DNA of 43,578 nucleotides from Planctomycetales bacterium (lineage in GTDB: Bacteria; Planctomycetota; Planctomycetia; Isosphaerales; Isosphaeraceae), in assembly GCA_027451885.1 (NCBI GenBank), contig DAIDHX010000002.1, positions 1-43,578 on the forward strand, written 5' to 3'. A model generated the notes under the pieces. It made no database searches, was not told the DNA's origin, and worked only from the letters and a program-made list of their open reading frames with translations. Of the stretch, positions 1 to 43,578 are shown piece after piece; position 1 is the stretch's first letter; each line of letters begins with the position of its first letter. A program made the translations under genes and the position numbers.

Positions 1-2
1 CG

Positions 3-761
3 CGTGGGGCACGCGTCGTTGTGGTCGGCCGCACGCACGAACGCGCTACGGCCGCCGCCGAAACAATCCACCGTGAGACCGGGAGCGAGACCGCGGCGCT
101 GCACGCCGAACTCTCAAGCATTGCCGACAACAAAAGACTGGCTGATGAGATCCGCGCGCTTGTCCCCCGCCTCGACGTCCTGGTGAATAACGCCGGCGCG
201 CTTTATCCCACGCGTAAAGAAACAGCGGAGGGGCTGGAGGCCACATTCGCGCTCAACCACCTTTCGTACTTCGTGCTGACGAACCGGCTCCGCGGCTTGC
301 TGGAAGCAAGCGCTCCCGCGCGCGTGGTGTGCGTGGCGTCCGACGCGCATCGCGGCGTCGACCTCGATTTCGATGACCTGGGATCAAAGCGGAATTACCT
401 GGGCTTCCGCGCCTATCAACGCTCCAAGCTGGCGAACGTGCTGTTCACCCGGGAGATGGCAGCGCGGCTGCTTGGCACGGGCGTTGTGTGCAACTGTCTG
501 CATCCTGGCGTGGTGCGAACGAATATCTTCCGCGAACGCGGCGTGCTCAACGCGCTGGCTCGCATGGCTGGGCCGATGATGATCTCACCGCAAGCCGGCG
601 CCCGGACCTCACTCTTTCTGGCGGCTGATCCCACCGCCGCGACCTCCACAGGCGGCTATTATGTCAAGCAGAAGCCAGTGACTCCCTCGCCGCAGGCGCT
701 TGATTCCGAAGCGCAATCTCGCCTCTGGAATGTAAGCCTGGCGCTGACGGGGCTCGACTAA
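3..761 (+). CDS. SDR-family NAD(P)-dependent oxidoreductase, 5'-partial
   Basis: Short-chain dehydrogenase/reductase that would oxidise or reduce an alcohol/carbonyl with NAD(P)H; the substrate is not predictable. The frame is open to the left window edge and reads RGARVVVVGRTHERA, which is strand 2 of a Rossmann fold, so the GxxxGxG cofactor loop lies outside the window. A GTG at 21 is not a credible start for that reason. Visible motifs are NNAG (about 183-197), a Ser-containing VCVASDAHRG strand, and the catalytic YxxxK in AYQRSKLAN (Y codon at 414). The overall pattern resembles retinol-dehydrogenase/WW-oxidoreductase-like SDRs. The stop codon lies one base before the next ATG, so it is probably cotranscribed with the LarA-like gene. 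Confidence 0.9.
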   Translation, partial: RGARVVVVGRTHERATAAAETIHRETGSETAALHAELSSIADNKRLADEIRALVPRLDVLVNNAGALYPTRKETAEGLEATFALNHLSYFVLTNRLRGLLEASAPARVVCVASDAHRGVDLDFDDLGSKRNYLGFRAYQRSKLANVLFTREMAARLLGTGVVCNCLHPGVVRTNIFRERGVLNALARMAGPMMISPQAGARTSLFLAADPTAATSTGGYYVKQKPVTPSPQALDSEAQSRLWNVSLALTGLD

Positions 762-762
762 C

Positions 763-1950
763 ATGCAGTTCAAGCTGGGATTTGCGGGCGAACATGTCGA
801 GATCGATCTTGCTGACGACCGGGTTGTCGCGGCCTGGAACGCGCCCCAGGGAGTTCTTGGCGACGCGCTTGAAGCCATGGCCGTGCAAGCACTTGGTGCG
901 CCTGACGAGTATCCCCGGTTCGAGCAGGCCGTCGTGCCCGGCGACAAGGTTGTCATCGCACTCGATCCCAATGAGCCGGTGGCAGAGCGAGTCGCCCGCT
1001 TGCTCGTGGATTCGTTACTCAAGGCGGGTGTCGAGCCCGGCGATCTGACGCTGGTGGCGCCTGTGTCGCGCAGGTCGGAGCCTGATCCCGAGTTGAGGGT
1101 GAGCCGCGCGACGCACGAGCCAGGCGATACGTCCAGCATTGCCTATCTTGCGAGCACGCGCGAGGGACGGCGGATCTACCTGAACCGGCTGCTTGTGGAC
1201 GCTGACGCGGTCGCGCCCGTGGGCGTGATCGGCCAGGCTGCCACTGGGCGTTGGTGCGGCCCGTGGAGCACGACGTTTCCGGGACTATCGAACGCCGAAA
1301 CAAGGAGCGCCTACGCCCGGCCATGGGAATCAAGCGGGCCGAGCAGCCTCGAACGCGATACCGGCGAAGCGCTCGAGGTGAGCTGGCTTTTGGGTTCCCG
1401 GTTCCACGTGGCGATTGTTCCCGGAGGCCAGGGAGCGCTTGAGATCATCGCCGGGCGCGACGACCGCGTGCGCGACCGGGCGATCGCTGCTTACGAGCGG
1501 CACTGGAGCTTCAAAGCTCCCGAGCGGGCGGAGCTGGTGATCGCCGGGCTTGGCGCGGCTGAATCTGGCAACTGGCTCGATCCGCTCGCTTGTGCGCTGC
1601 GATCGTGTCTCAATCTGGTCCAGCGCGGTGGGAGGATCGTGGTGCTCTCGAGGGCTGAGCCCGCCATCGGCCCCGCGCTCGGCCGGTTGCTCGAGGTAAA
1701 CGAGCCGCGCGCTGCCCGCGAGACCCTGCGAGGCGCGGAGAATGAATCGGACTACGCGGCGGCATTGCTCATCGCGCAGACGAGCGAATGGGCCGATGTG
1801 TTCCTGCATTCCGCGCTCGATCCCGCAACGGCTGAAAGCCTGGGCATGACGCCGCTCGAACGCCCCGGTCAGGCCGCCCGCCTGGCCGCTCAGGCGTATT
1901 CCGTAATCCTGGTCAATCACGCCGAAAAAACCCTGGCCCACGCTCCCTAA
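763..1950 (+). CDS. LarA-like (DUF2088) protein, probably not an active racemase
   Basis: The N-terminal half matches the lactate racemase N-terminal domain (DUF2088): a VIALDPNEP strand, then VARLLVDSLLKAGVEPGDLTLV, split by the family into strand and helix. LarA uses a Ni-pincer nucleotide bound to a Lys, with two catalytic His. Here the GTHR loop is replaced by VAPVSRRSEPDPE, and the HPFAGxSGGxK-like segment by GQAATGRWCGPWSTTFPG, so neither the catalytic His residues nor the cofactor Lys is where expected. At 395 aa it is slightly shorter than LarA (about 420). The ATG starts one base after the SDR stop. It may be a divergent nickel-pincer enzyme or a non-catalytic homologue. Family assignment is fairly sure; function is open. 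Confidence 0.7.
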   Translation: MQFKLGFAGEHVEIDLADDRVVAAWNAPQGVLGDALEAMAVQALGAPDEYPRFEQAVVPGDKVVIALDPNEPVAERVARLLVDSLLKAGVEPGDLTLVAPVSRRSEPDPELRVSRATHEPGDTSSIAYLASTREGRRIYLNRLLVDADAVAPVGVIGQAATGRWCGPWSTTFPGLSNAETRSAYARPWESSGPSSLERDTGEALEVSWLLGSRFHVAIVPGGQGALEIIAGRDDRVRDRAIAAYERHWSFKAPERAELVIAGLGAAESGNWLDPLACALRSCLNLVQRGGRIVVLSRAEPAIGPALGRLLEVNEPRAARETLRGAENESDYAAALLIAQTSEWADVFLHSALDPATAESLGMTPLERPGQAARLAAQAYSVILVNHAEKTLAHAP

Positions 1951-1997
1951 CAGGCATCGTTCCGCGTGGCGCCCTCGCAAGCGAGCTCGAGATCACC

Positions 1998-2981
1998 ATG
2001 GCTTACGCAGCTTCTGACGGCAGACTTCCAGCCCAGGCACTCCTTGTCGATCGTACGAGTCGCGTTCGACTCGAGATCAAAGGGCCTGACCGCGCCAGGT
2101 ATTTGCACAACTTGACGACCAACGAGGTGAAGAAACTGGCCGTCGGGCGCGGTTGCGAGACATTTGTGACAAGTCCGCAGGGCAAGACGCTCGCGTACGT
2201 CATCCTGCATGCGCTCGACGATCGAATCCTCCTGCGGGCTGACCAGGGTGGTCTCGAGCACGCACAGGCTCACCTGGCGAAATACGGAGTCTTCGACGAC
2301 GTCGCGCTGGACGAGATCAGCGCGCAAACCTTTGAGCTACATCTCTTCGGCGGTGCGCCCCGGGCCGGCGAGATCGCGGTTGACCCTGGCCGCGCTGAAT
2401 ACTCGCACGCCGCCGGGAAGGTCGCCGACAGGCCGGTGCTGGTGATCCAGGAGTCACCATCGGGGCATCCCGGACTCACCGTGATCGGCGCAGTCAGCGA
2501 TCGAGACGCCGTCGAGCAGGCGATTCATGAGGAGGCGTCCGCGACCAGGATTGATGCCGCGACCTTCGACGCCTATCGCATCGCCGCGGGGACGCCGGAG
2601 TTCGGCCGGGAGGTCACGCCGGCCAACCTGCCGCAGGAACTGGCGCGCGACGACCGTGCCATTAGCTTCGTGAAGGGATGCTATCTCGGCCAGGAGACCG
2701 TGGCGCGGATCGATGCGCTTGGGCATGTCAATCGTTTGCTGGTTGGTGTGAGCATCCAGCCAGGCGCGCAGCTTCCAGCACCCGGCGTAACGGTTTACGA
2801 CGGTGAAAAGGCAGTCGGCACGCTGACTTCAGTTGCTGTCTCTCCCTATGACGGCGCAGGCATCGCGCTTGGGATCGTACGGGCAAATGTGGCCACGGCC
2901 GGGACGAGACTCGCACTTGAGCCCGGAGGTGAAAAGCACGCGATCATCGTGCAACTCCCCTTGATTCCGGGCCGGGTCTGA
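1998..2981 (+). CDS. ygfZ: YgfZ/GcvT-like folate-binding protein
   Basis: Homologue of the tetrahydrofolate-binding YgfZ (IBA57) family, which supports maturation or repair of some Fe-S enzymes such as MiaB; it shares the fold of glycine-cleavage T protein. The signature KGCYLGQE is at residues 226-233, followed by a C-terminal beta-barrel part (GVTVYDGEKAVGTLTSVAVSP). The N-terminus (RVRLEIKGPDRARYLHNLTTN) matches the family's start, which supports the ATG at 1998. The length of 327 aa is normal. It follows the LarA-like gene by 47 bp and may be its operon partner. miaB, a classical YgfZ-dependent enzyme, lies 22 kb away in this window. Confidence 0.9.
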   Translation: MAYAASDGRLPAQALLVDRTSRVRLEIKGPDRARYLHNLTTNEVKKLAVGRGCETFVTSPQGKTLAYVILHALDDRILLRADQGGLEHAQAHLAKYGVFDDVALDEISAQTFELHLFGGAPRAGEIAVDPGRAEYSHAAGKVADRPVLVIQESPSGHPGLTVIGAVSDRDAVEQAIHEEASATRIDAATFDAYRIAAGTPEFGREVTPANLPQELARDDRAISFVKGCYLGQETVARIDALGHVNRLLVGVSIQPGAQLPAPGVTVYDGEKAVGTLTSVAVSPYDGAGIALGIVRANVATAGTRLALEPGGEKHAIIVQLPLIPGRV

Positions 2982-3002
2982 TCCCGGCCTCGATCGCCAG
3001 TC

Positions 3003-3269
3003 TCAGTCGGATTCCAGACCCATCAAGCCGCCTTCAGGAATCGCGGCGATCTGGACATAGGACGACGGGCCGCGAGTCAGCCCAAGCTGCTCGAGCACCA
3101 GGAGTCCGTAAGGAGAATTCGCCCTGCGTCTTCCCGCGAGCCCAGGCGCGGAGTAGCTGACACGCCCGCGCACAACCGATGTGCCGCTGGTTACCTGGAC
3201 AAAGGGTCGCTCCGTTCCCTGGCGACGGCGGAGCTCGGCGAGAATCGACTGGCACTGTTCGTAGGTCAT
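3003..3269 (-). CDS. small hypothetical protein
   Basis: 88-residue protein of unknown function. The ATG has a strong ribosome binding site (GGGAGGG about 10 nt upstream on the minus strand). The sequence reads as a short helical N-terminus (MTYEQCQSILAELRRRQG) followed by beta-rich segments (PFVQVTSGTSVVRGRVSYS, YGLLVLEQLGL, SYVQIAAIPEGGLMGLE). It has no signal peptide and no membrane segment. It is convergent with ygfZ, with 21 bp between their ends. I do not recognise the family. It could be a small planctomycete-restricted cytoplasmic protein. Confidence 0.55.
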   Translation of the reverse strand: MTYEQCQSILAELRRRQGTERPFVQVTSGTSVVRGRVSYSAPGLAGRRRANSPYGLLVLEQLGLTRGPSSYVQIAAIPEGGLMGLESD

Positions 3270-3639
3270 CCGCTGGACCCTCCCTGGTCCACGACAGAAA
3301 TGGGTAAGTCAGGAGATGAGTGGAGGCAGGCGAGCGTGGCCGCCGCGCCTCCGCAACCATTTCTGCGCTAGTGATCGGCCGGAAGGCGGGCAAGGATTCA
3401 CGACAAATTCCGGTCCTAGCAATTAGGACGACTGAAACGGCTGCACCGATCGGTCGAATCTGGCCAGGTGCTCAGCTCGTGGAACCTGAGTGGAATGGCG
3501 GATTGACCGATCCGCGTTGACCCTCTTGCGTGATTATGCCAAAACTCCCCATGGAGAACGGTCGATTTCAGCGAAGTCGAGCCGAGTCGCCGGGGCCAGG
3601 ATGCCGTGGCGCGTCTCGAGACTGGGGAGCGTGAAGTCC
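3270..3639. other. intergenic region between divergent genes
   Basis: 370 bp without a convincing gene between the small minus-strand protein and the oxidoreductase. It should carry promoters for both directions. A short palindrome, accgatcggt, lies near 3448. I saw no clear -35/-10 pair and no structured RNA. Codons upstream of the oxidoreductase ATG at 3640 stay open back to 3490 but do not look like protein of that family. Confidence 0.4.
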
Positions 3640-5205
3640 ATGGACGGAGAGCGCGCGCGGGTAGAGCAAGCGCGGGCGAGTGTTTTTCCCCATCGCTGGG
3701 AACGGCTTGAAGACCCCGGCTCAATCGCGGTGGTCGCCGCCCATGACGTGGTGATCGCAGGCGGCGGCCCGGCTGGACTGACAGCCGCCTACGAGCTGGC
3801 GAAACACGGCCGATCCCCCGTGGTGCTCGAGCTCGACCCACGGCTCGTCGGCGGCATCAGCCGAACTGACGAGTACAAGGGCTATCGCTTCGACATCGGC
3901 GGGCACCGCTTCTTCTCCAAGAGCGACGAGGTCAACCGCCTCTGGCGCGAGATTCTCGGCGAGGACTTCATCGTCCGCTCCCGTTTGAGCCGTATCTACT
4001 ACGACCGCAAGTTCTTCCATTATCCCCTCAAGCCTGCCGACGCATTGCTCAAGCTGGGCCCGGTCCGCTCGGCACAGATCATTGCCAGCTACCTCAAAGC
4101 CCGGCTGATGCCGATCCAGCCCGAGCGCAGTCTCGAAGACTGGACCGTCAACCGCTTCGGTCGGGTACTCTTCGAGATCTTCTTCAAGTCGTACACCGAA
4201 AAGGTGTGGGGGATGTCAACCTCCACGATCTCGGCCGACTGGGCGGCCCAGCGGATCAAGGATTTGAGCCTCGTGAAGGCGGTCATGTCCGCCCTGTTCG
4301 GCAAGCTCGCAACCCGCGGCGAGGTGATCAAAACACTGATCGACCAGTTCCATTATCCCCGACTCGGCCCGGGGCAGATGTGGGAACGCGCCCGCGATCG
4401 GATTCGCGAACACGGCGGCGCCGTGCATATGGATCGCCGCGTGGTCAGCATCGAACACAACGGGGAACGTGTGACAGCGCTGCTGGCGCTGGATTCGCAG
4501 GGCAAACGATACCGCTACGAGGGGGCCGAATTCCTCTCGACGCTCCCCGTGCGCGAACTCGTCCGCGGCCTTAACCCCGCTCCCTCAAGCGAGGTGATCG
4601 AGGCCGGAGAATCGCTTAAATACCGTGACTTTCTCACGGTCATGCTCATCATCGACCGCGCCGAGACCTTCCCGGACAACTGGATCTATATCCACGAGCC
4701 CAACGTCCGCCTGGGACGAATCCAGAATTTCAAGAACTGGTCCCCGGACATGGTGCCGGACCTTTCCAAGACCAGCCTCGGGCTCGAGTATTTCTGCTTC
4801 GAAGGGGATGACCTTTGGTCTCGCTCCGACGCGGAACTCGTGGCGCTGGCACGCACGGAGCTGGCCGCGATTGGGCTTGCTCGTCCCGAAGAAGTCAGCG
4901 ATGGCTGTGTCGTCCGCGTGCCCAAGGCGTACCCCGTCTACGATGACGTCTACCAGGGCAAACTCGCCGCGATCCGCGGCTGGCTCGACCGGCTGCCAAA
5001 TCTCCAGCTCGCAGGCCGCAACGGCATGCACAAGTACAACAACCAGGATCACTCGATGATGACCGCGCTACTCGCCGCGCGGAATATCCTTGGCCTCGGC
5101 CAGTACGACATCTGGAAGGTCAATACCGACGCCGAGTATCACGAAGGCTCGGGCGATACCGCTGACCGCGGCCGAGCGGTGCCCAGGGCCGTCGCCGCGT
5201 CCTGA
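3640..5205 (+). CDS. FAD-dependent oxidoreductase, amine-oxidase/UDP-galactopyranose-mutase-like
   Basis: Flavoprotein of the NAD(P)/FAD-dependent oxidoreductase group. The Rossmann motif [20 protein letters not shown], with an acidic strand-2 end (VVLELD), binds the FAD ADP moiety. It is followed by [21 protein letters not shown], split here as GGISRT and [10 protein letters not shown], typical of UGM-like and protoporphyrinogen-oxidase-like enzymes. [17 protein letters not shown] and the C-terminal [21 protein letters not shown] also fit members found near sugar/polysaccharide genes. ATG 3640 is preferred over the in-frame ATG at 3490 because GGGGAG sits 10 nt upstream and the FAD motif then begins near residue 30. 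It gives 521 aa. Substrate is unknown. It converges with the porin gene downstream. Confidence 0.85.
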
Positions 5206-5452
5206 TCCCATTGGACGCTCAGACACGGCGGACGCCTGGTCAGAAATGGCCAGGTGCTCTCAGGCCGGCCGATCCAGTCTTGAGCCGGACCCATGCAGGC
5301 CCGGCGTTCTGGTATGTCGTTCCGCCAGGTCAGCCTGGCCAGGATTGTTAGCCTGGCCAGGATCGGCCAGGTCGCGGCACCCGGGATCGAAGCGCGCGCT
5401 CGAGGAACTTTGCCTGGCGCGGCGCCCCGTTCCTGTGCAAAGCCTGCAAGAC
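5206..5452. repeat. convergent intergenic gap with short palindromic tandem repeat
   Basis: 247 bp between the oxidoreductase and porin stops. It contains AGCCTGGCCAGGAT twice (5332-5345 and 5350-5363, 18-bp period), with the core CCTGGCCAGG being a perfect palindrome, and a further GGCCAGGT just after. It could act as a bidirectional terminator or be a small intergenic repeat. No T-rich tail is present. Confidence 0.45.
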
Positions 5453-7453
5453 TCAGAAGAAGATCTGGAAACGCAGCCAGAAGATGTCGCTCGTCGACGA
5501 ATACTTGCCCGGCGCCATGATGACCGGGTTGCCGAAGAGACCATGCTGCCAATCGAGGAAGACGCGGGTATAGAAATTGAGATACCAGTTGGCGCCAATG
5601 TCGATGATTCCGGCGTGATTGGTCCACTGGTTGGGATCGGCGAAACCGCTGGTGAAAATGTTCCGGCCGATGTCAAGCGTGCTCCAACGCGCGTGCACCT
5701 CGATCGCACCTGGGCTCATATCGCCGTTCTTGAAGAACACGAAATCCCGACGCGGCTTGACGACGTTCACGCGGCGAGTGAGCTGCTCGCCGGTGAGGAA
5801 GTACGACGACTGGACCATGTAGCCGGTGGCGTTGACCGGGGTCGAATGGTTGCCGTTCGCAACGCCGTAACCTTGCCGCACCCCGCCGTACTCCGAGATG
5901 AAGAAGAACGATTTATAGAACCAGACCAGGTGCGCAGCCCACTGCTGGCGCTCGCCAAACTCAATCACGTTCTTGTTGAGTGCCAGGAAGGTGGGTGAGA
6001 GCGTCTGTGCACTGTTGGGCGTCTGGTCGTTTGCGGTCTCGAAGAGGATTGGCTCGGGGACCGAGTTATTCTCATAGCCGACGTCAAACGAGCCGCCAAT
6101 ATTCAGATAGTTGAGGGCCTTGAACCGCTCCGACTTGAGGAACGGCCGAGCGTTGAAGTAACCGACAAGATCCTTATTCGAGCTGTAGTCCTGGAAGGAT
6201 CTTCGCGGACCGTTGAACACGCCCAGCACCGTGCCAATACGCGAATCCCAGAAGTCGTAGAGCACCATCGCACCCATGCGGCGGTTGAGAGCCAGGTTGC
6301 CCGCGAACAGCGAACGCTCTGGTGCGATCAGATCGCCTTCCGCAATCGAGTAGTACTCATACAGATAGGGCGTTTTCATGCGCCCGGCTCGAAAGCGAAG
6401 ATTATTGGTAACGCGGACACTCAGGAACGCATCGAGCAAGTCGAGCGTGCCGTACCCCCGGTTGATCGAGGTGTAGAAGCCAAGTTTCTTTGTGAGATCG
6501 CCGGTGAAATACCAACGTTGGCGAGGAATAAAGAACTGAGAGTGCAGGAATCCCTGATTCTGAGTAGGGAATCCGCGATATTCAACCTGGGTCAGGTCGT
6601 GGAACTGGAGCCGAAACTCGTCATCTTCGGTTTTGAACTCAAGCCCTTCGCCAAATTCCACCCGCGCTTCATGTCTGAGGGGCGCTTCATCCGCGCCGCT
6701 TTCGGTGGGTAAGGTTCGAATATCACGCCCGCGTGAGCCTCGCCCCGGCTGCTGCTCTGGATCGGTTCGGCCACCAGTGCCCTGAGCACCCTCACCGATT
6801 CGATCCATGCGAGACATCGTGCTCGCGCTTGTGCCTGGCGAGGGCTGAAGAGGCAATGCCGGCAGCGCGGTTTCGGCCCCTGCACCGCGCCGGACTACCC
6901 CCTCGGCTCCCCCGCGTGACTGACGAGGCGAAACCGCGTCTTGCTGCTCCTCGCTCGGCTCCAGCCCCGTGTCGATCTCACCCAGAACTTCCCGAACGAG
7001 CCGATCCTCAACCTTTTTACGATCCGCCAAGCTTGCTTTGGCGTCCGCGTTCGCTGCTGAACCCTTGGTTTGCGCGGATTTCTCAGCTTTTGATTGGGCC
7101 GGTTTCTGATCCTCGAGCTGCTCCGTCAAGCGATCCAGCTTCTTCAGCAGGGCGTCGTATTCCTTGTGGAAACGTGCATTGCTTTCATCACGCTCTTTCT
7201 GGAGCCGCGTGTTGGCTTCTTCCAGCCGCCTCAGGCGTTCCTCGAGATCGATGGACTTGTGAGAGCCTTCTTTATCTGCGGGCTTTGGTTTGTCTTCAGG
7301 CTTTGCTTTGCTTTTGGGGTTTGGCGGGTTTGCGGGGGATGTGGTGGGTTGCGGTTCCTGGGCATGGGCGGTGAGTGGGAATGAACACAAGGCGCAGAGC
7401 GACAGCGCGATGCCCAGGGCGATGGGGTAGATCCGTTCGCGTGCGTTGCGCAT
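5453..7453 (-). CDS. outer-membrane porin, Porin_O_P (phosphate-selective porin) family
   Basis: Predicted outer-membrane beta-barrel channel, 666 aa. Starting at ATG 7453 gives a clean signal peptide (IYPIALGIALSLCALCSFP, then TAHA-Q). A Pro/Lys-rich stretch and a coiled coil follow (LEERLRRLEEANTRLQKERD and on), then a low-complexity Gln/Gly/Arg linker, and from about residue 290 the barrel, with alternating aromatic/polar strands such as FRLQFHDLTQVEYRGF and RWYFTGDLTKKLGFYTSINRG. The last residue is Phe (FWLRFQIFF), as expected for Bam-dependent insertion. Family members carry phosphate or pyrophosphate, but selectivity cannot be read here. The coiled coil may anchor the barrel to the periplasm or peptidoglycan. 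Two GTG/ATG options lie further upstream; the signal peptide decides for 7453. Confidence 0.85.
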   Translation of the reverse strand: MRNARERIYPIALGIALSLCALCSFPLTAHAQEPQPTTSPANPPNPKSKAKPEDKPKPADKEGSHKSIDLEERLRRLEEANTRLQKERDESNARFHKEYDALLKKLDRLTEQLEDQKPAQSKAEKSAQTKGSAANADAKASLADRKKVEDRLVREVLGEIDTGLEPSEEQQDAVSPRQSRGGAEGVVRRGAGAETALPALPLQPSPGTSASTMSRMDRIGEGAQGTGGRTDPEQQPGRGSRGRDIRTLPTESGADEAPLRHEARVEFGEGLEFKTEDDEFRLQFHDLTQVEYRGFPTQNQGFLHSQFFIPRQRWYFTGDLTKKLGFYTSINRGYGTLDLLDAFLSVRVTNNLRFRAGRMKTPYLYEYYSIAEGDLIAPERSLFAGNLALNRRMGAMVLYDFWDSRIGTVLGVFNGPRRSFQDYSSNKDLVGYFNARPFLKSERFKALNYLNIGGSFDVGYENNSVPEPILFETANDQTPNSAQTLSPTFLALNKNVIEFGERQQWAAHLVWFYKSFFFISEYGGVRQGYGVANGNHSTPVNATGYMVQSSYFLTGEQLTRRVNVVKPRRDFVFFKNGDMSPGAIEVHARWSTLDIGRNIFTSGFADPNQWTNHAGIIDIGANWYLNFYTRVFLDWQHGLFGNPVIMAPGKYSSTSDIFWLRFQIFF

Positions 7454-7828
7454 CCATTTTTCCCGAGTGTTCGCTACGGCTCCCACGCGGGAACCACCGC
7501 TCGAGTGATCTGTCACCGCTTCCCTGAGATCTCGAATGAGAGGAGAGGTGCCGGCTGATCTTTCTCACTTTCGACGTAATGCTTCGTTCGACTTGAACGT
7601 TTTTTTTGATTTTGCCGATCTGGCGGAAGCGAGGGGTGGTTCGCGATTTCCAGGAAAACGATCGACTTTCTCAGGGGATCCGCTACACTTAGGCAGAGAT
7701 TGTAAGAGCTTTCATGGTGTCAGCCAGCTTGGGAGTGTCTCTCACAATTCGGGGTGAACGCACGCTTCTGGTTCTCGATTTGTTCCATGACCGAACGAGA
7801 GTTTGGCCCTCTGGGCCTGGAGCACGGA
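7454..7828. other. divergent promoter region, porin / TPR protein
   Basis: About 375 bp between the chosen starts of the divergent porin and TPR genes. It includes a T8 run near 7600 and a possible weak plus-strand promoter (TCGACT, 16 bp, TACACT near 7660-7690). In-frame codons from GTG 7754 to the chosen ATG at 7829 could be part of the TPR protein if translation starts earlier. No RNA gene was seen. Confidence 0.35.
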
Positions 7829-9190
7829 ATGAGGAGTCGCAGTGAGGGCGGTGGGACGGAGTTAGAAGGAATTTCAAGTTCAAACCCCGCGTGGCGGCGG
7901 CTCTTGTGCTGGCTCCACGTGGCCATTGTGGCCAACGTCTTCGTGCCCCTGGGCGCGATCAATGCAAACGCCACGGAACCCGCAGCGTCGCTCGTTGGCC
8001 GGCGGGTCGTTCAAAAGGAACGTGATTTCTCGTTGCGAGTCAACGATCAGGTCGTCAGCTCGCGCAGGTTCATCCTTTTTTACAAGGTTGACCAGACCAA
8101 GGACGACTGGATCTGGCTGAAAGCGGAAGGTAAGTCGCTGGCGGGATGGGCCAAGGCCGATGAGGTCATCCCTGTTGAAGACGGTATTGTCTACTTCACC
8201 CGCCAGATCGCCGCTCAGCCGGAGAATGCATTTCATTATGTCATGCGGGCGACGCTCTACGACGATCGCCACGACATTGACAAGGCTCTCGCCGATTATG
8301 ACGAGGCCATCAAGCTCGATCCGAGCCAGGGCTGGGTTTTCAATAACCGGGGTATTGCCTGGACGGACAAGCACGAATATGACCGAGCACTGGCCGACTT
8401 CAACGAGGCCCTGCGGCTCGATCCCCAGAATGCAAACGTATTCAACAATCGCGGCACCATCTGGCGAATCAAGCAGATTCATGACGAGGCGATCGCCGAC
8501 TTCAACGACGCGATCCGGCTGTTCCCGGAATATGCCTTCGCCTACTACAACCGCGGCCTGGCCTGGGCCGACAAACACGAATACGATCGGGCGATTTCCG
8601 ATTTTGACCACGTACTTTCGCTCGATCCACAGGATGCCCTGGCGCACTACAACCGCGGCCTCGCCCTTTTGAAGAAGCACGAGTATGCCAAGGCGCTTCC
8701 CGACCTTGAAGAGAGCATGAAACTGGGCTTCAAGACCGCGGAAGTTTACTACCATCGCGGTCTCGCCGAGTTCGAACTCAAAAACCTCGAGAAAGCGATC
8801 AGCGACTTTTCCGCAGCGCTGGCGCTCAATGCACGCTATTCCGAGGCGTTTTACAATCGTGGTCTCGCCTGGGCCGAGAAAAAGGATTACGTTCGCGCCT
8901 TCGCTGATTACGAGCAGGCGATACGGATCAATCCCGACTACGATCAGGCTTACGTGAGCCGGGCGTGGCTGCTGGTGAGCTGCCCGGATCCCAAATTCCG
9001 CAACGCCAAGCGGGCGATCGAATCGGCAACGAGGGCCTGTGAGCTTACGAAGTGGAAGCAGCCCTATGAAATTGGCACGCTGGCCGCGGCTTACGTCGAA
9101 GCAGGGGATTTTGCCGCCGCGGCGAAGTACCAGTCGCGGGCCAACGAGCTCCTGAACACCGCCAAGCAGGACGGCCAGCACCTGCGTTAG
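7829..9190 (+). CDS. secreted SH3-like/TPR repeat protein
   Basis: Predicted exported scaffold protein, 453 aa from ATG 7829; GGAG lies 6 nt before that codon, and GTG 7754 or ATG 7787 are possible longer starts. A hydrophobic export segment (LLCWLHVAIVANVFVPLGAI) ends at NANA-TE. Next comes a bacterial SH3-like domain of about 70 residues (VGRRVVQKERDFSLRVNDQ to KSLAGWAKADEVIPV). Then about seven to eight TPRs follow with the pattern ALADYDEAIKLDP...AYYNRGLAWADKHEYDRAI. TPRs mediate protein contacts; the SH3 part may bind cell-wall peptide. The stop is TAG. It is divergent from the porin gene, which could indicate a shared envelope role (inference). Confidence 0.8.
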   Translation: MRSRSEGGGTELEGISSSNPAWRRLLCWLHVAIVANVFVPLGAINANATEPAASLVGRRVVQKERDFSLRVNDQVVSSRRFILFYKVDQTKDDWIWLKAEGKSLAGWAKADEVIPVEDGIVYFTRQIAAQPENAFHYVMRATLYDDRHDIDKALADYDEAIKLDPSQGWVFNNRGIAWTDKHEYDRALADFNEALRLDPQNANVFNNRGTIWRIKQIHDEAIADFNDAIRLFPEYAFAYYNRGLAWADKHEYDRAISDFDHVLSLDPQDALAHYNRGLALLKKHEYAKALPDLEESMKLGFKTAEVYYHRGLAEFELKNLEKAISDFSAALALNARYSEAFYNRGLAWAEKKDYVRAFADYEQAIRINPDYDQAYVSRAWLLVSCPDPKFRNAKRAIESATRACELTKWKQPYEIGTLAAAYVEAGDFAAAAKYQSRANELLNTAKQDGQHLR

Positions 9191-9221
9191 GTTTTAGGCC
9201 GGCCACGAAAAAACGTTGTTT

Positions 9222-9261
9222 CAAAACGAGCCCGGCGGTTGTGTGCCCCGGGCTCGTGTTG
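9222..9261. terminator. bidirectional hairpin terminator
   Basis: Perfect 10-bp stem ACGAGCCCGG (9226-9235) with CCGGGCTCGT (9248-9257), loop 12 nt, between two convergent genes. Read on the minus strand it is followed by TTTTGAAAC, a fair rho-independent tail for the STAS gene. On the plus strand it is followed by GTTGTT. Confidence 0.7.
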
Positions 9262-9303
9262 TTACCAGAAATCAGCGAGCGTGATCGCGCGGCGCCAGGC
9301 GCC

Positions 9304-9666
9304 CTAGAATTTCTTGAGTGCGGCGGCCTCGTCGGGATAGATTTCGAAAATCCGGTCGAAGCCACTGACCTTGAACGCGTCCATAATAACCGGACGTAGG
9401 TTGCAGAGCCTGAGCCGGCCCTTGCCTTCCTGGACCTTGCGGTGCAATTTGACGAAATGCGCCAGCATGGCGCTCGAAACAAAATGCGCGTTGGCCAGAT
9501 CAATCACGAGCTTGGTATAACGCCGGGAGGCAACCAGGTCGAGGAGCTCCCGTCCCACGACCTGGACCTTGTCGGCATCGAACATCGCGACCGTTTCCTG
9601 AAAACTGATGACTGCGACTCCGCCGACATTCCGGTACACGATGTATTCGTAGTCAGTGGCTGGCAT
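9304..9666 (-). CDS. STAS-domain anti-sigma factor antagonist
   Basis: 120-aa single STAS domain, the SpoIIAA/RsbV-type fold that binds an anti-sigma or switch kinase and frees the sigma factor. The strands and helix are in the expected order: GGVAVISFQETVAMFD, then a helix (VQVVGRELLDLVAS), TKLVIDLANAHFVSSAMLAHF, with the usual phospho-acceptor Ser in the VSSAML turn, then GRLRLCNLRPVIMDAFKVSG and the C-terminal helix. The ATG at 9666 is preceded by AGGAG with 10-nt spacing. The partner anti-sigma factor is not in the window. The stop is TAG. Confidence 0.85.
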   Translation of the reverse strand: MPATDYEYIVYRNVGGVAVISFQETVAMFDADKVQVVGRELLDLVASRRYTKLVIDLANAHFVSSAMLAHFVKLHRKVQEGKGRLRLCNLRPVIMDAFKVSGFDRIFEIYPDEAAALKKF

Positions 9667-9841
9667 GGTGGGAAAACTCCTGTGGGGACCTTCGCGGCAG
9701 CTTGGCCGCCACAACGGCAAGCCGCGAACACGTCCTTCAACTCCCTGATGTTATCAAGCATGAGCCAAAGGCAACCACGCGAAATCCGCGGCTCGGACGG
9801 TAAAGTTGATCGAGCCGAATCAATTCAGCGGAGGGATCGAC

Positions 9842-9870
9842 TTGACCGGGATGTAACGCGGCCTTATCTT
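9842..9870 (+). promoter_or_regulatory. sigma70-like promoter upstream of the adaptor genes
   Basis: TTGACC (9842-9847), 17-nt spacer, TATCTT (9865-9870), 38 bp before the ATG at 9908. Matches 5/6 and 4/6 of the housekeeping consensus with the ideal spacing. Assignment is by pattern only. Confidence 0.5.
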
Positions 9871-9907
9871 GAGAATGTATCCCCCAATACGGCCTACCTG
9901 AACGTCC

Positions 9908-10258
9908 ATGATTGATCATTTCGCCGATTTCACGATTCGGGTGATGGTAGCCGTGGCATTTCTCGCCACGCTCATGCTGCCCAAGCCACCGGCGAAAATT
10001 CAGGATCGGGGGCGTGCTCGATCCTCACGCTATCGGATTTCGAGCAGCAGTGATCTGCCTTCCTGCACCACGACTTCCGTTTCAGCGATTGCGCCTCGCG
10101 ATACCTATCCGAGCGAACCAGCTTCCGAGCCCGAGACCGTTCGCGCATTGCCTGCGACGCGTGCGGAGGTTGCCAAGTCGCCACAGCCAAAGATTGTCAC
10201 TCTCACATTGAAGGAGTCGACGCAACCTCCCCTTAGGCCGCTCCGCCTGCGCTTTTGA
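9908..10258 (+). CDS. small predicted single-pass membrane protein
   Basis: 116-aa hypothetical protein. The N-terminus has a hydrophobic segment (FTIRVMVAVAFLATLMLP, residues about 8-25), followed by a basic, Ser/Pro/Thr-rich tail with no recognisable domain, ending PLRPLRLRF. A good sigma70-like promoter lies just upstream and the adaptor gene begins 128 bp downstream on the same strand, so it may be the first gene of that transcription unit. I see no clear ribosome binding site. Composition is compatible with a coding sequence but the gene is not certain. Confidence 0.4.
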   Translation: MIDHFADFTIRVMVAVAFLATLMLPKPPAKIQDRGRARSSRYRISSSSDLPSCTTTSVSAIAPRDTYPSEPASEPETVRALPATRAEVAKSPQPKIVTLTLKESTQPPLRPLRLRF

Positions 10259-10386
10259 ATCGGCGCCTGCGCCTCGTCGGTAGTTGGGTCTCGGCCTGAG
10301 ATCACGAGTTGGAACAAAGCAGAAGACAAACGAGCTGCGCGAAGTTCCGCGAATTCTGGATTCATTACATTGAGGGGGGTGCAGAG

Positions 10387-11859
10387 ATGGCGACCGAGCA
10401 ACATTCGACCGAGCCCGCGACGACGAAACGCGTTGGGCCCGAGCCGAAGAAGGCCAAAAAGGGCGGTTGGGGCTGGCTAGCCGCGCTGGGGATCGTAGCC
10501 GCGGCTGCCGGCGGCGGCTTCTTTTTCATGGGTGCGAAGAATGAATCGCACCAGGAAGGCGGCAAGGAGCACGCCAAGGCCGAGGGTGAACATCACCGCT
10601 CGGAATCGGGCGAGGGCAACACGATTCTCGTGGTGCGTCCCACGCTCGGTGGCATGGAGCGTACGACGAATCAGCCCGGTACGATCCGTGCATTTGAATT
10701 TGCCGATCTGTTTGCCAAGCTTTCGGGGTACGTCCGCAACCTGACCGTGGACCGGGGCAGTCGGGTGAAGAAAGGGCAGACGCTGCTTGAGGTCTACGAT
10801 CCCGAACGCAAGGTCGCGGTCGATCAGGCGCAGGCCGAGCTCAGGTATGCCAAGGCTGCCGAGGTGCAGGCCGAGGCACGCGTGAAAGTCGCGATTGCGG
10901 CCGTTCAGGCCGCGGAGGCGAACAAGGAACAGGCCAAGGCGATTCTCGAAGAGATGAACGCCAAGTGGGAGTATCGCAAGAAGCAGTACGCTCGTATCTA
11001 CGACCTCTGGACTCGCAACGGCATCGAGGAGCGGCTGGTCGACGAACAGCGTGACGACATGCATGCCGCGGAGGCGTCGGTGCATTCGGCGAAGGCAGGC
11101 ATCATGACCGCCGAGGCCCAGTTGATCGAAGCACAGTCGAATGTCGACAAGGCCAAGGCTGACCTGGACGCGGCGCACGCGCAGGTGGGCGTCAACCAGG
11201 CTCACCTCGATATGGCCAACGTGATGCTCGAATACACGCAGATCAAGTCTCCGTATGACGGCGTGGTCACTTTCCGCGGCGAGGCTGTGCACGATGGCGC
11301 GTTCATTCGCTCCGCGGCCGAGGGAGGGGATAATGCTCTTCTCACCGTGGCGCGTTCGGACAAGTTCCGTACGATCGTGCTGGTGCCCGACACGGACTCC
11401 CCCTACTGCAAGGTCGGCAATGACACCGAGATTCTTTTTGACGCGCTCCCCGGCCGGATCTTCCACGGCACGGTGAGCCGAATCTCCGAGGCCGAGGATC
11501 TCAACGATCGCAACATGCGCGTGGAAGTCGACCTTGAAAATCAGGACGGGTCGCTCCGCGACGGCATGTGGGGCCGTGCCAATATCTTGCTCGAGAAGAT
11601 CGTCAAGAACCTCACCATTCCTTCGCAGTGCATGATCAGCAAGAACGGCAAGGGCGAAAGCGCGGTGATGGTGATCAAGGATGGGGAGATTCACCGTACC
11701 AACGTTCTGGTTGGCGTCGACAATGGCCTGCGTGTGGAGGTCATCTCCGGGCTCACCGATAAGGACCAGGTCATCCTGCGCCCAGATCCGTCGGTGCTTG
11801 ACGGCACCAAGGCGGTGGCCAGGGAAGCCGCGGCGGAGGACCTCAAGAAGCACTCTTGA
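10387..11859 (+). CDS. HlyD/MFP-family periplasmic adaptor of an RND efflux pump
   Basis: Membrane-fusion protein that bridges the inner-membrane RND permease and a TolC-type channel. The start at ATG 10387 has a strong GAGGGGGG Shine-Dalgarno; it gives 490 aa. A short cytoplasmic Lys-rich N-terminus is followed by one membrane anchor (WGWLAALGIVAAAAGGGFFF), a His/Glu-rich linker (NESHQEGGKEHAKAEGEHH), the first lipoyl half (LSGYVRNLTVDRGSRVKKGQ), a long Ala-rich coiled-coil hairpin, the second lipoyl half (IKSPYDGVVTFRGEAVHDG), and beta-barrel and membrane-proximal domains. The permease gene is 6 kb downstream on the same strand and two TolC genes lie between. The His-rich linker parallels a His-rich loop in the permease. 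Confidence 0.9.
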   Translation: MATEQHSTEPATTKRVGPEPKKAKKGGWGWLAALGIVAAAAGGGFFFMGAKNESHQEGGKEHAKAEGEHHRSESGEGNTILVVRPTLGGMERTTNQPGTIRAFEFADLFAKLSGYVRNLTVDRGSRVKKGQTLLEVYDPERKVAVDQAQAELRYAKAAEVQAEARVKVAIAAVQAAEANKEQAKAILEEMNAKWEYRKKQYARIYDLWTRNGIEERLVDEQRDDMHAAEASVHSAKAGIMTAEAQLIEAQSNVDKAKADLDAAHAQVGVNQAHLDMANVMLEYTQIKSPYDGVVTFRGEAVHDGAFIRSAAEGGDNALLTVARSDKFRTIVLVPDTDSPYCKVGNDTEILFDALPGRIFHGTVSRISEAEDLNDRNMRVEVDLENQDGSLRDGMWGRANILLEKIVKNLTIPSQCMISKNGKGESAVMVIKDGEIHRTNVLVGVDNGLRVEVISGLTDKDQVILRPDPSVLDGTKAVAREAAAEDLKKHS

Positions 11860-11882
11860 GCTCCGAGTGATTAATCATTCCG

Positions 11883-11920
11883 GGCCTCCTGCGCTGCATA
11901 GCCGGCGCAGGAGGCCTTTG
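11883..11920 (+). terminator. rho-independent terminator after the adaptor gene
   Basis: Perfect 12-bp stem GGCCTCCTGCGC (11883-11894) with GCGCAGGAGGCC (11905-11916), loop 10 nt, followed by TTTG. It lies 23 bp after the adaptor stop, so the next gene needs its own promoter. Confidence 0.8.
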
Positions 11921-12029
11921 CATGCGCCTGGGCCCACGGACGAGGTTGAGTGCCTCGGCAAAAGAACCGAAGTAAATGAGAGTCGTCAAAGAACGCCCCG
12001 ACACCAGGTTGAGTCAGGGAGGGCTCGGG

Positions 12030-12968
12030 ATGGCAGCTCGCGACTCGGTTCGCGTCCGCCCGTCAGTGGAATCGCTTGAAGGCCGGCTGGTGCAAAGTAC
12101 CGTGTTCCCGATCAACTCGATCGGCTCGAGCGCGGGCACGATCACGCAGCCAGGTGAAGTGACTTCGGCCTCAGTGACAGTGGCCCAGCAGAACCTCACA
12201 CCGTACAAGACAACCACGATCTTCGGCGTATTTGTCACGCCGGCGGATGGCTCGGGGATTCATCCTCGGATCGTCGGGATCGAAGACGCAGGGGTGAAGA
12301 TCCCGTTCCAGCAAGGCCGTGCGTTTGGTCAAGGCGGCAGCGACCAGGCGGCGGCATTCGTCAAGCTGAGCCGTCCCGGCCCGCTCACGGTGCAGGTCGC
12401 GGGGGCCCAGCATACGGCGGGCAGCTATGTGCTCGACGTGACGCTGGCTGGAGACCTCACGGGGAGCGGGTCAGTCAGTCCGGCCGATCTGCCGCTCTTC
12501 GCCGAGACCTATTCGTCCCGGTTTGGCCAGCCAAACTACAACCCGGCCGCCGACTTCAATCAGAACGGCCGCGTCAACCTGTATGACGCCATGGCGCTCA
12601 TGCACAACATGCCGCCGCAGAGCCCCAACAAGAAGCTCCAGGCCGTCATCCAGCTCATGCCCAACGAGCAGACGCCTTCGCCTACCTCGGCGAACTCGGG
12701 GGGGCAGACGTATCTCAAGCATGTCACGATTATCGGCTTTACCACGCCCGGCAGCCTGATCCTCACCGACGGCAAGAGCCAGATCTACAAGTTCAACGGT
12801 CAGGCGTATTACTCCGGTGCGAAGGGTTTCTTCGCGATTCCAACGGTCAACACCGGGGGGCTCAACAACAACGACTTCCTGTTCCTTGATCCCTTCGGGC
12901 GCAAGCTCATGCAGGATTACCCAATCTTCTGGAACGCATACGCCCGGCCGAATTCGCGCTACCGATAA
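12030..12968 (+). CDS. secreted protein with LExR-type N-terminal motif and dockerin-like loops
   Basis: Hypothetical exported protein, 312 aa from ATG 12030, chosen because AGGGAGGG lies about 7 nt upstream; ATG 11976 is an alternative. The N-terminus RVRPSVESLEGRLVQST resembles the LEPRxLLS-type motif seen at the start of many planctomycete surface proteins. A beta-sandwich-like region follows (residues about 30-145). Then two Asp/Asn-rich loops, GDLTGSGSVSPADLPLF and ADFNQNGRVNLYDAMAL, look like paired calcium-binding dockerin/EF-hand motifs. The C-terminus is beta-rich (GQTYLKHVTIIGFTTPGS) and ends in an aromatic/basic tail. It lies between adaptor and TolC genes, but a role in efflux is not shown. 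Cohesin-like partners are not visible here. Confidence 0.7.
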   Translation: MAARDSVRVRPSVESLEGRLVQSTVFPINSIGSSAGTITQPGEVTSASVTVAQQNLTPYKTTTIFGVFVTPADGSGIHPRIVGIEDAGVKIPFQQGRAFGQGGSDQAAAFVKLSRPGPLTVQVAGAQHTAGSYVLDVTLAGDLTGSGSVSPADLPLFAETYSSRFGQPNYNPAADFNQNGRVNLYDAMALMHNMPPQSPNKKLQAVIQLMPNEQTPSPTSANSGGQTYLKHVTIIGFTTPGSLILTDGKSQIYKFNGQAYYSGAKGFFAIPTVNTGGLNNNDFLFLDPFGRKLMQDYPIFWNAYARPNSRYR

Positions 12969-13001
12969 ACGATCCGCGCTGCGCTGTCCGGCAGTTCTCA
13001 G

Positions 13002-13029
13002 GGCCCCCGTCGGAGATCCGGCGGGGGCC
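13002..13029 (+). terminator. GC-rich hairpin after the LExR/dockerin-like gene
   Basis: GGCCCCCG t CGG (13002-13013) pairs with CCG g CGGGGGCC (13018-13029), loop 4 nt. There is no T tract, but position and strength suggest a terminator. Confidence 0.6.
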
Positions 13030-13171
13030 ATTGCATGCGCGGCATCGGCCGCGGTTGTTGATCCCTGGAGCCCGGGATCAACGGATGGCAGGAACGGTGC
13101 GGCAGGTGGTCGAGCCGTTCACGCGGCGACCGCGGTGCTCACAAGCTCCAGCCCAACGATGCGAGCCTGGG

Positions 13172-13205
13172 CAAAAGAAAAGGCCGAGCCCGGAAGGCTC
13201 GGCCC
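13172..13205 (-). terminator. rho-independent terminator of the tolC operon
   Basis: On the minus strand GGCCGAGCC, a 5-nt loop and GGCTCGGCC (13204-13182) are followed by TTTTCTTTT. It is 34 bp past the stop of the distal TolC gene, a textbook intrinsic terminator. Confidence 0.85.
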
Positions 13206-13238
13206 TGGGAACTCATGGTTCTTTCTGCGAGCGTCACG

Positions 13239-15140
13239 CTAGCCGCCGACGCCCGAATGCTCTGCGTTATTGCTTTGCATGTCGACAAGCGGGGGCGGTG
13301 TGCCAAGCGCGACCCAGAGTCGGAACTGCGATTGATCGAACTCCAGAAGGGCCTGGACGAGCCGGACGCGCGCGTCGGCGAGCAGGTGCAAGCTGTTGAC
13401 GACCTCGATCGGCTTGCCAAGATTGGCGCGGGTTCGGGCAAGGTCTTCCTGGAAGCCCTGGCGTGAGGAAACGAGCTCGCCACGAGCGATGTCGATCTGG
13501 TGAAAGGCGGCTCGGGTATCGGCGAGTGCCTGGCTGACTTCCTTGCGTGCAAGGTTGATCGTGCGCTGGCGTTCCGCGACCGCTGCGCCCAGTTCGGCAT
13601 CGCGCTGACGGATGAGCGCCAGGTTGCCTACGCCCATGTTGAGGAAGTTCCAGTAAAGCCGCACGTCGAAATCGTTCCGGCCGGCGAAACGTCCCATGAG
13701 AGGAGGCGTGAGATTGCTGCCGCCGCCGAAGGCGCCCGCGCTGAAGCCGAGCCAGAGGGTAGGCAGGAGCGGCCTGCCAATTTCTTGCGACTTGCGCACC
13801 TCGGCCTCCGCGATCTGGGCCGATCGCTTGGCGAGATCAGGGCGATTATCGAGCGCAACTCGAATCAGGTCTTGCTGGGTGGTGTTGAGGTCGATCAGGA
13901 AGATTGGCACGAGCGGGCCGCCGACGGGCACGAGCGTGACGGAGGGATCAAGGTTAAGCCGCATGGCGAGCCTGGCCGCGGCCACGCCGACGGTTTCCTC
14001 AGCCTTCTGCACGTCGCCCCTGCGGAGGCTCCACTCCACCTTGGCACGCTCGGCGTCTGCCTTGCGGCCTTCGCCGGTGGTCGCGTATTCATCGGTCACG
14101 CGGACGATCTCGTACGCCTCGCGCTCGGAGAGCCGCTGGGCCTCGAGCACGGCCTGGGCGCCCAGGAGCTCGAGATGGAGCTGGGCGACGTCGAGCAAGA
14201 TTTCGTTCGCGGTGGCGGACGCGTTGAATTCGCGGGCAATCACGCGCTGGCGGGCGGCCAGAGGCTCGAACCAGGCGTCGGTGAGCTGTGCGAAGATATT
14301 CACGCCAGGAATACCGATTGTCTCAGCGGTTACACCGCGAGCACCGGCACCGAAGTAGAACGACTGCTGAGTCAGATTGATCATCTTGCCGTTCGACCGC
14401 TGGGTCAAACCGTTATGATCGTGATAGGTGGCACCGCCGTTGAGCGAGGGTACGAGCAACGTCCGGGCCGCAAGCTGCTGGGCCAAAGCCTCAAGGATCT
14501 GAGTCCGGGCCGCGGCGATCGTTGGGTTCGCAACGTCCGCCAATCGAAGGGCTGTCGCCAGATCGATCGGATACTCCCGGTTCGACGCCGGGATCACCGA
14601 GGGTGCGGGAACCACGATATTCGGATCGAGGCCCGCGGGCTTGAGATCGGGGTCGAGCTTCAGCGGCTGGAACGCGAACACATTGCGCGGTGAAAGTGTA
14701 AGCGCGGGGGCCTGCGTGGTGGGCAGCCGATTGTCCACAATCTTCGGCCCGGCCTTGGGATCCAACGAGAGCTTGATCGCCGTTGGGGGCTGATCGCCCG
14801 GCTCGATCGACTGGCCCTGCGCACATGCCTTCGAACCCAGAGGCTCGATGCTGGCCAGGCTGGGTGGTGCTGCAACGCCCAACGAATCAAGCTGTGGGGA
14901 GGCCGATTTGGCCTGTTGCACCGTAGCCCCTTGCGGGCTCGCCATGATTCGCGACTGTGGCGAGGGCATTGCCCCCGCCACGGGCACCTGGGCCGAGGTC
15001 TCGTTATAGACCCGCCGGCTCATTCGGACCGATTCGTCCGACGCGCACCCAACCACGAACAACGCCGCGGCAATCGGAGCCACCCGCTTCCCGAGCCCGC
15101 CGCCATTCGGCGGGCTCATCTCAGAACGCGAGTTCATCAT
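13239..15140 (-). CDS. TolC-family outer-membrane efflux lipoprotein
   Basis: Outer-membrane factor, 633 aa. The start at ATG 15140 follows AAAGGA with 4-nt spacing (a second ATG at 15137 is equally possible). The N-terminus is a lipoprotein signal, GKRVAPIAAALFVVGCASDE, with lipobox VVGC. A Pro/Ala-rich linker of about 130 residues precedes the two TolC repeats, recognisable from DLATALRLADVANPTIAAAR and the second-half DLIRVALDNRPDLAKRSAQI, each followed by long helices. The segment FSAGAFGGGSNL is shared with the upstream TolC gene, showing paralogy. It is second in a two-gene operon (50 bp after the upstream TolC stop) and ends at a strong terminator. Likely exit duct for the RND pump encoded around it. 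Confidence 0.9.
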   Translation of the reverse strand: MMNSRSEMSPPNGGGLGKRVAPIAAALFVVGCASDESVRMSRRVYNETSAQVPVAGAMPSPQSRIMASPQGATVQQAKSASPQLDSLGVAAPPSLASIEPLGSKACAQGQSIEPGDQPPTAIKLSLDPKAGPKIVDNRLPTTQAPALTLSPRNVFAFQPLKLDPDLKPAGLDPNIVVPAPSVIPASNREYPIDLATALRLADVANPTIAAARTQILEALAQQLAARTLLVPSLNGGATYHDHNGLTQRSNGKMINLTQQSFYFGAGARGVTAETIGIPGVNIFAQLTDAWFEPLAARQRVIAREFNASATANEILLDVAQLHLELLGAQAVLEAQRLSEREAYEIVRVTDEYATTGEGRKADAERAKVEWSLRRGDVQKAEETVGVAAARLAMRLNLDPSVTLVPVGGPLVPIFLIDLNTTQQDLIRVALDNRPDLAKRSAQIAEAEVRKSQEIGRPLLPTLWLGFSAGAFGGGSNLTPPLMGRFAGRNDFDVRLYWNFLNMGVGNLALIRQRDAELGAAVAERQRTINLARKEVSQALADTRAAFHQIDIARGELVSSRQGFQEDLARTRANLGKPIEVVNSLHLLADARVRLVQALLEFDQSQFRLWVALGTPPPLVDMQSNNAEHSGVGG

Positions 15141-15189
15141 CCAATCCTTTCTTGAGAATAGAGAGGACAAGGCATGATTGACATCGCGC

Positions 15190-17070
15190 CTAGGGTTTGA
15201 GCAGGGACGAGCCATCCGCCGGGGGCGGGATCAGTGAAACACGCCGGACTTCTGGCGAGACGGGCGCGGGCGCCCTCATCCCAGCCGTGGTAGGTTGAAC
15301 GCCGCTGCTGGTGCTGACCCGGAAGGCCCCCGGCGGACGAGCAGGCGGCATGGACGCGACGCGAGCAGGCGCTGGCATGGCTCGGTTGGCCTGGGGCCGC
15401 TCGCCGGCGGGCATCGGTGCTCCGCCTCGGACTGGCAGCAAGTTCTGGGGATACACGCCTTCGGTGGGAACTGGTTGGGCCAGCATGTTCGCCGGAGGCT
15501 GCCCGAGCGCGACGTACATCTCGAACTGGGCTTCATTGAAGTTCACGATCGCATCGAGATACGAACGGCGGGCGCTCGCGAGCAAGTCGAAACTGTTCAG
15601 GAGCTCGATCGGCAGCACGCGGTTTCGGTCCGCGCCACCCATCGCCTTGATTCGATCGAAATCCTCGTGGAACGAGAGATTGCCCGCACGCACGGCACTT
15701 TCATATGTGGCGATCTGGGCATAGCGGGCATGGGCCTTGGCGTAGGCTTCCGCCACCTGGGCGCGAACCATGTTGAGGATGGCGACCTGCTCATATTGAG
15801 CGACCTGGAGCCTGGCCGAAGCCTCGCGAATCATCGCGACGTTGCCCACGCCCAGGTTCTGGATCGTCCAGTAACCGATGGCGTCGAAGTCGGTCCGGCT
15901 CGAGAGTGCACCAAAGACAGGCCGCACCAGGTTACTACCGCCGCCGAAACCGCCGGCGCTGAAGCCGAGCAGAATGTTGGGCGAGAAGGGCAGGATCTTG
16001 GCGCCATCGAGCGAATAGAGGGCTGCCTGGATCGCCGCACGCTGCGCCGCGAGCTCAGGACGATTCAGCAGACCGATCGCAATCAGCTCCGAGACCGGAA
16101 TCGGATCGGGGACGATTGGGCTGGGAACCACTGCGCCGTCGGTCGGGTGCAGCCGAATCGAAGGATCCAGATTGAGCAGCCGGCAGAGCTCCGCCGACGC
16201 GGTCAGGATCATCGCTTCCGCCGCCTGGATGTCCGACTCCCGGCGGGCCAGCTCAGTCGTGGCACGGTTGGCGTCCGCGTCGCGACCCTGGCCGGTCCTG
16301 GCGAACTCCGTCGTCAGCTTCTGAATGTCCCGGGCCTCGTCACGCGCCTGGGTGAGCACCGCCTTCAAGCCCTCGGCTCGCAGGAGCTCGCTGTAGGCCA
16401 TCGTGACCCGCAAGAGCACCTGGTTGCGAACGGCCATCGTGTCCATCTCGCGCTCACGCACGATCTGGCGGCTCGAAAGGTAGTTGAAAATCCCCAGGCC
16501 GACGTTCTCCTGCAAGAACACGCCGGGAACATTGACCGTGCCGGCCGCGATCGCATTGGAGCCGGCACCGATGTAGAACGCCGAACGATTCACCGAGAGA
16601 ATGTTGCCGTTCGACTGTTGCAAATTGCCGTTGTGCGAGTCGTAGTTCATGCCGGGGTTGATTGAGGGCAAGAAATACGCCGCGGCAAGTTGGCGTTCAG
16701 CGTCGGCGATCAGGATTCGCCGCCGAGCAATATTCAGTTGCGGGTTCTGAACGCCTGCCAGCCGAAGCGCCGTGGTCAGGTCGATCTGCTGGATCTCCTG
16801 GCTCAGGATGGTCGGCGGCGTGACGGGAGCGGGTGCAACTCCCATCCCCGGGCGTCGAGGCGTGTTAATTCCCGATCGGGCTTCGTTCGGAAGCGCCCGT
16901 AACGGGGGTTCGGCCATGGCCGGAGCTGCCGGCGCCGCCGGGGCAACCGGCGGTGGATTTGGTGGGGCTCCAGGCCGACTCGGCACCTGAGCATGCGACT
17001 GCATGGGCGCAGCCATGCAAAGAACGCTTGCGAGCACCGTTCCAATCGCTGCTGGTCGTCTAGGCGTCAC
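15190..17070 (-). CDS. TolC-family outer-membrane efflux protein
   Basis: Outer-membrane factor, 626 aa, paralogue of the next gene. I choose GTG 17070 because GGGAGGATAAG lies directly upstream and the product then starts with a signal peptide (RRPAAIGTVLASVLCMAAP, cleavage after SHA). A GTG at 17130 is a less likely longer start. After a Pro/Ala-rich linker come TolC repeats (DLTTALRLAGVQNPQLNIAR; SELIAIGLLNRPELAAQRAA). It shares FSAGGFGGGSNL and the NLGVGNVAMIREASARLQ region with its neighbour. Unlike the neighbour it has no lipobox Cys. The C-terminus has about 90 residues of Pro/Ala-rich tail. The stop is TAG. It is divergent from the permease gene. Confidence 0.9.
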   Translation of the reverse strand: MTPRRPAAIGTVLASVLCMAAPMQSHAQVPSRPGAPPNPPPVAPAAPAAPAMAEPPLRALPNEARSGINTPRRPGMGVAPAPVTPPTILSQEIQQIDLTTALRLAGVQNPQLNIARRRILIADAERQLAAAYFLPSINPGMNYDSHNGNLQQSNGNILSVNRSAFYIGAGSNAIAAGTVNVPGVFLQENVGLGIFNYLSSRQIVREREMDTMAVRNQVLLRVTMAYSELLRAEGLKAVLTQARDEARDIQKLTTEFARTGQGRDADANRATTELARRESDIQAAEAMILTASAELCRLLNLDPSIRLHPTDGAVVPSPIVPDPIPVSELIAIGLLNRPELAAQRAAIQAALYSLDGAKILPFSPNILLGFSAGGFGGGSNLVRPVFGALSSRTDFDAIGYWTIQNLGVGNVAMIREASARLQVAQYEQVAILNMVRAQVAEAYAKAHARYAQIATYESAVRAGNLSFHEDFDRIKAMGGADRNRVLPIELLNSFDLLASARRSYLDAIVNFNEAQFEMYVALGQPPANMLAQPVPTEGVYPQNLLPVRGGAPMPAGERPQANRAMPAPARVASMPPARPPGAFRVSTSSGVQPTTAGMRAPAPVSPEVRRVSLIPPPADGSSLLKP

Positions 17071-17200
17071 GACCTTATCCTCCCGCGTCCGCGGCACGAC
17101 GATAAAAGCTCCGATCTTCCCGACATTCACTTTTTTCCATCGTCCCGGAATTCAGAGGACTTGACGATTACTGATCGAGTTCGTTCGGAGGGGGCGTCGA

Positions 17201-17228
17201 TTGACAGGCCGGGAGGGTTGGTTAACAT
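17201..17228 (+). promoter_or_regulatory. sigma70-like promoter of the permease unit
   Basis: TTGACA (17201-17206), 16-nt spacer, TAACAT (17223-17228). The -35 box is perfect. It precedes a small ORF at 17272 and the RND permease gene. Confidence 0.5.
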
Positions 17229-17271
17229 AAGACAAGGACGAAATCCTTCTTGCGATCCTGAGAGGCCATTC

Positions 17272-17595
17272 GTGGTTGCCCGCGTGTTCCGGCATATGCT
17301 GGGAATTCTGCTCTGCCTCTCTCTTGCCATGAACCTGTGCGCTGGTCGGGCACTTCAGGGTTTGAGCAGCGTGCATCATCGGGGTGTCTCTCCGCCCCGT
17401 AAGGTCCGTCTGGGCCGATCCTTCACGGCCCGCACGCCACAGGCCGCCCGAGCCAGCATGATGGACGATCGCCGGGGGCTTCCCACTCTCCGCCTGCTCC
17501 CAATTCCGGGTTGGATTCCGATACCACTTCTCGAAGATCGAAATGGAATCGACCGCGGCACCCACGGATACGTCGCCCACCCCCTTCGGTGTTAA
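17272..17595 (+). CDS. small predicted secreted protein ahead of the permease
   Basis: 107-aa hypothetical. The start is GTG 17272, with GAGAGG about 7 nt upstream and a good promoter 45-70 bp upstream. The product begins VVARVFRHMLGILLCLSLAM (start codon read as Met in vivo), which looks like a signal sequence, followed by a basic, Arg/Pro-rich region without recognisable domain and a C-terminus ending VAHPLRC. The RND permease follows after 110 bp on the same strand. It may be a leader or accessory peptide of the pump, or the frame may be non-coding leader sequence. Confidence 0.35.
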   Translation: MVARVFRHMLGILLCLSLAMNLCAGRALQGLSSVHHRGVSPPRKVRLGRSFTARTPQAARASMMDDRRGLPTLRLLPIPGWIPIPLLEDRNGIDRGTHGYVAHPLRC

Positions 17596-17705
17596 GTCAC
17601 TCGCGGTGTCCCCGTGCGCGCTTTGCCTTGCGCATGCGCCCAAGCCGTTCCCCCGCCTGATACGCGTCTACCCCGCCCGACTCCGACTCGGAGGTTTTTC
17701 TCTAC

Positions 17706-20700
17706 ATGAATGGTTTAATTCGTGCATCGCTGGGCAACCCGCATGCGGTGACGGTGATGTCGTTTGCCCTGGTAATTCTGGGCACGCTGAGCCTCACCGC
17801 GATTCCGATTGATATTCTCCCCGTTTTCAAGGCGCCGGCGGTGCAGGCGCTCACGTTCTACGGCGGCATGTCCGCTGAATCCGTGGCCAACGGTATCTCG
17901 AACCGAATGGAACGCTGGACCGGGCAGGCCAACGGCCAGCTCCGCCAGGAATCACGGTCGATCATCGGCGCCAGCATCGTGCGTAACTACTTCCGTGAGG
18001 ACGTTGACCCCAACGGCGCCTTGACCCAGGTGAACTCGCTGGCGCTGGGTGTGTTGCCGAACCTGCCGCCAGGTACGTTGCCGCCAGTCGTGCTGCCGTT
18101 TGACCCGACGTCCATGGTGCCCGTGTGCGTGGTCGCTCTCGACAGCGCAAATCCAGAAAATAACGAGTCGGTGCTCTACGACGTCGGCCGGTACGAGATT
18201 CGTAACTTCATCATGGCCATCAACGGCGCCGTGGCGCCGGTGGTTTATGGCGGCAAGATCCGCGCGGTTCTGGCCTATCTCGACCGCCAGAAAATGCAGG
18301 CCCGCGGCTACTCTCCGGTCGACGTGATGCACGGGCTGGATGGATCGAACGTGTTCCTGCCCTCGGGTGACGCCAAGTTCGGCAAGATGGACTATGTGCT
18401 CGATTCGAACTCGATGTACTTGAACATCTCGGACATGGGCGAGATTCCGTTGCGTTACGAGGAAGGACGAGCCGTCTTCCTCCGCGACGTGGCGACCCCC
18501 AAGGACGCCAATTACATCCAGACCAACGTGGTCCGGGTCGACGGCAAGCGCGTGGTCTACATTCCTGTGTACCGCCAGTTAGGCGCGAGCACGCTCCGCG
18601 TGGTGAGCAACCTGCGCGGCGAGCTCAAGAACATGGAAGAGCGAGCCACCCGTAGCGGTATCAATCTGCGCTTGCTCATGGACCAGTCGGTCTACGTCTG
18701 GAGCTCGATCAAGGCGTTGATTCAGGAAGGGCTGATCGGCGCGGTGCTCTGTTCGCTCACGATTCTGATGTTCCTGGGCGAATGGCGGATGACCGGCATC
18801 GCGATCATGACGCTGCCGATCTCGGTGCTCACGGCCTCCGCCGCGCTTTTGGCGTTCGGGCAGACGATCAACGTCATGACGCTCGCGGGAATGACGCTGG
18901 CCATTGGCCCGATGATCGACAGCGCGATTATCTGTCTCGAGAATACGCATAGGCATTTGAGCATGGGTGCAACGCCGAAAGACGCGGCGTTCCTGGGTGC
19001 GAGCGAAGTGGCGATGCCCGAGCTCGTTTCCACGCTTTGTACGTTCCTCGTGCTCTCGCCGCTGGTGTTCACGCCTGGTCTCGGCCAGTTTCTCTTCAAG
19101 CCGATGACGATGGCGGTGGCGTTTTCGATGATCGCGGCTTACTTCCTGTCGCGAACGCTGGTGCCTGCCTGTAGCGCCTTCTGGCTGCACGGGCATGGCG
19201 ATGGCCACGGGGCAGGGCATGGCGACGCCCACGGCGCGAGCCACGGCGGGCACGACGGCCAGTCGGGGCACGAAGCGCATTCGGACGGACCCGAGACGTT
19301 CCAGATCAATGGCGGCAGCCATGGCCACGAGGCGCCCAGGAAGGGGCTTATCGGCCGCGCCTTCGCCCGCTGGCAGCGCGCCATCGACCAGGGCATCGAG
19401 ATCTACGTCAAGGGGCTCGACGGCGTGCTTGCTCACCGCTACATCACGGTGAGCGTCGGCTTCGGGCTGCTGGCCGCCACCCTCGTCGTGTTCTGGCCCA
19501 TCATGCGCCGGGAGTTCTTCCCAGAGGTCGACGCAGGCGCATTTGAAATGTACGTGCGGGCTCCATCCGGCCTCCGCATCGAGGAGACTGAAAAACGCAT
19601 CGCCGCCGTCGAGAAGTTCATTCGCGAGAAAATCGGCGAGGAAGATCTTGAACGCGTCCTCTGCGAGCTGGGCGTGACCGCCGACTGGTCGGCCGCTTAC
19701 ACCCCCAACGCCGGACCCATGGATACTGTCGTCAAGATCCAGCTCACCGAGGAACGCAGCAAGTCCGCCCAGGAGTATGTCAAAATCCTCCGCGACGGCT
19801 TCCACAACGATTCCAGTTTCTCTGATCTGGAATTCGCGTTCGATGCGGGCGGTATGGTTCGCTCCGCGATGAACGAGGGCAAATCGACGCCGATCAGTAT
19901 CCGCGTCACCGGTAAGAACCAGCGGGTTGCACACAAGATCGCGACCGAGATCAAGGGGCGCGTTCAGGCAATCGACGGCGTCGTCGACGCTCGGATCATC
20001 CAGCGCCTTGACTATCCGCAGTACCTGATCAAGGTCAACCGGGCCAAGGCGTCTGAGCTGGGGGTCACCCAGCGCGACGTGATGCAGAGCGTCGTCGCGG
20101 CGTTCAACTCCAGCGTCCAGTTCAACAAAACGAATTTCTGGTTCGACCCTGTCAGCAAGAACCAGTACTTCGTGGGCGTGCAGTACTACGAAGAGGACAT
20201 CAAGTCGATCGACACGCTCTACGACATCATCGTGACGCCCTCGCGTCCCGATGTGCCGAAGAAGCCGATCCCGCTCAAGAACCTGGCGACGATTGAGCTT
20301 TCACCCGTGCCGACCGAGGTCACGCACTACAACATTCAGTCGACCATCGAGCTCACGATGGGCGTCGATGAGCGCGACCTGGGTCACGTTTCGGACGATG
20401 TCTGGAAAGTGCTCGACACCTTCGGCATTCCCGACAAGGAGAAACCGGCCGAATGGTATCCCTACGACCCTGAGAAGAAGGACAAGACACGCTTGCCGGG
20501 CTCGAAGGTTGTGCTGAGCGGTGAATACCTGCGTATGACGGCGACCTTCAACAGCCTCTCGAGCGGTCTGATTCTGGCGTCGCTCTTGATCTACTTCTTG
20601 ATGGTCGGCCTCGACAAGTCGTTCGTGGTGCCGCTGTCGGTCATGTCGATCGTGCCCTTGTGCTTGATCGGCATCTTGCCCGCGCTCTACTTCTCGGGCT

Positions 20701-21116
20701 CGGCGGTGAATGTGCAGTCGCTGCTCGGCTTCGTGTTCATTGTCGGTATCAAGGTGGCGAACTCGGTGCTGATGACCGATTACGCTCAGGAGTTGCGGCG
20801 TCACGAAGGTCTGACACCGATCCAGGCGATCCGCAAGGCGGCGAGCTTGCGCGTGCGTCCGATCACAATGACGGCCCTGGCGGCGTTCTTCGCACTCATC
20901 CCGGGCGCCATGGCGCTCGAGCGAGGTAGCGAGGCGAACGCGCCTCTGGCCCGCGCGATTCTGGGCGGACTCGCCGCTGGCGAGCCGGCGACCCTGTTCG
21001 TGCTGCCAGTGATCTATTCACTCATCGTCAAGGACAAGCCGGGAACCAAGCTCGGCGGCCACGACGACGAGAACGGCCACGGCGGACCTGATCCGCACGG
21101 CAGCCATCACGCCTGA
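17706..21116 (+). CDS. RND efflux transporter permease with His-rich loop
   Basis: Inner-membrane RND pump of the AcrB/CusA superfamily, 1136 aa (family usually 1030-1070); the extra length is explained by His-rich insertions. ATG 17706 has GGAGG 11 nt upstream. TM1 is HAVTVMSFALVILGTLSLTA; porter domains, TM2-6, a second porter half and TM8-12 follow in normal order. The TM4 motif reads LAIGPMIDSAIICLENTHRH and the TM10 motif VGIKVANSVLMTDYAQELRR. Residues about 495-541, in the cytoplasmic TM6-TM7 connector, hold 11 His in repeats such as HGDGHGAGHGDAHGASHGG, and the C-terminal tail has five more (GHGGPDPHGSHHA). The adaptor gene is upstream on the same strand and divergent TolC genes are adjacent. 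A metal-ion substrate or metal sensing is inferred, not shown. Confidence 0.92.
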   Translation: MNGLIRASLGNPHAVTVMSFALVILGTLSLTAIPIDILPVFKAPAVQALTFYGGMSAESVANGISNRMERWTGQANGQLRQESRSIIGASIVRNYFREDVDPNGALTQVNSLALGVLPNLPPGTLPPVVLPFDPTSMVPVCVVALDSANPENNESVLYDVGRYEIRNFIMAINGAVAPVVYGGKIRAVLAYLDRQKMQARGYSPVDVMHGLDGSNVFLPSGDAKFGKMDYVLDSNSMYLNISDMGEIPLRYEEGRAVFLRDVATPKDANYIQTNVVRVDGKRVVYIPVYRQLGASTLRVVSNLRGELKNMEERATRSGINLRLLMDQSVYVWSSIKALIQEGLIGAVLCSLTILMFLGEWRMTGIAIMTLPISVLTASAALLAFGQTINVMTLAGMTLAIGPMIDSAIICLENTHRHLSMGATPKDAAFLGASEVAMPELVSTLCTFLVLSPLVFTPGLGQFLFKPMTMAVAFSMIAAYFLSRTLVPACSAFWLHGHGDGHGAGHGDAHGASHGGHDGQSGHEAHSDGPETFQINGGSHGHEAPRKGLIGRAFARWQRAIDQGIEIYVKGLDGVLAHRYITVSVGFGLLAATLVVFWPIMRREFFPEVDAGAFEMYVRAPSGLRIEETEKRIAAVEKFIREKIGEEDLERVLCELGVTADWSAAYTPNAGPMDTVVKIQLTEERSKSAQEYVKILRDGFHNDSSFSDLEFAFDAGGMVRSAMNEGKSTPISIRVTGKNQRVAHKIATEIKGRVQAIDGVVDARIIQRLDYPQYLIKVNRAKASELGVTQRDVMQSVVAAFNSSVQFNKTNFWFDPVSKNQYFVGVQYYEEDIKSIDTLYDIIVTPSRPDVPKKPIPLKNLATIELSPVPTEVTHYNIQSTIELTMGVDERDLGHVSDDVWKVLDTFGIPDKEKPAEWYPYDPEKKDKTRLPGSKVVLSGEYLRMTATFNSLSSGLILASLLIYFLMVGLDKSFVVPLSVMSIVPLCLIGILPALYFSGSAVNVQSLLGFVFIVGIKVANSVLMTDYAQELRRHEGLTPIQAIRKAASLRVRPITMTALAAFFALIPGAMALERGSEANAPLARAILGGLAAGEPATLFVLPVIYSLIVKDKPGTKLGGHDDENGHGGPDPHGSHHA

Positions 21117-21149
21117 TCTCGGGCGTTTGCTCGTGATCAAAACGCAAAC

Positions 21150-21181
21150 GCGCCCGGGTCGATTTCGGTCGGCCCGGGCGT
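21150..21181. terminator. hairpin between convergent permease and glnE
   Basis: CGCCCGGG (21151-21158) pairs with CCCGGGCG (21173-21180), loop 14 nt. Plus-strand continuation is TGCTTCATTT; minus-strand continuation is CGTTTGCGTTTT, so it may serve both genes. Confidence 0.6.
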
Positions 21182-21224
21182 GCTTCATTTCGCAGGCACC
21201 TACCCCGTCGGTGACCGGCGGTCG

Positions 21225-24200
21225 TTACTCCGCCCTGACAAGCTCCTCGAAAAGCTCCCGCACCCGTTGCGTAACGCGGTTCGATTCTTCCATGAATGCC
21301 TCGACTGACTCGCCCGGGCGCTTGGCGTCGTAGCCCAGACGCTTGGCGAGTCCTTCAATACCGGGTAGGTCTTCCGGAAGCTCGGCGTCTCCACGCCCGT
21401 GAATCAGCCTGAGCCGGGCCTCGATCGTGCGCAGTAGCTCGTACGATTCACGAAGCTCGTCGTGCGTGGGTGCGCTCAGGATTTCGAGCTTGCGCAGATT
21501 TTTAAGTGCGTCCCAGTAGTTGGGTCGGATCACATCCGAGAAGTCGGGTGCATGGCGAAGTTGCAGGTACTGCGTGATGAATTCAAGGTCGGCCAGGCCC
21601 CCTGCGCCTCGCTTGAGGTCATGCGGTTTACTCGCGGCTTCGAGCCGCTTACGCATCGAGCGGACTTCCTGAACCAGTTGCGCACGATCGGTTGGAAGTG
21701 CGAGCGCGTCGTGGATTGTCGCCATGACGGCCTCACCGAATCCTCCGGTGGCGTGGATCACCCGAGCGCGGGTGAGTGCAAGCCGCTCCCAGGTCTGGGC
21801 GCCCGCGCGGAGATACTGCGAGAAAGCGTCAAGAGTTAGGACGAGCGGGCCGGCCGCGCCATAGGGTCTGAGCCGGGCGTCCGCGGTGTAGAGCGGACCT
21901 GCGCCCACACCGTCCGCGAGCGTGCGCAAGACCTGCTGCGCCAGGCCAGTGACGAACGTGTCGTTCGCGAGAGCGCTCGAGCCTCCGCGTGTGAAGCCTT
22001 CCCCTTCGTGCAGGAAAACAAGGTCGAGGTCGCTGTGGTAGTTGAGCTCGCGACCACCGAGCTTACCGAGGCCAAGAATTGCGAAGCGATCGCGTTTGCC
22101 GCTCGCCAATCGCGGCAAGCCGTACTTCGCCTCGCGCTTCCGCCAGAGGTCAAGCGCGACCTCAATCACCACCGCCTGGGCGACGTCCGCAAGCTCGCGA
22201 GTGACCTCGCGAATCGGCTCGCGGCCCAGGATGTCGCGTGCCCCGATCCGAATCCATTCCTTGTTGCGGAAGCTCCACAGGATTGGCGCCAGGTCGACCG
22301 CGCCCTTGCACAGCTCGGCGAGCTCAGCGCGGATCGCCGAGCCAGACAGCGGCCGATCGACCACGAGCGAATCGATGAGATCGTCGATCATGCCCGGATT
22401 GTTGATCAGAATCTCGGTGAGGAAGCGGCTGTTCGAGCAGATCTCCACATAGAGCCTGAGGCTGGGCGGATTCAGGTTGAAAAGCTCCCACAGCACCGCC
22501 TTGGCTCCGAGCGAGGCTGAGACCTTTTCAAGATGCGTGAGCGTGAGGTCGGGGTCAGGGGTGCGAGTGACGGCCTCAAGCAAGCGAGGCGCGATCGCCG
22601 CCAGAAAGTGCCGGCACCGCGCCTGCGAAAGAAACGCTACATCTTCACGCGCAAGCGCTAGCATATTGTGATAGGCGATTTGCGGATCGCGGAATGGGTA
22701 AGGCGCGAGCGCCTCGCGAATGGATTCCGGGCTAGGATCGGGGTCGAGCACCAGGTCGACCACCAGATCGACGGCCGGGTCTGGATCAGCACTGAACGCG
22801 TCGTGCAAAAGGTGGTTCAGGATACGGCGGTTGAGCTCGGTTTTGCCGCGGTAATCATGGAGAAAGCGTTCGGCGGGGCCGCCGCGTTCTTCCCAGGGGC
22901 TTGCGAGCTGGTAGCCCATGCGCACGGCGAGCGCGCGGAGCTCGGCCGGGTCGCGGGGCATCTCGTGCGTCTGGCGATCGAGCACAATTTGCAGCCGGTG
23001 TTCCACCTGGCGCAGGAAGCGGTATGTATCGTCCATGATGTGCCGCTCCTCGGCGGTCAAGCAGCCGACCTGTTCGAGCCTGGCAAGTGCCTCGAGCGTG
23101 TTGCCGCTTTGAACCTCGGGATACTCGCCGCCGTGGAGTAGTTGCAGAAACTGCACCACGAACTCGACGTCGCGAATGCCGCCAGTCCCCGTTTTGACCT
23201 CCACCTCCGCGATGCCCGCCGAAAGCGTGCGCTGCTCGATCTTACGCTTGAGGGCCTTGATCTCGGCGATTTCCGCCGCGCCCAGGTAGCGTCGATACAC
23301 GAAAGGGGTGACCGCACGCTGAAAGATTTGCCCGAGCTCGAGATCGCCCGCCGCCGGCCGCAGCTTGATGAGCGCCTGCCGCTCCCAGGTTCGTCCCCGC
23401 GTGACGTAGTAACCCAGCGTGGCGTCGAGCGACTGCGCGAGCGGTCCCTGGTCGCCGTCGGGCCGCAGCCGCATATCGACGCGGTAAACCTTGCCAAGCG
23501 CCGAATGTTCCGAGAGCAGCCTGAGAATCTCGCTGCCCAGGCGCGCGAAATACTCCGCGTTCGACACCACCTTGGGCCCCGTGGTTCGGCCCTCGTGATC
23601 GTAGAGAAAAACGAGGTCGATATCCGAGCTGTAATTGAGCTCGCGGCCGCCGAGCTTGCCCAGCGCGAGCACCACGAACCGCGCGTCGACTCCGCCCGCG
23701 GAACGTGGGGAGCCATAGCGCTCGGCGAGCCGCGTCGTTGCGACGCGGAGCGAGGCTTCCACGCAGGCGTCGGCCAGGTCGGAAAGGTCGCTCGTGGTCA
23801 TCTCGAGCGAGAAGCCGCGAACGAGGTCGTTGTACCCGATGCGGAAGGATTCGCGGAGCCGGAAGCGGCCGAGAGCCTCGGCCTGATGGAACTCGCCGAG
23901 AGGCGCGAGCTCGCGCCAAAGATCCTCCACGAGCGCATCGCGATCCCTGCGTTCCGCGCCTTCTCGCAGCCAGTCGAGGAGTGACGGATCGCGGATAAGG
24001 ATTTCGCCGTAATGGCGGCTTGCGCCCAGAAGTTGGAGCAGGATCTCGGTGGTGCGTGGGTTGGCCGCGAGTTGCCGGACAATGCGCTCGCGGGGGTTGG
24101 CCGCGAGGAATCGCTCGAAGTTCACGAATGCGAGCGTGGGGTCAGCGCAGCGCGGGAGCAGGGAATCAAGCTGCACGGCGAGCCGGGCGTAGTCGCCCAG

Positions 24201-24335
24201 GGCGGCAGTGTTTTGCCGCACCATCTCCTCGAGCGCGCGTGCTGCGCGTGCGGCGTCGCGCACGCCGAGCCCAAGAAGCCAGGGCTCGAGTAGCTCGGCC
24301 GCATGATACCGGTAGAGGAACCAGTCAGGTGTCAT
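21225..24335 (-). CDS. glnE: bifunctional glutamine synthetase adenylyltransferase/adenylyl-removing enzyme
   Basis: GlnE adds AMP to, or phosphorolytically removes it from, a Tyr of glutamine synthetase, tuning nitrogen assimilation under PII control. Both nucleotidyltransferase domains are present: LGKLGGRELNYSSDIDLVFL in the N-terminal deadenylylase half and LGKLGGRELNYHSDLDLVFL in the C-terminal adenylylase half, each with the GG and DxD metal-binding residues. Length from ATG 24335 is 1036 aa, slightly above E. coli GlnE (about 946). A TTG at 24353 is the alternative start; no clear Shine-Dalgarno separates them. It is the last gene of the run miaB, SMI1-like, glnE, with 40 bp after the SMI1-like stop. 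No glnA or glnB is in the window. Confidence 0.95.
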   Translation of the reverse strand: MTPDWFLYRYHAAELLEPWLLGLGVRDAARAARALEEMVRQNTAALGDYARLAVQLDSLLPRCADPTLAFVNFERFLAANPRERIVRQLAANPRTTEILLQLLGASRHYGEILIRDPSLLDWLREGAERRDRDALVEDLWRELAPLGEFHQAEALGRFRLRESFRIGYNDLVRGFSLEMTTSDLSDLADACVEASLRVATTRLAERYGSPRSAGGVDARFVVLALGKLGGRELNYSSDIDLVFLYDHEGRTTGPKVVSNAEYFARLGSEILRLLSEHSALGKVYRVDMRLRPDGDQGPLAQSLDATLGYYVTRGRTWERQALIKLRPAAGDLELGQIFQRAVTPFVYRRYLGAAEIAEIKALKRKIEQRTLSAGIAEVEVKTGTGGIRDVEFVVQFLQLLHGGEYPEVQSGNTLEALARLEQVGCLTAEERHIMDDTYRFLRQVEHRLQIVLDRQTHEMPRDPAELRALAVRMGYQLASPWEERGGPAERFLHDYRGKTELNRRILNHLLHDAFSADPDPAVDLVVDLVLDPDPSPESIREALAPYPFRDPQIAYHNMLALAREDVAFLSQARCRHFLAAIAPRLLEAVTRTPDPDLTLTHLEKVSASLGAKAVLWELFNLNPPSLRLYVEICSNSRFLTEILINNPGMIDDLIDSLVVDRPLSGSAIRAELAELCKGAVDLAPILWSFRNKEWIRIGARDILGREPIREVTRELADVAQAVVIEVALDLWRKREAKYGLPRLASGKRDRFAILGLGKLGGRELNYHSDLDLVFLHEGEGFTRGGSSALANDTFVTGLAQQVLRTLADGVGAGPLYTADARLRPYGAAGPLVLTLDAFSQYLRAGAQTWERLALTRARVIHATGGFGEAVMATIHDALALPTDRAQLVQEVRSMRKRLEAASKPHDLKRGAGGLADLEFITQYLQLRHAPDFSDVIRPNYWDALKNLRKLEILSAPTHDELRESYELLRTIEARLRLIHGRGDAELPEDLPGIEGLAKRLGYDAKRPGESVEAFMEESNRVTQRVRELFEELVRAE

Positions 24336-24375
24336 GAGAGCGCTCGTGGCCAACGCGACGCTCGAGAGCGATCCA

Positions 24376-25131
24376 TCAGGAGGTCGAGGCCTTGAGCGCG
24401 GAATCGGTCAAGGGCGCGGCGGGTTCGTGCTGGATATGCCGCACGATCGATTCCACCTCGGGCCGGGAAAGCCCCAGCTCGAGCGCGATCTCGAGCTCGC
24501 AGGCGCCTGATGTCGCAAGTTTGCGCACCGTGTCACGATACTTCGCGAGCCGGCTCTCAAGCGGGGGCGCGGCGACATGCTCGCGATGGAGCCGCCAGGG
24601 CGCTCCGAGGTCCGGATAGCCCCGGTCAAACCAGTACTCCCGGCCACCCTGCCGCAAGAGCTCGAGGAACCATTCATCAAAGCTGCGCGCAATCACCCGA
24701 GGCGCCTCGAGCGCGTGATCGTCCCCCGAGGTGAAAACCGGGCACCCCGCGCCCGGAAGCCGATACGCCAGGTCAATGCAGACCGTCTGCAAGTTGGGAT
24801 TGCCCAGCTCGAACCAGCTTTCTGGCTGGATCAGCATGCCGGGATTGGCGGCGAAGGGAATCATCGGACCAATCGCCGAGATCGGATGTACGAGTGGGCC
24901 CAATCGATAGAGCCCGTTCGACAGAATCAGCAGCGAGCGCAAACCCTGCGGCAAACGGAATCCATGCCGCTCTTCCCAGCTTGCGATGGCGGCGGGATCC
25001 GCCCCCTCTCGGCAAGGCTCCTCGACTTCAGCAGCCCAGTCCGCGAGCACGGCCGGGTCAGGCCCGAGCGCGAGGTCGACCTCGGCCGCGGCGAGCCAGC
25101 GCTTCACGAGCTCGGCGAGTGGCAAGGGCAT
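24376..25131 (-). CDS. SMI1/KNR4-family protein with C-terminal helix-turn-helix-like tail
   Basis: 251-aa cytoplasmic protein. The core matches the SMI1/KNR4 (SUKH) fold: DPAAIASWEERHGFRLPQGL, then RSLLILSNGLYRLGPL, and further strands ending IARSFDEWFLELLRQGG. Bacterial SUKH proteins often act as immunity proteins, but there is no toxin gene here. After residue 205 a helical stretch (VRKLATSGACELEIALELG, then LSRPEVESIVRHIQ) looks like a helix-turn-helix of the type found in small regulators. The ATG follows the miaB stop by 10 bp with GAGG 5 nt upstream, so it is translated from the miaB-glnE message. A regulatory or protein-binding role is plausible; no specific function can be given. Confidence 0.8.
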   Translation of the reverse strand: MPLPLAELVKRWLAAAEVDLALGPDPAVLADWAAEVEEPCREGADPAAIASWEERHGFRLPQGLRSLLILSNGLYRLGPLVHPISAIGPMIPFAANPGMLIQPESWFELGNPNLQTVCIDLAYRLPGAGCPVFTSGDDHALEAPRVIARSFDEWFLELLRQGGREYWFDRGYPDLGAPWRLHREHVAAPPLESRLAKYRDTVRKLATSGACELEIALELGLSRPEVESIVRHIQHEPAAPLTDSALKASTS

Positions 25132-25141
25132 GACGTCCTCG

Positions 25142-26569
25142 TCAGGCGGGTTCGACGGGATTCTCGACCCGTCCGAAGAGGGTCACAGCACTCACGGCTT
25201 CAACCCGCACCGGGACAAACCGGCCAACCCAGCGCTCGTCGCCTTCAAACACCATGATCCGATCGCACAGCGTACGGCCCATGAGCTGCTCCTGCCCGCC
25301 CCAGCCCTCACGCCTCGTCGTCGAGCGGCTTGGGCCTTCCACCAGTACATCAAACCGCCGGCCGACAAGTTGTTCGTTGTCCTCCAGGCTGATGCGCGTT
25401 TGCAAGGCGAGAAGCGCGTTGTTGCGCCGCTTCTTCTCGTCTTCCGGCACGTCGTCGGGATAAAGCGAATCCGCCTTCGTACCTTGCCGCGTGCTGTATT
25501 TGAAGATGAAGCTGTTCTTGAACCGAGCCCGCTCCACGAGCCGCATGGTGCGCTCGAATGACGCCTCATCCTCGCCGCAGAAGCCAACGATGAAATCGCT
25601 CGAAATCGCCACCCCTGGGATCGTCTCCCGCGTGCGGGCAAGCATCTCGTCGTACTGGGCCACCGAATACATTCGCTTCATACGCTTGAGAATCACGTCG
25701 CAACCGCTCTGTGCCGGAACGTGAATCGACCGCGAAATGCCGGGGAAATCACGCACCGCCTGGAGCAGGTCGTCGGTCATGTCGTTCGGAAAGTTGGTGA
25801 CGAACCTCACGCGATCAATGCCCGGCGTGCCCTGCACGGCGTTCAAAACATCGGACAGTCGCCAAGTCCGGCCGTCCTGCCCCTTTTTCTCGTAGCTGTT
25901 CACCGTCTGGCCGAGCAACGTGATCTCACGCACCCCCTGATCGACCAGCATCTGTGCTTCCGTGAGAATGGCCTCCGGTGAACGGCTCTGCTCGGGCCCG
26001 CGCACCGACGGAACCACGCAGTAGGTGCAAAATTTGTCGCAGCCCATCATGACCCGGATGTATGCCTGGAACGGCGTGGGGCGAAGCGAAGGTTCGCGAT
26101 CCGGGTCGTAAACCGTGAAAGACTGCGCGATCGATTCGAGCGTGCCGTCACGCCTGGCCTTGCTCACGGCCATCGCCTTGCCCCCGCCCGATTTCACCGC
26201 GGCCAGGAGCTCCGGCACCCGGTCAAGTTGCCCGGGGCCCACAACCAGATCCACGTGAGGCGCACGTTTCAAAATCTCCGCCTGATCCTTCTGAGCCATG
26301 CAACCGAGTACGCCCACGGCCAGGTCGGGATTCCGCGACTTGAGCTTCCGCACACGCCCAAGCGCACTATAAATCTTGTCCTCCGCGTGCTGGCGGACCG
26401 AGCACGTGTTGTAGAAAACCGCGTCCGCGGCCTCCACGTCATCCGTGAGCTCGTAACCCTCCGAACGCAGCTTCGCCGCCACGATCTCGCTGTCCAGCAT
26501 ATTCATCTGGCAGCCGACCGTCTCCAGGTAGAGCTTCTTCCTCGCCTCCGCAGCCAACTCTTCCGCCAT
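25142..26569 (-). CDS. miaB: tRNA-2-methylthio-N6-dimethylallyladenosine synthase
   Basis: Radical SAM methylthiotransferase that converts i6A37 to ms2i6A37 in tRNAs reading UNN codons. The N-terminal MTTase domain has auxiliary-cluster cysteines C20 (VGCQMN), C56 (NTCSVR) and C90 (LGCMAQ). The radical SAM cluster is C177/C181/C184 in MMGCDKFCTYCVVPSVRG. The C-terminal TRAM domain (NEQLVGRRFDVLVEG onward) ends the 475-aa product, the normal length. First gene of the minus-strand run with the SMI1-like gene and glnE; divergent from the hpnR-like gene. The miaA partner is not in the window. Confidence 0.95.
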   Translation of the reverse strand: MAEELAAEARKKLYLETVGCQMNMLDSEIVAAKLRSEGYELTDDVEAADAVFYNTCSVRQHAEDKIYSALGRVRKLKSRNPDLAVGVLGCMAQKDQAEILKRAPHVDLVVGPGQLDRVPELLAAVKSGGGKAMAVSKARRDGTLESIAQSFTVYDPDREPSLRPTPFQAYIRVMMGCDKFCTYCVVPSVRGPEQSRSPEAILTEAQMLVDQGVREITLLGQTVNSYEKKGQDGRTWRLSDVLNAVQGTPGIDRVRFVTNFPNDMTDDLLQAVRDFPGISRSIHVPAQSGCDVILKRMKRMYSVAQYDEMLARTRETIPGVAISSDFIVGFCGEDEASFERTMRLVERARFKNSFIFKYSTRQGTKADSLYPDDVPEDEKKRRNNALLALQTRISLEDNEQLVGRRFDVLVEGPSRSTTRREGWGGQEQLMGRTLCDRIMVFEGDERWVGRFVPVRVEAVSAVTLFGRVENPVEPA

Positions 26570-26848
26570 CCAGCACCGTTGGGAACAAATTCAATGAGGA
26601 TCCGGTACGAGACCTGAATGATCATACCAAACCCTCCATGGATTGAGGAATCGCGACTCAACGTCGAGGACCTCTCCGCCGAAAGCGTCACGTAAACGCA
26701 GGTTGGGCATCCTGGGTAAACCTTGCCAGTCGCAAAATGAGAATGCAGTCGCCAGTCCCTGGCAGACTCGTCGCCGAGCCGTTATGCCTCAATTCTTGCA
26801 CCCGCGGCGGCAGGGATCGCCGGGGAACTCTGCATCACGGGGTATTCG

Positions 26849-28396
26849 ATGAAGATCCTGGCGATTCATCCCAGCGCGCTTATGTATACAAAGGTGTTTC
26901 TGCGTCTTGAGCCGCTTGGGCTTGAGCTGGTGGGCGCGGCGGCCAGACGGGCAGGACATGACGTGCGGCTAGTGGATCTTCAGGTCGAGCGCCCCTCTCG
27001 GGTTGAACGCGAGCTCGAGCAGTGGCGTCCCGACGTGCTGGCCATGTCCTGTAACTACCTGGCCAACGTGCCTGAGGTGATTGATCTTGCAAGGCAGGCA
27101 AAGGCTCTCCATCCGGGACTATTCGTGGTTGTCGGTGGGCATAGTGCGTCTTTTATTGCCGACGATCTGATTGCGCACGGGGCGGGGGCGATTGACTGCG
27201 TGCTCCGCGGCGAGGCCGAGGCGTCGATCGTCAACCTGCTCGAGGCAATCGCTGGCGGCTCGGGTGCGCGTCTCGATGCGGTTCCGGGCGCGGTTTATGC
27301 TGGCGGGTGCGGCCCCGCGGCAGCGTTTGTCAAGGATCTCGACGATCTTGGGCCGGCGCGAGACTTAACGAGGCGCAGACGCAGGTACTACATTGGCGTG
27401 CTCGATCCCTGCGCCTCGATCGAGCTCTCGCGTGGCTGCCCATGGGACTGCTCATTTTGCAGCGCCTGGACGTTTTACGGCCGGGGCTACCGGGTGAAGA
27501 GCGTGGAGGCCGCCGCCGAGGAGCTCGCTTCCATCCGCGAGCCCGGCGTCTTCATCGTCGACGACGTCGCCTTCATCAAGGCTGAGCACGGCATGGCCCT
27601 GGGCGAGGCCGTCGCCCGGAAGGGAATCCAGAAGTCCTATTACCTCGAAACCCGCGGCGATGTCCTTCTCCGCAACAAGGATGTCTTTCGCTTCTGGAAA
27701 ACTCTCGGCTTGCAGTATATCTTTCTGGGGCTCGAGGCCATCGACGAGGAAGGGCTCAAGCTCCATCGAAAACGGATCTCACTCTCAAAAAACTTCGAGG
27801 CGCTCGAATTCGCACGCTCCCTCGGCCTCATGACCGCCATCAACATCATTGCCGATCCCGACTGGGATAAAAGCCGGTTCGAAGTCATCCGCCAGTGGTG
27901 TCTCGAGATCCCTGAGATCGTCAATATCAGCGTCAACACCCCTTACCCCGGCACCGAAAGCTGGCTCACCGAATCGCGCACGCTGACGAGCCTCGATTAC
28001 CGGCTCTACGACATCCAGCACGCAGTGCTTCCCACCCGTTTGCCGCTTACCGAGTTTTACGAAGAGCTGGTGAAGACCCAGCAGGTGCTCAACCGCAAGC
28101 ATCTGGGTTTCCACGCGCTGGCGGGGCTTTCTCAGATTCTGGCGCGCAACCTGGCGCGGGGCCAGACGAACACCCTCAAGATGCTGTTCAAGTTCAACTC
28201 GGTGTATGATCCGCGTTTGCAGCTCGCCGATCACAATCGTGAGGTCGTCTATCGCATGACGCCCCCCGCGGGTGCTCATGCGGTGGTCGATGCGCGATCG
28301 CTTTATGTTCACGCGGCGAATGGACGCGCTCACCGTGCCCTGGCCGGCGCGGATGAGCAATTCGTCGACGCTGGTCGAGCCAATGTTAAGTCTTGA
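26849..28396 (+). CDS. hpnR: B12-binding radical SAM enzyme, probable hopanoid C-3 methylase HpnR
   Basis: 515-aa enzyme with an N-terminal cobalamin-binding domain (HDVRLVDLQVE, VVVGGHSASF) and a radical SAM domain with C197/C201/C204 in SRGCPWDCSFCSAWTFYGRG. The start MKILAIHPSALMYTKVFLRL, the segment FIVDDVAFIKAEHGMALGEA and the segment EIPEIVNISVNTPYPGTESW match what I recall of HpnR, which methylates C-3 of bacteriohopanepolyols using SAM and methylcobalamin. HpnP (C-2 methylase) has a different N-terminus. No other hopanoid genes (shc, hpn) are in the window. It is divergent from miaB with a 279-bp gap; the ATG has only a weak GGGG upstream. Other class B radical SAM methylases are the main alternative. 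Confidence 0.75.
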   Translation: MKILAIHPSALMYTKVFLRLEPLGLELVGAAARRAGHDVRLVDLQVERPSRVERELEQWRPDVLAMSCNYLANVPEVIDLARQAKALHPGLFVVVGGHSASFIADDLIAHGAGAIDCVLRGEAEASIVNLLEAIAGGSGARLDAVPGAVYAGGCGPAAAFVKDLDDLGPARDLTRRRRRYYIGVLDPCASIELSRGCPWDCSFCSAWTFYGRGYRVKSVEAAAEELASIREPGVFIVDDVAFIKAEHGMALGEAVARKGIQKSYYLETRGDVLLRNKDVFRFWKTLGLQYIFLGLEAIDEEGLKLHRKRISLSKNFEALEFARSLGLMTAINIIADPDWDKSRFEVIRQWCLEIPEIVNISVNTPYPGTESWLTESRTLTSLDYRLYDIQHAVLPTRLPLTEFYEELVKTQQVLNRKHLGFHALAGLSQILARNLARGQTNTLKMLFKFNSVYDPRLQLADHNREVVYRMTPPAGAHAVVDARSLYVHAANGRAHRALAGADEQFVDAGRANVKS

Positions 28397-28536
28397 ATGC
28401 GAGTCTTAACGGTTGGTACTGTTTCGGAACCGAAACACGATTGCCATTTCGAGGACCGCCCGGCAAAATGCTTGCGACAATTGTCTCGATGATGAGATGA
28501 CCCGGGTTCGGTTCCGATCCGACGTGCGAGGCGACC

Positions 28537-30498
28537 ATGATCCTCGTTTTTAATTGTCCGGAGTGCCGCAAGGAATACGAGATCGACGGCAAATTGGCGG
28601 GACGCAAGTCGCGCTGCGGGCAATGCGGCACGACTTTCCGAATCCCGGTTCCGAGCGGCGGCGCCGGGCCGGTCTTATCCGCGCCGGCTTCGCCTGCTTC
28701 CCCACCGCCTCGGCCGGCAAGCACGTCCGTTCCCCGAACACCTTCGCCCTCACCCGCTCGTCCTGCCTCGCGACCGCTCGACGCGCCACCCAATGAGTTC
28801 TGGGAAGAAGTCGACGACAAGGTCGAATTCTGGGACGCGGAGGATGATGCATCGCCGGCCGCCTTCAAGTCAGCGCCGAAGCCCGTCTCGGTGTACGATG
28901 ACGAGGTCCTCCCCGCACCGCCGCGTGTCCAGCCGCTCGTCGAGGCCAGCAAGTCGAAGAACAAAAAGAAAAAATCCAGCTCCTACGATGATGACTCCTC
29001 GCTCTGGACCCGCGTCGCCACCGGGTACGCGATCTTCTTCATGGCCACGATGGGGTTTGTCGCGCTCACGGTGACGACCGACCTCTACTCCTATCAATTG
29101 ATGCGCTGGGCCCTGGTCGCGAATGTCGCCCTGTTCCTCGTTGCGACCGTCGTCTGCGGAATCGCCGGTTTCGTGGGCACCGTCGTCTACCCCTTCGGGG
29201 AATCGCTCTCCTGCGGGCTTTGCTATATTTTTATCCCTTTCTACGCAATCTATTATATTTTCACGCGTTGGGATGATATGAAGAAGCCGGTGTCCTTGTA
29301 CGCCGCTTCTGTGGTCTGCATGTCGATCTCGGGCCCGGTTTTCACCTGGGCCGCCGGGCTGATGCGGGAGCAGAATGCCCGAATGGCCGGTGTGGCGCGG
29401 GGGCCTCAGGTCCCTGGCATGCCCGCTCCGGCGATGCCTCCTGGCCCTGGGGGCGGTTTTCTTCCTGGTGTACCCCCTGAGTTCGACCAGACCCGGGGAC
29501 GGATCGGCGACACCAGCGTGAAGCTTGTGATTGAGGGCATTCCCACGAATCTCGATCCCAATGTGGGCCTCACGGGCGAGGAAGTGCGCAGGGCGATCGT
29601 CGCGCGCGTCGGCCAGGCGCAACCTCAGATCAACGGCTGGATTTGGGGCCAGCGAAACGGCGGCAGCCCATCGTTGCGGATGATTCCCGAGCCCGACGCG
29701 GCGGCGCTGGCGAACTCGATCAACTTCGGTCGCGTGACCCGGCAGGGTAATACCATCAATGTCACGCTCGATCAGGATTTTCTCGCCGCGGTTCCACGCA
29801 TACCCAAAAACGAGCTAGCCCAGGCGCAGCCGCCGCCCGCGCCCGCACCGGACAATTTCGGCGGTAAGAACGAGCCCCAGATTCCCGCGAATGCCGATCC
29901 TGTCACGCGATCGTTGCTCGAGCTCAAAAACGCTGGTAACGATCACTTCAAGAAGGTACGAGCCCTCGAACGGCTGCGGCGGACGAAATCAGTCGACCGT
30001 GCAAGCGAGGTCGTGCAGGCCGTCGTCTTATTTCTGACAGACGACGATAGCTCCGTTGCTGCCGAGGCCGCGAAGACGCTGGGCTTCTGGCCAGGTCAGG
30101 AGACGGTCCAGGCGCTTCTGGACCGGCTTGACGACGATCGAAGTGGGGTACGGCACGAGGCGATTCGAGCCTTGGGCAAGATTCGCGATCCCAGGACCGT
30201 GGAGCCTTTGCTCGCCCGGCTCAGCCATAACCAGTTCGAAGTGGAAGACGCCATCAAGGACATCGGCGAGCTCGCTGAGCCGGCGTTGATTGTGCATCTC
30301 AAGGATCCGGAAATCGAGCAAAGGCGATTTGCATGCAAGATGCTCAAGCGAGTGGGAGGGATGGATACGCTCGTCGCCATGCAGTCGATGTCGCCCGACC
30401 CCGATCGCGGCGTCCAGATGGAAGCCAGAGAAACGTGGAAGGCAATCGTTTCCCGGGTCGGCGCGCCTCCGCCGCTGACGAAGAAAAAGAAGCGGTAA
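28537..30498 (+). CDS. membrane protein with MJ0042 zinc ribbon and HEAT repeats
   Basis: 653-aa protein of unknown role. The N-terminus is an MJ0042-type zinc ribbon, CPECRKEYEIDGKLAGRKSR and then CGQC, with two CxxC pairs. A Pro/Ser/Ala-rich and then Asp/Glu-rich linker leads to about four membrane segments (residues about 165-285: YAIFFMATMGFVALTVTTDL, WALVANVALFLVATVVCGIA, YIFIPFYAIYYIF, VVCMSISGPVFTWAAGLM). A soluble region follows, then HEAT repeats at residues about 490-640 (EAAKTLGFWPGQETVQALLD; HEAIRALGKIRDPRTVEPLL). ATG 28537 has GAGG 7 nt upstream. Combined zinc-ribbon/membrane/HEAT proteins are frequent in planctomycetes; a scaffolding role is only a guess. Confidence 0.75.
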   Translation: MILVFNCPECRKEYEIDGKLAGRKSRCGQCGTTFRIPVPSGGAGPVLSAPASPASPPPRPASTSVPRTPSPSPARPASRPLDAPPNEFWEEVDDKVEFWDAEDDASPAAFKSAPKPVSVYDDEVLPAPPRVQPLVEASKSKNKKKKSSSYDDDSSLWTRVATGYAIFFMATMGFVALTVTTDLYSYQLMRWALVANVALFLVATVVCGIAGFVGTVVYPFGESLSCGLCYIFIPFYAIYYIFTRWDDMKKPVSLYAASVVCMSISGPVFTWAAGLMREQNARMAGVARGPQVPGMPAPAMPPGPGGGFLPGVPPEFDQTRGRIGDTSVKLVIEGIPTNLDPNVGLTGEEVRRAIVARVGQAQPQINGWIWGQRNGGSPSLRMIPEPDAAALANSINFGRVTRQGNTINVTLDQDFLAAVPRIPKNELAQAQPPPAPAPDNFGGKNEPQIPANADPVTRSLLELKNAGNDHFKKVRALERLRRTKSVDRASEVVQAVVLFLTDDDSSVAAEAAKTLGFWPGQETVQALLDRLDDDRSGVRHEAIRALGKIRDPRTVEPLLARLSHNQFEVEDAIKDIGELAEPALIVHLKDPEIEQRRFACKMLKRVGGMDTLVAMQSMSPDPDRGVQMEARETWKAIVSRVGAPPPLTKKKKR

Positions 30499-30522
30499 GT
30501 CGAGGGAATTCCGTGTTGGCCG

Positions 30523-30552
30523 GGCGAATCCTCCTCAGCGTGGGGATTCGCC
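30523..30552. terminator. possible terminator hairpin at convergent gene ends
   Basis: GGCGAATCC (30523-30531) pairs perfectly with GGATTCGCC (30544-30552), loop 12 nt. The stop codon of the minus-strand TPR gene lies in the loop. There is no T tract on either side. Confidence 0.45.
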
Positions 30553-32550
30553 GAGCCGTTCGAGCGTTGCATTCGCGATGTCGCTGGCAAGCGAGCGTGA
30601 GCCGGCGTCGAGTGCCTGCCGCAAGTGCGTGATGGCTTCCTTCTGCTTCTTCGCGGCGAGCAGGTCGAGCCCCAGGAAGGCGTGGGCTTCGGCCATGTGC
30701 CCCTCGCCCGATTGTTTGAGCATTTCATCCACGTTCGACTCGCGATTCAGATAGCGGAGCACCGGCGCGGGCCAGGTTGAGCGCCGCACATTCGCAAGCG
30801 CTTCCTCAAGCGCTGTGTTCGAGTCGTTGATCCTGCCGGCCGCCTTCGCACCCAGAACCGCAACAAGCGCCATCCCGGGCGCGAGCGAATCCTCATAGCC
30901 CTTGATCTTGAGATACACACGCGCATCCAGATCCGCGCCTGCTACGCCCAACCCCAATCGAACCCAGGCGCGTGAAACATAGGTAAGGGCGAAGGTCGGG
31001 TCGAGCTGAATCGCCTGATCGTAATCCGCGAGCGCACCTTTCCAGTCACCTGCTTGCCTGCGCAAATCCGCACGCATGCGGAACAGCTCCGGCGACGAGG
31101 GATCAAGCTCCACCGCCCGGTCGTATTCTGAGCGCGCCGAGCGCGCGTCACCCTGCAGACTGCGCACGTGGGCAAGCGCCGCGTGGGCCGCGGTCAGCCT
31201 GGGCTCAAGCTCAATGGCACGCTCGTAATCCGCCGCGGCGCGGGCACGTTCGCCCAGCCTCGCCAGAATCTCCGCACGATTGAAATACGGAATGGCCACA
31301 TGCGGCCCGATCGAGATGGCCTTGTCGAGCTCCGCGAGCGACGCGTCATATTGCCCCGCGCCAAAGTACGCAAGCCCGAGATTCGAATGGGCGCCGACGT
31401 TGTTCGGATCCAGCTCGATCGCGCGATTCAAATCCTGGATCGCGCGCTCGTACTGCCCCAGCTCGTTGTACGCAGCGCCCCGGTTTTGATACGCCTTTGA
31501 GCTCGATGGGTCCAGCTTGATCGCCTGGTTGAGCGCTTCAAGGGCCTCGTTCTGACGACCCAGACGCGAGAGTACGCCGCCCAGATCCTTGAACGCCCAG
31601 GCGTTTTTTGGGTTTTGCTTGAGGATCTCCCGATAATCGGTGAGCGCTTCCTGGTTGTGGCCAAGCTGCGCCCAGAGCGCGCCTCGGTGGCTGTAGGCCC
31701 GCGAATTCGTGGGGTCGAGCCTCAGCGCCTGGTTGAGATCGTCCAGTGCCTCGTTATCGCGCCCAAGAAACGCCCGGGCAATTCCTCGTCCCGCATAAGC
31801 ACGACCGTGCTGGGGATCGAGCTTGAGCGCCTGATCGTAATCCACAATCGCATCCTGGAAGCGGTTCACCGCAAGCCACATGTCGCCGCGGCCGGCCAGC
31901 GCGTTGGCATCGTTGGGGGCGAGCGCGACAGCCTGATTCAGCGCTCCGATCGCTTCCTCGATCTTCCCCTGGTGCAGATACGCCCTTCCCAGCCCTTCGT
32001 ACGCCCCGGCCATCCCGCGCCTGACTGCCAGGGGATAGTAACGCAAGAGCAGATTCCCGGGCGTGCCGCCTGTGTATGCGAAGGGCCAGCGATCGATCGC
32101 CTCGCGAAAACTCGCTGCGGCTTCCTCGTCCTTTCCCAGCATCAAAAGCGCAAGCCCGCGGTTGCCCCACCCCTCGGGATACCAGCTTGGGAACCGCGGG
32201 CGCGGAAGCCAGGTCGACTGGGTATCGATCGGCCAGGGTCTGCCAAACCCGCCCACGAACCGAAACTCATGGCGCACGATCTGGTCGAAATCAGCAAGCG
32301 CTTGCCGAGGCTGGTTGAGCTTGAGGTGGCAGATTCCCCGCAGGTTGTAGATTTCCACATCCCGCGAATGCCAGTCGAGCACCTTGTCAAAATAAGGGAT
32401 CGCCTCGGCGTATTTTCCAGCCTTGTAAAGCTGGATTCCCTGGAGCCGAGGGTTGCCGCTCTGCGCGAGGGAGTTCGCCTGAAAGCCCAGAAGAAGGGCG
32501 ATCACCAGAGCGCAAGCGCCTGGGACCCATGCTGTTGATGTTCGTTTCAT
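30535..32550 (-). CDS. secreted TPR protein
   Basis: 671-aa exported repeat protein. The signal peptide is VPGACALVIALLLGFQANSL with cleavage near SLAQ-S. Nearly the whole mature protein consists of TPRs, about fourteen, with the family pattern (GIQLYKAGKYAEAIPYFDKV; AYSHRGALWAQLGHNQEALT; AYQNRGAAYNELGQYERAIQ). ATG 32550 has GAGGA 7 nt upstream. It follows fmt by 132 bp on the same strand, so it could be the last gene of the def-fmt unit, but a functional link is not evident. TPRs point to protein-protein binding in the periplasm. Confidence 0.85.
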   Translation of the reverse strand: MKRTSTAWVPGACALVIALLLGFQANSLAQSGNPRLQGIQLYKAGKYAEAIPYFDKVLDWHSRDVEIYNLRGICHLKLNQPRQALADFDQIVRHEFRFVGGFGRPWPIDTQSTWLPRPRFPSWYPEGWGNRGLALLMLGKDEEAAASFREAIDRWPFAYTGGTPGNLLLRYYPLAVRRGMAGAYEGLGRAYLHQGKIEEAIGALNQAVALAPNDANALAGRGDMWLAVNRFQDAIVDYDQALKLDPQHGRAYAGRGIARAFLGRDNEALDDLNQALRLDPTNSRAYSHRGALWAQLGHNQEALTDYREILKQNPKNAWAFKDLGGVLSRLGRQNEALEALNQAIKLDPSSSKAYQNRGAAYNELGQYERAIQDLNRAIELDPNNVGAHSNLGLAYFGAGQYDASLAELDKAISIGPHVAIPYFNRAEILARLGERARAAADYERAIELEPRLTAAHAALAHVRSLQGDARSARSEYDRAVELDPSSPELFRMRADLRRQAGDWKGALADYDQAIQLDPTFALTYVSRAWVRLGLGVAGADLDARVYLKIKGYEDSLAPGMALVAVLGAKAAGRINDSNTALEEALANVRRSTWPAPVLRYLNRESNVDEMLKQSGEGHMAEAHAFLGLDLLAAKKQKEAITHLRQALDAGSRSLASDIANATLERLGESPR

Positions 32551-32682
32551 CGGCCAATCCTCGGCCGCCGATCGTGCAATCGTCCTCTAGATCGAGATTC
32601 GACGGCGCGAGGGGGGAGTGATTGGCAAGTGTGCGCACGCGCGGTGGCGGACTTAGCGAATCTGCCGGGATGCGCGAGTAGA

Positions 32683-33648
32683 TCAGCTCCGGAGCTGGTC
32701 TCCCTGGCTGATTTTGCGGCCTCGGAGGAATTCCGCGGCATCGAGCGCCCGGGCGCCCGGCGTCTGCACGCGCAGCAAGGCCAGGGCGCCGGGGTTGCAC
32801 GCCACCACGATCCGGTCGCCGTCCGCTTCAATCACCGAGCCCGGCCTGGCGTCGGAAGCGCCCTCGCGGACCGCACTCCTGAGCACAATCAGCCGCGTGA
32901 TGATCCCGGGAGTGTCGACGCGCAGAAGCATGGTCGATGCCCCTGGCCAGGGCTGCATGGCCCGAATGTGGTTGTGCACGACACGCGCGGGACGATTCCA
33001 GCGGATCGCGCTGTCGTCTTTCCGAAGCTTGGGCGCGCGCGTGGCTCGGGACGGGTCCTGGGGCGAAATCACGGCCCGGCCGCCGAACAGGTCCGCGAGA
33101 GCCTGCTTCACCAGAGGCGCGCCCAGTCGCGCAAGCCGGCCTTCGAGCTCCCCGGCCGTCTCGTCGGGATCGATCGCAAGCCGCGCAACCGCAATCACGC
33201 CCCCAGCGTCGATCCGCGGAGTCATCTGAATCACCGAAACACCCGTTTCCGTCTCGCCGTTTTCAATCGCCCTGGCAACGGGTGCCGCGCCTCGGTAGGC
33301 GGGGAGAACCGACCCGTGCAAATTCAGGCCGCCTAAACGAGGGACCGCGAGCAGCTCCGGAGAAAGAATCTGGCCATAGGCCGCGGTGATCAGCACGTCG
33401 GGGGCGAGGCCGCGCATCTGAGTCACGCTCTCGGCCCCGTTCACGTTCTCAGGCTGGAAGACCGGGATGCCGCGCCTGACCGCGGCTTGTTTAATCGCGG
33501 CCGCAATGATCTCCTGCTTGCGGCCCTGCGGCCGGTCAGGCTGGGTAACGAGCGCAACTAACCCAGGTCCATCATCCGCCAGCAGTTCAAAGGTCGGCAG
33601 CGCGAAGTCACCCGTGCCGAGCATCACCACCCGCGCGGACTCTGGCAT
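32683..33648 (-). CDS. fmt: methionyl-tRNA formyltransferase
   Basis: Formylates initiator Met-tRNA with 10-formyl-THF. The catalytic triad is visible: N109 and H111 in LNLHGSVLPAYRGAAP and D147 in RIDAGG. AAYGQIL precedes it, as in the family. The C-terminal tRNA-binding domain starts around residue 205 (NHIRAMQPWPGASTMLL). The length of 321 aa is normal. ATG 33648 is preceded by GGAG with 8-nt spacing, and that ribosome binding site lies inside the end of def; only 3 bp separate the def stop from this start, the common def-fmt arrangement. Confidence 0.95.
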   Translation of the reverse strand: MPESARVVMLGTGDFALPTFELLADDGPGLVALVTQPDRPQGRKQEIIAAAIKQAAVRRGIPVFQPENVNGAESVTQMRGLAPDVLITAAYGQILSPELLAVPRLGGLNLHGSVLPAYRGAAPVARAIENGETETGVSVIQMTPRIDAGGVIAVARLAIDPDETAGELEGRLARLGAPLVKQALADLFGGRAVISPQDPSRATRAPKLRKDDSAIRWNRPARVVHNHIRAMQPWPGASTMLLRVDTPGIITRLIVLRSAVREGASDARPGSVIEADGDRIVVACNPGALALLRVQTPGARALDAAEFLRGRKISQGDQLRS

Positions 33649-33651
33649 GGT

Positions 33652-34314
33652 CTAGACTCCAGGCTCAGCCGGTTGCTCAGACGCCGCCACGGCCGGCTCT
33701 TCTCCAGGGGCATACCCTGTCGCCGCGAAGGCCGCTGAAGGGTGAGGCATCTCCGCAAGCTTTTGCTTGAGACTCTGATCGCTCAGAATCCGCCCCTGGT
33801 TTTGCCCCTGACGGAATTCAAGCTCAAATCCACGAATTGCTTCCGTGAAATTCTTGAGCGTCGCCGGCTCCAGGTAATCAATAAACAGCTTGCCGTCCAG
33901 ATGGTCGGTCTCATGCTGGATCGCCCGGCTCAGAAGATCGTCCACGTCGCGCTCGAATAGCTCGCCAGTCAGATCATACGCCCGCACTCGAATCTTGCGC
34001 GCTCTACGCACCTTCGCATAAAGCCCAGGCAGCGAAAGACAGCCTTCCTCATCCTCGATCGTGGAATGCCGTTTCACGATCTCCGGATTGATGAAGACTT
34101 GCTCCTCCGTGCGCTGCTCTCGATCCGCGGTGAGGTTCAGTATGAAAAAACGAAACGGGAGCGCAACCTGGTTCGCGGCCAGGCCAATGCCTCTGGCATC
34201 GTACATCAGCTCGAACATCTGGCGCACGCTGGTGCGAAGATCGTCATCAATCTGAAGCACGGGCCGTGATGGGAAGCGCAGGGCAGGGTGCGGATGGCGA
34301 ACAATTCTCAGCAA
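33652..34314 (-). CDS. def: peptide deformylase (TTG start)
   Basis: Removes the formyl group from nascent proteins using a bound metal. All three family motifs are present: GIGLAANQV (42-50), EGCLS with metal ligand C92, and QHETDHLDG with H134, catalytic E135 and H138. The product starts at a TTG (34314) with GGAG 9 nt upstream; the first residues, MLRIVRHPHPALRFPS, match the usual N-terminus, so no longer start is needed. At 220 aa it is longer than typical (about 170) owing to a C-terminal Ala/Glu/Pro-rich extension. It is immediately upstream of fmt. The stop is TAG. Confidence 0.95.
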   Translation of the reverse strand: MLRIVRHPHPALRFPSRPVLQIDDDLRTSVRQMFELMYDARGIGLAANQVALPFRFFILNLTADREQRTEEQVFINPEIVKRHSTIEDEEGCLSLPGLYAKVRRARKIRVRAYDLTGELFERDVDDLLSRAIQHETDHLDGKLFIDYLEPATLKNFTEAIRGFELEFRQGQNQGRILSDQSLKQKLAEMPHPSAAFAATGYAPGEEPAVAASEQPAEPGV

Positions 34315-34435
34315 GGACGCAAACTCCAGTCAGCCAGACATCGAGAGACTCCTCTCTTCATCATATCTCTGCACCGCGGAAGTTCCAACTCGCCCTGCGA
34401 GCCCACGCCCGCGGCTCCCGTTTCCTCCGGGGCTC

Positions 34436-35419
34436 TCACGGTCTACGCCCAGCCCTGGGATGCAAACGCAGGGTTGGCCCCCGATCTGTGTCAAGCCCCA
34501 GCTCAAGGTTCCCCGCGGCAAATGCCCCCGAGATCAAAAATCGAGGGCTCTTCCCTTCCGCTTGATCAAATCCAACCTCGATGCGAGGCAGCGGTTCGAG
34601 CCCCCCGAGTGAAAGGATCGTACGCCCCCCTTCGATGGACTGGGCGAAGGCTTTCCATTGACCGATTTCGTCCGAGAATGCGACCAGACTGGATCCATCC
34701 CCCTGGCACAGGAAACGACATCTCGGATGAGCACTGGAACCAAGGAGTTCTAAATACGCGCGACCATCAGAGGCAATGCCCAGAGCGATCGCAAGTTCTC
34801 GATCGCTCCCGCCGTAACTCTGGTCCACTCGACCAACAGGTGTCGCCGCGGTCGAAAGCGAAACCTTTTTGTCAATCGTTCCCTTCAGCGAAAAACCTGC
34901 GGATCCCGCCGTGGACACGTACGTCTCCACTCGACTCAGGTCTTCGATGCTAAACTTCGAATCGTTTCGTCGCTCTGTGCGAGGCCGTTCGAAGAATCGC
35001 TCCCCGATCAGTCCATCCTGGCGGAGCTCAAGTAGATAACCTGGGTCGAGCACCCGGGAGGAGGTCGAAGCGAGGCCAGCCGCGCCATCCTTCCCGATAT
35101 AGCAGCCGATGGCGCATTGCGTCTCGGAATTCTCGAGGCTAAAGCCAGAGGACCTTTCCAATAATGCGCCAAGGGAAACCGTTTGTGATCCCCTTGGGTT
35201 GAGAATTGCCAGACCGGCGTTTCCGTCCCTTGTTACGCCAATGTGGATTCGCTCGCGGCCGGATGGATCGCGAATCGTGATCCCGCGAACATCCAGGGTG
35301 CCGGGCCTTGCCTGGTCGAAGCTGTGGCCCGCCCCGGCCGAAATGGCGGCATAGGCCGTGATGACCGCAATGAAATCCCATCCGCTCGGCCGCGGTATCT
35401 TCTTCCATCCGTGTTTCAT
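34436..35419 (-). CDS. secreted or anchored repeat protein, paralogue of the next gene
   Basis: 327 aa, unknown function. The N-terminus has a hydrophobic segment (WDFIAVITAYAAISAGAG), a signal peptide or anchor. The body contains short beta-strand units rich in Asp/Gly/Arg turns, for example ITIRDPSGRERIHIGVTRDG and GLAILNPRGSQTVSLGALL. The first 50 mature residues align with those of the protein at 35566-36474 (TLDVRG/TLDLRR; GNAGLAILNPRGSQ/GSPVIEFLNRDGKQ), so the two are tandem paralogues. ATG 35419 has GAGGA 7 nt upstream. No catalytic motif is visible. It may be a beta-solenoid-like surface protein. Confidence 0.65.
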   Translation of the reverse strand: MKHGWKKIPRPSGWDFIAVITAYAAISAGAGHSFDQARPGTLDVRGITIRDPSGRERIHIGVTRDGNAGLAILNPRGSQTVSLGALLERSSGFSLENSETQCAIGCYIGKDGAAGLASTSSRVLDPGYLLELRQDGLIGERFFERPRTERRNDSKFSIEDLSRVETYVSTAGSAGFSLKGTIDKKVSLSTAATPVGRVDQSYGGSDRELAIALGIASDGRAYLELLGSSAHPRCRFLCQGDGSSLVAFSDEIGQWKAFAQSIEGGRTILSLGGLEPLPRIEVGFDQAEGKSPRFLISGAFAAGNLELGLDTDRGPTLRLHPRAGRRP

Positions 35420-35565
35420 GGTGATTCCTCGATCTCATCCCGAAGTGCCATGTGCTCGGCGTGGGCTGAAGCCCTGCCTGACGTGAAACCAGCGTTCATT
35501 GATGCGAGTTGTTTTTCGCGACCGTTCGGACCACATCGCCGGGTCGAGCAAGACCGCCGCTTCTG

Positions 35566-36474
35566 CTAACGGTCCCCCGCGTTCGGTTTCGAACCGGCAA
35601 CGGGCGCGAGATCAAACGAGGGTTGGCCGTCCACATCGACACCAAGCATGATCCCGACATGACCCCGCGGGTCCTTGAGCGTAATCCGCGATCGACCTTG
35701 GCTTTCCGTGGTAAGGCTGATGCCCTCGGTCCCGCCCGGATAATTCAGCTTGAGCTGCGCGTCTCCCGATCGTGGGACCGACATCGCGAGCCGAGTCCGC
35801 TGTTGCCCGTCCAGCATGGTCATTCTTGAACTGCCGTCTGCCTCCGCGGCCATTCCAGACCTGTGCTTCCCATGATCGTCGAAGAGATCGAGCCGGGCGC
35901 TGCCTTTCGGATCGGTTCCCAGCAAGACGCGGGCCATACCATCCGGACCGTAGTAGATCTGTGAGACTGTCCCATCACGCTTAACAGCGGCAACGTACGC
36001 AGGTCTGCCGTTCTCGTGAAGGATCGAATTCTGGCAAAGCCCATTGGCGTCGACCTGCGATCGAATCCTTGGATGGCCCGCGCCATCGGAGAATTGCTGC
36101 GTTACAGAACCGTCTGCCCCCGCCTTGAGCTCATACACATCTTGTTGCGTTCGTCCTCGAATCGAGAAGGTCGACGTTCCGTCGTTTCCCAGACAGAAAC
36201 GAATTCTGGATGAACCGTCGGGCGCGTTCACGGAGATCAACGACCCCTCGCGTTCGTTCGACGTGATTACGAGCGTCTGCTTACCATCACGGTTCAGGAA
36301 CTCGATCACCGGTGAGCCGTCATCCATGATCCGCATGGTACCCATGATGCGGCCCTGGTCGACGAGATTCAAACGCCGTAAGTCGAGGGTATTTCCAGGA
36401 TTCACTTTCTGCCCCACAGCGCCGGCTTGCGACGCGACAACGAGCAGAACGCAGGCTCCAAGCTTGTACCGCAT
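35566..36474 (-). CDS. secreted DG-rich repeat protein
   Basis: 302 aa from ATG 36474, chosen because AGGAG lies 9 nt upstream and a signal peptide (YKLGACVLLVVASQAGAVGQ) then starts the protein; 36561 is a longer alternative. The mature part is a chain of units of about 20-25 residues with recurring Asp-Gly turns (RIMDDGSPVIEFLNRDGKQ; VKRDGTVSQIYYGPDGMARV; LGTDPKGSARLDLFDDHGKH; MLGVDVDGQPSFDL), probably beta-strand pairs. The function is unknown. It is a tandem paralogue of the gene downstream (147 bp apart, same strand). The stop is TAG. Confidence 0.7.
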   Translation of the reverse strand: MRYKLGACVLLVVASQAGAVGQKVNPGNTLDLRRLNLVDQGRIMGTMRIMDDGSPVIEFLNRDGKQTLVITSNEREGSLISVNAPDGSSRIRFCLGNDGTSTFSIRGRTQQDVYELKAGADGSVTQQFSDGAGHPRIRSQVDANGLCQNSILHENGRPAYVAAVKRDGTVSQIYYGPDGMARVLLGTDPKGSARLDLFDDHGKHRSGMAAEADGSSRMTMLDGQQRTRLAMSVPRSGDAQLKLNYPGGTEGISLTTESQGRSRITLKDPRGHVGIMLGVDVDGQPSFDLAPVAGSKPNAGDR

Positions 36475-36971
36475 CGAGATCACTCCTCTTCCTCCCTGGG
36501 CAACAGAACCAGCGTGGGTGCTGGACAACCCCGTTCGAAATCCTAAGCTGCGGAATCGCACGCCTGAGCGTGGAGAAGCCCGTCAATGTCGAAAGAACTT
36601 GCAACTCACTGGGCTCGTCGATTGAAATGTGTTACACACATCAACATCACTTGATATCCATGCGTGTTTGCCCCCTCGCCGTCGAAAGCCCACCCCCCAG
36701 TCAACACCGATTTTTGGCTTCGGCTCCCGACCAGGTCCAGTCTCAAAGGGATTTTCCTTGGGGAAACTGCCTGGAAACGGTGTAAGAGATCAAGATGATT
36801 ATGCCTGTCCTCTTGGTTTTTGTGTCCTCTTGGTTTTCTTTCGGGCTTTCCTGCACGAGGTGCCCGCCGAGTTGGAACGACGCCCGATTCGACCACGAAG
36901 ACATTTTACGTCGAGGATCTTTTCGCTTTCCGGACGTTGATGAGTCGAAGCCCCCAGGATCAGAGGAAGTC
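36475..36971. other. intergenic region with short direct repeat
   Basis: 497 bp between the repeat-protein gene and the 3' end of the broken kinase-TPR gene. TGTCCTCTTGGTTTT occurs twice (36806-36820 and 36823-36837, 17-bp period). GTGTGTTACACAC near 36629 is nearly palindromic. The first 100 bp should hold the promoter of the gene starting at 36474. I see no convincing gene here. Confidence 0.4.
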
Positions 36972-38912
36972 TCATTCAAACCGCGCGAATGGCTGGTCAG
37001 GGAATTCCAGGTCCATCATCAGAAGTTGGAAGTTGTCTCGATCCTTGAGGGACTTGAGGGCCGCCTCAGCGCGATAGGCGTGGGGGTTACGATAGCCCAG
37101 GTCGGCGGCCTGCCTCAACAGTTTGAATGCCCGTGTGGCGTCGCCCAGCGTGGCGTGGCAGCAGGCGGTCTCGAACCAGGCTGCGGGTGACCGCGTCTGA
37201 AGGCCGTCGAGGATCACCAACGCGTTGCGCACATCGTCAGGCACGTGGCCGGCCAGCCCGCGCCGCCGAAGAGAGCCGGCGAGGTTAATGCGGTACGACG
37301 GTACCTTCGGGTTTTCCTTCACGAGGTGCTCGCAGAGAGTGATCGCGCGGTCGTACGCATCGCGGGCTCCGGCTGCCTGTCCATTCGCGAGCAGCACATT
37401 GCCGAGGTTGGTCAGCGCCGTGGCGAGGCCATCGCGATAGTCGGGGACACTGGGGCTCTTCTCGGAGAGCCCTGCGTAAATCTCCACTGCCTCGCGCTCG
37501 ATCGGTTCGGCTTCTTTCGGCCGGCCCACCTGTACTAGCTGGATGCCGCGACGGACCAGGGTGTAGGCCAGGCCAAACCGGAAGTAGCTGACAGCGGGGT
37601 TGTCCCGGGCCAGCTCTCGGAAGCTTGCTTCCGCCGCACGGTACTCGGGCTCTGCCAGAGCGGGACGGCCAGCGTCCCCGAGCAGCTCGCCCAGGTTGAC
37701 CCGGGCGGTCGCCAGACGGTCGCGGTAGACGGTGACCCTGGGGTTGGCTGCAACCAGTGCCTCGCCGATGTTTGCCGCCGCGCGGAACTCGGTCTCGGCT
37801 CCAGCGACCCGGCCCGACTCGGCCAGGAGAACCCCCAGCTCGGAGTGGCTGGACCCCAAATCGGCGTGATACTCCGTGACCGCAGGATGGGCTGTCACCA
37901 GGTCAGCAAGTATTGCGATCGACGCCTGGAGCTGCGGCTGGGCGTTCTGGGGACGGCCCTCCGACCTCAATACCTGGCCCAGGTTATGGTGGACCAGGGC
38001 CAGGCGACGGCGGTACTCGGGCACGGCGGGGTGAGCGACAACCAGTCGCTCGAGGTCCGCCAGCGCCTCGCCGAAGACGTCCTCCGAATCCTTCAATCGT
38101 CCTGTCTCTCTTAGCAGGTTTCCGAGGTTCGCCTGGATTGTATGAATCTGGGTACGGAACGAAGACACGGCGGGGTAATCATTGGCGAGTGCCTGCCAGA
38201 GCATCCAGGCCGAGCGGAACTCGACCTCTGCATCCTTGGAGCGACCCGTCTTCCACAAGGCGAGGCCGACGTTGTTGTGGCTGGCGGCCAGGCCACTGCG
38301 GGCCGAAGGGCTTGCGGGATCTTGCTTGTACAGCTCTCCGCGAATCGCCAGGGCCTGGCGGTAGGCGGCCTCGGCTTCCGCGAGCTGACCGACGTTCTGC
38401 AACACCCGGCCAATTCGGTTGATGGTGTCCGCCAGGTCGCTCCGGAGCTCGGCCGGCGCTCTGGCGGCCGCGGCCAGAGCCTCCTGGTCGGCCCGAGCCC
38501 GACGGAAGGCGGCCAGGGCCTCGTCATTCTTGCCGATGGTGCTCAGGAAGAAGCCCATCCGCGATCGGCACGATGCCAGCGAGGCCCGTGTCTCAATCGA
38601 GCCGGTCGCTGGTCCCGATAGCGCGCCTTCTGCCTCTCGATACGCTGCGAGCGCCTCATCAGTGTTTCCCGCAATCTCAAGTAGACCGGCGACCTCGGTC
38701 AGGCTGACGCCCACTTCGGCACGGGCGGTATCGCCGGCGTCGGGCTCGGATGCGATCGCACGCCGCGTTTCCAGCACCGCCCGGTGCGATGCCAGCGCCT
38801 CGGCGACCCGACCGACCTTCGCCGTCAGTCCAGCCAGCTCGAAGTTCGCCGAGGCCAGGGCCCTGCGCGAGGTCGGGTCCGTCTCGTGCCCCAGAAGCGT
38901 CCCCAGCTTTCC
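36972..38912 (-). CDS. TPR-like C-terminal part of the split kinase gene
   Basis: Open frame of 646 codons after the internal TAA; the first ATG-type start inside it is the CTG/ATG-poor region near 38777, so independent translation is doubtful. The sequence consists of degenerate TPRs such as AYRQALAIRGELYKQDPASP, SHNNVGLALWKTGRSKDAEV and AYDRAITLCEHLVKENPKVP, ending QLLMMDLEFPDQPFARFE. In intact homologues this is the extracytoplasmic sensor part after the membrane helix. It may be untranslated unless readthrough or reinitiation occurs. Confidence 0.6.
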   Translation of the reverse strand, partial: GKLGTLLGHETDPTSRRALASANFELAGLTAKVGRVAEALASHRAVLETRRAIASEPDAGDTARAEVGVSLTEVAGLLEIAGNTDEALAAYREAEGALSGPATGSIETRASLASCRSRMGFFLSTIGKNDEALAAFRRARADQEALAAAARAPAELRSDLADTINRIGRVLQNVGQLAEAEAAYRQALAIRGELYKQDPASPSARSGLAASHNNVGLALWKTGRSKDAEVEFRSAWMLWQALANDYPAVSSFRTQIHTIQANLGNLLRETGRLKDSEDVFGEALADLERLVVAHPAVPEYRRRLALVHHNLGQVLRSEGRPQNAQPQLQASIAILADLVTAHPAVTEYHADLGSSHSELGVLLAESGRVAGAETEFRAAANIGEALVAANPRVTVYRDRLATARVNLGELLGDAGRPALAEPEYRAAEASFRELARDNPAVSYFRFGLAYTLVRRGIQLVQVGRPKEAEPIEREAVEIYAGLSEKSPSVPDYRDGLATALTNLGNVLLANGQAAGARDAYDRAITLCEHLVKENPKVPSYRINLAGSLRRRGLAGHVPDDVRNALVILDGLQTRSPAAWFETACCHATLGDATRAFKLLRQAADLGYRNPHAYRAEAALKSLKDRDNFQLLMMDLEFPDQPFARFE

Positions 38913-40463
38913 TTAGAAATCCTGGGCAGCCTTCAGCAGCCGGTTCCGCAGGTCCTTGAACTGGTTCTCCTTCAGCAGGAAGTCCTCGCTGACGCCGGTG
39001 TGAAATGTCTTGATTGCGTCAACCGCCAGATCGTAGCGGGCCTGAACAGCGGCCTTCGAGCGGGCCAGATCCCCATTGGCGGCTGCCAGGGCGACGTTTG
39101 CACGCGTCTCGTTGTGAAGTGCTGTTTCAATCTCGGCGTTGGCCTGTGCCTGCACCATGAGGATCGCGGCCAGCCCGACGAGACCAACCACCATCGTGGC
39201 GGCCGCCGCGGTGACTCCCGTGCGATGCCGGGTCAGCCAGCGAACGACGGTCCGTGTCCAGGGCTCGCGCCAGGCGAGCACCGGCTCATCGGCCATCCAT
39301 CGCTCCAGGTCCTCGGCCAGCTCTCGCGATGTGGCGTAACGGCTCTCCGGCCGCTGAGCCATCGCCTTCAGGATGATCGCCTCCAGCGCCCGGTCGATCC
39401 CCGGTTCGTGGCGCCGGGGAGGCGTGATCTCGCCCCGCTTGACGCTCTCAAGCATCTGGCGGACAGTCCCGCTCACCGACATCTGACCAGTGATGATGTA
39501 GTAGAGCGTCGCGCCGAGACTGTAGATGTCGGACTGGGTCCCGAGCCGCTCCAAATCGCCCTCTGCCTGCTCGGGGCTCATGAACGCGGGCGTCCCCATC
39601 GAACTGCCGGGCAGCGTCTCGGCGCTACCACCGGAGAGCGAGGGGGCGAGGACTCGTTCGCTCGAACCACACTCGGAATCGCCGTGCCCGATGGCCTTGG
39701 CGAGGCCCCAATCGACGACCAGCGTCTCGCCGTGCCGGCCCACGATGATGTTCGCCGGCTTGATGTCGCGGTGAAGCACACCTCGCGAATGCGCGTAGTC
39801 GGCTGCGTTGCAGACGTCAATGAACCGCCGGAGGAGCTGTCGCAAAGCGAGCGACCGGCGGCTCAGGTCGCGTTGAAGGTCCGTGTCGGCATGGAACCGA
39901 TCGACGACTTCCTTGAGCGTGTCGCCCTGGATGAACCGCATCGCATAGTACGGTCGACCGTCGTCGTGGGTGCCCAGGCCATAGACCGGCACGATCCCCG
40001 GGTGTTCCAGCCCACCGGTGATCTCTGCCTCAAGCAGGAAGCGAGCACGGCTGACGGGATTGTCAGCCTGGTTATCGAGGATCCGCTTGAGCGCGACCTC
40101 ACGATTGAGTTCCTGGTCCAGCGCCACGAAGACGGCCCCCAGCCCGCCGCGGGCATGCGGCCGCAGCACACGGAACCGGCTGCGGGCCGCCGGGGCATCG
40201 GCGATTCCAAAATTCGCGGATCCAGCGTCAAGTGTGGCATCGGACGCGTTCGAGAGCGTCTGCTCCATCGTCGCGCCAAGGTCGGTCAGCGTCTCGGCGA
40301 CGCTCCCACCGTGTTGCTTCAGGTGCCAGGAGACCAGCGTCTCGATCGCCTGCTGCACGTCCGAATCGAGATGGTCGCTCTCCGTCGCTGCTCCTGAGTC
40401 AATCAGGCCGGTCCGCTGGGCCATCATGTCGAAGAGACGGTCACGATCGCTGAGGCTGTTCAT
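38913..40463 (-). CDS. Ser/Thr protein kinase domain plus membrane segment (N-terminal product)
   Basis: 516-aa product that ends at the TAA. An N-terminal region of about 95 residues is followed by a Hanks-type kinase at about 98-390: glycine loop ARGGLGAVFVALD, VALK with K126, HRDIKPAN at 231-238, DWG at 251-253 in place of DFG (common in planctomycete kinases), GTPAFMSPEQAEG activation segment and SDIYSLGATLYYIITGQ. A transmembrane helix (VTAAAATMVVGLVGLAAILM) lies at about 417-436, then a coiled coil up to the stop. All kinase-critical residues are intact, so the truncated product could still be an active membrane kinase lacking its outer TPR sensor. The start ATG is 40463; its ribosome binding site is weak. 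Confidence 0.85.
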   Translation of the reverse strand: MNSLSDRDRLFDMMAQRTGLIDSGAATESDHLDSDVQQAIETLVSWHLKQHGGSVAETLTDLGATMEQTLSNASDATLDAGSANFGIADAPAARSRFRVLRPHARGGLGAVFVALDQELNREVALKRILDNQADNPVSRARFLLEAEITGGLEHPGIVPVYGLGTHDDGRPYYAMRFIQGDTLKEVVDRFHADTDLQRDLSRRSLALRQLLRRFIDVCNAADYAHSRGVLHRDIKPANIIVGRHGETLVVDWGLAKAIGHGDSECGSSERVLAPSLSGGSAETLPGSSMGTPAFMSPEQAEGDLERLGTQSDIYSLGATLYYIITGQMSVSGTVRQMLESVKRGEITPPRRHEPGIDRALEAIILKAMAQRPESRYATSRELAEDLERWMADEPVLAWREPWTRTVVRWLTRHRTGVTAAAATMVVGLVGLAAILMVQAQANAEIETALHNETRANVALAAANGDLARSKAAVQARYDLAVDAIKTFHTGVSEDFLLKENQFKDLRNRLLKAAQDF

Positions 40464-40529
40464 GATTCAATTCTCACGCTTCACGGACCAAAGGCGTACC
40501 GCCGACGTGGGATCCTGAAACTCAGGCAC

Positions 40530-40559
40530 ATTATCAGATCCCGCATCCGTCGACCGCAA
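40530..40559 (-). promoter_or_regulatory. possible promoter of the kinase gene
   Basis: On the minus strand TTGCGG (40559-40554), 18-nt spacer, GATAAT (40535-40530), about 65 bp before the kinase ATG. The -10 box is good, the -35 box moderate. Confidence 0.35.
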
Positions 40560-40606
40560 CCGAGCGAGTGCCCGAGTCATCCTTACCAGGGCAAGAATGC
40601 TGTAAC

Positions 40607-40680
40607 AATTCTGTAAAAGACAGTCATTGTGGTGCTGGATGGCTTCTCTTTGAATTCTGTAAAAGACAGTCATTGTGGTG
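40607..40680. repeat. 28-bp direct repeat at the IS66 junction
   Basis: Two identical 28-bp copies, 40607-40634 and 40653-40680 (46-bp period), each containing CTGTAAAAGACAGTCATTG. The second copy touches the first bases of the truncated IS66 transposase, so the repeat marks the deletion or insertion junction. It may be the end of another mobile element or a local duplication. Confidence 0.8.
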
Positions 40681-40681
40681 C

Positions 40682-41254
40682 CCCGAGCGTGCCCATGCGG
40701 CACTTGCGTGGATCGCTCGGCTGTATGAAGTGGAACGCGAGGCGACCGAGACGATCACCACGCGGTTGGTTGCGGAAAAGATCTCGAACGATGCCGAGAA
40801 GTGGGCGATTGAAGATGCGGTGCGTGGTCGATTCCGGCGGGAGCGATCCCACGACTTGATCCACTCGTTCTCCGAGTGGCTGAAGCCCGCATCGGAACAG
40901 GTCCTGCCCAGGAGTCCGATGGGCGAGGCGGTCGCGTATAGCCGCACGAACTGGGAGGCGCTGACCCGGTACATCGAGGTCCCATATCTGGCGATCGACA
41001 ACAACGCAAGCGAGAACGCATTGCGACCCATCGCGGTGGGTCGAAAGAACTGGCTGCATCTCGGAAGTGATGGCGGCGGTCGCACGGCGGCCGTTCTGAT
41101 GAGCCTGATACACAGTTGCAAGATGTACGGCGTAGAGCCCTGGGCCTATCTGAAGGACGTGCTCGATCGCGTGAGCACGCACCCGGCGAGCCGGATCGCC
41201 GAACTCTTGCCGGACGCCTGGAAGCCGGGCGCGGCTGAGGCGACCGGGGCCTGA
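40682..41254 (+). pseudogene. IS66-family transposase, 5'-truncated
   Basis: The frame carries the C-terminal third of an IS66 TnpC: PERAHAALAWIARLYEVERE, a conserved Trp/Arg region, then YIEVPYLAIDNNASENALRP and IAVGRKNWLHLGSDGGGRTA, which contain the last catalytic acidic residue and the family signature (DNNxxENALRPxAxGRKNWL), and the tail AYLKDVLDRVSTHPASRIAE. The N-terminal two-thirds, including the zinc finger and the first catalytic Asp residues, are absent, so it is inactive. The same frame continues upstream to an ATG at 40568, but that part is repeat sequence, not transposase. Confidence 0.9.
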
Positions 41255-41328
41255 GCCTTGTCGACGGCGTCCTTGCACGCCGCACCGCGAATTTCGACGC
41301 GGCGACCGCACCGCTGCGTCAAGACGCG

Positions 41329-41337
41329 TTCGGTCGG
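41329..41337. repeat. target site duplication, left copy
   Basis: TTCGGTCGG directly before the left inverted repeat; the identical 9 bp follow the right inverted repeat at 42835-42843. Confidence 0.9.
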
Positions 41338-42834
41338 CTTTCAATTACCCACAAATTTGGCCCTCAAATCGAAGCCGATGTGGATGTCTGTCAGCCGGGA
41401 CATCCCGCGCCAGATCACCATGTTCCCCGGCGGCGGATCCTTCGCGCGAGCCAGATAGCCTCCCGGCTTGGCGATTGCCAGGAGGTAGTTGGAGAGCTTT
41501 GGCCGGGCGATCTTCTTCGAGTTCGGGACTAACCGATCCAGGATCTCGATCTCCGTCTTTGTCAGGGCCGTCTCGGCCTCAGCCTCAGGGCACTCTCGAT
41601 TCAACATCGTCAGCCAGAATACCCGCCAGCCGATGATGCAAAGCATGGCCAGCAGATTGGTCACGTGATCCGCCGTGCGTAGCTTGGACTGCTCGGCCTG
41701 GCAGCCGGATTTCAGCACCTTATGATAGGTTTCCAGCTTCCAGCGTTGTGAGTACCAATCCAGCTTCTCGATCGCCGAGGCGAGGTCATCCGCAGGGAGA
41801 TTCGTGAGCAGCTTCCAGCAAATCGGCTCCCTCCCCTCGGGCGTTCCACGCTCGTGGGCGTGGATAACCGTCAGCGACAGCGAAGGATAATGCCTCTGCT
41901 TGCCGATCGGCGGATGCACGGTCATCCGGCAGAAACGTAGGTGGACCTTGATCTTCGAGACTCGCCCCTGGTCATCCCGGACTTCGACTTCGCGGCCCCC
42001 CTGGATCGGCTCACGTGCCATCTACTTCGAGATCGTGGTGCCGCCGCGGCCGGCCAACCGGTCCACGCAGGTGCGGACCAGGAAATGAGTGCCCGCGTCC
42101 TCGGCGGCACAGAATAGCTCGAAGATGTCGCTCTCGCGGTCACCGATGTGGACGCACCGGGCTGGGTTGCCCAGAAGGTCCGTCGACCGCGCCACGTTCA
42201 CCAGCCAGCGGATGCTCTCCTTCTGCTCGATCGGGATGCGGGTGGGATTGACCTTCTTCTTGAGGGCATTCGTCCCCTTGAATTTCTCGCGGGTCCAGAA
42301 CTTGACAGCCGCAAGCCCCAGCGGTGTTCCCTCCGTGGTCAGGATCAGGCTGGAGTGCATCAGCAGTCCGCAGACCGTGTGGGCGCGGTGACGGCCCTTG
42401 ATCAGCGAAAGCTTGCCGATCGGCTCGGAGCGGTCTCGCTTGAAGCTGAATTCGGTGGTGTCATGAAGGACCAGGATCGGGCCGGATGTCGCGTCGAATC
42501 TCGCCTTGGTGGCCGCGAAATGCCCGGCCAGAATCAGACTTTCGTCGACCAGCGGGTTGCTGAAGAACCGGTAGGCGGCCTTGGTGGCCGCCCAATCCTG
42601 GCAGGCCATCGGCACGGTCTAGCCAATTCGCTGGCTCAATTGAGCCAGCAGTTTAGCGAGCCGGGTTTTGAGCCGTTGGTCAGGGAACTGACCACGCTGC
42701 AGTTCGTGATCCACCCACTCGTCCATGGCGGTGGCCCAGAGATGATATCCTTGGAGATTGCGATCCGTCCCTCTGGACTTACTTTAGCCTTGGATCAGTA
42801 AATACGAGTAGACGGAGTTGTGGGTAATTGAAAG
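41338..42834 (-). mobile_element. complete IS4-family insertion sequence, 1497 bp
   Basis: Bounded by perfect 17-bp inverted repeats CTTTCAATTACCCACAA (41338-41354) and TTGTGGGTAATTGAAAG (42818-42834) and flanked by the 9-bp direct repeat TTCGGTCGG. It holds one transposase frame on the minus strand whose stop codon lies inside the left repeat. Size, a 9-bp duplication and the transposase signature fit the IS4 family. The element is inserted 8 bp from the right end of the IS66 remnant. Both ends are intact, so it could be moved in trans even though its own transposase is interrupted. Confidence 0.93.
41341..42726 (-). pseudogene. IS4-family transposase with two in-frame amber codons
   Basis: One frame of 462 codons from ATG 42726 (MDEWVDHELQRGQFPDQRL) to TGA 41341, interrupted by TAG at 42619-42621 (QRIG-stop-TVPMACQDW) and at 42022-42024 (TTISK-stop-MAREPI). 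The DDE residues are present: D in LHDTTEF, D in IGDRESDIFELF, and E in YSQRWKLETYHKVLK, which fits the IS4 signature Y-x2-R-x3-E-x6-K exactly. From memory, related transposases read RIGE and TIAxEMA at the two places, so both TAG probably replace GAG. The frame gives three pieces (35, about 200 and 226 codons). It is presumably inactive. Confidence 0.88.
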
Positions 42835-42843
42835 TTCGGTCGG
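42835..42843. repeat. target site duplication, right copy
   Basis: TTCGGTCGG directly after the right inverted repeat, identical to 41329-41337. Confidence 0.9.
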
Positions 42844-42851
42844 ACGCTTAC

Positions 42852-43292
42852 CCTTGATCTCTTCGCTACGGGCGTCCTGGTTCGTCTGGCGACGGAAACC
42901 CCCAGCCTCCGGCGTGAAAGTTGGGCGATACCGGTCTCGGCTCAGCCGCCGTTAATCGCTTCCAGGCTAGCCCACCCGGTCGTCGATGCTTCCATCAAGC
43001 GTCTTGGATTCCCGGCTTCACTGGGGTGGCTCTGGCTGGTGCGAACGAAGGCAACGTATAAGCACATAGTGAATTTCCCCATTCCTTCCCTTTCTCGATG
43101 ATAGGGTGGGGGGGGTGGTTCTGGTAACCGGCGACAGTGGGTGTGAACGCTGCTGCGAGCGAACGAGCCAATCCCATGTCGGCCGGGATCTTCGAGCTTC
43201 CTTCGTTCGCAATCACTCGGCGTCCTTCTCTATTCTGGATTTCCCAGAGCCTCTTGGCTAGGATATTCTCAGGTTTGGGTCAAACAGCCAGT
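42852..43292. other. non-coding accessory stretch with inverted repeat
   Basis: 441 bp between the IS66 right end and the methyltransferase start. No convincing gene. TGCGAACGAAGG (43040-43051) and its exact complement CCTTCGTTCGCA (43200-43211) form a 12-bp inverted repeat 148 bp apart. A G8 run lies near 43110. It may be debris of earlier insertions. Confidence 0.45.
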
Positions 43293-43578
43293 ATGAGCTT
43301 CTTGGGATCGTTCCGGATGGAAGAGCCATTTTTACAAGAGTTCATGCATCTTGTACGTTTAGGTGTTGCTACACGTGACATTCACGACTCGACAGGAATT
43401 GGTGTATACGATAACGAGCCGACATCGCCCTCCTCACAGGCGTTCGTGGACCGTGAGGTTGGCCGGGTTGCTATGCACAGTCGGAGCCTCATCCCCACTC
43501 TCGTGCATCACATTGGTTCGGCAAAACGTATCCTCGATGTAGGATGCGGAACCGGCGGCGCAACGGTCGCACTAGCTT
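43293..43578 (+). CDS. class I SAM-dependent methyltransferase, 3'-partial
   Basis: The frame is open to the window end. From ATG 43293 it reads MSFLGSFRMEEPFLQEFMHL; a second in-frame ATG at 43317 (MEEPFLQEF) is also possible, and neither has a clear Shine-Dalgarno. The last visible part, AKRILDVGCGTGGATVALA, is SAM-binding motif I (DVGCGTG) of Rossmann-type methyltransferases, preceded by a helical segment as in many small-molecule O-, N- or C-methyltransferases. The rest, including substrate-binding parts, is beyond the window. GC content is visibly lower than in the housekeeping genes, fitting an acquired region next to insertion sequences. Confidence 0.75.
   Translation, partial: MSFLGSFRMEEPFLQEFMHLVRLGVATRDIHDSTGIGVYDNEPTSPSSQAFVDREVGRVAMHSRSLIPTLVHHIGSAKRILDVGCGTGGATVALA

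Follow-up and report, generated by a model that had tools for sequence, protein, structure and literature searches.

3-Methylhopanes in rocks serve as markers of aerobic methanotrophy, and the locus described here raises the question of whether planctomycetes could also be a source of them. The window (the entire 43,578-nucleotide stretch of DNA that we analyzed) holds an open reading frame for which the original prediction was a hopanoid C-3 methylase, HpnR, in a planctomycete-like genome. That prediction pointed to a cobalamin domain, a CxxxCxxC motif and the NISVNTPYPGTESW segment, and all three were found in the encoded protein. The gene and its parts are as follows.

26849..28396, + strand: hpnR, hopanoid C-3 methylase, 515 aa (TIGR04367 match, clade position, 66.7% identity to Methylococcus capsulatus Texas HpnR)
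26891..27238, + strand: N-terminal B12-binding domain of HpnR, residues 15-130 (PF02310, 82.5 bits)
27419..27898, + strand: Radical SAM domain of HpnR, residues 191-350 (PF04055, 59.5 bits)
27437..27460, + strand: CxxxCxxC [4Fe-4S] motif, C197/C201/C204 (motif search)

The reading frame is intact, with an ATG start, 515 codons for amino acids and zero internal stops, and in an alignment its M1 falls where other HpnR proteins begin. The window protein matched TIGR04367 (hopanoid C-3 methylase HpnR, equivalog) at 852.1 bits (E = 1.1e-256), with residues 1-490 aligned to positions 1-489 of the 490 in the profile. This is about 200 bits above the curated NCBIfam cut-off of 650 bits, and the next family in the NCBIfam search scored about 690 bits lower. 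The motif reads C197-P-W-D-C201-S-F-C204, and all three cysteines are invariant across 11 planctomycete HpnR proteins. Among 163 near-invariant columns defined from 51 other HpnR proteins, the window protein deviates at four (A29G, F181Y, F193L, and S213G), none of which is a motif cysteine. The gene is single-copy in the source genome. The name HpnR is borne out by the full-length match over the cut-off together with the position of the protein within the HpnR clade. The enzyme family is already known, the gene is an unremarkable member of it, and neither a new system nor new biochemistry is involved. Judging from its sequence, we are highly confident that it is a genuine, functional hpnR that was probably gained once, its predicted product being a cobalamin-dependent radical-SAM C-3 hopanoid methylase.

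The gene tree comprised 52 HpnR proteins and five of the nearest non-HpnR homologues found in planctomycetes; its HpnR sequences drew on a scan listing the 80 nearest loci, which brought in no acidobacterial or actinobacterial HpnR, and it contained no HpnP. In this tree a long branch with full support divides all HpnR proteins from the nearest other B12-radical-SAM homologues, and the branches within the HpnR clade are short. The clade contains M. capsulatus Texas, Tistlia consotensis USBA 355, and Kozakia baliensis DSM 14400, and the phylogenetic check advised in the original prediction placed the window protein inside it, alongside strains reported as 3-methylhopanoid producers (60-68% identity to their HpnR). 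The M. capsulatus protein has domains like those of the window protein and aligns with it over the full length at 66.7% identity, whereas the window host is a planctomycete, the window gene adjoins miaB and fmt, and the window protein has about 25 additional C-terminal residues. Among the matches listed, the closest came from two uncultured planctomycete genomes (79% identity), and the named relatives were Aquisphaera insulae JC669 and Paludisphaera soli JC670 (Isosphaeraceae; 70-72% identity). Both of these are named strains with whole genomes whose HpnR proteins share a gene clade with that of the window; the flanks of the P. soli hpnR locus match those of the window, and the window's own genus forms a separate branch. 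A PDB sequence search with the window protein returned remote relatives only (9ccb, 6fd2, and TokK), and a search of plasmids for hpnR matched Kozakia alone. Separately, the HpnR of a metagenome-assembled genome labelled Methyloversatilis (Betaproteobacteria; L052/L056) was almost identical to the Methylocaldum (Methylococcaceae) protein, which may reflect mis-binning or a recent transfer.

In the reaction proposed by analogy with other enzymes of this class, a [4Fe-4S] cluster held by C197, C201, and C204 would split SAM, a radical would arise on the A-ring of the hopanoid at C-3, and methylcobalamin on the N-terminal domain of HpnR would supply the methyl group. The substrate would come from the same cell through enzymes encoded elsewhere: HpnC, HpnD, and HpnE would lead to squalene, squalene-hopene cyclase would convert it to diploptene or diplopterol, and HpnH and HpnG would begin the bacteriohopanepolyol side chain. 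According to PMC5462960, Welander and Summons (2012) found that M. capsulatus needs hpnR for methylation at C-3. In the alphaproteobacterial species examined, HpnR methylated bacteriohopanepolyols and not C30 hopanoids, and T. consotensis USBA 355 and K. baliensis DSM 14400 contained 3-methyl C32 hopanol at 0.02% and 0.10%, respectively (PMC12583986). Because of this alphaproteobacterial preference, the product in the window host would most likely be a 3-methyl bacteriohopanepolyol, present at a low level.

The source genome (6.18 Mb in 316 contigs, 98% complete, 0.25% contamination) was searched family by family for hopanoid genes. One contig (C58) carries genes for squalene-hopene cyclase (724 bits, cut-off 431), HpnH (425 bits, cut-off 225), and an HpnG-like phosphorylase (126.8 bits, below the curated cut-off of 187.1) in a row. 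Genes for HpnC (330 bits, cut-off 250) and an HpnD-like protein (263.9 bits, below the curated cut-off of 278.6) are in tandem on contig C105, and HpnE is encoded on contig C6 (483 bits, cut-off 283). The cyclase and the hpn genes that the original prediction recommended seeking elsewhere in the genome are therefore present on other contigs. Neither of the two outcomes that it named as grounds for rejection, a protein placed outside the HpnR clade or a genome lacking the cyclase, was obtained. It had also described hpnR as having no adjacent hopanoid gene, which is correct: the surrounding genes are miaB, glnE, fmt, and def along with uncharacterised ones, and hpnR shares no operon with hopanoid genes in this genome. 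In two non-Isosphaeraceae planctomycetes (G198:C6:137644-144371 and G220:C5:67466-72261; L018 and L013), the distance between hpnR and the squalene-hopene cyclase gene is 1.4-3.4 kb, with both on the same strand, unlike the unlinked window gene, and the HpnR proteins of this pair are some of the most divergent ones sampled.

The genes surrounding hpnR in the window are listed here from left to right.

21225..24353, - strand: glnE, conserved left flank (NF008292, 637 bits; synteny)
24376..25131, - strand: uncharacterised 251-aa gene between glnE and miaB, conserved left flank (synteny; no NCBIfam match)
25142..26569, - strand: miaB, divergent neighbor and conserved left flank of hpnR (TIGR01574, 439 bits)
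28537..30498, + strand: uncharacterised fast-evolving 653-aa gene, beside hpnR in the window's genus only (no NCBIfam match)
32683..33648, - strand: fmt, conserved right flank (TIGR00460, 248 bits; synteny in g1, g272, and g279)
33652..34314, - strand: def (peptide deformylase), conserved right flank (TIGR00079, 150 bits; synteny)

Full hpnR was found in 17 of 45 Isosphaeraceae genomes and squalene-hopene cyclase in 44 of the 45; in one further genome of the family (G399), the hpnR match ends exactly at the contig end. The carriers span five genera (g1, g270, g272, g279, and g282), and the gene is in every sampled genome of each. All 17 Isosphaeraceae sequences formed one clade in the HpnR tree (support 100/99). 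Because the copies sampled from the family form one gene clade with A. insulae and P. soli, we assign the host to the Isosphaeraceae, and the planctomycete source suspected originally is confirmed, the host lying within the Planctomycetota. In a host tree from MiaB, GlnE, Fmt, and Def of 20 loci, which is unrooted, a branch with support of 100/99 set the hpnR carriers apart. The miaB gene is on the same side of hpnR in all five genera. The left flank (glnE, the 251-aa gene, and miaB) adjoins hpnR in members of five of the five genera and is 3.7 kb off in one g282 genome, miaB being outside the stretch read in two g272 and two g282 genomes, and the fmt-def right flank is common to g1, g272, and g279. 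Among ten sampled genomes without hpnR, the distance from miaB to fmt was 200-335 bp in seven and 2.3 kb in one, with fmt located elsewhere in the other two. Pairwise dN/dS for hpnR ranged from 0.07 to 0.17, with dS near saturation for the window pairs, and hpnR is under purifying selection.

These observations suggest that one clade of the Isosphaeraceae carries hpnR as a stable trait, probably gained once. The most economical account is that hpnR was inserted a single time next to miaB in the common ancestor of the five genera; the host tree being unrooted, this direction (gain, and not loss elsewhere) is probable rather than certain. The gene would have been gained in the miaB-fmt-def region of an ancestor of the Paludisphaera/Aquisphaera type and would thereafter have been inherited vertically under purifying selection. 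Some smaller features of these loci are also worth recording. The 653-aa product encoded at 28537-30498 (+) had matches of 32-35% in two other g1 genomes only and is absent beside other hpnR genes. One Isosphaeraceae hpnR (L143; G438:C1091:9603-11048) has an in-frame TGA and a match that lacks the first residues and is either a broken copy or an assembly error. Two Isosphaeraceae genomes without hpnR (G402 and G419; g275) each have two squalene-hopene cyclase copies, the second scoring about 660 bits.

Several other explanations for the window gene were weighed. Families of the BchE and HpnJ type give weak matches to the window protein, and the notion that it is one of these or another B12-radical-SAM enzyme, and not HpnR, can be given practically no weight. 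BchE (anaerobic Mg-protoporphyrin cyclase), which has the same layout of B12-binding and radical SAM domains, was the best non-HpnR NCBIfam model but scored far too low (TIGR02026, 161.5 bits against a cut-off of 481.35); HpnJ was likewise rejected (TIGR03471, 67.1 bits against 577.6), and those full-length homologues that are not HpnR share 29-34% identity and branch apart from the clade. HpnP, the hopanoid C-2 methylase, is likewise a B12-radical-SAM methylase of the hopanoid A-ring, though of a different family. It was absent among the NCBIfam matches of the window protein, and because that protein is placed in the HpnR clade, identity with HpnP is very unlikely. It also seems very improbable that the contig came from a contaminating organism or that the gene was transferred recently, either of which would make the planctomycete assignment wrong. 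The assembly is fragmented (316 contigs), but the glnE-miaB-hpnR and hpnR-fmt-def orders are kept in related genomes, the gene tree and host tree unite the same genera, the GC content of hpnR is near that of its contig (61.0% vs 62.2%), and contamination of the genome is only 0.25%; we ruled out a contaminant or recent passenger on synteny, host tree, and GC.

Two further explanations accept the family and concern what the enzyme does. Family membership does not fix the substrate, and hpnR is unlinked to hopanoid genes at the window locus, so a planctomycete HpnR-family methylase might have drifted to another terpenoid or another hopanoid carbon. We consider this improbable given the 60-68% identity to HpnR of reported producers, the short branches in the HpnR clade, the presence of squalene-hopene cyclase in all 27 planctomycete genomes examined that have full-length hpnR (17 Isosphaeraceae and 10 others), and the proximity of hpnR to the cyclase gene in the two genomes noted above (1.4-3.4 kb). 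A less remote concern, which is compatible with a functional hpnR, is that the gene is intact but silent or rarely used and that these planctomycetes make no measurable contribution to the record of 3-methylhopanes. Four of the 12 alphaproteobacterial species with hpnR in one study had no detectable 3-methylhopanoid and most others had less than 0.3% (PMC12583986), and hpnR alone is therefore no proof of a source. Against this stand the dN/dS of about 0.1 (purifying selection) and the retention of hpnR in every sampled genome of five genera, which argue that the gene is used at least sometimes, and we regard the silent state as rather unlikely. We favor a functional hpnR, and from the gene data the Isosphaeraceae that carry it, cultured species included, would likely be a 3-methylhopanoid source.

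For biomarkers, 3-methylhopanoids are already known not to be specific to methanotrophs (PMC5462960, PMC12583986, PMC8590665), and hpnR is known beyond them in acetic acid bacteria, Actinobacteria, Nitrospirae, and Acidobacteria (PMC5462960). The effect would thus be one added source and not an overturned rule. Our literature search, which covered mainly open papers, found among them no report of 3-methylhopanoids or hpnR in planctomycetes. If cultured Paludisphaera and Aquisphaera make 3-methylhopanoids, planctomycetes of soils and wetlands would have to be counted among the sources.

The distribution of hpnR was also surveyed across the phylum in an even sample of 392 planctomycete genomes. 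Eleven, including that of the window, exceeded the HpnR cut-off. Eight of the ten others form one clade (support 100/99), and the remaining two (G106 and G248, of one genus) group with Nitrospirota HpnR in the tree. G248 is a single 3.46-Mb contig with hydrazine synthase, squalene-hopene cyclase, and hpnR (HpnR, 862 bits). Because it encodes the alpha, beta, and gamma subunits of hydrazine synthase (1573, 667, and 666 bits to PDB 5c2v, respectively), G248 is an anammox bacterium. The loci in this genus are as follows.

L181:6837-8384 (-) and L180:2448-7139: loci of G248, the anammox genome carrying hpnR
L010: locus of G106, the second genome of the anammox genus carrying hpnR

Within the family of this pair, hpnR was found in two of 33 genomes. 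A common origin of all planctomycete hpnR is unsupported by the tree and not firmly rejected (p-AU 0.074), and the Isosphaeraceae and the eight-genome clade as one group are not rejected (p-AU 0.258). The hpnR of the anammox pair was, judging from the tree, most likely acquired separately. We tentatively propose that planctomycetes acquired hpnR at least twice, as a clade trait in the Isosphaeraceae and in one anammox genus, and that they are thereby an overlooked source of 3-methylhopanoids, a proposal that could readily go either way. If the anammox genus does make 3-methylhopanoids, an anaerobe joins the list of sources, and 3-methylhopanes would be further weakened as a sign of aerobic methanotrophy, since anammox bacteria live without oxygen. 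The interest lies in this specific prediction for cultured Isosphaeraceae and one anammox genus; the enzyme family is unchanged and the biomarker was already qualified. The hydrazine synthase alpha domain PF18582 is by itself no marker of anammox. Another planctomycete genome (G306) has eleven matches to this domain, in frames of 555-1356 aa.
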